NCBI GenBank assembly: GCA_026713385.1
Contig: JAPOOP010000439.1
Coordinates: 1 to 33,219, forward strand
From: Candidatus Poribacteria bacterium
GTDB lineage: Bacteria; Poribacteria; WGA-4E; WGA-3G
Length of the DNA stretch: 33,219 nucleotides
Reading direction: 5' to 3'
Shown here: piece by piece, positions 1 to 33,219 of the stretch
How positions within the stretch are numbered: the first letter of the stretch is position 1
Layout of the letters: each line of letters opens with the position of its first letter
The notes under the pieces: model-generated
What the model was told of the DNA's origin: nothing
Seen by the model: only the letters and a program-made list of their open reading frames with translations
Databases searched by the model: none
Made by a program: the position numbers and the translations under genes

Positions 1-513
1 AACGTAATCACCATCGATGTAAGTATGGACGTAGTCTGGAGTAGCGACACACCCGACGTGATGCCATTCACCATCACCGTGTTTGTGTTCCCAAGGATTA
101 TTCGTCAGACCAGCCGCGGGAGTCCAGAGGCTCAGCTCATTCGTCGTAATAAAGCCGAACTCAGGGGAATCGTTCTGTCCGACGAGTCCAGTCCGGGCGG
201 GGGGATCGTCCGTGCTTTGTATCCATGCAAGAATGGTGAATTCTTCGAGAGCATCAAGAAGTTTCTGTTCAGTCGTGACACAGCCTGCTTTGCCATCAAA
301 GTCGAGTGCCATACCGAATTTACCATCTACCCATGGGGATTTGACGACTTCGCCATCATTTCCTGCACCAGATGAGTCTTTAGCGACATCGCCTTTGCCT
401 TCATCAAAGAGCCAGATACCGACTGCAGATTCAAAATCAATCTCAGCGGTGCTGACGTGAACAGCGATGAGGCTAAAACAGATGACGCCGAGCGTTAATA
501 ATACCTTTTTCAT
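1..513 (-). CDS. LamG/concanavalin A-like domain secreted protein, C-terminus cut by window edge
   Basis: The reading frame is open from an ATG at 513 to the window edge, giving 171 codons with no stop, so the C-terminus lies outside. An AAGGAA Shine-Dalgarno sits about 8 bases upstream. The first ~23 residues (MKKVLLTLGVICFSLIAVHVS) form a signal peptide ending near STA-E, so the protein is exported. From about residue 30 the pattern VGIWLFDEGKGDVAKDSSG, then DFDGKAGCV, then FTILAWIQS, then GEWHHVGCVA and YIDGDYV is typical of LamG/pentraxin-like jelly-roll domains, which bind glycans or mediate adhesion. The ligand cannot be told. It lies head-to-tail with another secreted protein (743-1519), separated by that gene's terminator and its own promoter, so the two are probably separate transcription units. 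Confidence 0.85.
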   Translation of the reverse strand, partial: MKKVLLTLGVICFSLIAVHVSTAEIDFESAVGIWLFDEGKGDVAKDSSGAGNDGEVVKSPWVDGKFGMALDFDGKAGCVTTEQKLLDALEEFTILAWIQSTDDPPARTGLVGQNDSPEFGFITTNELSLWTPAAGLTNNPWEHKHGDGEWHHVGCVATPDYVHTYIDGDYV

Positions 514-594
514 AGTTAATTCCTTTTTTTGTTTGCTGAGAGCGTGCTTGAAACGCACGTCTACGGGATTAAGGTTAATACTCTACTTTTAATT

Positions 595-623
595 ATAATA
601 ACGTATATAGCACGAAATTGCAA
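595..623 (-). promoter_or_regulatory. Putative sigma-70 promoter of the LamG gene
   Basis: On the minus strand TTGCAA (-35, 623-618) is followed by a 17-base spacer and TATTAT (-10, 600-595). Transcription would begin near 588, leaving a 5' leader of about 75 bases. The leader contains a perfect 5-bp hairpin (CGTGC/GCACG, 543-559) before the AAGGAA ribosome site. Predicted from sequence only. Confidence 0.45.
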
Positions 624-688
624 GAAAAAACCTGACTCAGCAAAGCCTGATATGTTTGTACACATTGTGGCTTTTCTAAATCAGGTTT
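622..688 (-). terminator. Likely Rho-independent terminator after the NPCBM gene
   Basis: On the minus strand an outer 8-bp stem (AAACCTGA at 688-681 with TCAGGTTT at 635-628) encloses an inner 6-bp stem (AAAGCC 674-669 with GGCTTT 647-642). A T-run follows directly. It begins about 55 bases past the stop codon of the NPCBM gene. It overlaps the -35 of the next gene by two bases, so the end of one unit and the promoter of the next are compressed together. Confidence 0.6.
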
Positions 689-742
689 AAGAACATTGTT
701 TAGAATGTCCATCTGTTACAATGGTCAAAAGATTCTCAGCGT

Positions 743-1519
743 CTAATAACTATCTTTCAAATGTCCCCAGATTGTGGGGAGTTTGTTAGCGGGTTCAACG
801 GCGAGTGCTTGAGCGTTCAGGAGTTTGGCATCGCCAATTGCGGAGTGATCGCAGCCTCCTCCGTCGCCCCCATCGCCCATGATGATTTCAAGTTCCTTGG
901 CGTTGGCAGAAATATCAAATTCCACTTTGACAGCGTCAACGTTCTTCCCACCATCGGTGCCTTGAAGTGTATCAGATTTGAAAACCTGTTTTCCATCAAC
1001 GCTGAAAGTGAAATCACCGCTGCCGCCGTGTCCACATTCTGCGGGGTCTTTCTCATCGGACATGCCGACATAGCCTTCAAATTTGAGATAGTTATCGCCG
1101 CTTAAATCGTAGATAAGCGTTGCGACGGAATGCGCGCCGATCCCGCGTTCAAAGTAGATACCACCGATAACGATTTCGTTGCGGGTTCCGCCGCCTTCGC
1201 CGATAGTTGCATTGTCTGCATTAATGGGACCGCCCCACCCCGTCCACTCGGCTTCTGGGTTATTAGGGATAAGTCCGCATTTATTCGGTTTCGGTGTGCT
1301 ACCGCCAATGAAGGCAAGATAGGTGACACCGTTCCGGTCATCTTCTTCGACGACCTCATCATAATCGTTCTGAACGGCATCTCCTTCTTTTCCGACCTCT
1401 TTGACAGGTTTCGCGCCATCACCATCTATATTTTCGCAGTCGGCTTTACCCGCATAGACACTGAAAGCGAGTCCAAGGGTAAGCATGAGGATGAGCGTGC
1501 ATACGTTAAGAGTTTTCAA
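743..1519 (-). CDS. Secreted NPCBM/NEW2-like domain protein (TTG start)
   Basis: 258 residues. The start is a TTG at 1519, chosen because GGAGGT lies 5 bases upstream and because residues 1-23 (MKTLNVCTLILMLTLGLAFSVYA) form a clean signal peptide with an AxA-like cleavage site. Residues ~60-235 match the NPCBM/NEW2 pattern: a strand with YLAFIGGSTPKPNKC, then GGIYFERGIGAHSVATLIYD (the diagnostic GIGxH segment), then YLKFEGYVGMSDEKD and FSVDGKQVFKSDTLQG, then a final beta-strand series. These jelly-roll modules bind carbohydrate, usually next to glycoside hydrolase domains, but no catalytic domain is fused here. It probably acts as an extracellular or periplasmic glycan-binding protein. An acidic low-complexity stretch (residues ~30-60) links it to the signal peptide. 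It is bounded by the ndk terminator upstream and its own terminator downstream. Confidence 0.85.
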   Translation of the reverse strand: MKTLNVCTLILMLTLGLAFSVYAGKADCENIDGDGAKPVKEVGKEGDAVQNDYDEVVEEDDRNGVTYLAFIGGSTPKPNKCGLIPNNPEAEWTGWGGPINADNATIGEGGGTRNEIVIGGIYFERGIGAHSVATLIYDLSGDNYLKFEGYVGMSDEKDPAECGHGGSGDFTFSVDGKQVFKSDTLQGTDGGKNVDAVKVEFDISANAKELEIIMGDGGDGGGCDHSAIGDAKLLNAQALAVEPANKLPTIWGHLKDSY

Positions 1520-1590
1520 TTTTTACCTCCATCTGTTTTTCGTGTTTTTTGCACAAGAGTTCTCGACTGAGATCTAAACTGTGCATGATG

Positions 1591-1613
1591 AAAAAAAACG
1601 CAGTTTGATGCGT
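1591..1613 (-). terminator. Rho-independent terminator downstream of ndk
   Basis: On the minus strand ACGCA-TCAAAC-TGCGT forms a 5-bp stem with a 6-base loop, followed directly by a run of T residues. It starts 5 bases beyond the ndk stop codon, the expected position for an intrinsic terminator. The stem is short, so the call is moderate. Confidence 0.55.
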
Positions 1614-1618
1614 ATCCG

Positions 1619-2083
1619 TTACACCACCGAAGGATGCAGGATTGCTTCGTCCATTCGGTGATACTTGTAGCGTTCGTCGGGCGCGAACACGATTTCCAAT
1701 TCGCGCTGCGCACTCTTTGGAGAGTCTGAGGCGTGTACAACGTTATGTGTTATATTGATTGAGAAATCGCCTCGGATACTTCCTGGTTGTGATTTCGTTG
1801 GGTCGGTTTCTCCGTTGAGGATACGAACTAACTCTATCGCGCCTCGTCCTTCAATGGCTAAGGCGACAATTGGTGCCGAGGTCATAAATTTGATGAGTAC
1901 ATCGTAAAAAGATTTTCCTTGATGGACGGCATAGAGTTTTTCTGCCGTGTCGCGCGGAAGTTGCAGCAGTTTCATCCCAACGATTTTGAGTCCTTTGTGT
2001 TCATAGCGAGCGATGACTTCACCGATAAGCCCACGTTGAACACCGTCTGGTTTGATGAGAACCAGTGTTTGTTCTGTTTCCAT
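1619..2083 (-). CDS. ndk: Nucleoside diphosphate kinase
   Basis: Transfers the gamma phosphate from ATP to nucleoside diphosphates through a phosphohistidine, balancing (d)NTP pools in the cytoplasm. At 154 residues it is close to the usual ~140-150. The N-terminus ETEQTLVLIKPDGVQRGLIG contains the conserved KPD nucleotide-binding segment. GSIRGDF is the conserved arginine loop. NITHNVVHASDSPKSAQRE holds the catalytic histidine in the N-x-V/I-H-A-S-D-S signature. The ATG at 2083 has a purine-rich GGGGGGA just upstream. It is transcribed alone, divergently from the acetyltransferase gene, with a terminator immediately downstream. Nothing is unusual about it. Confidence 0.97.
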   Translation of the reverse strand: METEQTLVLIKPDGVQRGLIGEVIARYEHKGLKIVGMKLLQLPRDTAEKLYAVHQGKSFYDVLIKFMTSAPIVALAIEGRGAIELVRILNGETDPTKSQPGSIRGDFSINITHNVVHASDSPKSAQRELEIVFAPDERYKYHRMDEAILHPSVV

Positions 2084-2155
2084 AGTCCCCCCATTTTAAC
2101 CTGCGTGCCTACACAGCACGCCTATATTAACGCTTTACTATACAAGCATTCGGGC

Positions 2156-2184
2156 TTGACAGCAAGCCATTTTAAGTATACCAT
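2156..2184 (+). promoter_or_regulatory. Putative sigma-70 promoter of the acetyltransferase gene
   Basis: TTGACA (2156-2161), a 17-base spacer and TACCAT (2179-2184) lie about 55 bases before the start codon in the ndk/acetyltransferase divergent spacer. The -35 is a perfect match and the -10 is weak. Confidence 0.4.
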
Positions 2185-2241
2185 ATCTCTCACGGTGTTT
2201 GTCAATTTTATTTTCCCGAAATTGGTCCAGTAGAGGTGGTT

Positions 2242-3219
2242 ATGTACGGTAAACTCGGAGAAGTAGTACTGAAAACAGAAGAACGGATGGAAGTCGGTGT
2301 GATTACTGCCCCAGATGCATCTCATGCCGAAGAGATGAAACAATTCCTTGGACATAAGCCTGGCAACTACAAGTGGCATATTGAGCGGTGTGTCATGGAG
2401 GTGCTTGATGCGTTAGAAACCCGTTTCTATGTCGGTAAACTTGACGGAGAGGTGATTACCAACATCATGACAGTCGAGTACGAAGGGGTCGGTATTTTAG
2501 GACACGTTTTCACGCTCCCGCAACAGCGGAGGAAGGGTGCGTGCAAAGGCGTGATGGCGTATCAGATGGAGGATTTCCGACAGCGGTCAGGTGGCGCGCT
2601 CTATCTCGGTACAGGCTACAATAGCCCTCCGTATTACATCTACCATAGTTTCGGATTTGAGAGTGTCTATCCAGAATCCGGTTTTATGAAGTATCAGGTG
2701 GGTGAAGACTTTGAGGAACGTTACTTCGCGCCTGCGCCTGCACACCCGAAGCCCGTGGAATGGCACGATTGGCCGAAAGTCACGGCGTTATCGGGCATTG
2801 TCGGATGGGACGCACTGCGGAGCCTTGCGTGGAATGTTTACGGTCCCACGAACCTTGAAGGCGGTTTTCTCAGTTTCAAACACGATTTGGAAACCGAAGA
2901 TACCTACGCTGATGCGAAGTTACTAATTTCATCAGGTGGTGCGATCGTGGGATGGGCAACTGTCGGTCGCGATGCGCGCTGGCGACCCGTAACTGCGGTG
3001 TTGGATCTCTTCTTTCATCCGAATTTTGCGGACGCTGTTCCTGCGTTACTTTCAGCCGTAGCGTTTCCTGACGCAAAGGTTCAGTGTTATGTTGATAGTG
3101 GTGCTGAGAAGAAGGCGGCGGTTTTAGAAACCGCAGGCTTTACCTGCGAAGGTCGGTTCAAAGACCAATTCACAGCCGGCGGACAGCATTACGATGTTCT
3201 GGTGTTCGCACGGGCGTGA
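2242..3219 (+). CDS. Tandem GNAT-family N-acetyltransferase
   Basis: 325 residues from the ATG at 2242. A GTG two codons upstream is possible, but AGAGG at 2232-2236 favours the ATG. The N-terminal half shows the GNAT fold signature: LGHVFTLPQQRRKGACKGVM is beta-4 with the Q/R-x-x-G-x-G/A acetyl-CoA pyrophosphate loop, followed by ALYLGTGYNSPPYYIYHSFG with the Y-x-x-x-GF segment. The C-terminal half (~200-325) looks like a second, degenerate GNAT domain ending in KKAAVLETAGFTCEGRFKDQ. The substrate cannot be predicted. Bidomain GNATs acetylate small molecules or proteins, and in many the second domain is structural. It is transcribed divergently from ndk and appears to be a single-gene unit, separated from the following operon by a promoter. 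Confidence 0.85.
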   Translation: MYGKLGEVVLKTEERMEVGVITAPDASHAEEMKQFLGHKPGNYKWHIERCVMEVLDALETRFYVGKLDGEVITNIMTVEYEGVGILGHVFTLPQQRRKGACKGVMAYQMEDFRQRSGGALYLGTGYNSPPYYIYHSFGFESVYPESGFMKYQVGEDFEERYFAPAPAHPKPVEWHDWPKVTALSGIVGWDALRSLAWNVYGPTNLEGGFLSFKHDLETEDTYADAKLLISSGGAIVGWATVGRDARWRPVTAVLDLFFHPNFADAVPALLSAVAFPDAKVQCYVDSGAEKKAAVLETAGFTCEGRFKDQFTAGGQHYDVLVFARA

Positions 3220-3281
3220 TCAGCGTGTTAAGGTCACTACGTAAGTACCCCTCATCGTTTATTACACTTGCACATTTTAAT

Positions 3282-3311
3282 TTGACAAATTTTTAACACT
3301 TGTGGTATGGT
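3282..3311 (+). promoter_or_regulatory. Promoter of the five-gene helicase/nuclease operon
   Basis: A perfect TTGACA (3282-3287), an 18-base spacer and TATGGT (3306-3311) precede the first gene by about 80 bases. The element shares CATTTTAA-Y-TTGACA and the spacer end TTAAC-M-CTTGTGG-TAT with the promoter at 15154-15183, so both genes may use one promoter class. Roughly 75 bases of leader follow, with no strong secondary structure seen. Confidence 0.6.
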
Positions 3312-3392
3312 GAAGTTAGAATTCAAATTGTGCAACGCCCTTCCTCCGCAAACTTTATAGCGTGAACCTCTTGATAAGCGGAATAAATAATT

Positions 3393-5378
3393 ATGGTAAC
3401 GTATGAACAGTGGAATAAGGCAATCATCTCCTACTTCTTTGAAGATCACGATGATCCCGATCAGATTGTCTTTCTGCAAACAGATGCTAATACACTACTT
3501 GAAATTGCCATAAAATCTAATTTCAATGTGGCAGATGCTGATGAGGCTGTTGGTAGTTTGACAGAAGCTGTACGGGACAAAATGGTTCGTTACAATTCAG
3601 TTATCCTCTCAGCGGTAAATCCAACCAAATCGGAAAAAGAACCACCTCAAGTTGCTTTCCTTGCTCTTACTGTATTTGCCGCAAGTCGGATGAACTCTGA
3701 AGGCTCCATATATTTTACTGACTATTACACCCGTCTTAATGAAATGTTATTTGATGAATCAATTCAGAACGCCCCGCAAGGTTTTGACCGTTACCACTTT
3801 GAAGAATTATGGATTGATCTACAAAGATGGGTGAAATATGAATATGGTCTTGATCTTCATTTGACTAGGGGACCACGTAATGGATGGTGTGTTTGGTATC
3901 CGAAGTCGCAGTGCTTAATTACCAAGCACGATCAACGTGCTATCTATGTTTTTTTTAGACGTAATAAATTAACACCGGTTTCAGACTTATCGGACGATGA
4001 TCTTGAAAGGCGACTTCGTTATTGGATGTTCTCACCAACTAGCCCCAGCAAAATAGGGCGTTATTTCTCCAATGAGGTTTACAAGAAGTCCATCCTCCGC
4101 CAAGTTATATCTCTCCTACGAAATTGGGATGGTGAAATTCCACCCAAGCTGCCTAGTCATGGAAGGCAGACAACTATTCGAATCGACGTTGAGTTTCGAT
4201 TCAAAGGATTTGACAACACAGAAATACGCTATTGGTTTCGGAAGCGAGGAGGAGATGAAGTAGACTGTAAACCTAACCTGTTAGGAATTGAGCGTCTGCA
4301 GCTGTTATCTAATTCAGAAAAGTGGTTTCGACCTGATATTGACAACACAGGCAAATTTTGGAATTGGAGTTCGTTAGATCGTTTGCAATTGCAGACCGAC
4401 AAAACCAATTCAGTAGTTTATACACTAAGTGTTTCCGATCTTTGGGTTTTCCGAGAAGACTCTGAACGTGACGGTTGGCTCTCCCAAGAACGTATGCAAC
4501 TGTATGAAGATCACTTAATAGTATTCCGAAAACGTTTGGCTGGCCAAGTCATGAATTGTTTAAGACAGACTTGTGAACAGGATGTTGAAACCCCAAATCC
4601 TATCTATGTCGATAGTAAAGAAAGTGATTGGTTCTATTTACCGGTCAAACCCACCAAATGCTTATCCTTTGACAAGCATCTAGTGTGGAAGCTTTCTGTT
4701 GTTTATAGTAAGCAAATTCGTTTTATCGGTGGTTTATCGGTTAAAGACCAGAATGGACACAGAGCTTACCTTGATATCTGGCTTCCTTCCGTTTTCGTGC
4801 CAGATATGGAAAATTCTGTGGATTTGCCCTTGCAGGTTGACGATCAGTTATTCCTAGTTGGGGCGGATCGACTCGTGAGGTTGCAAAACAAACTTGGCAT
4901 TGGCATTCATCAACTTTCCTACGGGAAAAAAACACGTGAATTGAGAGTCATTGCTCCAGATCGTTCGTTGAAGCATGAAAAGAAAACTCTTACATCAGCA
5001 CTATCTGAAGATCAGAAAACTATACCCTCTTATTCTAAAAAAAGAATTGCTGATATTAGGGAGAAACCTGGATTGTGGTTGACAGGTACGAAGTTTTTGG
5101 GGATGGACATCCCTAAAGTAACATGGGACGATGTTCAAACCGAACCGTTGATCCCAACAGATGGCATCCCAAAATCTCCGGCGGACCTCATTTCGTCAGT
5201 CGTGAAGGTGGCAATAGCACTCAAACAAAGAGGCATGCCAGTACCAGATTGGTTTGACAGTACACTTGAACACCTCAACCAGAATATAGGGATCCGAATT
5301 CTTGTTGAAAAGAAATTGCGGGGCTACAGCGAAACCGCTTTGTCGTATGTTGATCTCTGCAAGCGGATAAAAGGGTAA
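3393..5378 (+). CDS. Unknown 661-residue protein, first gene of the helicase/nuclease operon
   Basis: I do not recognise a family. The start is an ATG at 3393 with only a weak GGA-containing site (AGCGGAATAAATAATT). The protein is soluble-looking, with no signal peptide or membrane segment, and rich in aromatic and charged residues. Residues ~1-60 (YEQWNKAIISYFFEDHDDPD and on) look helical. The middle holds many W/Y/F-rich beta-like segments (for example LTRGPRNGWCVWYPKSQCL, IRIDVEFRFKGF, WFYLPVKPTKCLSFDKHLVW). Residues ~595-655 are helical, with PSPADLISSVVKV-like and YSETALSYVDLCKR character. No nuclease, methyltransferase or ATPase motif was found. The position directly before a coiled-coil protein and a DruE-type helicase, 6 bases from the next gene, suggests a structural or target-recognition subunit of a defence complex. 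That role is an inference from context only. Confidence 0.8.
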   Translation: MVTYEQWNKAIISYFFEDHDDPDQIVFLQTDANTLLEIAIKSNFNVADADEAVGSLTEAVRDKMVRYNSVILSAVNPTKSEKEPPQVAFLALTVFAASRMNSEGSIYFTDYYTRLNEMLFDESIQNAPQGFDRYHFEELWIDLQRWVKYEYGLDLHLTRGPRNGWCVWYPKSQCLITKHDQRAIYVFFRRNKLTPVSDLSDDDLERRLRYWMFSPTSPSKIGRYFSNEVYKKSILRQVISLLRNWDGEIPPKLPSHGRQTTIRIDVEFRFKGFDNTEIRYWFRKRGGDEVDCKPNLLGIERLQLLSNSEKWFRPDIDNTGKFWNWSSLDRLQLQTDKTNSVVYTLSVSDLWVFREDSERDGWLSQERMQLYEDHLIVFRKRLAGQVMNCLRQTCEQDVETPNPIYVDSKESDWFYLPVKPTKCLSFDKHLVWKLSVVYSKQIRFIGGLSVKDQNGHRAYLDIWLPSVFVPDMENSVDLPLQVDDQLFLVGADRLVRLQNKLGIGIHQLSYGKKTRELRVIAPDRSLKHEKKTLTSALSEDQKTIPSYSKKRIADIREKPGLWLTGTKFLGMDIPKVTWDDVQTEPLIPTDGIPKSPADLISSVVKVAIALKQRGMPVPDWFDSTLEHLNQNIGIRILVEKKLRGYSETALSYVDLCKRIKG

Positions 5379-5384
5379 GAATTC

Positions 5385-7415
5385 ATGCAAGCAAAACCGT
5401 ATCCAGAAGCGAAACGAAGAATTTTAATGGAGCGAAGTGCAACAGATCTTATAGCGTTCCTAGGAGAGGTAACAGATCAAACTGGAAAACGGTTTATACG
5501 ACAGGACTTGCTTGAAAACAAGGTGTCAGGATTTAGACGCGGACGTGCCCCGTTAACTATAACGGTTCCAAAGTTTATTGCGAAATTGAAAAATGAACAA
5601 GAACTCACGAATCATGATTCTGCCATATGGAATTCGTTTGTAAGTGTCTGGATGTATTGGGTTAAATCCCGCCCAGAATTGGAAGATATCTTAACTACCT
5701 TTGACAACGGAATGGATTTTGATGAAAATCATAAGTGCCTCATCCCCCCGAATAGCGAACTTGATGTGCAGTGTTTTAAAACTTTATTGGAAGCAAATCA
5801 CAACCACATAACTGATCAGGAGACAATTCGCCGTTTTTACGAGTACGGTTACTTCAACAAAGATGAACAAATCGAGGCTATAATTGATAGGACCCTTCCT
5901 CGCGACGAAATTGAACGACGGCAACGACTGGAGCAACTTGTCCATAAGATTAATAAATTAGCACAAACCGTTGATAAATTATCTCAAAATATCAAAAATC
6001 TTAAGTCGACAGTTTCTACTATGAAATCTGCTAATGAATTGGAACGGAAATTTACTCAACAAATAGCAGAGATGCACAGACCTTTTGAGACACAACTTCA
6101 GCAATTTGAACAAGAAATCATAGATGTGCATAAAGTGCTTGAAACACGGCCATCCAATACAGAATCGAATTCTATCCAAATGGTCGGATTGTTGAAGCAG
6201 ATTAATTCGCTTAATTCACGACTCTCGGGAATTGAGGAATCGGTTAATTCGTTTGAAAATAAACTCCCTCGAACTGAATTTGCTACTAAAATGGAACAGA
6301 AAATATCCCAGCTCGACCAGCAAATACCAAAGGAAATTCAATCCTTTGAGGCTCGGTTGGATGTGGCTTTAAACAAAGCAATCACCATAATCAAAACGGA
6401 GGCTGAAGAACAACATCAAACAACTGATGCACCGCGAATCGCCCATGAAGCTATCCGTATTGGAAATCGTTATGGTGCCCATTTGCGGGATAAAACTGAA
6501 CGTTACTCAGATGAAACTGATTATCTTTCCAATTTTAGTTATGGTCTGAGAAAGTTTGGTGTGACAGATTCTGAAGAAACGGCAACAGCTATTCATGTCG
6601 CGATGAAAGCCTTTCCTGCCCTTGAGATTACCGACGATCGGATACTGAAAGTCTGGCGCATGTTATGCGGCGAGCATTTGTACTTCACAACAATTCGTGT
6701 AGAAATGGGTTGGCTCGGATTGCAAGATTGGTTTCCAGGTTTTTTTGCCGAAGAGTGCCTTAAAGAAAGGTTAGAACGGGTTGACCTTGAGATTTCAATT
6801 AAGAGGATGCTTGAGCTTGGCGATATGCCTTGGATAATCTATTTGATTAATTGTGACAGATCGTTTCCGGAGAGTTACCTTCCGCACTTTTTGGATTGGG
6901 TTAGTAGGCTTTGTAAAGATGGTATCAGAGTATTCCTTATCCGTTGTTCGGGGACAAATCGTTGTGAGACAAATGAGGATTTTTATGAGCGAGTAGCACG
7001 TCTGCCTAACCCCCAGGATAGAGAACCGATTGAGGCAAAAAACTTAAGACCTTCAGACATCGTTACGTTATCTGAATGGAAATTTTGGTGTCGGTCAGAT
7101 CAGAACTCTAACTCTCAATATGAAATACACTCTGATTTTTTGGAAGATATCAGATCAGTTGTTGAAAACAAAGGCGTGCAAATTCCAATGGAACTTCTCC
7201 GGGAAATCCAACATTATGTACGGCTCTCACATGACTTACTGGCATCAAAACGCGCCCTTGATTGGGCATTAAAATTGCGTCTCGTGCCATGGATTGAAAA
7301 TCAACCTAAAGTGGTAGATAGTGTTTTAAGTATGCTGGATCGGGACGATAATGAATTACAGCATTTCCATGAAGGATTGCAACAAGCCCTCGAGAAAGCA
7401 AATGAATCAAACTGA
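5385..7415 (+). CDS. Unknown coiled-coil protein, second gene of the operon
   Basis: 676 residues from the ATG at 5385, 6 bases after the previous stop. A second ATG at 5427 is an alternative start. Three parts can be seen: an N-terminal ~170-residue helical region; a long heptad-rich coiled coil at about 172-345, starting at LPRDEIERRQRLEQLVHKIN with repeated Q/K/E/L heptads; and a ~310-residue C-terminal globular region. The last part includes WIIYLINCDRSFPESYLPHF, which loosely resembles the hydrophobic-strand plus acidic (Walker B-like) segment of P-loop ATPases, but no Walker A (GxxxxGK) is present, so ATPase activity is not claimed. No family is recognised. A coiled coil in a helicase/nuclease operon suggests oligomerisation or DNA bridging. 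Its end overlaps the next gene by 14 bases. Confidence 0.8.
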   Translation: MQAKPYPEAKRRILMERSATDLIAFLGEVTDQTGKRFIRQDLLENKVSGFRRGRAPLTITVPKFIAKLKNEQELTNHDSAIWNSFVSVWMYWVKSRPELEDILTTFDNGMDFDENHKCLIPPNSELDVQCFKTLLEANHNHITDQETIRRFYEYGYFNKDEQIEAIIDRTLPRDEIERRQRLEQLVHKINKLAQTVDKLSQNIKNLKSTVSTMKSANELERKFTQQIAEMHRPFETQLQQFEQEIIDVHKVLETRPSNTESNSIQMVGLLKQINSLNSRLSGIEESVNSFENKLPRTEFATKMEQKISQLDQQIPKEIQSFEARLDVALNKAITIIKTEAEEQHQTTDAPRIAHEAIRIGNRYGAHLRDKTERYSDETDYLSNFSYGLRKFGVTDSEETATAIHVAMKAFPALEITDDRILKVWRMLCGEHLYFTTIRVEMGWLGLQDWFPGFFAEECLKERLERVDLEISIKRMLELGDMPWIIYLINCDRSFPESYLPHFLDWVSRLCKDGIRVFLIRCSGTNRCETNEDFYERVARLPNPQDREPIEAKNLRPSDIVTLSEWKFWCRSDQNSNSQYEIHSDFLEDIRSVVENKGVQIPMELLREIQHYVRLSHDLLASKRALDWALKLRLVPWIENQPKVVDSVLSMLDRDDNELQHFHEGLQQALEKANESN

Positions 7416-8301
7416 AATCAACGTCTATGATAAACTCCTATATTATCTATCGCACGCAGGTGAGTTACGTTGGGAAAAATTCAAAGATGCAACAAGTAGG
7501 TTAACAGATAATCAACAACATTTTAATCCGTCCACCTACCTTCAGTCTCTTGGTCGGTTGGGACATCTTGATTATGACCCTATGGAGTTAACTCGCGTTG
7601 TAATTGCTCCTGCTGCTCTGATTGATACAGCAGTGGAAAATCGATATGTCCTTGTTGGGAGTCGAACACCAGCCTTTCTTGAGGAAATCAAAAATTACGT
7701 TGCAGATACAGGAGGAAAATGGCATACAAAATTTAATAAATATGCTCCAACAACTATCGTTTTGAGCGACTTGACGGATGCTTCTCTTACCAAAATTGGG
7801 AACTTAGGTATTCACATTAGCCTCGCATTCTCGGCGAAATTGTCAGAACTCTTGCCAAAACCAAAACATACGGATTTTCCTAGGCAAACAGAAATGCCAT
7901 TTCCAGACTCAGTAAAAAAGTTTAATCTCAAGACTTTAGAATACGAATCGGATAACCAACAGCATGGTAATGGACTCTACGAAATTCCACCACAATATGG
8001 TCGCAGTGTTTATATATTAAGGTCTGGTTCTGACCAACGAAAAGTGCCACGTGATTGGGGTGTTTGGCTTACATTTTCTGCCGTTGGTAGAACGACTGGA
8101 TTGGTTTCTTATGTAGAAAAAACTCGAACATGGTGTGTGGGCTTTCAATTGCAGGTCCCGTTAATTATAGATCGGTGTGCTACGCTCTGCTCAGGTTTTC
8201 CACCAGAACTAAAGAGCAATTCCTATCACTATTCGGATGTGCCAATAGGTGTTGCATACCAATTAACCAAATCGCTTCATCAAAAATGGGAGGTTATTTG
8301 A
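7402..8301 (+). CDS. Unknown 299-residue protein, third gene of the operon
   Basis: The ATG at 7402 (MNQTEINVYDKLLYYLS) is preferred over the longer frame from 7351. The long form would overlap the previous gene by 65 bases, whereas 7402 gives a 14-base overlap typical of coupled translation, with GAGAAAG just upstream. Residues ~5-55 (YDKLLYYLSHAGELRWEKFK, then TYLQSLGRLGHLDYD) have the helix spacing of a small winged-helix domain, though this is not certain. The rest is mixed alpha/beta and ends with a segment of the form ATLCSGFPPEL...DVPIGVAYQLTKSL. No catalytic motif or known family is recognised. The gene's stop overlaps the helicase start as TGATG, so the two proteins are probably made in a coupled, stoichiometric way and may interact. 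Confidence 0.8.
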   Translation: MNQTEINVYDKLLYYLSHAGELRWEKFKDATSRLTDNQQHFNPSTYLQSLGRLGHLDYDPMELTRVVIAPAALIDTAVENRYVLVGSRTPAFLEEIKNYVADTGGKWHTKFNKYAPTTIVLSDLTDASLTKIGNLGIHISLAFSAKLSELLPKPKHTDFPRQTEMPFPDSVKKFNLKTLEYESDNQQHGNGLYEIPPQYGRSVYILRSGSDQRKVPRDWGVWLTFSAVGRTTGLVSYVEKTRTWCVGFQLQVPLIIDRCATLCSGFPPELKSNSYHYSDVPIGVAYQLTKSLHQKWEVI

Positions 8302-11300
8302 TGTCAGATCCTTTTGAAACCTATGAACTTCTTTGTGATTCTTACATCCGTTACATACAAACAATAATGGGCTTCAATAGTGAGAAATTAGAGGAAGAAA
8401 GGGATAAATTATTACGCGAAAAAGGCTTGCTTTTCCAAGAACCCCGCTTTGAACCGATTTTTCCTTATTCTTCCTCAGGCAAAAGCTTGTCTCAGTTATG
8501 CATGGATTTAAAGTTACCCGCTGCCCTTGGAGAATTTCTGGCAGCAGGCGGGAACGAGGGGCTTGCACCAATAGATCGAACACTCTATAAACACCAAGCA
8601 GAAGCAATTAAAGCATCTGTTATTGATGGTGAGGATGTTGTTGTTACAACTGGCACCGGTTCTGGAAAAACAGAATGCTTTTTGCTGCCAATCTTCAGTT
8701 ATCTTATCAAGGAGTCCCAAAACTGGAGTGTTTACGGGGAAAGAAATCCAGAGCATCCGTGGTGGCAAACCCAACAGAAGCGTGTTCCACAGCGTGAGGG
8801 TGAAAACCGGCCTGCTGCCATCCGAGCGTTAATTTTGTATCCACTCAATGCACTTGTTGAAGACCAACTCATGCGGCTCAGGCGCGCTTGTGACAGTCCA
8901 GAGGCACATCAATGGCTCACAGACCACAGAGGTGATAACCGGTTCTACTTCGGTCGCTATACCGGTTTGACACCAGTACCCGGTCAAGAAAAAAGCGAAA
9001 AAAATACAAATATCCGAAGACTCCGAGACCAACTTGAGAAGTTACAGAAACAAGCCGAAAAAGCTAAGGAAAACGAGGAAACGCGTTATTTCTTTTCTTC
9101 CACGGATCCTGACGCGTCTGAGATGTGGTCTCGTTGGGACATGCAAGACCACCCACCTGATATCTTAATCACGAACTATTCAATGCTGAATATTATGCTC
9201 ACCCGCGATTTAGAACAACCAATCTTTGAAAAAACTAACGAGTGGTTGGAGAAAGAGAATAGCGTTTTCCATCTCGTTGTTGATGAACTGCACTCCTACC
9301 GTGGCACAGCCGGTTCAGAAGTTGCGTATCTGCTTCGGACACTGTTTAACCGTCTCAACCTTGACCCCAATTCGCCGAAACTACGGATCATTGCGTCAAG
9401 TGCATCCCTTGAAGGAGATGAAGGTCGCGAGTACCTTCGTCAATTTTTTGCACGAGGGAAAGATTTCAAAATTATTGGTTCACCCCCGCATCCCGATAAA
9501 AGTGCTGAGCTTGAGGAGTGTCTCAAACACTCAAAACATTTTGAAACATTTAATACCGATGAAGATCCTACTCGGTTGGACCAGATTCCGAAGGATACCA
9601 TCAAATCTGCCGTCGCACAGCTCTGCAACTGCAACGGTAAGTTGCACGCCTCGACGATTGAAGATATGCGCAAAGTAGCAAACAAAGCAGCTTCAACACT
9701 AATTTCCGATGATGTGATTCGTGGACTAATTCGCTACTTGATCCGACAGAAGGAGGCCCGGAATACAGGAAGAGCTCTGTTGCCGCTCCGCGTGCATTAT
9801 TTTTTTAAAAACTTTGAAGGATTATGGGCATGTAGCAATTCAAATTGCCAAGGCGGAAATGATGAAACTTCCATCGGAAAACTGTTTGCTAATCGGCGCG
9901 TTTTGTGTCATGAATGCGGATCAAGAGTCCTTGAATTGTTAACTTGCGAAACGTGCGGAGATATCTTCCTCGGAGGCTACAAACAACAGATATCGGAAAA
10001 TGCCCCAGGTTGGTACCTGAGTGGTGATTATCAAGATTTATCGGGTTTACCTGAAAAAGGGACTAGAGATCGGAACTATGAAACTTATGCTCTTTTCTGG
10101 CAGAGCGCAGAGACACCGGCGCAAGATAGCCCTTGGACGAAAAATGGTGTCAAAAGGCAATGGGCACCTGCACAGTTCTCAGCATCTGATGGAACGCTTA
10201 TTCCAGATGCTTCGTCTAATTCTAACGGTTATTACTACAAAATTGACGATCCCGAGGGGTGGTGCTCAGAAATTCCCAAGTTTTGCCCTAATTGCGGTGA
10301 TTTACGGGAATACAAAGCAGATAAAATTATCGTTAATCGCAAAGAACAAGCATATTCGCCGCTTCGAACTAGCAGAACTGGTTTGCAAAAAATTATTCAA
10401 ATTTTCACTCAAACCTTGCAAACAACTATTAAAGAGCAATCAGATCGGAAGACAATCATCTTCTCTGATAGCCGGCAGGATGCAGCAAAATACGCCGTTG
10501 GAATTCAGTGGTCCCACTATCAGGACATGATTCGACTTATTGCTGTTGAAGCAATGGAGCAGCAAGCGGAAGACGAAGATTTAGCAATTGTTCGTAATCT
10601 TCAAAGCCCAAGGGCGGATTTTAATCGTGCGATGCGTCGCCTGCATGATAAATTTCCAAATCAAGAGCAGTTGCTTGAGTTAATTGAAGATGCTTTCTAT
10701 GACAAAAAGCCTTTGACCTCTACTCAGGAAAATCAGCTTACTGTGCTTGGGGACAACTATCCATTCACGGCTCTCGAGGATGCTGGCTTTAATGCCTTTA
10801 TCAATCTCGGTATGAATCCCGGAGGCTATGGTAACAATGTAGACACCTCTTGGGAAAAAGGCAGAAACGATAAATGGATTGAGCATAAATGGGAAGAGAT
10901 CTTCCAGTGGGATGAAGATACTGTATCAATACGTCCATCACAGCTGCTTGAAAACCATCAAATTCAACTTGTGGCAAATATTCGATCCGAATTGAAGAGA
11001 ATGATTACCGAACAACTTTTGTTTGCACGTAGAGATATGGGGTTGGAGGGGCTTGGACTGGCTTGGTGTGAACCATACACTGATTTAGGCAAATGGCAGA
11101 TTAAAGAATTTGATGTCTCTGAAATGATGGCTGCTGTAACCCGGATCCTTGGTGAACGGAGATATACGACGATTAACTATCCCTATGACGACCAAACAAA
11201 TAATCCTGCGTTTCTTCGAGACTACATCAAGAAATCGGCTGAACAAATAGGACATTCTGCTAATGACCTTATCAGAGCAGTTGAGGAACAGCAAGAATTT

Positions 11301-13700
11301 TCAGATAGTTTTAAGGGCCGTTTTGTTCGTGTTGAAAATCTTATTCTTCGGCTTGCCCAAGGGGACACCATCTTTCGATGTTCTACCTGCCAGCGTAAGC
11401 ATCTTTACAAGGCAGGTAGGATTTGCACAAACACAAAATGCCTGGGACAATTGGAGGAAATTGATAGGAATAAAGATGAATATGGAAAATATGGAGGGTA
11501 CTACGCTAATCAAGTTGATTCAGATAGATCTGAGATTCAACCCCATCGTTTCCACTGTGAAGAATTGACTGCACAAACCGATTCGGAGGAACGTCCAACC
11601 CGACAACGATGGTTTCACGGAGTTACTCTTGACAATGAAAATCCGCTAACAGATGAAATTGACCTTCTTAGTGTGACAACAACGATGGAGGCAGGAGTCG
11701 ATATAGGCGCACTTTCGATAGTTTTGTTGGGTAATGTCCCGCCCCAACGTTTCAACTATCAACAGCGTGTTGGGCGCGCTGGACGCCGCGGAGAACCTGT
11801 AGCATACTCTTTGACACTTTGTCGTCTTAGAACTCATGACGATCACTATTTCTCCTACACAGGCGAAATTACAAATACCCCAACACCCTCACCATATTTG
11901 GATCTACGGAGCACAGACATCATAAGGCGGGTGCTGGCGAAGGAAGTTTTATTCCACGCGTTTCCGAAGTCCGAGATAGAAACCTCAAACGAAAGAAACG
12001 TCCACGGTGAATTTGGAAAAGTCGCTGATTGGGCTACTAATCGGAAGAAATTATCTGAATGGATCGGAACGCAACAGGAACAGATTCAGCAAATCGTGCG
12101 TGTGCTTACCGCGCAAACGGAATTGGAAATTCATAACGGAACAGATGAACTGATAAACTGGGTTACCAATGAACTTGAGGCCGATATTAACAAGTGCCTT
12201 GAGAATCATGAACATAAAGACGATGATTTAAGCCAAGTTCTTGCGGAATCCGGCTTATTACCGATGTTTGGATTTCCAACAGGTGTGCGTTTGCTATACC
12301 ATAAACCACCAGAAATATCTAATTGGCCTCCAACATCTGGGGTCGTTGACCGAGATATTGAACTTGCGATCAGTCAATTTGCTCCGGGTTCAGAAACTAT
12401 CAAGGATAAAAAAATACATACCGCGATAGGTATTGTATCCTACAAACGTGAAGCAAACAGAATTGTAGCTGACAATGGTGTTGCCCATGAGAAATTGATA
12501 GGGTTCTGTGATAATTGCAAAGCAGTTTTTGAGAATGCATGTGAGGATGAAAATTATTGTAGAATTTGTGGATCTGAAACATATAAGCCAATTCAAGGGA
12601 TTGAGCCAAAGGGTTTTTTGACTAATTTTAGATCTGATGACGCACATGAGTCCTTCAATTGGACCCCACGTTCAACGTACTCTCGCTTACCCTCAGATAC
12701 GCTTCCAAACCTGAAACAGGAATGCAATTTCCGATGGGAAACAGCTGAAAAACTGAAATTGCTCTCAATTAATACGAATAATGATCGGTTGTTTACCCTG
12801 CAAAAGGAGCGGAATAGTGAAGTACTTGTATCTCCTCAAGTCTGCCATGAATTAAATGAAAAACGCGATTTAGGAGAAAAAAAATATGAAGCCGCCCTTT
12901 ACGCTGCTAAGACCACAGACGTTTTGTTAATCCAGGTTAACGAGATTCCAGTCGGTATTCTCCAAAATCAAGGTGAAGAATACTGGCGAGCTGCACTTTA
13001 CTCTTTCGGGTTCTTGTTCCGGCAGTTTGTGGCAAGTCAACTGGATGTATCCCCTGATGAGTTACGGATTGAAATTCGACCTATGCCTGTAGAAGAAGAT
13101 GGAATTTACAAACAACAAGTTTTCATCGCCGATGCCTTAGCGAATGGAGCGGGATACTGCCGCTATTTAGGAGAACTGGATGCTAAAGGACAACTTCGGC
13201 TACTTACATTTCTTCATGACATGGTTAACCCTGAGAATGGTTTCGCAAAAGGATTGATTGCACATGGAGATGATTGCGATTCATCTTGTTACAACAAAGG
13301 TTGTATGCGTGATTACTCTAATATGCCCTATCATCCGTTTCTGGATTGGCGGTTAGGGCTTGATGTCGCACAACTTTGCCTACAGGAAAACTACCAGATG
13401 GATATTCAAAAAGACTATTGGTTACCGCTCGTAGACTTGGTTGAAAAGAACTTAAAAGAACTCCATCAAAGGCTCAAGCGCAAGGATTATGACAATGTGC
13501 CTGTTTTTGAGGACCAAACGCAGAAGAGGGCATTCATTTTGCATCATCCACTTGCCTCAACCGGAGATTGGGCAGGGGCACACATTGCTTCTGCAATTGT
13601 TGATCTTGAGGACGCGGGATTTAAAGTAGGATATATTAACATTTTTGATGCTATTCGTAGGGTGAGTGTCGTGATGAATGCCCTGAACGAAAAACAATAA
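8301..13700 (+). CDS. Large DUF1998 (MZB) superfamily 2 helicase, DruE-like
   Basis: 1799 residues. The frame is open from 8130, but the ATG at 8301 is the start: GGGAGG lies 7 bases upstream and the ATG overlaps the previous stop (TGATG). Motif I is TTGTGSGKTE (K123), motif II is DELH (328-331), and the SAS-type motif III is near 366. Motif IV is IIFSDSRQDAA (~718), motif V is TTTMEAGVDIG (~1126) and motif VI is QRVGRAGRRG (~1155). Between motifs III and IV, and again between IV and V, lie very long insertions with zinc-ribbon cysteine pairs (CETCGD, CPNCGD, CSTCQR, plus CDNCKA and CRICGS after motif VI). The C-terminus has the DUF1998 signature ANGAGY (~1614) and the cysteine set C1659, C1663, C1668. 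This architecture and length match helicases such as DruE of Druantia. It probably translocates on DNA with ATP hydrolysis as the motor of the operon's system. Confidence 0.93.
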   Translation: MSDPFETYELLCDSYIRYIQTIMGFNSEKLEEERDKLLREKGLLFQEPRFEPIFPYSSSGKSLSQLCMDLKLPAALGEFLAAGGNEGLAPIDRTLYKHQAEAIKASVIDGEDVVVTTGTGSGKTECFLLPIFSYLIKESQNWSVYGERNPEHPWWQTQQKRVPQREGENRPAAIRALILYPLNALVEDQLMRLRRACDSPEAHQWLTDHRGDNRFYFGRYTGLTPVPGQEKSEKNTNIRRLRDQLEKLQKQAEKAKENEETRYFFSSTDPDASEMWSRWDMQDHPPDILITNYSMLNIMLTRDLEQPIFEKTNEWLEKENSVFHLVVDELHSYRGTAGSEVAYLLRTLFNRLNLDPNSPKLRIIASSASLEGDEGREYLRQFFARGKDFKIIGSPPHPDKSAELEECLKHSKHFETFNTDEDPTRLDQIPKDTIKSAVAQLCNCNGKLHASTIEDMRKVANKAASTLISDDVIRGLIRYLIRQKEARNTGRALLPLRVHYFFKNFEGLWACSNSNCQGGNDETSIGKLFANRRVLCHECGSRVLELLTCETCGDIFLGGYKQQISENAPGWYLSGDYQDLSGLPEKGTRDRNYETYALFWQSAETPAQDSPWTKNGVKRQWAPAQFSASDGTLIPDASSNSNGYYYKIDDPEGWCSEIPKFCPNCGDLREYKADKIIVNRKEQAYSPLRTSRTGLQKIIQIFTQTLQTTIKEQSDRKTIIFSDSRQDAAKYAVGIQWSHYQDMIRLIAVEAMEQQAEDEDLAIVRNLQSPRADFNRAMRRLHDKFPNQEQLLELIEDAFYDKKPLTSTQENQLTVLGDNYPFTALEDAGFNAFINLGMNPGGYGNNVDTSWEKGRNDKWIEHKWEEIFQWDEDTVSIRPSQLLENHQIQLVANIRSELKRMITEQLLFARRDMGLEGLGLAWCEPYTDLGKWQIKEFDVSEMMAAVTRILGERRYTTINYPYDDQTNNPAFLRDYIKKSAEQIGHSANDLIRAVEEQQEFSDSFKGRFVRVENLILRLAQGDTIFRCSTCQRKHLYKAGRICTNTKCLGQLEEIDRNKDEYGKYGGYYANQVDSDRSEIQPHRFHCEELTAQTDSEERPTRQRWFHGVTLDNENPLTDEIDLLSVTTTMEAGVDIGALSIVLLGNVPPQRFNYQQRVGRAGRRGEPVAYSLTLCRLRTHDDHYFSYTGEITNTPTPSPYLDLRSTDIIRRVLAKEVLFHAFPKSEIETSNERNVHGEFGKVADWATNRKKLSEWIGTQQEQIQQIVRVLTAQTELEIHNGTDELINWVTNELEADINKCLENHEHKDDDLSQVLAESGLLPMFGFPTGVRLLYHKPPEISNWPPTSGVVDRDIELAISQFAPGSETIKDKKIHTAIGIVSYKREANRIVADNGVAHEKLIGFCDNCKAVFENACEDENYCRICGSETYKPIQGIEPKGFLTNFRSDDAHESFNWTPRSTYSRLPSDTLPNLKQECNFRWETAEKLKLLSINTNNDRLFTLQKERNSEVLVSPQVCHELNEKRDLGEKKYEAALYAAKTTDVLLIQVNEIPVGILQNQGEEYWRAALYSFGFLFRQFVASQLDVSPDELRIEIRPMPVEEDGIYKQQVFIADALANGAGYCRYLGELDAKGQLRLLTFLHDMVNPENGFAKGLIAHGDDCDSSCYNKGCMRDYSNMPYHPFLDWRLGLDVAQLCLQENYQMDIQKDYWLPLVDLVEKNLKELHQRLKRKDYDNVPVFEDQTQKRAFILHHPLASTGDWAGAHIASAIVDLEDAGFKVGYINIFDAIRRVSVVMNALNEKQ

Positions 13701-13701
13701 T

Positions 13702-14820
13702 ATGAAACTTCAATCACTCCCAAAACTCCGGCCTATCACGAAACTGTCTCCTACAATGTTTGCTACCTTACAACAGTGTCCACTGCAAGCTGGACTTCGC
13801 CAAGTAAAAGCACAGCGGACGACCAGAAGTTCAACAGCTGCCCTGTTGGGCACCATCGTACATCGCGTTCTAGAAAAAGCAGGTTCAATAAATAAGGACA
13901 GCGCGGACTTAAGAACTCAAGCAGAAGCAATATGGGATAAGGCTGTAGAGCAAATGGAGGAAGATTTACAGACTTCGCCTCTTGATAAGTATTTACTACC
14001 GATTAGAAAGTGGAGGAAATTCTTCGTATTGCAACAGCGAACCCTTCGCCGATGTGAAGAAATCGCATCAAGTCAGGGTATATCTGAAACACAGGTAATT
14101 GCAAGTGAACGTAGATTCGATAGTGTCAGAAGTGGATTTACTGGTAAACCTGATCTTATCCTCCGGCGAGCAAATGGTCTCGTGATTATCGACTATAAGA
14201 GTGGTGAACTCCCCGATGATCCGCAAATCCGAGAAGAGAAAATTGAACCATGGCAACAGCAAATTTTGATTTACGCTTCAATGATCGAGGAGGAATTTGG
14301 AGAATGGCCTGTAGACGGTAAAATCAGATTGTTGAATAAAGAGGTGATCCCCATCGTAATTGATCCACGAGAAGTGAAGGACATAAGGCAGACGGCTCAG
14401 GAATTAAGAGAAGAATATAACACAAAAATTAAGGCAGGAGTAACGCATTCAGAATTGGCACAATATTCTGTTGATAATTGTAGATTCTGCGAATTTAAAG
14501 GAGCTTGCAACACATTCTGGAAAGAGAATCCGCAACCGATTCCAGAAACAGATGAGTACGGATGTTTGAGCGGTCAAGTCTTAAAAGTTACAACCGGTAA
14601 AGGTAGGAACAGTTCTATGGCGATTATATGTGAAAAATCGGATGGAAGTTCACAGGAATGGCAGATTTCAAATCTATCAACCGAGCAATTTGGAAATTTA
14701 GAAGAATTGAAGCAAGGAACTCTTGTTCGGTTGCTCAATTTTAAAATAGAATCTGATGAATCCTACCGAGCAAAACCGACTCAGACTTCTGTAATTTGGG
14801 AAGTTCCAGTGGGTTTGTGA
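13702..14820 (+). CDS. Cas4/RecB-like PD-(D/E)XK nuclease with iron-sulphur cysteines and a C-terminal extension
   Basis: 372 residues, starting 1 base after the helicase stop. The nuclease core is clear: LLGTIVHRVLE (H54), GKPDLIL (D151), VIIDYKSG (D164 and K166, the D-x-K pair) and the QQILIY Q-x3-Y motif (Q187, Y191). C26 near the N-terminus, with C260, C263 and C269 near the end of the core (CRFCEFKGAC), gives the four-cysteine 4Fe-4S arrangement seen in Cas4, AddB and related exonucleases. After residue ~285 a ~90-residue beta-rich domain follows (CLSGQVLKVTTGKGRNSSMA to the end) that could be an OB-like nucleic-acid-binding fold. The family cleaves or resects DNA, often 5'-3' on single strands. 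Here it is the likely effector of the helicase operon. No cas1/cas2 is nearby, so a CRISPR role is unlikely. Confidence 0.92.
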   Translation: MKLQSLPKLRPITKLSPTMFATLQQCPLQAGLRQVKAQRTTRSSTAALLGTIVHRVLEKAGSINKDSADLRTQAEAIWDKAVEQMEEDLQTSPLDKYLLPIRKWRKFFVLQQRTLRRCEEIASSQGISETQVIASERRFDSVRSGFTGKPDLILRRANGLVIIDYKSGELPDDPQIREEKIEPWQQQILIYASMIEEEFGEWPVDGKIRLLNKEVIPIVIDPREVKDIRQTAQELREEYNTKIKAGVTHSELAQYSVDNCRFCEFKGACNTFWKENPQPIPETDEYGCLSGQVLKVTTGKGRNSSMAIICEKSDGSSQEWQISNLSTEQFGNLEELKQGTLVRLLNFKIESDESYRAKPTQTSVIWEVPVGL

Positions 14821-14915
14821 TATGATCACACAGGGTGTGTAAAGTTTTTAACACTAAATCCTCGGAAACACCAAAGTAGATGTCAACCGAATTTGAAGAT
14901 ACGATCCGCAATTAA

Positions 14916-14997
14916 TGCCATGTGCTACATGGCACTCCGCTGGAGTGCAGTCATTTGAACATATTGTTTTCTATAGACATACCGCTCCGCTGGAGCG
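14916..14997. repeat. Three REP-like hairpins with trinucleotide loops
   Basis: Perfect inverted repeats in order: TGCCATG/CATGGCA (14916-14934), GCACTCC-GCT-GGAGTGC (14932-14948) and CGCTCC-GCT-GGAGCG (14983-14997). The last two share the core CC-GCT-GG, as does GCCCC-AGC-GGGGC at 33005-33017 read on the other strand. CTATAGACAT lies between the second and third hairpins and recurs in the hairpin element at 28035-28074. The layout is like REP or nested extragenic palindromes. Confidence 0.6.
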
Positions 14998-15028
14998 TAA
15001 TCTGCGAAATCTGTATAATCTGTGTAAA

Positions 15029-15045
15029 TCCGCGATTCAGACAAT
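15029..15045 (+). repeat. 17-bp dispersed repeat, copy in inverse orientation to 32883-32899
   Basis: TCCGCGATTCAGACAAT here is the exact reverse complement of the sequence at 32883-32899. Both copies sit beside CC-GCT-GG hairpins in non-coding DNA and beside similar CGGATT/CTGTGTAAT-like short repeats, so they are probably parts of one dispersed repeat family. Confidence 0.6.
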
Positions 15046-15153
15046 TTATTGCGTGAGTGCTGCCACGATGCGGGTTATCTGAGGATAATCATACCACATT
15101 CAGTGAGCAATATCAACCGAATTCGCGAGGCATAGGTGCTCACGCATTTTAAC

Positions 15154-15183
15154 TTGACACGCCCTTAACCCTTGTGGTATCCT
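15154..15183 (+). promoter_or_regulatory. Promoter of the ankyrin-type gene
   Basis: TTGACA (15154-15159), an 18-base spacer and TATCCT (15178-15183). From CGCATTTTAA through GTGGTAT it matches the promoter at 3282-3311 at most positions, including the same spacer length and the CTTGTGG block next to the -10. Transcription would start about 125 bases before the ATG. Confidence 0.55.
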
Positions 15184-15312
15184 ACTTTTAGGTTCACAAG
15201 GAAGCCTCCAGTCCGCGGGAAGGGTCCAACCTGCCTTGTTTCTTCCAAACAACTATAATCTTCTTTCTCTGCCTGTAAATGCGGACGACAGGTGTAACGA
15301 GAGGAGATTCTC

Positions 15313-16913
15313 ATGCAATATAAACAACTTCCCCCCAATCCAAGCCTTGAACACCTTAAGTCCCAAGCGAAGCAACTGCTTAAGGCACATACAGAAGACT
15401 CTCTTGACGCGCGCCAGCGTATCCGCGCATCCTTTCCAAAACTCTCTGACGCCACAGATACAGAAATCCAAGATGCCGCATTCGGTTTGCAAGACGCTCA
15501 ACTCGTCATTGCCCGTGAATACGGGTTTGCAAGTTGGGCGCGGTTAAAGGAAGAAGTGCTGCATCAAGAGCAAGTCGTAGAAGGAAAGTCAGCCAAAGAC
15601 CTCTTGTTCCAAATACTCCGGACTCCTGATCTCACGCAAGCCGATATTCAACGCGTAGAAGACCTACTAACTGCTGAACCGTCGCTTGTCTCTGTGAAAG
15701 ATGCGGAGGAACGAACCCCTATCGAAGCACTCGCCGCGAGAGGATTGATCAATTTTGGTAAAGAGAAATGGTATAGACCGATACGGCAACTCTATGACCT
15801 CTTCAGGGAACACGGAGCGGCAACGAATGTCGTTGCGGCGGTTCTCATGGATGACCGTGAACATGTTAAAACATCTATCCGTAACAATCCAGTGGTGCTC
15901 AAACAACGTTTTGACAGATCGAGGGAATGGAGAGGCATAAGCCTGCTCGCAATTGCCGCAGGGTGTGATCGGATAGAGATCGCCAAAATCCTGATTGAAG
16001 TGAATCCGTCGTTGGTGACGGCAGGACAGGCTGAAGGTAAAGCCCCTATGGATTTACTCGTGAAACCGTGGCATCACTCCGCCTTTGAAGCCGAACCGCG
16101 GAAACCTTTTTACGACCTACTGATTGAAAAAGGTGCGGTGCCAGATTTAGCTGCCGCACTCATAATGGATGATGAAGCAAGGTCATAGAATACATCTGGA
16201 GCGACCCTCAGCTATTTGAGAAGCAGTTTGTCTGTGGCAATCAGATGCTATTTCGTCCTATTGAAATTGCGGCGGCTTATGGACGCGACTTCATCCTTGG
16301 CATTTTGTGTGAGTTTGCCACAGTGGAGCACGTGGACATTACGCAGGATTTGGCCTCTGCCCTGACGCAAACTTTTGCTTTGGACGTAACGGAACGACTG
16401 CTTGAAGCCACCAAGCCCTCGGCTCCAATTTTGACGAATGCCCTTGCATTTGCGTGTGAGGTGTATCAGCCTGAAAAGGTGTGTTTGCTGCTCAAATATG
16501 GTGCCGATCCGAGCGCGCCCTTTAAGGCGAAGTTTCGCTACGATGTCGTGCAGAATCTGAAACTGGATGACGATGGTGCTCATACCTGCGAGAGGTTTCC
16601 GCTTTTCTTACCAGGCACAAACACACTCGTGTCCGAAAATGTCTCTCACACCTACGAGATGTCTCCACTCCTCGTGGCGATAGGGACGTGGTATGGTATA
16701 AGAGAAGCGGGAGAAGCACTTGACGAGTGCTTGGAGGTCGTCAAAGCACTCCTTGATGCGGGGGCAGATGTGCATCGGAGTTACAGGGTGGATATGGACG
16801 ATGAGATTTTGGAACTCACGCCGTTGGCGTATACACAGAAACTCGCGTCTCTGTTCCCAGATAAGCCTTTTGAAAGGATAATTGAGGTTCTCTCCGCAGG
16901 TAATGCAAATTAA
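15313..16913 (+). pseudogene. Ankyrin-repeat protein gene split by a single-base frameshift
   Basis: One reading frame runs 15313-16188 (ATG with GAGAGGAG upstream) and a second runs on to 16913. Read through without the shift, LAAALIMDDEA continues as KVIEYIWSDPQLF and on into IEIAAAYGRDF, so the two halves are one ~530-residue protein. A -1 shift at GCAAGG (about 16177-16181) joins them, which means a one-base deletion or a sequencing error. The N-terminal ~85 residues (PPNPSLEHLKSQAKQLLKAH, then DAQLVIAREYGFASWARLKE) form a domain commonly found ahead of ankyrin repeats. Ankyrin-like helical pairs follow, the clearest near the end (LLKYGADPS, VVKALLDAGADVH). Such proteins mediate protein-protein contacts. 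The target is unknown. The gene converges on the C25 peptidase gene, 3 bases away. Confidence 0.8.
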
Positions 16914-16916
16914 CGT

Positions 16917-19900
16917 TTACTTCCGCACGGCGATTTTTCCCACCTTTTGTTTGCGGACATCCCCTTTGCGGGCGGTAAATTTGTAGAGATAGACCCCGTT
17001 CGCAAGCGGTTCGCCATCGGCATCGTAGCCGTCATAGTGGAATTCGTTGAATGAGACGGACGCATCGAGTGTGTCAATGGCGAGGATACGGCGACCGGTA
17101 ATCGTATAGATTTTCAGGCTGACCTCGTCCGCACTTTCTGTCAGGTAGTAAGCGAAATGGGTGCCGCTTCCCGGCACAAATGGATTCGGGAAGTTGGCAA
17201 TATTTTTGATTTCAAATTCCCCAGCGACAGTCGCAGTGCGATCTGTGTCTGAGATATTGCCGTTTGCGTCCTGTGCCTGTAACCGGATGCGGTATTCGCC
17301 CGGTTCAAGAACGGGCGTGTAGGTGATCAGGAGCAGGTTGTTGTTTGTCGGCGATGCCGCAATCACATATTCGTCTTGTGGCACGTTTTCGCCGTTTTTA
17401 GTGAGGATTATATTCTCCGGACGTGAATCGATCCCGTTCGCGTCCTCCATCTGCACCGAGATGGTTGGTGTATCAGAGATATAATCGCCATCGACAAAAC
17501 CTTGATGGTCAAAGGTTAACGCAAGTGCGGGGGGGATCGTGTCACTGTGTGAGAGCAGCGCAAATGTCCCCGGCAGTTTGACCTCCGCTGAGATAGTGTC
17601 TCCACTCGTTATTTCCTCGCCGACCCGAATCCAATTTCCGTTATCAATGTCACGCTGATAGATATGGGCATCTTTTCGGGAATCGGAGTTCCCTTCTACC
17701 TTTTGGAAAGAAGCGGTCACTGTAAGTGTAGGATGGGTATGCAACGCCGATTCCTCCAAGTCGAATTGATAGGCGAGTGCGGATGTTGAGAGTGCCGCCG
17801 TAATATCGGGTTGATTTGTAATGGCAAGAGCTTCTTCGGCATACGTCAGAACGGTACTCGTTTGCACACTGCCGGACGGAACGGTAATACGAAAAATACC
17901 ATCTGGACTCTGAATCGGTTGATTGAGCGTTTCGGGTGTAAGGATAATACGGTTGCCTGAAAACCGCCGCGATGTCCAGTTATTTCTTTCCCGTTCTTCA
18001 ATGATGCTTCCCTGTGGGTGTTCGGCGGATGGTGGATCTACGTAGACCGTAACGAAATATTCACCGGGGGGTGGTTGCCAAGGAACACTTACGACAACTT
18101 GGCTGCCCGGTAGAATTTCGGGAAGTATTTGGAGATTCCCAATTGGAGTAGCGTTCTGGAGCTCAGTAAGCACGTCCGCAATGCTGACGTTTGTATTCGG
18201 GATATCGGTGTTCCCACTCAACGCTTTTACAAAGAACTGAACGGGAACATTTCGCACTGTTTGGACCTCTCGGTTTCGAACTTGTACTGAGAGCGTAAAT
18301 GGCGGTGTGGTGTCCCATGTAAGGGTTTGATCCAAAACGACGAGGTCAATGTCAATTTCATCATATCCTACATCGAAAGTGACTAACTCTGTTTGAAATG
18401 TTCGTCCACTTTTAACTTTGATCTCCGCGTAATAATCGATAATTTCTCCGTAGGGATAGCCCGGAATAGGTCGCTGACTTCTGTAGGTGGAACCAGCATG
18501 CGGCACGACAGGAATCGTGAAAAATTCGTGACCATCCAAACTCCAAAACAGCGTCATTTCGTCAATAGCATTTTCGTCCAGGACTTCTACGTAAAGGTGC
18601 ATCGGTTGGTTCGGTGCAACAGGAAAGGGAACAAGGCGTACACTGTTGACATATCGGGATAAGATATTGTAGGTTGCATGCCCTAAAGCCTCTTCATCTG
18701 CATTCCATGCGTAAACCTGGACAGCACCGACATCAAAATCAGGAGCGGCGGGGACTCGTATTTCTGTGTTGACCTGTCCATTGACGATGGGAACAATTTC
18801 CGGTTTCAGTTTTATGTCTTTTGAAATTGCGGCTTCGGTTGTCGGAACAACGGTAATTTCGGCATCTCCGCTGAAATTCCGGTCGGATAGCGTTCCAGAA
18901 ACCGAGAGAAAGGTATCTCCTTGAGAAGCATTTCGTCCTTGCTCGGCACTGATGTCGGCTGTGACTTGTATTGTGTTACTCGGTATTTTCAAGTTTGTCG
19001 CTGGATCTCCGAAAAGGGTGAAGACTTCAGCGAGATCAAGAAATCTGGGTGTATTGATGAGGAACTGGGTTTTCGCCTGTGCAAGGATAGCACCGAAACT
19101 GCGGATCTGCTTGTTGAAGATGACGTCAAAAATTTCGGCGTTCAGGTAGTAGTCGCCATCTAACAGTCCAATACTGGTTGCGGCGATGACGGCGATGGCA
19201 CCACCGTTTTCCGAGCGCAGGAGTTCTTCAACGAGACTGTTTTTATTCCCTTCAAACGCCCCTGTGTAGCAGGTCATACTGATAACGAAGGGGAGTTGTG
19301 AAATATTGGTTAAATTCTGTTCGGGATCTGCAAAGTCAAGCATCCGACTGGAGGCCCATATACCGCCACCACCGTGTCCGATATAGTTGACGATGCTGGC
19401 TCCGTCATTAAAGCCGTCGATAACTCGTCTACCGATAGGGGTAAGGGGACTGTCTGCAGTCAAAATCGGATTGTCCGTATGGGATGCGTAGATACGTTGG
19501 GTTTCGTATTTGGCATTCAGTTGATTGTGGGTGATAAGCTGACTGGTTTGCCAGTGGAATCTGAGATCTGAACCTGCCAGCATGAGGAGTCGCTTATGCC
19601 AAGAACCGGTTGGCGAAGAGGTTTCATAGTTGATGACACGTTCGATGAATATGCGTACATCGACGCGATTATTGGCTGGCATTCTACCGATGAGCATGTC
19701 TGGAAAACTATCTTCGCCTCGAAATGTAACGAATTGATGGTCGGACGCACTGGATCCGTAGCCTGGGATTTGCACCTGCATTGTCGGGACGAAATTAGGT
19801 TCATTTTTGATGTCGATATTTGTATCGCCTATGAGAAAGACATAGGTCGGAGCAGGCGGTTGCCAATTGTGATAAGCATAATTGAGGAATTCGCGGATAG

Positions 19901-22139
19901 CCTCAGGATTGAGCAGACCGTAGTTAAATTCATCGTAGATGTTTTGGACATCGACGACTTTCGTGCGCAATCCTTGTTGGGCGCGATAGTCGGCAAGAGG
20001 CTGAACGTCCTGAATAAAGTGGTTATGTGTAATGATGATGTAGTCTGCCGCGTTGTGGGTGCTACGCAGATCGGATGGTGCGTCTACCGAGATTTTCGGT
20101 TTTCGGAATTGGTTACGGGTAAGTGCGATGTATTGGATGGTAGGATCGTTCGCATCCTTAGGACGAATTTGGGTCGAGCGGAAGATGACCCTGTAAGTTC
20201 CAGGGATATCTTCGTCGACAAGTGGGGATAAGCCTACGTAACGCGTGCCGTCGATGCCATAAACCTCGATGTTTGGTGTGGTGAAATTTATTAATTCGAC
20301 CTTGAAGTTTGAGTTCACAGCACCTGTTTCGTCCCGGAACGGAGTAATTGCAAAGGGTAGCGTATCCGCTTCAGCTTTAAAATCTCGCCAGTAGTCGATT
20401 TGGAGCCAATTGAACAGAATGATATCGATAGGGGCTTCAGGGTGACCGGGGTTTGTAATCCGAATCGCGTTCTTTCCTTGATTGAGAAAGGACTGGGGGA
20501 TTTCCTGATTCTGGATTTGGTATTCGGTTTCGCCAGTCCAACGGGCTTCTCCAAATTCGATTTTATCGTTTAGCCAAACAGTGCATAGGTGCGGTGTGTT
20601 GGTTCTACCGTGGAGACTGACTCGGACTGTTGTAGGTAGAGCAGTGTCTGAAACGCTCGGAAGATTGAAGTTGAATGTTTTCAATGCGGGAGCACTTAAT
20701 TGTGACCAGAACCAGCTGTCATCTGGGAGCGGTGGCAGTTCCGTCAAGCGGAACTGACGCTGTAGCAATCCTTGACTAAATTCTGTATATGTCTGGCTTG
20801 CTGTAAGGTTGACATTACGGAAGCGTCTGAACTGTTGGTCTTTCTCGATATGTGCGCGTGTGAGGAAACGCTGGTAAGATTGCGTGTGACTTGTATTTGG
20901 GAGCGGCGTTTTCGTTCCCATCCGGATCCCGGGTCCCGCGCCCCAGGAGAGCCAATAGATATTCTCATCGGAGTTGGGGTCGATATAACTGGTCTTTCCA
21001 TGCTGCCGTTCGCCATAGAAAATGATTTCGTCTGTTAGGTCGAATCTTTTGTCGGCTTCACCACGGACAAAAATTGGTATCTGTTTTCCTTTATTTGATA
21101 GCGTCAATGTCGCTGGTGCTATCGCTTCTAAATTGGCACCGGCAGTTGCGAGGTCCTGCGCTGTAATACTGTACATGCCGGATTCAGTGATGCTGATTCT
21201 ATAACGCGGTCCTGTGAACGGAATGCTTGGTGCTGCAGGTGCTCGCTCTTTTAAAAATGAAGTGGGCGGAGAACGCCATTGAATCGCGCTCTGTGGGTTA
21301 ACAAGCATATCAGCGAAAATTGCGTCAAATGCGTCAGATTCGGTATGTAAACCACTGGGTATAGTGGATAAGACAGTAGACTGTGCTGGCATCTGTAGGG
21401 ATGGGGTTACCTCGCCTGTACGGAAGCGTACCTCTACCACGAGTCGGTGATAGAGTCTCACTTCACGGCGGGCAGGATTGTACTGGACAGGATTCAGTTG
21501 AATCGGGAGGACGCGGTTCTCTCGGATCCAACCGACTTTCCCGATTTCTGCGAGACGTTCTGGGAAAAATCGATCTCTTTGTTCGCTTGAGGTGTGCGGA
21601 GTTGTTTCTATCTTATGTGTGCTAAAATCCGTATCAATCACCCGCAATTGGAAATTTACGTCGGGTGGGACACTCATGAGCGTGGATTGCATCGGAAGGT
21701 GCGGCATGCCGAATTCGGTAATGAAATTACATCCTGGGAAAGATATAGATTGGCTCTCGGCTTTTGGCTCTCGGCTTTCGGCAAAGAGGTCTGCGTTTAA
21801 CAAAGTGTCCTTGCTGACTGCCGACTGCTGACGGTTTCCGACTGCCATTCCGCTGTCATCTAACAGGAAATCGGATTTAGGGATGACGAGTTGGATCGTT
21901 ACACCTTGCAAGGTACTACTGACTAATTCAATTTCTCTTTGGGTTTTCGCGCTGTTCCTTGTTGAAGCACGGGTGCTTTGGTTTCTTAAGGGAGTCGGTG
22001 CGGCTTCTGCGACTCTGTGAGGATGAATCGGACTCACGAGAGGCAGAGGACCCGTTTGTAAATAAAAGAAAAGCGTTATGAATAGTATGAGTAACCGTAC
22101 GGGCGAGATCGCGCGTGTCTTTGAGGGACGAGTTCGCAT
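16917..22139 (-). CDS. Giant secreted peptidase C25 (gingipain-type) with C-terminal FlgD/T9SS-like domain
   Basis: 1740 residues. The ATG at 22139 has GGAG 11 bases upstream. The N-terminus has an Arg-rich start then a hydrophobic segment (LLILFITLFFYLQTG), consistent with export. Residues ~300-400 (RYRISITESGMYSITAQDLA, then FYGERQHG) resemble the PorU-type N-terminal region. The C25 domain starts at ADYIIITHNHFI and carries the catalytic dyad: H922 in NYIGHGGGG and C957 in SMTCYTGAFEG. Later beta domains include a CARDB-like segment (LTWDTTPPFTLSVQVRN). The last ~95 residues (NIANFPNPFVPGSGTHFAYY to GVYLYKFTARKG) are FlgD-Ig/type A sorting-like. It should be a cysteine endopeptidase at the cell surface or outside. 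Residues ~101-130 are encoded by an inserted dispersed repeat. Confidence 0.93.
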   Translation of the reverse strand: MRTRPSKTRAISPVRLLILFITLFFYLQTGPLPLVSPIHPHRVAEAAPTPLRNQSTRASTRNSAKTQREIELVSSTLQGVTIQLVIPKSDFLLDDSGMAVGNRQQSAVSKDTLLNADLFAESREPKAESQSISFPGCNFITEFGMPHLPMQSTLMSVPPDVNFQLRVIDTDFSTHKIETTPHTSSEQRDRFFPERLAEIGKVGWIRENRVLPIQLNPVQYNPARREVRLYHRLVVEVRFRTGEVTPSLQMPAQSTVLSTIPSGLHTESDAFDAIFADMLVNPQSAIQWRSPPTSFLKERAPAAPSIPFTGPRYRISITESGMYSITAQDLATAGANLEAIAPATLTLSNKGKQIPIFVRGEADKRFDLTDEIIFYGERQHGKTSYIDPNSDENIYWLSWGAGPGIRMGTKTPLPNTSHTQSYQRFLTRAHIEKDQQFRRFRNVNLTASQTYTEFSQGLLQRQFRLTELPPLPDDSWFWSQLSAPALKTFNFNLPSVSDTALPTTVRVSLHGRTNTPHLCTVWLNDKIEFGEARWTGETEYQIQNQEIPQSFLNQGKNAIRITNPGHPEAPIDIILFNWLQIDYWRDFKAEADTLPFAITPFRDETGAVNSNFKVELINFTTPNIEVYGIDGTRYVGLSPLVDEDIPGTYRVIFRSTQIRPKDANDPTIQYIALTRNQFRKPKISVDAPSDLRSTHNAADYIIITHNHFIQDVQPLADYRAQQGLRTKVVDVQNIYDEFNYGLLNPEAIREFLNYAYHNWQPPAPTYVFLIGDTNIDIKNEPNFVPTMQVQIPGYGSSASDHQFVTFRGEDSFPDMLIGRMPANNRVDVRIFIERVINYETSSPTGSWHKRLLMLAGSDLRFHWQTSQLITHNQLNAKYETQRIYASHTDNPILTADSPLTPIGRRVIDGFNDGASIVNYIGHGGGGIWASSRMLDFADPEQNLTNISQLPFVISMTCYTGAFEGNKNSLVEELLRSENGGAIAVIAATSIGLLDGDYYLNAEIFDVIFNKQIRSFGAILAQAKTQFLINTPRFLDLAEVFTLFGDPATNLKIPSNTIQVTADISAEQGRNASQGDTFLSVSGTLSDRNFSGDAEITVVPTTEAAISKDIKLKPEIVPIVNGQVNTEIRVPAAPDFDVGAVQVYAWNADEEALGHATYNILSRYVNSVRLVPFPVAPNQPMHLYVEVLDENAIDEMTLFWSLDGHEFFTIPVVPHAGSTYRSQRPIPGYPYGEIIDYYAEIKVKSGRTFQTELVTFDVGYDEIDIDLVVLDQTLTWDTTPPFTLSVQVRNREVQTVRNVPVQFFVKALSGNTDIPNTNVSIADVLTELQNATPIGNLQILPEILPGSQVVVSVPWQPPPGEYFVTVYVDPPSAEHPQGSIIEERERNNWTSRRFSGNRIILTPETLNQPIQSPDGIFRITVPSGSVQTSTVLTYAEEALAITNQPDITAALSTSALAYQFDLEESALHTHPTLTVTASFQKVEGNSDSRKDAHIYQRDIDNGNWIRVGEEITSGDTISAEVKLPGTFALLSHSDTIPPALALTFDHQGFVDGDYISDTPTISVQMEDANGIDSRPENIILTKNGENVPQDEYVIAASPTNNNLLLITYTPVLEPGEYRIRLQAQDANGNISDTDRTATVAGEFEIKNIANFPNPFVPGSGTHFAYYLTESADEVSLKIYTITGRRILAIDTLDASVSFNEFHYDGYDADGEPLANGVYLYKFTARKGDVRKQKVGKIAVRK
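21752..21840 (-). repeat. Dispersed repeat embedded in frame in the C25 peptidase gene
   Basis: Read on the minus strand: GTCAGCAGTCGGCAGTCAGC, then CTTTGTTAAACG-CAGACCTCTTTGCC, then GAAAGCCGAGAGCC repeats. The same blocks occur outside genes at 27308-27386 and 30130-30199. Here the element is translated without interrupting the frame (residues ~101-130, NRQQSAVSKDTLLNADLFAE and following), giving a polar, low-complexity insert. Confidence 0.65.
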
Positions 22140-22440
22140 GAAAGAATTAACTCCGAGGTGTTAAATTTGCCAAACCGATAAATCGTAATTTGTAAAGTAT
22201 CCGTGGTTGGGTAGCCCCAATTTGTAGTATTTGTTGTCCGGTGTTTCGTTTTTCTTTAAATAATATGAGGAATATGGAGAACCGAGAGGTAAATGACCTT
22301 GACTTTGGACACATGGGATTGTTTATTCGGCGCGCTTGGCAAGCGAGATGTTTTTGCTTTGGCTCTTGATAGGGCACTTCTTTTTTTCTGGATCTCGCCA
22401 GCGGCGCGCCTACTGGTAGATGTGCGATTGGAGATCGCAC
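22140..22440 (-). other. Non-coding spacer upstream of the C25 peptidase gene
   Basis: A 97-codon frame fills this gap on the minus strand, but its product is basic and low in structure, it matches nothing I know, and it has no convincing ribosome site. I treat the stretch as the leader and promoter region of the peptidase gene. The only signal I can point to is the GGAG ribosome site just before 22139. Confidence 0.45.
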
Positions 22441-23034
22441 TCACTTGTTCTCTGCGAGGTGATAGACCTCAATTTCTCGGATTTGGGCGATTGCGGGTTG
22501 CATGACGCGATAGTGCGGATAGTATTGACCTACGAGGGTCGTGCGTCGGTCGACGATTTTGTCGCCCGGTTCTGCTATCACTTTATTCACAATGACATCA
22601 TCAACAGTTCGGGTGACGGCAATGCGAATCATCTTCGTCTGAAAGTTCAATCTATCAAAGGTAAACTGGGCTTGTGCGAGTTCGTCGCCGATATTGCGTC
22701 GCTGGATGATTGTATCAAAAGTTTCCCATTCGCCGGTTTCAGGGTTCAGGTAATCCATCTCAAACCGAAATAGGTTGCCATTGTAAATGATGATTTTTCG
22801 GACGGGGTGGACCTCAGCGAATCTGATAATGAAGTTCCGGTCATTCTGCGCTGGGAGTGTTGCCAGCGTTTCGATATTTCCATCATTCATGCCGGGATGG
22901 TTTGCTTCGGTGCCGTAGGCGGCACTCGCTATATTTGCGCTGTACTGTGTGGATAATATTTGCGCAACTCTACACGCATTGAGGTGTAAACAGATTGCGA
23001 TGAGGCAGCAGGTAATTAAAGTCATACGTCTCAT
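22441..23034 (-). CDS. Lipoprotein with discoidin (F5/8 type C)-like beta-sandwich
   Basis: 197 residues. The ATG at 23034 overlaps the stop of the preceding vertex-protein gene (ATGA) and has AGGAGG 7 bases upstream, so translation is coupled. Residues 1-21 (MRRMTLITCCLIAICLHLNAC) end in a lipobox with the modified cysteine at 21, placing the protein in the envelope. The body (EANHPGMNDGNIETLATLP, FIIRFAEVHPVRKIIIYNGN, then WETFDTII and MIRIAVTRTVDD) has the loop and strand pattern of galactose-binding-like/discoidin folds. The ligand is unknown. It is odd that a membrane lipoprotein is translationally coupled to cytosolic microcompartment shell proteins. Confidence 0.75.
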   Translation of the reverse strand: MRRMTLITCCLIAICLHLNACRVAQILSTQYSANIASAAYGTEANHPGMNDGNIETLATLPAQNDRNFIIRFAEVHPVRKIIIYNGNLFRFEMDYLNPETGEWETFDTIIQRRNIGDELAQAQFTFDRLNFQTKMIRIAVTRTVDDVIVNKVIAEPGDKIVDRRTTLVGQYYPHYRVMQPAIAQIREIEVYHLAENK

Positions 23035-23318
23035 TTTGGTTCCTCCTGAAGGGTTATATCGACCCGATCAACAATCCCCATGACGAGTTCTCGGATCGGT
23101 GCGTCTTCAATGCCGAATACCTCTTGGGCTACACCGGGACCCGCACCGACTATCACCGTGTCCCCTTCGCCAGCACCGACATAGTCGATAGCGATTGTTG
23201 GCGTGCGAACGAGTTCGGATTTGACACTCAACGGTTGGATGAGCAGCAGTGTGCGGTTTTCGTATGCAGAATGTTTAACGATAGAAACGACTTTTCCGAT
23301 TACTTTGGCGATGTACAT
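23031..23318 (-). CDS. EutN/CcmL-family microcompartment vertex protein (copy 2)
   Basis: 95 residues from the ATG at 23318 (MYIAKVIGKVVSIVKH). A longer frame exists, but it would overlap the upstream vertex gene by over 100 bases, and the short start fits the family length of ~90-100. The signature is present: the MxxAKVIGxVV start, LLLIQPL, the IAIDYVGAGEGDTVIVG turn (the conserved D-xxGAGxGD-V), GPGVAQ and a final IVGIVDRVDI-like strand. Pentamers of this family cap the vertices of bacterial microcompartments. No BMC-H shell protein or enzyme cargo lies in the window, so the compartment's chemistry cannot be told. It follows the first vertex gene by 4 bases and overlaps the lipoprotein gene. 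Confidence 0.9.
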   Translation of the reverse strand: MYIAKVIGKVVSIVKHSAYENRTLLLIQPLSVKSELVRTPTIAIDYVGAGEGDTVIVGAGPGVAQEVFGIEDAPIRELVMGIVDRVDITLQEEPK

Positions 23319-23322
23319 TTTT

Positions 23323-23622
23323 TTATGACTCCGTTTCAGAGGTGCTTGGTGTGTCAAGCAACGAAATAGAATCAACGATGCCAACGATGGCAACATCGAC
23401 CGGCATCCGCTTACCGGGGATGACACTTACGGCATCGCCACCCGTAACAAAGTAGACCGTTTCGCCAACACCTGCGTCGTGTAGCGTATCTACAGCGACG
23501 AGTGGTTCGGAAATGGGGTTGCGTTTCTCGTCTAAGGGTTGTACAATGAGGAGACGTGTGCCTTCTAAACTCGGGTCTTTTCGAGTTGCAACGATGGTTC
23601 CAATTACTTTTCCTAAATCCAT
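23323..23622 (-). CDS. EutN/CcmL-family microcompartment vertex protein (copy 1)
   Basis: 99 residues (MDLGKVIGTIVATRKDPSLE start). It has LLIVQPL, VAVDTLHDAGVGETVYFVTG (the conserved D-x-GxG-E turn) and VAIVGIVDSISLL, the standard EutN/CcmL beta-barrel pattern. It is paralogous to the next gene but clearly diverged, as in loci that carry several BMC-P proteins. The ATG at 23622 is preceded by AAGG in a leader that is duplicated in tandem (23623-23663). It probably heads a three-gene transcript with the second vertex protein and the lipoprotein. Confidence 0.9.
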   Translation of the reverse strand: MDLGKVIGTIVATRKDPSLEGTRLLIVQPLDEKRNPISEPLVAVDTLHDAGVGETVYFVTGGDAVSVIPGKRMPVDVAIVGIVDSISLLDTPSTSETES

Positions 23623-23663
23623 ATTTTAATTTTACCTTGCGGATTTTTAATTTTACCTTGCGG
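23623..23663 (-). repeat. Tandem duplication of a ribosome-site leader before the vertex-protein gene
   Basis: On the minus strand CCGCAAGGTAAAATTAAAAT occurs twice head-to-tail just before the ATG, the upstream copy with one extra A. Only the inner copy is in place to act as a ribosome site. A close relative (CCGCAAGGAAAAATTAAAAT) precedes the response regulator gene and is part of the 120-bp repeat there. The next ~220 bases upstream (23664-23884) hold no gene I can support. Confidence 0.6.
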
Positions 23664-23884
23664 TTCGGTCAGGTAGGTTTCAGGTTTGAAGTTCCTTTAC
23701 GTATATCTAGGGGAAACACCCAAGCAAAAACACCTCCAAATGTAAAGCATTCTCGCTGCGAAGCAAAATTATGCCATTTAAGGAGAACCTAATTTCATTA
23801 CGGACTACGGTTAACCTAAGTTGCCACTAATCTTCAAACGAAAATTAGCTTAAGACGTATATTTTTCTCATGAAAAGAACACAC

Positions 23885-25315
23885 CTATATCTTCCCAGAA
23901 ACGAGATTGTACTCAACAAGTTTAGTATGAAGCGTGTTCCGGTTAATACCGAGGATGTCTGACGCTTTACTCCGATTTCCTTTGGTGTGCTCCAGCACGA
24001 TTTTAAAGAGCGGTTTCTCGAAGATCGCTCGGATTTCAGCGTAAAGCTCGTCTGGCGATGTTTCGGATTCCATATAGTGTTGAACGTGCGTTTGAAGCAG
24101 ATTATAAATTTGTAGGTCAAGATTTCCCTGTTCACTGGCAGGGGTCGGTTTTTCGAGTATCGGATCGAAATGCTCAGGCAATAACATTTGTCCTGAACAC
24201 ATCACGAGTGCTCGCTTGATCGCATTTTCTAATTCGCGCACGTTCCCGGGCCATTCATGAGCGATGAGGAGTTTCGCAACTTCCACAGTGATGCCGATAT
24301 TGGGAAGTTGGTATTCTTCGACGAACCGTTGTGTGAACAGATCTGTGAGTTCCGGTATGTCCTCTTTGCGTTCTCGGAGCGGTGGCAGGGAAATGGGGAT
24401 GACGTTGAGACGATAGTAGAGGTCCTCCCTGAAGGCTTTCTGCTCAATTGCGGTTTCAAGCCGTCGGTTAGTTGCGGCGATGATTCTGACATCAACAGCA
24501 TGGGTCTCGGTTCCGCCCATCGGTTCAACCTCTCGTTCTTGGAGGACACGCAACAATTTCATCTGAACTTCAATCGGCAATTCACCGATTTCATCGAGGA
24601 AGATAGTGCCACTGTCTGCCTGTTGGAATTTACCCTTCCTTGCGGTGTGTGCGTCGGTATACGCACCTCTGACGTGTCCAAAAAGCGCGCTTTCAATAAG
24701 GCTCGAAGGCATGGCACCGCAATCGACGACGACGAACGGGTTGTGGGCTCGATGGCTGTTTTGATGGATTAATTGGGCGACAAGTTCTTTACCGGTTCCG
24801 CTTTCACCTAAAACGAGGACGGTTTCGTCACTGACAGCGGCGCGTCCAATTTTATGATAGACCTGCTGCATCGCCGAACTCTGACCGACCATTCTCCCCT
24901 GTCCGTCAACATCAATGGAGGTTGTGGAGGTCTTGACGTTTTTCGTTTGGGTGCTGGCGTCCGCAGCGCGCGACACAAGGTCGAGCAATTGCCGCTGATC
25001 GATCGGTTTTGTGAGGTATCCGTAGGCACGTTGCTTTGCCGCGTCAATGGCAGTCTGTGTGGTTCCGTGTGCGGTGATTATAATAATCGAGGCGGTGTTA
25101 TTGTAACCCTGAATGTCTTCGATGAGTTCAATTCCGTTGGCATCCCCTAACCAAATGTCGAGCAGAATGACATCAACGTTTGTTTCCTTGATACAAGCAA
25201 GCGTCTCCGCGCCATTTCGGGCTTTGCGTATCTCATAGCCTGCCTTCTGAAGCGTCGCGGCGAGTATCTGTCGGAGGCTGTCGTCATCATCAGCGATCAG
25301 CACAAGATTTGACAT
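23885..25315 (-). CDS. NtrC-family sigma-54-dependent response regulator
   Basis: 476 residues. The receiver domain (1-~118) has the acidic pocket DDDD (9-12), phospho-acceptor D53 and K103. The AAA+ domain has Walker A GESGTGKE (170-177), Walker B FLDEIGEL (D241, E242) and the arginine-finger region REDLYYRLNV. The C-terminal Fis-type helix-turn-helix is LEHTKGNRSKASDILGINRN. The sigma-54 contact loop reads GAYTDA (217-222) instead of GAFTGA; the F-to-Y change is common and the G-to-D change is less so. An AAGGA site lies 11 bases before the ATG at 25315. The histidine kinase gene lies directly upstream, so the pair is probably a two-component system acting on sigma-54 promoters. The targets are unknown. 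Confidence 0.95.
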   Translation of the reverse strand: MSNLVLIADDDDSLRQILAATLQKAGYEIRKARNGAETLACIKETNVDVILLDIWLGDANGIELIEDIQGYNNTASIIIITAHGTTQTAIDAAKQRAYGYLTKPIDQRQLLDLVSRAADASTQTKNVKTSTTSIDVDGQGRMVGQSSAMQQVYHKIGRAAVSDETVLVLGESGTGKELVAQLIHQNSHRAHNPFVVVDCGAMPSSLIESALFGHVRGAYTDAHTARKGKFQQADSGTIFLDEIGELPIEVQMKLLRVLQEREVEPMGGTETHAVDVRIIAATNRRLETAIEQKAFREDLYYRLNVIPISLPPLRERKEDIPELTDLFTQRFVEEYQLPNIGITVEVAKLLIAHEWPGNVRELENAIKRALVMCSGQMLLPEHFDPILEKPTPASEQGNLDLQIYNLLQTHVQHYMESETSPDELYAEIRAIFEKPLFKIVLEHTKGNRSKASDILGINRNTLHTKLVEYNLVSGKI

Positions 25316-25320
25316 ATTTT

Positions 25321-25680
25321 AATTTTTCCTTGCGGTTCGATAAGGCGTTTTGATACTTTCACGTGCTCTCCGTTGAGCCGTCCCGGCGCGTTGCTTGGGA
25401 CTACAATATTTGGCACTTTCCTTGCGATTCGCTATATTTTAATTTTTCCTTGCGGTTCGGTAAGGCGTTTTGATGCTTTCACGTGCCTCTCCGTTGCACT
25501 GTCCCGCGTGTTGCTTGGGACTACAATATTTGGCACTTTCCTTGCGATTCGCTATATTTTAATTTTTCCTTGCGGTTCGGTAAGGTGTTTTGATACTTTC
25601 ACGTGCTCTCCGTTGCGCCGTCCCGGCGCATTGCTTGGAACTACAATATTTGGAACTTTCCTTACGGCTCGCTACGATTC
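25321..25680. repeat. Three tandem copies of a 120-bp repeat between kinase and regulator genes
   Basis: Copies begin at 25321, 25441 and 25561 with AATTTTTCCTTGCGGTTCG, exactly 120 bases apart. Each contains AAGGCGTTTTGAT, CACGTG, CTCCGTTG, CCGTCCC, TTGCTTGGGACTACAATATT and CTTTCCTTGCGATTCGCTA, with a few substitutions, mainly in the third copy. The regulator-proximal end of each unit, read on the minus strand, is the AAGGAAAAATTAAAAT leader that acts as ribosome site for the regulator. The unit seems to have been duplicated together with its leader. No gene lies in this stretch. Confidence 0.85.
25411..25546 (+). promoter_or_regulatory. Two sigma-54-type -24/-12 matches inside the 120-bp repeats
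   Basis: TTGGCAC-TTTCC-TTGCG occurs at 25410-25426 and again at 25530-25546. Both keep the GG-N10-GC spacing that sigma-54 holoenzyme requires. In the third copy the match is damaged (TGGAAC, TTACG). The sites read on the plus strand, which would drive RNA antisense to the kinase gene. They may be chance products of the repeat, but they lie next to the gene of a sigma-54 activator. Confidence 0.3.
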
Positions 25681-25684
25681 CTCT

Positions 25685-27301
25685 CTAATGCACGGGGAGG
25701 GACATAACAAACGCTGTACCGACTTCGAGGTTCGCATCGACTTCAATACTACCTCGGTGTTCGGCGAGAATTTTTTGGCTGATGTAAAGTCCTAATCCTG
25801 TCCCTTTTTGTTTAGTGGTATAGAACGGATCGAACAACATCGGTATATCTTCAGATGAAATACCGGGTCCGTCATCTTGAACTCGTACATGCACAATTCC
25901 GATTTCTGAGACGTACTCTGTCTGAATTGTCAAAGTTCCGTCTGTGTCCATTGCTTCTATGGCATTGTAAAATAGATTCAGAAGCACCTGTGTAATTCCG
26001 TCCTCATTTACATTGACCTCTGGACAGTCGCTGTATTGCGTGATGACTGTGGTCGCGTGAAGTTCCAACTCTGGTCGGCAGATAGCCAAGCTACTATCAA
26101 GAAGTTGATGGATATCGCTCCGTTTTGCGACTTCCATTGTGGGTTTACTGAACGCGAGTAATTGTTCAATGAATCGATTGAGTCTGTCCACCTCTTTTAT
26201 AATAATCCCTGTGTATTCATTAATCTCATTTTGAGAGAGTTGGACGTTCTTGGAATCGGTTTGAACTTGCTCGGAAGTCCCGCGATCCCGATCATCGTGA
26301 TGGCGTGCTTCCGCTGAACTGAAATCTACGTCGCTGTGTTGGAGCAGTTGTGTGCCGAGCCGGATGCTCCCTAAAGGGTTTCGGACCTCGTGTGCTATCG
26401 TTCTGACCAACCGACCGAGTGTCGCCATCCGTTCAGATTCGACGAGTGCGTCGATTGTTTGCTGAATTTTGACGCGTTGTGCGATAATGGAGGCGATAAT
26501 TGTCAAGAGCCGCCGATCGTCCTCTGCAGAGAATTCATCTGAGGCTTTGTCTATCGTCAGTGTACCGATGACGTTTTCTTCCACGATAATCGGGATGCAC
26601 CAGAAAGCGATCGCATCTTTGGATTCAACCCGTTCCGGCTCGAAGAGTTTGACGTAGCTGCGTGGGCTTCGGGTCTGCGGAACGCCTATTGCTTTGCCCG
26701 ATGCGAGTACCTGCTTTTGGATGTCTTCCATCTGGTTGTCAGTCCCACGTTTCATTTCTGCTGGTGTAAGTCCTAAAACGGCTTCTGTGGAAGTGGTGAC
26801 CTTCCCGTTTTCATAGAGATGCAAAGCCCCACGATAGATACCGAGTCGCTTGGATAGAATTTCAATGATACGTTGAAAGAGTCCCTCCAGATTGAGGTTG
26901 GTGTTCACGGATTGGCTCACCTCAAAAAGCGTAGAGATGTCCCTGACCTGTTTTTCTAAATTTGCGTTGACGCTGTTTATCTCCTCTATCTGTTCGACCC
27001 GACTCCGTCTCTGGATTTGGAAGTGGCGAATAATGCGGATAACGCCATAGACGACGAACGGATAGAGCAGTGCTATGATAATGCTTTCAGTATGATTTGC
27101 ATAGCGGAAGACGTAAACCCAATTGGCTACGGTCGTAATGCCGAACAAAATGTTCTGCCCGCGCGGTTTCGTGTAGAGGACCGACAGAACAATCACTCCA
27201 TAGTAGCAGTGGCTTATCGCCGGATAGTATTCCGATATCTGAAACAGATGCGTACTGACGTTAATGAGAAGCACAAAGAGTGCGAGAAAGAACGTTAGCA
27301 T
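25685..27301 (-). CDS. Membrane-anchored GAF-domain sensor histidine kinase
   Basis: 538 residues from the ATG at 27301. A TTG at 27328 would add nine residues encoded by a dispersed repeat, so I prefer the ATG. About four membrane segments occupy residues 1-92 (LTFFLALFVLLINV, GVIVLSVLY, FGITTVANWVYVF, IIIALLYPFVVYGVI), followed by a short coiled coil and a GAF domain (~130-270). The phospho-acceptor is H304 in AHEVRNPLGSIRLG. The ATPase domain shows the N box NLFYNAIEAM, DDGPGIS and LFDPFYTTKQKGTGLGLYIS. About 38 residues (SSAEARHHDDRDRG and on to NEI) are inserted between the two dimerisation helices, where a short turn is usual. It should autophosphorylate and phosphorylate the adjacent NtrC-type regulator. 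The signal is unknown. Confidence 0.93.
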   Translation of the reverse strand: MLTFFLALFVLLINVSTHLFQISEYYPAISHCYYGVIVLSVLYTKPRGQNILFGITTVANWVYVFRYANHTESIIIALLYPFVVYGVIRIIRHFQIQRRSRVEQIEEINSVNANLEKQVRDISTLFEVSQSVNTNLNLEGLFQRIIEILSKRLGIYRGALHLYENGKVTTSTEAVLGLTPAEMKRGTDNQMEDIQKQVLASGKAIGVPQTRSPRSYVKLFEPERVESKDAIAFWCIPIIVEENVIGTLTIDKASDEFSAEDDRRLLTIIASIIAQRVKIQQTIDALVESERMATLGRLVRTIAHEVRNPLGSIRLGTQLLQHSDVDFSSAEARHHDDRDRGTSEQVQTDSKNVQLSQNEINEYTGIIIKEVDRLNRFIEQLLAFSKPTMEVAKRSDIHQLLDSSLAICRPELELHATTVITQYSDCPEVNVNEDGITQVLLNLFYNAIEAMDTDGTLTIQTEYVSEIGIVHVRVQDDGPGISSEDIPMLFDPFYTTKQKGTGLGLYISQKILAEHRGSIEVDANLEVGTAFVMSLPVH

Positions 27302-27307
27302 TTTTTT

Positions 27308-27386
27308 ACGGCAATCAGCGGTCAGCAATCAGCAGTCAGAAAGAGAGGATAGATTCAGCAGAACACCTCTTTGCTGATGGCTATTC
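27308..27386 (-). repeat. Dispersed repeat between hisH and the histidine kinase gene
   Basis: Read on the minus strand: GAATAGCCATCAGCAAAGAGG, then TTCTGCTGAATC, then CTGACTGCTGATTGCTGACC. It shares the AAAGAGGT and CTGACTGC-CTGACTGCTGA blocks with the copy inside the C25 peptidase gene. Its upstream end includes the TAG stop of hisH, and its downstream end provides the alternative TTG start of the kinase. The 11 bases GAATAGCCATC also hold the stop codon of ribBA (28712-28722). Confidence 0.6.
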
Positions 27387-28001
27387 TTTTAGAAAGTTAT
27401 TAAGCATCTTTAACCCGACGCGCCCGCTCTTTTCGAGGTGGAATTGTGTTGCAATGAGATTATCGTGGGCAATCGCGCTACAGAATTCAAGTCCGTACTT
27501 CGTCTTTCCGATCACGATGTCCTCTGTCTCTGGCTCGGGATAGTAGGAGTTGACGAAATAGAAGTGTGCGGGGTTTGGAACGCCTTCAAAGATTGCGTGC
27601 GGTTTTGTCTGATACACTTCGTTCCAGCCGATTTGTGGGACCTTTAGTGTTTCGGTTTGTGCTTCTGTATCAGGTGCCGGATATTTTTTTACATATCCGG
27701 GTAAGAGATTTAAGCATTCGGCATCCTCTTCCTCACTGCGTTCAAAGAGGATCTGGATACCGATACAGATACCGAGCATAGGTTTGCCGGTACGGAAAAA
27801 GTCTGCGAGGACCTGGTTCAATCCGCGTTTCTGTAACGTTTGCATCGTGGCTTTTGCGGCACCGACACCGGGGAAAATAATGCGCTCAGCGGCGAGTATC
27901 GTTTTTGGGGTGGATGTAATCTCGTTTTTATACCCGAGGTGCGTTAAGGCACGCGCAACACTCGTCAGGTTCCCTGCTTCGTAATCTATAATCGCAATCA
28001 T
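27381..28001 (-). CDS. hisH: Imidazole glycerol phosphate synthase, glutamine amidotransferase subunit
   Basis: 206 residues, the usual length. HisH hydrolyses glutamine and passes ammonia to HisF in histidine biosynthesis. The class I amidotransferase triad is present: the nucleophile Cys in MLGICIGIQILF, and His and Glu in TQFHLEKSG. The start IIDYEAGNLTSVARALTHLG and FPGVGAA (oxyanion-loop region) are HisH hallmarks. The ATG at 28001 follows an AT-rich leader with no clear ribosome site. hisF and other his genes are not adjacent. It follows ribH by about 80 bases, so it may be carried at the end of the riboflavin transcript. Confidence 0.95.
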   Translation of the reverse strand: MIAIIDYEAGNLTSVARALTHLGYKNEITSTPKTILAAERIIFPGVGAAKATMQTLQKRGLNQVLADFFRTGKPMLGICIGIQILFERSEEEDAECLNLLPGYVKKYPAPDTEAQTETLKVPQIGWNEVYQTKPHAIFEGVPNPAHFYFVNSYYPEPETEDIVIGKTKYGLEFCSAIAHDNLIATQFHLEKSGRVGLKMLNNFLKE

Positions 28002-28034
28002 ATTTTTTATTATTTAAATTTGGGCACTGTTTCT

Positions 28035-28074
28035 CTATAGATAGGGTCACCCCTACGGGGCACAATGTCTATAG
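28035..28074. repeat. Nested hairpin between hisH and ribH
   Basis: CTATAGA (28035-28041) pairs with TCTATAG (28068-28074), and inside it CCCC-TAC-GGGG (28050-28060) forms a second stem with a three-base loop. The CTATAGACAT end recurs at 14971-14980. It could attenuate read-through from ribH into hisH, but there is no T-run. Confidence 0.5.
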
Positions 28075-28082
28075 GGACTTTG

Positions 28083-28565
28083 TCAATCGTTTTGTAATTT
28101 GTCAATCGCTTTATAAAGGTTAGCTGTCTCGATTCCTGCGATAGCGGCTTCAGACCCTTTGTTTCCTGCCTTGATGCCGGCGCGTTCAAGTGCTTGCTCT
28201 ATCGTATCTGTCGTGATGACACCGTAGATAACAGGAATGTTGGTGCTGGATGATATGTTGGCGATTCCCTTGGCACTTTCGGCGGCGACGTAATCGAAAT
28301 GTGGGGTCGCCCCTCGGATAACTGCACCGAGGCAGAGGACAGCGTCATAGCGTTCGCTCTCTGCGAGACGTTTGGCAATTCCAGGGATTTCAAAGGCACC
28401 GGGAGTCCAGAAAACATCGACAGTGTCCACGTCGACGCCGTGCCGTTTTAGGGCATCGAGTGCACCGGCGAGGAGTTTTTCGGTAACGAAACTATTAAAT
28501 CGGCTGACGACGATACCGAACGTGAGCCCTTCACCGAGGAGATGTCCATCATAAACGTTTGGCAT
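28083..28565 (-). CDS. ribH: 6,7-dimethyl-8-ribityllumazine synthase
   Basis: 160 residues from the ATG at 28565 ([13 protein letters not shown]). The longer frame adds 11 residues with no support, and AGGAG lies about 14 bases before the chosen ATG. It condenses 5-amino-6-ribitylamino-uracil with dihydroxybutanone phosphate. Conserved segments are [30 protein letters not shown] (ribityl pocket), [18 protein letters not shown] (phosphate loop and catalytic His) and [17 protein letters not shown]. The enzyme forms pentamers or 60-mer capsids. It lies ~150 bases after ribBA in the same orientation. Confidence 0.96.
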
Positions 28566-28716
28566 TTTTAAATTTATTGCTCCTGGGCTGCGCTCCACTT
28601 CGTTTTGCGCAGGTTTTCGTTTAATTCGCGACTGGGTTTGGGATCTGTTCGCGATTTATAACTTGGTTATGTTTTCTTAATTTTCCTTGTCGTTCGTTAC
28701 TGATGGTTCCCGATGG

Positions 28717-29949
28717 CTATTCCTCATGTAGGAGGAGGTGTCCGAGTTTGGAACGTTTTGTTTCTAAATATCGGCGGTTAAATGTATTCGGTTTGGTTTG
28801 CAACGGGACACGCTCAACGATTTCAAGCCCGTGTCCAGACAATCCTGTAACTTTTTTCGGGTTGTTTGTCATCAGTCGCATTTTTTGGACGCCTAAATCG
28901 GCTAATATTTGTGCACCGATGCCGTAGTCTCGCAAATCTGCGGGGAACCCCAGATGTTCATTCGCTTCGACGGTGTCTAATCCGTCGTTGTCTTGTAACT
29001 GATATGCCCTGAGTTTCCCCTTGAGTCCCATGCCTCTGCCCTCTTGTCGCATGTAGACGAGCGCGCCTCTGCCTTCTTTCTCAATGAGTTTCAGTGCGAT
29101 TTCGAGTTGTTCACCGCAATCGCATCTGAGCGAGCCAAAGACATCGCCGGTGAGACATTGTGAGTGCACACGGACTAAGAGTGGTGTTGGATCGGTGAGA
29201 TCACCTTTTGTGAGTGCAATATGCGTTTTATCTGCTTCAACGGTCTCACCCCCTGTATCGGTGCTTTCGTAGGCGAAAAGTTTGAACTCACCGTGTGCGG
29301 TTGGTATATCAGCGGTTGCGACGCGTCGGATTAGTGTCTCTGTCTCACGACGGTATGCGATGAGGTCGGCGATCGTGATAATTTTGAGTTGATGTTGCGC
29401 GGCGAACTCCATAAGTTCGGGGACGCGTGCCATGCTGCCGTCTTCGTTGAGTATCTCACAGAGGACCCCTGCGGGGTATAGTCCTGCCATTTGCGCTAAA
29501 TCGACGGTGGCTTCGGTATGCCCGGCGCGCCGGAGGACACCCCCTGGTTTCGCTTCTAAAGGAAAGATGTGTCCAGGGCGGACGAAATCTGAAGGGACAG
29601 CGTTAGTATCAACGAATTTCTGGATGGTATAGGCGCGTTCTTGTGCGGAGATGCCGGTTGTTACCTCTTTCGCATCGATAGTGACTGTGAAGGCGGTCTG
29701 CATTTGTGCCGTGTTGGCTGCTACCATCGGGTGGAGCTCGAGTTCGGCAAGCCGTTCTGAACTGGTAGGTAGGCATATCAGCCCCCTGCCGTATTTCGCC
29801 ATGAAATTTATCTGCTCTGCTGTTACCTTTTCAGCTGCCATGATGAGATCGCCTTCGTTTTCGCGATCGGGGTCATCAATGACGATTATCATTTCCCCGT
29901 TTTGGATTGCAGAGAGTGCTTCAGGAATGGTATTAAATGTATTTGACAT
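28717..29949 (-). CDS. ribBA: Bifunctional DHBP synthase / GTP cyclohydrolase II
   Basis: 410 residues from the ATG at 29949 ([20 protein letters not shown]). The frame is open further upstream, but that part runs into a direct repeat and is not RibB-like. The RibB half (1-~200) has [16 protein letters not shown] and the [14 protein letters not shown] segment of the active site. The RibA half (~205-400) has the zinc ligands C-x10-C-x-C in [19 protein letters not shown], the catalytic region [11 protein letters not shown] and DYGIGAQIL. It supplies both riboflavin precursors, from ribulose 5-phosphate and GTP. No good Shine-Dalgarno precedes the ATG, so translation may be weak or depend on A/U-rich leader contacts. 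Confidence 0.96.
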
Positions 29950-29955
29950 TTTTTT

Positions 29956-30120
29956 AATGATACGCCAAGCGTTAAATAGCACCTTATGTGATTTAACGGT
30001 TTCCACTTGAGGTTCGCCTGCCGCCGTTGTTGGCAGGCTTATAGCACCTTAAAAGTGATATAAGAAAACGGACAAATGATACGCCAAGCGTTAAATAGCA
30101 CCTTATGTGATTTAATGGTT
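29956..30120. repeat. Pair of 46-bp direct repeats in the ribE-ribBA spacer
   Basis: A 46-base block starting AATGATACGCCAAGCGTTAA occurs at 29956-30001 and again at 30075-30120 with a single base change (119-base period). A shortened third piece (TAGCACCTTA, ~30041-30050) and a hairpin GCCTGCC/GGCAGGC (30016-30038) lie between them. The first copy occupies the leader of ribBA, just before its start codon. Confidence 0.8.
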
Positions 30121-30129
30121 ATTGGTAAC

Positions 30130-30199
30130 AAGAGGAAACCTTTGTTAAACGAAAACCTCTTAACAATGACTGAAAGCTGAAAGGGTTGCGTAGCAACCC
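30130..30199 (+). repeat. Dispersed repeat and perfect hairpin upstream of ribBA
   Basis: CTTTGTTAAACG-AAAACCTCTT here matches the core in the C25 peptidase copy, followed by GAAAGCTGAAAG. The block is flanked by AAGAGG/CCTCTT inverted arms (30130-30161) and followed by GGGTTGC-GTA-GCAACCC (30183-30199), a perfect 7-bp hairpin with a three-base loop. Confidence 0.6.
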
Positions 30200-30213
30200 G
30201 TGCTGAAAACCAT

Positions 30214-30885
30214 TTAATCGATATAGCCGTGTTTCGCTAAAAAGTTCAAGTTAAGGGTTTCAGAAGAGGACTGTTTGCTCAACTCCGTCGTCTCTTCGCT
30301 ATTTTTTAACAGCGTTTCGAGATAACGCGCGACGATGTCGACTTCGAGGTTAACCTTAGCACCGTTCCGTTTCGTTCCGAGGGTCGTAACGTCCTTTGTA
30401 TGCGGTATCAGCGTGACTTCAAAGGCATCTGCGTGTACGTTTGATACAGTTAGACTGACACCGTCGATCGTGATGGATCCTTTGTAGGCGACATAGGGCT
30501 TGGTGGTGCGACTCATTGTAATCTGCATCACAGAGGCATCACCTTCATCTTTCCACGAGCGGATTGTCGCGACCGCATCAACGTGTCCGAGTACGAGATG
30601 TCCACCCAATCTATCGCTAAGCCGAAGTGAACGCTCTAAATTGACGTGATCTCCAACCTTCCGTTCACCCAAGGTTGTGCGGCGCAAGGTCTCAGCGGAT
30701 GCATCCACAGTGAATGTTTCCGATGTAAGGAAACGGATCGTAAGACAGGCACCGTCAATGGCGATGCTGTCGCCGACTTTCGCATCACTGAGAACGTCAT
30801 TCGCCTGAATCTCAAGAATCGCATCTTGCGGTTTAACCTGAATGCTTTTAATCGTTCCGAGTTCCTCGACGATCCCGGTGAACAT
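30214..30885 (-). CDS. ribE: Riboflavin synthase, alpha subunit
   Basis: 223 residues. Dismutates two lumazine molecules into riboflavin and the pyrimidine. It has the two lumazine-binding barrels: the first starts MFTGIVEELGTIKSI, with IDGACLTI and DASAETLRRTTLG; the second starts near GGHLVLGHVDAVATI, with ITIDGVSLTVSNV. The MFTGIVEE start is diagnostic. The last ~20 residues are a serine-rich tail beyond the usual helix. The gene starts 1 base after the ribD stop, so the two are cotranslated. About 265 bases of repeat-rich spacer separate it from ribBA. Confidence 0.96.
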   Translation of the reverse strand: MFTGIVEELGTIKSIQVKPQDAILEIQANDVLSDAKVGDSIAIDGACLTIRFLTSETFTVDASAETLRRTTLGERKVGDHVNLERSLRLSDRLGGHLVLGHVDAVATIRSWKDEGDASVMQITMSRTTKPYVAYKGSITIDGVSLTVSNVHADAFEVTLIPHTKDVTTLGTKRNGAKVNLEVDIVARYLETLLKNSEETTELSKQSSSETLNLNFLAKHGYID

Positions 30886-30886
30886 G

Positions 30887-31987
30887 CTATAGATACCCCT
30901 CGATTAGAAAGTCGTGATCAGGGATAGGTGTGACGCTGACTCTGCGTAGGTTCGCTGCCTCGGTTAAACTGCGGATTCCTATACCACCAATCGGTCCAGG
31001 TGCATTCTGTCCACCAATGAGTTTAGGTGCGATGAAACACATAACCTTATCCACGATACCTGCGGCGAGGGCTGAGGCATTGATTTCGCTACCGCCTTCT
31101 ATTAAGACGCTTGTTATCTCATGTTTGCCTAATATTTCCATCAAACTCTTAAAACAGACCTTACCGTGCGCGGCTGGAACGGTTATCACCGCTGCACCAG
31201 TCTTTTCGAGGACATCGACGTTTTCAGAGGGTGCCTCTGGTGTTACTGCCACGATAACGTCTGCGTCGCTTTCGGCGTTGAAAATGCGTGCATCCGTGTG
31301 CGTTCTCCCGCGTGAATCTAACACAATCCGGATTGCGTCCTGTCCCTCTTTGTCCTGAAGCCGCGTCGTGAGTGCCGGGTTATCGCGTGCGACTGTACCT
31401 CTACCGACGAGGATCGCATCTACTGCGTCCCGTACCTCATGTCCTCGTTGCCGTGATGCCTCGGACGTAATCCATTGCGATTCCCCAGAAGCGGTGGCGA
31501 TTTTCCCGTCGAGACTCATAGCGGTTTTGAGAATCACAAACGGTTTGCCGGTTTGAATGTATTTACGGTGTACCTCGTTTAGGTCTGATGCTTCTTGTTC
31601 GCAGATGCCTACATGGACGTTTATGCCAGTCTTTTGGAGTTGCTCGACTCCTTTACCGGCGACACTCGGATTCGGGTCAACCTCTGCGACGTAGACCTGC
31701 GCGATACCTGCGTGAATCAGTGCTTCTGTACAGGGCGGTGTTCGTCCCCAGTGGCAACACGGCTCAAGATTTGTGTAAAGCGTCGCGCCTTTGGCATCCT
31801 CACCAGCGGCGCTAAGCGCATGGATTTCGGCGTGTGGGGTTCCTGCTTTCTGGTGATACCCTTCACCGATAACTTTTCCATCTTTTACTATAACCGTGCC
31901 AACGAGAGGGTTGGGACTCGTGCGTCCTTTTGCTTGTCGTGCTAAATCCAGTGCACGTCGCATAAAGGCTATGTGTGTTTCGTCCAT
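30887..31987 (-). CDS. ribD: Bifunctional diaminohydroxyphosphoribosylaminopyrimidine deaminase / reductase
   Basis: 366 residues, the usual length. The N-terminal deaminase has the zinc site HAEIHAL and PCCHWGRTPPC (two cysteines). The C-terminal reductase has ILKTAMSLDGKIATASGESQ, ILVGRGTVARDNPALTTR and LIEGGSEINASALA. It carries out the second and third steps of riboflavin synthesis from the GTP product. It is the first gene of the rib operon, behind a sigma-70-like promoter with a short leader. No FMN riboswitch fits in the 76 bases between this start and the neighbouring stop codon. Confidence 0.96.
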   Translation of the reverse strand: MDETHIAFMRRALDLARQAKGRTSPNPLVGTVIVKDGKVIGEGYHQKAGTPHAEIHALSAAGEDAKGATLYTNLEPCCHWGRTPPCTEALIHAGIAQVYVAEVDPNPSVAGKGVEQLQKTGINVHVGICEQEASDLNEVHRKYIQTGKPFVILKTAMSLDGKIATASGESQWITSEASRQRGHEVRDAVDAILVGRGTVARDNPALTTRLQDKEGQDAIRIVLDSRGRTHTDARIFNAESDADVIVAVTPEAPSENVDVLEKTGAAVITVPAAHGKVCFKSLMEILGKHEITSVLIEGGSEINASALAAGIVDKVMCFIAPKLIGGQNAPGPIGGIGIRSLTEAANLRRVSVTPIPDHDFLIEGYL

Positions 31988-32027
31988 GGCGATGCGTAAT
32001 TTACACCCGAAAGTCTATTTTCTTTAC

Positions 32028-32055
32028 ATTATATCATATTTCGATGAGAAATCAA
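32028..32055 (-). promoter_or_regulatory. Promoter of the riboflavin operon
   Basis: On the minus strand TTGATT (32055-32050), a 16-base spacer and a perfect TATAAT (32033-32028). Transcription would begin about 34 bases before the ribD ATG. The -35 is a partial match. Confidence 0.6.
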
Positions 32056-32063
32056 AATCATTT

Positions 32064-32561
32064 TTAAAGTGCGGCGACCTCTTTCAGAGATTCGAGGATT
32101 TCTGTCTGTTTTGGGAGGTCAAATTGATGCGAACCGATGTACATATATCTAATAGTCCCTGTTTTGTCAATGATAAATGTTGCTGGACGCGCGATGTTGT
32201 AAGCCTCTAAGCTGAGCCAGTGGTAGACACCGTAGCTTCTGATGACGTTCCGTGTTTTGTCTACCAGTAGCGGGAATGTGATGCCGTTTTTCTCGGCATA
32301 GCCTCGAAGTTCACGGGGCCACTGTCCAGCAATGGCGAGCGGGGTGGCTGTATATTCCGCGTAGCCTGCGACGTTTTCTTGCACAGCCGCCAACTGACGA
32401 CGGCTGTTCGGTCACCATGTCCCTCGGAAAAAGGTTAAGACGACGTGGTGCGTGTCCCGGTACGTTTCGAGCGATACTTCTCCTCGTTGATGTGATGGGA
32501 GCACAAACGACGGCGCAATATCGCCGATGTTGAGAACCTTGTTTTTGCGTGGCATGGGCAT
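32064..32561 (-). CDS. Peroxiredoxin/thioredoxin-fold protein with in-frame TGA at the catalytic Cys position (candidate selenoprotein)
   Basis: Read through the TGA at 32414-32412, this is one 165-residue AhpC/TSA-like protein. The order is VLNIGDIAPSFVLPSHQRG (start of the fold), VVLTFFRGTW, TGA (codon 50), then PNSRRQLAAVQENVAGYAEY, then a normal C-terminal half with ARPATFIIDKTGTIRYMY. Related proteins read F-x-RGxWCPxCRxQL, so the TGA falls exactly on the peroxidatic cysteine. The whole protein has no cysteine, so without selenocysteine it would have no redox centre. The other expected position is Ser (U-P-N-S), which would make it a one-Sec enzyme. A hairpin begins 4 bases after the TGA. 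Start codons at 32561 and 32555 are both possible. The alternative is a Cys-to-stop mutation or sequencing error, but the downstream frame is intact to its stop. Confidence 0.8.
32383..32407 (-). promoter_or_regulatory. SECIS-like hairpin just after the in-frame TGA
   Basis: On the minus strand ACAGCCG (32407-32401) and CGGCTGT (32389-32383) form a perfect 7-bp stem enclosing UCGUCAGUUGG. U-G and C-G closing pairs could reduce the loop to GUCAGUU, with a G in first position as in bacterial SECIS loops. The stem begins 4 bases past the TGA, so the loop lies about 13 bases from it, shorter than in the E. coli fdhF element. It is plausible but not proven. Confidence 0.45.
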
Positions 32562-32590
32562 ACTGTATCAAAAAGTGCGGTGCATGTCAA
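32562..32590 (-). promoter_or_regulatory. Promoter abutting the candidate selenoprotein start (possible leaderless mRNA)
   Basis: On the minus strand a perfect TTGACA (32590-32585), a 17-base spacer and TACAGT (32567-32562) end directly at the ATG at 32561. The predicted start of transcription is about 32555, which is the A of the second in-frame ATG. No Shine-Dalgarno is seen, so the mRNA may be leaderless. Confidence 0.4.
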
Positions 32591-32882
32591 GCGTTTAGTA
32601 GATAGCTGTCAGCCGTCAGCCGTCGGTAATTGAATTGTCAGAATCAGGATAATCCTCTAAATCCCCTTATCAGGGGGACAGGATTACAGGATGGATAGGA
32701 TTGTGGTGTTTTTGCTGATGTTGTGAGTTTCAGAGTATTCAGAGTAACTCTGAAAATGGGTGAATTTGAAAAAAGTTGTGAATGTAGATGATGACTGGAT
32801 TGGCGGTGGTTTTGATGGGTGGTTTAAAAAAAGTTACTCTGAAAATGAAGATAAGAATTGTGATTGGGGAATGTGGGTGTTC

Positions 32883-32899
32883 ATTGTCTGAATCGCGGA
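32883..32899 (+). repeat. 17-bp dispersed repeat, inverse copy of 15029-15045
   Basis: ATTGTCTGAATCGCGGA is the exact reverse complement of the sequence at 15029-15045 and leads into GACACGGATTGTGCGGATT-type degenerate short repeats. Confidence 0.6.
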
Positions 32900-32961
32900 T
32901 GACACGGATTGTGCGGATTGCGCGGATTTTGGTAATTGTGTATTGCGGTATCTTCAGCCCG

Positions 32962-33026
32962 AGCGGGGCGGCAAGTGTGTAGAAAACGTTTCAGAAAAGA
33001 CAAAGCCCCAGCGGGGCGGCAAGTGT
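32962..33026. repeat. Two copies of AGCGGGGCGGCAAGTGT
   Basis: Exact 17-base copies at 32962-32978 and 33010-33026, 48 bases apart. In the second, GCCCC-AGC-GGGGC (33005-33017) is a perfect hairpin. Read on the minus strand its loop is GCT flanked by CC and GG, matching the hairpins at 14932-14997. Confidence 0.65.
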
Positions 33027-33099
33027 ATAACAGGGGTGCTCCCTTAACAAGGGTGTTGGGTAAGTTTGAGAGGGACACCGGAGAGAAATTGGCTCTGGC

Positions 33100-33219
33100 T
33101 TATGAAGTTTTTTGCTGGTGCTCGGCGATGATCTTTCCTAATGCTCTCAAGGCATCGTTAACAGATTTCGCGTCTGGGAACATTTCGGCTACGTCGTCGT
33201 CAAGCCGAATCAGGTTTGT
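33100..33219 (-). CDS. C-terminal end of a small antitoxin-like or hypothetical protein, cut by window edge
   Basis: 39 codons are open from the window edge to a TAA at 33102-33100. The end reads LIRLDDDVAEMFPDAKSVND then ALRALGKIIAEHQQ. Short acidic DDDVAEMFPDAKSVN-ALR tails occur in small proteins of the kind often annotated as antitoxins or DNA-binding accessory proteins. The N-terminus is missing, so the family and function cannot be fixed. Confidence 0.55.
   Translation of the reverse strand, partial: TNLIRLDDDVAEMFPDAKSVNDALRALGKIIAEHQQKTS

Follow-up and report, generated by a model that had tools for sequence, protein, structure and literature searches.

In this work we describe a segment of a C25 peptidase gene from a Poribacteria genome that is very probably a copy of a palindromic repeat, about 100 nt long, non-autonomous and present throughout its genus, which is copied to new sites and tolerated in genes through the code of its 7-nt units (heptads). 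The repeat occurs hundreds of times in this group of sponge bacteria, and in the peptidase gene as in several housekeeping genes it lies in frame, because units of this length can be translated in nearly every frame. Palindromes that code for protein are known in Rickettsiales; a case is now at hand in Poribacteria, where many genomes can be compared, where heptad-pair counts span a 45-fold range within one genus (18–809), and where there is a simple coding reason for the tolerance of copies in genes.

The copy in the C25 peptidase gene and its sisters

The window, that is, the whole stretch of 33,219 nt analysed here, is contig C15 of a Poribacteria MAG of 4.98 Mb in 749 contigs. This assembly is fragmented (89% completeness), and open frames stand in for gene calls. 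The features are listed in Table 1. The nearest named records of the peptidase are Poribacteria MAGs, the top one being OX639992.1. According to the translation and to Pfam, the element corresponds to approximately residues 98–131, N-terminal to the propeptide domain match, and its translation is open and continuous (DTLLNADLFAESR is an example of a peptide spanning the insert). A preliminary description had placed a repeat copy here, in frame with the host gene, and both points hold, with borders widened to the 101 nt of Table 1. The element has inverted ends (ATTGGC and GCCATT on the + strand) and inverted arms, and its length is that of palindromes of the 100–150 bp class. An AlphaFold model of the inserted segment, built with 8 sequences, reached a mean pLDDT of 35.6, too poor for a conclusion on structure or on the flexibility proposed earlier for the segment, and a structural reading was dropped for that reason.

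Table 1. Features of the window related to the repeat and to its host gene
Feature	Position	Strand	Basis or remarks
Host gene, 1740-aa peptidase	16917..22139	-	Pfam: Propeptide_C25, Peptidase_C25, FlgD_ig; translation
Full palindromic heptad-armed element in the C25 peptidase gene	21749..21849 (101 nt)	-	Sequence, orthologue alignments, core copies
Right heptad arm (part, gene sense), within AESREPKAES	21767..21782	-	Arm scan and translation
Common core CTTTGTTAAACGCAGACCTCTT	21784..21805	-	15 genomic matches (<=2 mismatches), reversed control 0
Left heptad arm (part, gene sense), within RQQSAVS	21813..21831	-	Arm scan and translation
Sister element between two genes	27308..27386	+	Left arm 27311-27337, right end GGCTATT; same site in G010
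Non-coding sister element, same core (30140-30161)	30114..30215	+	Ends AATGGTT / AACCATT; same site in G010
Isolated left heptad arm (ATAGCTGTCAGCCGTCAGCCGTCGG), probably partial element	32602..32628	+	Arm scan

The core of the C25 copy is complementary to positions 30140–30161 at 20 of 22 positions (91%), and within the window CTTTGTTAAACG is present solely at 21794 (reverse) and 30140. A search of the whole genome with the 22-nt core CTTTGTTNAACGNANACCTCTT, allowing up to two mismatches, gave 15 matches and none for the reversed control, which confirms the earlier proposal of a dispersed repeat. The sequence blocks said to be shared with other copies were only partly recovered: the core at 30140–30161 is indeed shared, while the element at 27308–27386 lacks CTTTGTTAAACG and has only heptads and the CCTCTT stem in common with the C25 copy. 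ACCTCTT, also named as a shared block, is present; having 14 occurrences over both strands of the window, it does not by itself identify a copy. The element at 30114–30215 contains a GGGTTGC...GCAACCC hairpin. The two sister elements outside the C25 gene keep their places in G010, the closest relative of this genome; sister copies differ by small indels. Two other repeats were observed in the window. A near-perfect 46-nt direct repeat (29956–30001 and 30075–30120, 119 nt apart) flanks the start of a ribBA-like gene and is single copy in G010. A different tandem repeat, three copies of 120 nt, lies between two regulatory genes at 25306–25674, with a shorter related stretch 1.7 kb off at 23620–23702; at the 25306–25674 site G010 has a heptad element instead.

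C25 matches were found in 40 of 40 genomes; 22 orthologous loci (L028–L049) were aligned, and L050–L056 as well as many weaker paralogues were excluded. Among these 22, G010 alone has the insert residues. In the other 21, the linker that joins the conserved motifs IPKSDF and SFPGC is shorter and unrelated, in agreement with the prediction that homologues would lack the segment. The loci from other genera (L048 and L049), where these residues would have spoken against the earlier proposal, are likewise devoid of them. The linker region measures 207 nt here, 204 nt in G010 and 171 nt in the three nearest empty relatives. The copy thus lies in frame as proposed, but it is not a clean insertion, since the net gain is 36 nt for an element of 101 nt, which indicates that the native linker was lost or replaced. 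Heptad-like tracts are present at the C25 linker site of two other relatives (L114 and L116) and may be heptad remnants. The best explanation of these data would place the C25 copy before the divergence of this genome and G010. At the DNA level the two genomes agree at 94.8% of the insert, compared with 85% for the gene; conservation this high is reached by 3.5% of the gene's windows of equal size, and it is compatible with constraint, with gene conversion or with chance. In G010, a further protein with a C25 propeptide (L072:1516-1874) carries two element copies within one open frame.

Architecture and coding properties of the element

The reading of many copies revealed a common plan, composed of a left arm (NNTCRGY)n, a variable core enclosed by an AAGAG...CTCTT stem, and a right arm (RCYGANN)n whose heptads are complementary to those of the left arm. 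When unlike arms lie within 120–150 nt of each other, their order is always left then right (17 cases versus none of the reverse order in 433 kb). In 700 kb of G010, made of 35 spread 20-kb stretches that overlap the 433 kb, the left–right order was found 18 times, right–right seven times and right–left never. The same 700 kb contain 115 heptad arrays versus 24 in a Markov copy, and 81 versus 2 when only arrays of at least 16 nt are counted. Terminal inverted repeats are also present: the hexamers most often found in front of the outermost heptad are AATAGC and AATGGC, and [AT]AT[AG]GC precedes it in 27 of 178 cases, for a background rate of 0.0008.

Element copies tend to fold, with a mean z of RNA folding against shuffles of -4.28 for 22 copies outside long frames and -3.65 for 10 copies inside. 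The window copy has a z of -2.2 as RNA; as single-stranded DNA, its folding does not exceed that of shuffles (z -0.04). A weaker folding of in-gene copies, hinted at by single-stranded DNA folds of 8 copies, was unsupported in 32 copies (p 0.21). No Rfam match above the gathering score was found in the window.

Seven equals 1 modulo 3, and an array of heptads therefore yields one cyclic heptapeptide in all three frames of a strand, with a period of three heptads (21 nt). This peptide is SQQSAVS-like for the left arm and AESRKPK-like for the right arm. The left arm is stop-free in every frame, whatever the N bases. As the palindrome reads left-then-right on both strands, only the right arm can close a frame: with T as Y, a TGA is met at every third heptad, and the frame is closed if GCTGA is in register. 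For arms lying outside long open frames, all three frames are open in 69 of 71 in left sense, compared with 47% of flanking stretches, and all three are closed in 25 of 71 in right sense. In-gene cores use two of the three frames in the seven cases that could be read (7/7), the third frame giving TGC TGA when Y is T, and the peptides NLFAES and DLFTES recur. The GCC:GCT ratio in right arms is 19:13 in genes versus 44:139 otherwise; we do not retain this GCC excess as proof of selection, because the requirement for an open frame itself creates part of it.

In-frame copies in other genes and the origin of the inserts

In the 700-kb sample of G010, 16 of 67 elements lie within open frames of at least 250 codons, compared with 2893 of 4000 random 60-nt stretches, so that genes are avoided, though not spared. 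Among these 16 cases, L172 and L190 look like chance (about two arrays of such length are expected), and several lie at the ends of open frames. Hosts with a Pfam match include PdxA, RecG, a pyruvate-ferredoxin-oxidoreductase-like protein, FG-GAP/UnbV, a second C25 protein, AsmA, Omp85/PD40 and T2SS protein K, part of this list coming from chosen rather than sampled stretches. For UnbV, the pyruvate-ferredoxin-oxidoreductase-like protein, AsmA, Omp85/PD40 and the second C25 protein, the insertion is read from the open frame alone. Comparison with orthologues establishes an in-frame insertion in four unrelated genes, C25, PdxA, RecG and T2SS protein K, the last three bearing out the earlier suggestion that the repeat family also entered other genes. 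Two cases are of note. L058:8253-8521 is an in-frame element in an FG-GAP/UnbV protein, its arms, one left and four right, being set apart by CTATCTTCC-like spacers. L184:7098-11030 is an open frame of 1311 codons with no Pfam match and three element-like stretches in frame.

At one site, PdxA, the passage from selfish DNA to protein can be traced from full element to collapsed remnant. Among 15 aligned loci (of 24 fetched), four carry clear copies (G010, G000, G008 and G012), two have only fused arm ends, i.e. collapsed remnants (G013 and G004), two have similar ends with a different interior (G011 and G005), and seven have no copy. The length of the PdxA linker is variable throughout the genus, as is that of the C25 linker. 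In L134 and L136 the PdxA linker contains fused element ends (for example ATAGC...GCCATT in about 25 nt) and resembles a scar left in frame after the loss of an element. In RecG, for which 18 of 24 loci were aligned, the heptad insert is present in G010 alone; G008 has a different insert, with AATAGC and GCTGACAGCC close to its ends. In T2SS protein K the element is full in G010, half in G008 and missing in 18 of 20 loci.

These observations suggest a model in which the repeat would spread by being copied to new sites, in keeping with its dispersed, near-identical cores and its presence or absence at a given locus. Three built-in properties would allow survival in genes: the frame-indifferent heptapeptide, the stop-free left arm and the left-then-right palindrome. 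Most in-gene insertions would nevertheless be lost, and the survivors would be those located in length-tolerant linkers or termini, which would later lengthen, shorten or change their interior with the frame kept. We infer the copying mechanism and the tolerance of the insert as a linker from these patterns. Pairwise comparison of syntenic sites yielded no clean empty/filled pair and resolved no target duplication.

An alternative is that the insert is a domesticated module, its peptide being useful in the propeptide region, for example as a processing-sensitive or binding linker, and kept by selection. The identity of the insert between this genome and G010, higher than that of the gene, points in this direction. 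However, it concerns only 32 codons in a single genome pair, sister copies acting as donors in gene conversion would leave the same picture, and other relatives do without the insert, so that we consider domestication unlikely. Alternatively, the C25 linker could be a native site prone to repeats that lengthened where it stands, through slippage in steps of 7 nt or through template switching, its likeness to dispersed repeats then being convergence on common heptads. Such growth in place would account for the variable length of the C25 and PdxA linkers across the genus, for the small indels between sister copies and for the short heptad-like tracts at the C25 linker of two relatives. Slippage cannot, however, supply a non-repeated core that agrees with a distant intergenic copy at 20 of 22 positions, and an order of left arm, core and right arm with matching ends is beyond its reach, the core and both end motifs being seen in one in-gene copy; we regard growth in place as improbable. 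Finally, the segment could be an original part of the C25 protein, with the intergenic copies derived from fragments of the gene. This reading agrees with the open, continuous translation of the segment, but is barely credible given that 21 of 22 aligned orthologues lack the segment and that the repeat recurs at hundreds of places, unrelated genes among them. The copying of a palindromic repeat to the C25 gene thus remains the preferred explanation.

Distribution within the genus and relation to known repeats

Heptad pairs, searched as the pattern GCYGANNGCYGANNGC with the reversed pattern as a control, were found in every one of the 38 genomes of the genus (18–809 per genome), for a sum of 7348 versus 601 for the control. 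Outside the genus there were only 124 pairs over 20 genomes from the family's other genera, and 55 in 14 genomes of other families. The heptad family is therefore a feature of this genus. Numbers differ strongly between species: the source genome has 306 pairs, and G016, G008 and G023, close relatives devoid of the C25 insert, have only 25–50. In the Poribacteria literature, mainly freely accessible papers, we found no account of the heptad palindrome, and the words 'palindrom', 'interspersed' and 'repetitive' are absent from PMC3909097.

A Y1 (RAYT) transposase, as the mover of a REP-like repeat, was considered and is unsupported, as its numbers do not track the repeat. Across the 38 genomes the counts of Y1 transposases and of heptads are not correlated (rho -0.14, p 0.41), and no Y1 transposase was found in the source genome in spite of its heptad pairs, an absence that is not certain in an assembly that is 89% complete.

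The Poribacteria repeat resembles the Rickettsia palindromic elements (RPE) in the way it seems to work. Palindromic elements of Rickettsia and Wolbachia are described as palindromes of 100–150 bp, many of them in frame in unrelated genes that they do not destroy (PMC10969869, PMC3767692). We do not file the Poribacteria repeat as an RPE: it belongs to another phylum, its arms are tandem heptads, and the likeness is one of size, form and placement. A review on MITEs (PMC10969869) considers it conceivable that a similar mechanism of protein-coding palindromes exists in other prokaryotes, and describes bacterial MITEs as short, dispersed elements with inverted ends, high copy number and occasional gene fusion. 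As far as that description goes, the Poribacteria repeat shares shortness, dispersion, inverted ends, many copies and occasional fusion with genes with MITEs; it differs from them in that no parent transposase was found for it, and no target duplication was resolved at the syntenic sites compared. A MITE origin is possible.

Tandem repeats in genes of Borg elements keep the frame and add a linker-like peptide, with units in ORFs that are multiples of three (PMC9879509); the Poribacteria units of seven instead keep their peptide through the cyclic code. A mobile repeat that is nearly frame- and orientation-proof might be a continuing, genus-wide source of new protein linkers, and in the species richest in the repeat it could then occupy more than 100 open frames of each genome, a figure extrapolated from the 16 of 67 elements in 700 kb of the 5.85 Mb of G010. 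We put this forward tentatively.

The TAACTGA heptamer repeats of Beggiatoaceae, cyanobacteria and Bacteroidetes (MacGregor) are described as direct arrays in which one strand has stops in every frame while the opposite strand encodes an open heptapeptide, LSVISYQ (PMC4679880); they lie mostly just before start codons, and some are in ORFs, mostly at gene ends. The common points are the heptamer unit, one closed and one open strand, and the presence of some copies in ORFs. The organization is different, as direct arrays are replaced in Poribacteria by two inverted arms around a core, with copies within conserved proteins. The Poribacteria heptads are also degenerate rather than exact: TATCAGT, which is TAACTGA on the other strand, accounts for 26 of 493 of them.

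Follow-up and report, generated by a model that had tools for sequence, protein, structure and literature searches.

Several kinds of peroxiredoxin (Prx)-like selenoprotein have been described in bacteria. The nearest to the gene treated here is the UxxS Prx-like selenoprotein (cd02970) of the Olavius algarvensis delta-symbiont, MDX2448127.1, which appears in Table 1 of PMC13188914 and is traced, through that paper, to Zhang and Gladyshev (2007). The same paper also lists UxxC Prx-like and TxxU Prx selenoprotein families. The Prx-like thiol:disulfide oxidoreductase selenoproteins (PF00578, UxxC/UxxU; PMC13188914) keep a second Cys or selenocysteine (Sec, U), and the canonical Sec-peroxiredoxins (TxxU, e.g., PrxU) have Sec, their presumed catalytic residue, at the C of PxxxTxxC. 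As for sponge symbionts, SelA and SelB have been reported to co-occur in most symbiont bins (PMC5649159). Our literature search found no paper that joins Poribacteria and selenoprotein.

Here, we analyse a 33,219-nucleotide contig of Candidatus Poribacteria (hereafter, the window), in which an apparently stop-broken gene almost certainly reflects Sec insertion into a small antioxidant-type enzyme. We infer with high confidence that the gene at 32555–32064 on the minus strand is a selenoprotein gene whose TGA is read as Sec. By its motif, a single Sec in UxxS within a Prx-like domain, the gene appears to fit the known UxxS Prx-like kind. The Olavius protein is likewise AhpC/TSA-related, with a single Sec in UxxS, a likeness drawn by motif, whereas the poribacterial protein comes from another phylum, is free of Cys in the clade of the window, and is encoded beside riboflavin genes. 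With the UxxC/UxxU oxidoreductases it shares the fold family and the position of Sec in F-Y/F-R-G-x-W-U, but it has Ser where these keep the second Cys or Sec. With the TxxU proteins it shares the peroxiredoxin fold; however, Ser51 stands at the C of PxxxTxxC and the predicted Sec three residues earlier. The closest solved folds are those of Mycobacterium tuberculosis AhpE (a 1-Cys Prx) and archaeal Bcp4/PrxQ, which are Cys enzymes with PxxxT/SxxC and share about 25–28% identity with the window protein.

An in-frame TGA and its conservation

The source genome (G000) is a Candidatus Poribacteria metagenome-assembled genome (MAG) of 749 contigs, estimated to be 89% complete. When TGA is translated as U, the gene (32064–32555, minus strand) encodes 163 residues, running from MPRKNK through FFRGTWUPNSRRQL to KEVAAL and a TAA stop. 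Its one internal TGA, at 32412–32414 (32414–32412 as read on the minus strand), corresponds to a predicted Sec48 in FRGTWUPNS. The original prediction began the protein at 32561, with 165 residues; the start is now placed at the ATG at 32555, because this ATG, the MPRKNK N-terminus and the upstream promoter are kept in relatives. Two of its other statements hold for the revised protein, namely that there is no Cys in the translated sequence and that a single AhpC/TSA frame spans the TGA. The read-through translation matches PF00578 over profile positions 1–124 of 124 with 97 bits (gathering cut-off 26); the segment downstream of the TGA by itself scores 52 bits. Among the NCBIfam models none scored above its cut-off, the best being ResA and Bcp-like, and an Rfam scan of the locus gave chance snoRNA-like matches only.

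Homologues were sought with patterns from the window protein in one genome per species, across 84,980 species. All 47 close homologues are poribacterial, with TGA at the same codon in 46 and TGT in one (L040), and the sole match from outside the phylum is a weak thioredoxin-like one. Ten further sequences from two more families (54–67% identity) also carry the TGA. In a codon alignment of 59 orthologues (54–91% identity), the codon is TGA in 58 and TGT in one, and (U/C)PNS is invariant. Of 85 poribacterial genomes searched with a profile, 67 carry the gene, and TGA is present in every match except that of one genome (G051). Both in the aligned orthologues (58/59) and across the phylum (66/67), the position of the TGA is conserved far beyond chance. 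No relative was found in viral contigs. Poribacteria are mostly sponge-associated, and this phylum-wide, nearly fixed use of Sec extends the known range of selenium biology among such bacteria.

Ordinary ORF calling yields a 109-aa ORF with a TTG start after the TGA (32064–32393, minus strand), which lacks the active site. Taken at face value, this ORF favours the reading of the TGA as a true stop or an inactivating mutation, which would leave either a pseudogene or a pair of short ORFs (47 aa and the 109-aa TTG ORF). We consider this very improbable: besides the retention of the TGA throughout the phylum, the internal signals described below are frozen at the synonymous level, a Sec/Cys pair exists, and purifying selection is equal on both sides of the TGA (median dN/dS of 0.093 before and 0.082 after it, with dS near saturation in many pairs). 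The frame of the relatives past the TGA is intact rather than degraded. Less probable still is a TGC or TGT codon misread through faulty sequencing or assembly. The single Cys form shows how an error-free Cys gene would look, but dozens of MAGs that were assembled independently, some of them single-contig genomes, have TGA at this codon, so an error at 32412–32414 is excluded. The conservation of the TGA across relatives, combined with the equal dN/dS, therefore excludes both the pseudogene and the sequencing error. Standard annotation loses the active site of the enzyme, so that poribacterial gene catalogues are likely to omit this protein and its paralogues or to list them in truncated form.

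The Cys/Sec pairs that the original prediction proposed looking for among homologues are found in two forms: Cys at the same position in distant homologues, and the TGT of L040 (CATQHZ010000001.1, 5001–5492), a natural Cys form. In the tree, L040 is nested among Sec forms and is grouped with one of them, L041, with a support of 0.997; it also keeps the SECIS codons after its Cys. From this nesting and this retention, L040 is probably a recent replacement of Sec by Cys. Other Prx-like genes with a TGA are still present in G051, the presumed genome counterpart of L040, and the Cys form is therefore not attributable to loss of the Sec trait. A natural Sec-to-Cys change in which the SECIS is retained offers material for study. 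It should be mentioned that L040 lacks the close link to ribD described below.

Sec machinery and the predicted SECIS element

The source genome encodes a tRNA-Sec (selC; anticodon UCA, 78.7 bits) directly after selB. Like selC, the genes selB (341.5 bits) and selD (359.8 bits) are complete and score above their cut-offs, and selD has an in-frame TGA of its own, in CAGUASK. The selA gene is an N-terminal fragment cut by the contig end; among the 20 relatives in which it was sought, 19 have a complete copy. The gene thus has what is looked for in a bacterial selenoprotein, that is, an in-frame UGA in a conserved frame, Cys in homologues, and selA, selB, selC and selD in the genome, with selA complete only in relatives. 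The selenoprotein reading of the original prediction is accordingly supported on the three points on which it had been staked, namely the sel genes, the frame of the relatives and the exclusion of a sequencing error. Specific products can now also be set beside the hint given by SelA and SelB in sponge symbiont bins (PMC5649159).

Many of the paralogues encoded by these genomes have an in-frame TGA, as would be expected if UGA had been generally reassigned, e.g., to Trp or Cys. Against such a reassignment, TGA ends ordinary genes of the window, as had been claimed for the acetyltransferase (3217–3219) and nuclease (14818–14820) genes, and it is the terminal stop in 16 of 48 of the orthologues themselves. 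Moreover, nearly all of the extra TGAs that were read fall at active-site positions, and the complete Sec machinery is present. We regard the chance of a code change as negligible, and reject this reading together with those of a pseudogene and a sequencing error.

Signals for Sec insertion are seen within the coding sequence after the TGA. Codons 51–55 (32391–32405, minus strand; AGY CGN CGN CAG TTR), the predicted coding part of the SECIS, are synonymously frozen, with a codon diversity of 0–0.44 of expectation among the 59 orthologues. All 59 use AGY for Ser (37% elsewhere in these genes), CAG for Gln (52%) and TTR for Leu (28%), and both Arg codons are CGY in 58 of 59 each; the neighbouring codons of Arg44 and Gln59 show normal variation. 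Pair counts from the 59 sequences point to a bSECIS upper stem-loop at 32386–32401 (minus strand), with its apical AGUU loop 16 nt after the UGA. In this register, which is common to most sequences, the stem has up to 6 bp and its pairs are kept in 36–52 of the 59 sequences, although these counts are not independent events because the orthologues are related. The stem of this register alone has 6 bp and −7.7 kcal/mol in the window, and the predicted stem-loop agrees with the bSECIS model that PMC13188914 summarises. When folding was compared with synonymous resampling, the maximum of the gene lay in windows starting at codons 45–51 (mean z about −1.1).

The original prediction had pointed to a perfect 7-bp hairpin. 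This hairpin (ACAGCCG/CGGCTGT) exists and starts 4 nt after the TGA, but the conserved RNA element uses another stem register. The 7-bp stem is contained in an alternative, minimum-energy hairpin at 32383–32407 (minus strand; 10 bp, −16.8 kcal/mol in 42 nt), whose shifted register is not conserved in relatives, and we rejected it as the conserved element. Taken by itself, the energy of the hairpin hardly stands out from that of dinucleotide shuffles (z −1.6), and RNAalifold gave almost no energy over the whole set. The case for a SECIS therefore rests on the codon freeze, the position and the register counts.

Active site and proposed function

In an ungapped alignment with the AhpE and PrxQ/Bcp structures, FFRGTWUPNS stands in place of the canonical PxxxT/SxxC motif; Sec48 falls on the T/S of that motif and Ser51 on the peroxidatic Cys. 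Cys relatives from other phyla have an FYRGxWCPYC motif, in which the first Cys matches Sec48 and the second is Ser here. The predicted Sec48 thus stands first in a CxxC-like motif, a thioredoxin-type placement; in this protein the motif is UxxS. The earlier claim that the TGA replaces the Cys of F-R-G-x-W-C-P-x-C is borne out, as Sec48 matches the first Cys of FYRGxWCPxC. Since the second Cys is Ser, and it is this Ser51 that aligns with the peroxidatic Cys three residues after Sec48, the term “peroxidatic-cysteine position” proves to be inexact. An AlphaFold2 model (pLDDT 88.4) finds its best PDB matches in Bcp4 (TM 0.90) and AhpE (TM 0.86), and in this model helix 49–60 begins right after Sec48. 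In more distant orthologues, a C-terminal Cys156 might serve as the resolving residue; it is absent in the clade of the window.

We propose that Sec-tRNA(Sec), made by SelA and SelD, would be carried to the UGA by SelB, because SelB would also bind the hairpin just after the UGA. The ribosome would then insert Sec at residue 48 and proceed to the TAA. The predicted product is a small peroxiredoxin-fold protein, in which Sec48, lying in U-P-N-S (UxxS) immediately ahead of the helix that comes after the FFRGTW segment, would be the only sulfur or selenium redox residue. Its most likely role would be the reduction of peroxide or another electrophile in a one-Sec cycle, in which an external thiol partner would restore the selenolate after its oxidation, as no resolving Cys is present in the protein. 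A peroxidase-type function is the one we favour, with moderate confidence.

The absence of the canonical PxxxTxxC also makes a thiol-disulfide or repair role possible. A selenoprotein that acts as a thiol-disulfide oxidoreductase or repair enzyme, and not as a peroxidase, would agree with Sec standing first in the motif, which is the thioredoxin-type position; several of the Cys relatives are CxxC proteins annotated merely as peroxiredoxin-like. On the other hand, the best whole-fold matches are peroxiredoxins, including the 1-Cys AhpE, and a lone Sec without a partner Cys would be better suited to a one-Sec peroxide cycle than to dithiol exchange. We consider the oxidoreductase or repair role less likely than not, and retain the peroxidase-type function as the working view.

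Riboflavin neighbourhood and other TGA-bearing paralogues

A conserved sigma-70 promoter, TTGACA-17-TACAGT, is predicted at 32562–32590 (minus strand), 6 nt before the ATG. Because the predicted promoter lies right before the ATG, a leaderless transcript is predicted, and the start at 32555 is supported. Of the 59 loci, 46 have a promoter-like site with the end of its −10 hexamer 6–7 nt before the ATG, and nearly all of these sites have TTGACA at a distance of 17 nt upstream; L040 and L041 are among the loci that lack the site. The next downstream gene is ribD (30887–31987, minus strand; an ORF call), followed by the rest of the riboflavin cluster, ribE, ribBA and ribH (28083–30885, minus strand; named from sequence resemblance). 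Where ribD was found, it lies on the same strand within 700 nt downstream in 42 of 45 loci, mostly at 70–110 nt, and the usual gene order is the selenoprotein gene followed by ribD-ribE-ribBA-ribH; ribD was not found near the gene in the loci of the f4 family or in L048. A second promoter-like site precedes ribD (32055–32028, minus strand), so co-transcription is not certain.

In-frame TGAs also occur in other Prx-like genes of the phylum. About a third of the PF00578 matches in six poribacterial genomes (36 of 105) contain an in-frame TGA. Only part of the 36 were read, with no clear read for L158, L162, L163 and L164; in nearly all of those read directly the TGA is at the active site, and they include UxxC forms, a type thus represented among the poribacterial paralogues, and two-domain fusions with a Sec per domain. 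Tandem Prx-like genes are found in G063:C12 (4036–6607; L133, L146 and L156), G046:C151 (L132 and L143) and G038:C20 (L130 and L153), each with an in-frame TGA at its active site, mostly as UxxC. These tandem genes suggest an expanded poribacterial complement of Sec-peroxiredoxins. We put forward, tentatively and at somewhat less than even confidence, a wider picture in which Poribacteria would be an undescribed selenoprotein-rich phylum (with tandem UxxC genes and two-Sec fusions) and the window gene would encode a Sec-only, one-Sec enzyme, leaderless in its expression and functionally tied to riboflavin synthesis.

Three proteins, L159 (G021), L147 (G030) and L148 (G028), consist of two fused Bcp-type peroxiredoxin domains with a TGA at the peroxidatic position of each (TGGU, TPGU), and are apparently two-Sec proteins. 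The genome of the window itself has a second Prx-like gene (L157, on G000:C230), with its TGA in FYRTGTUGDC.
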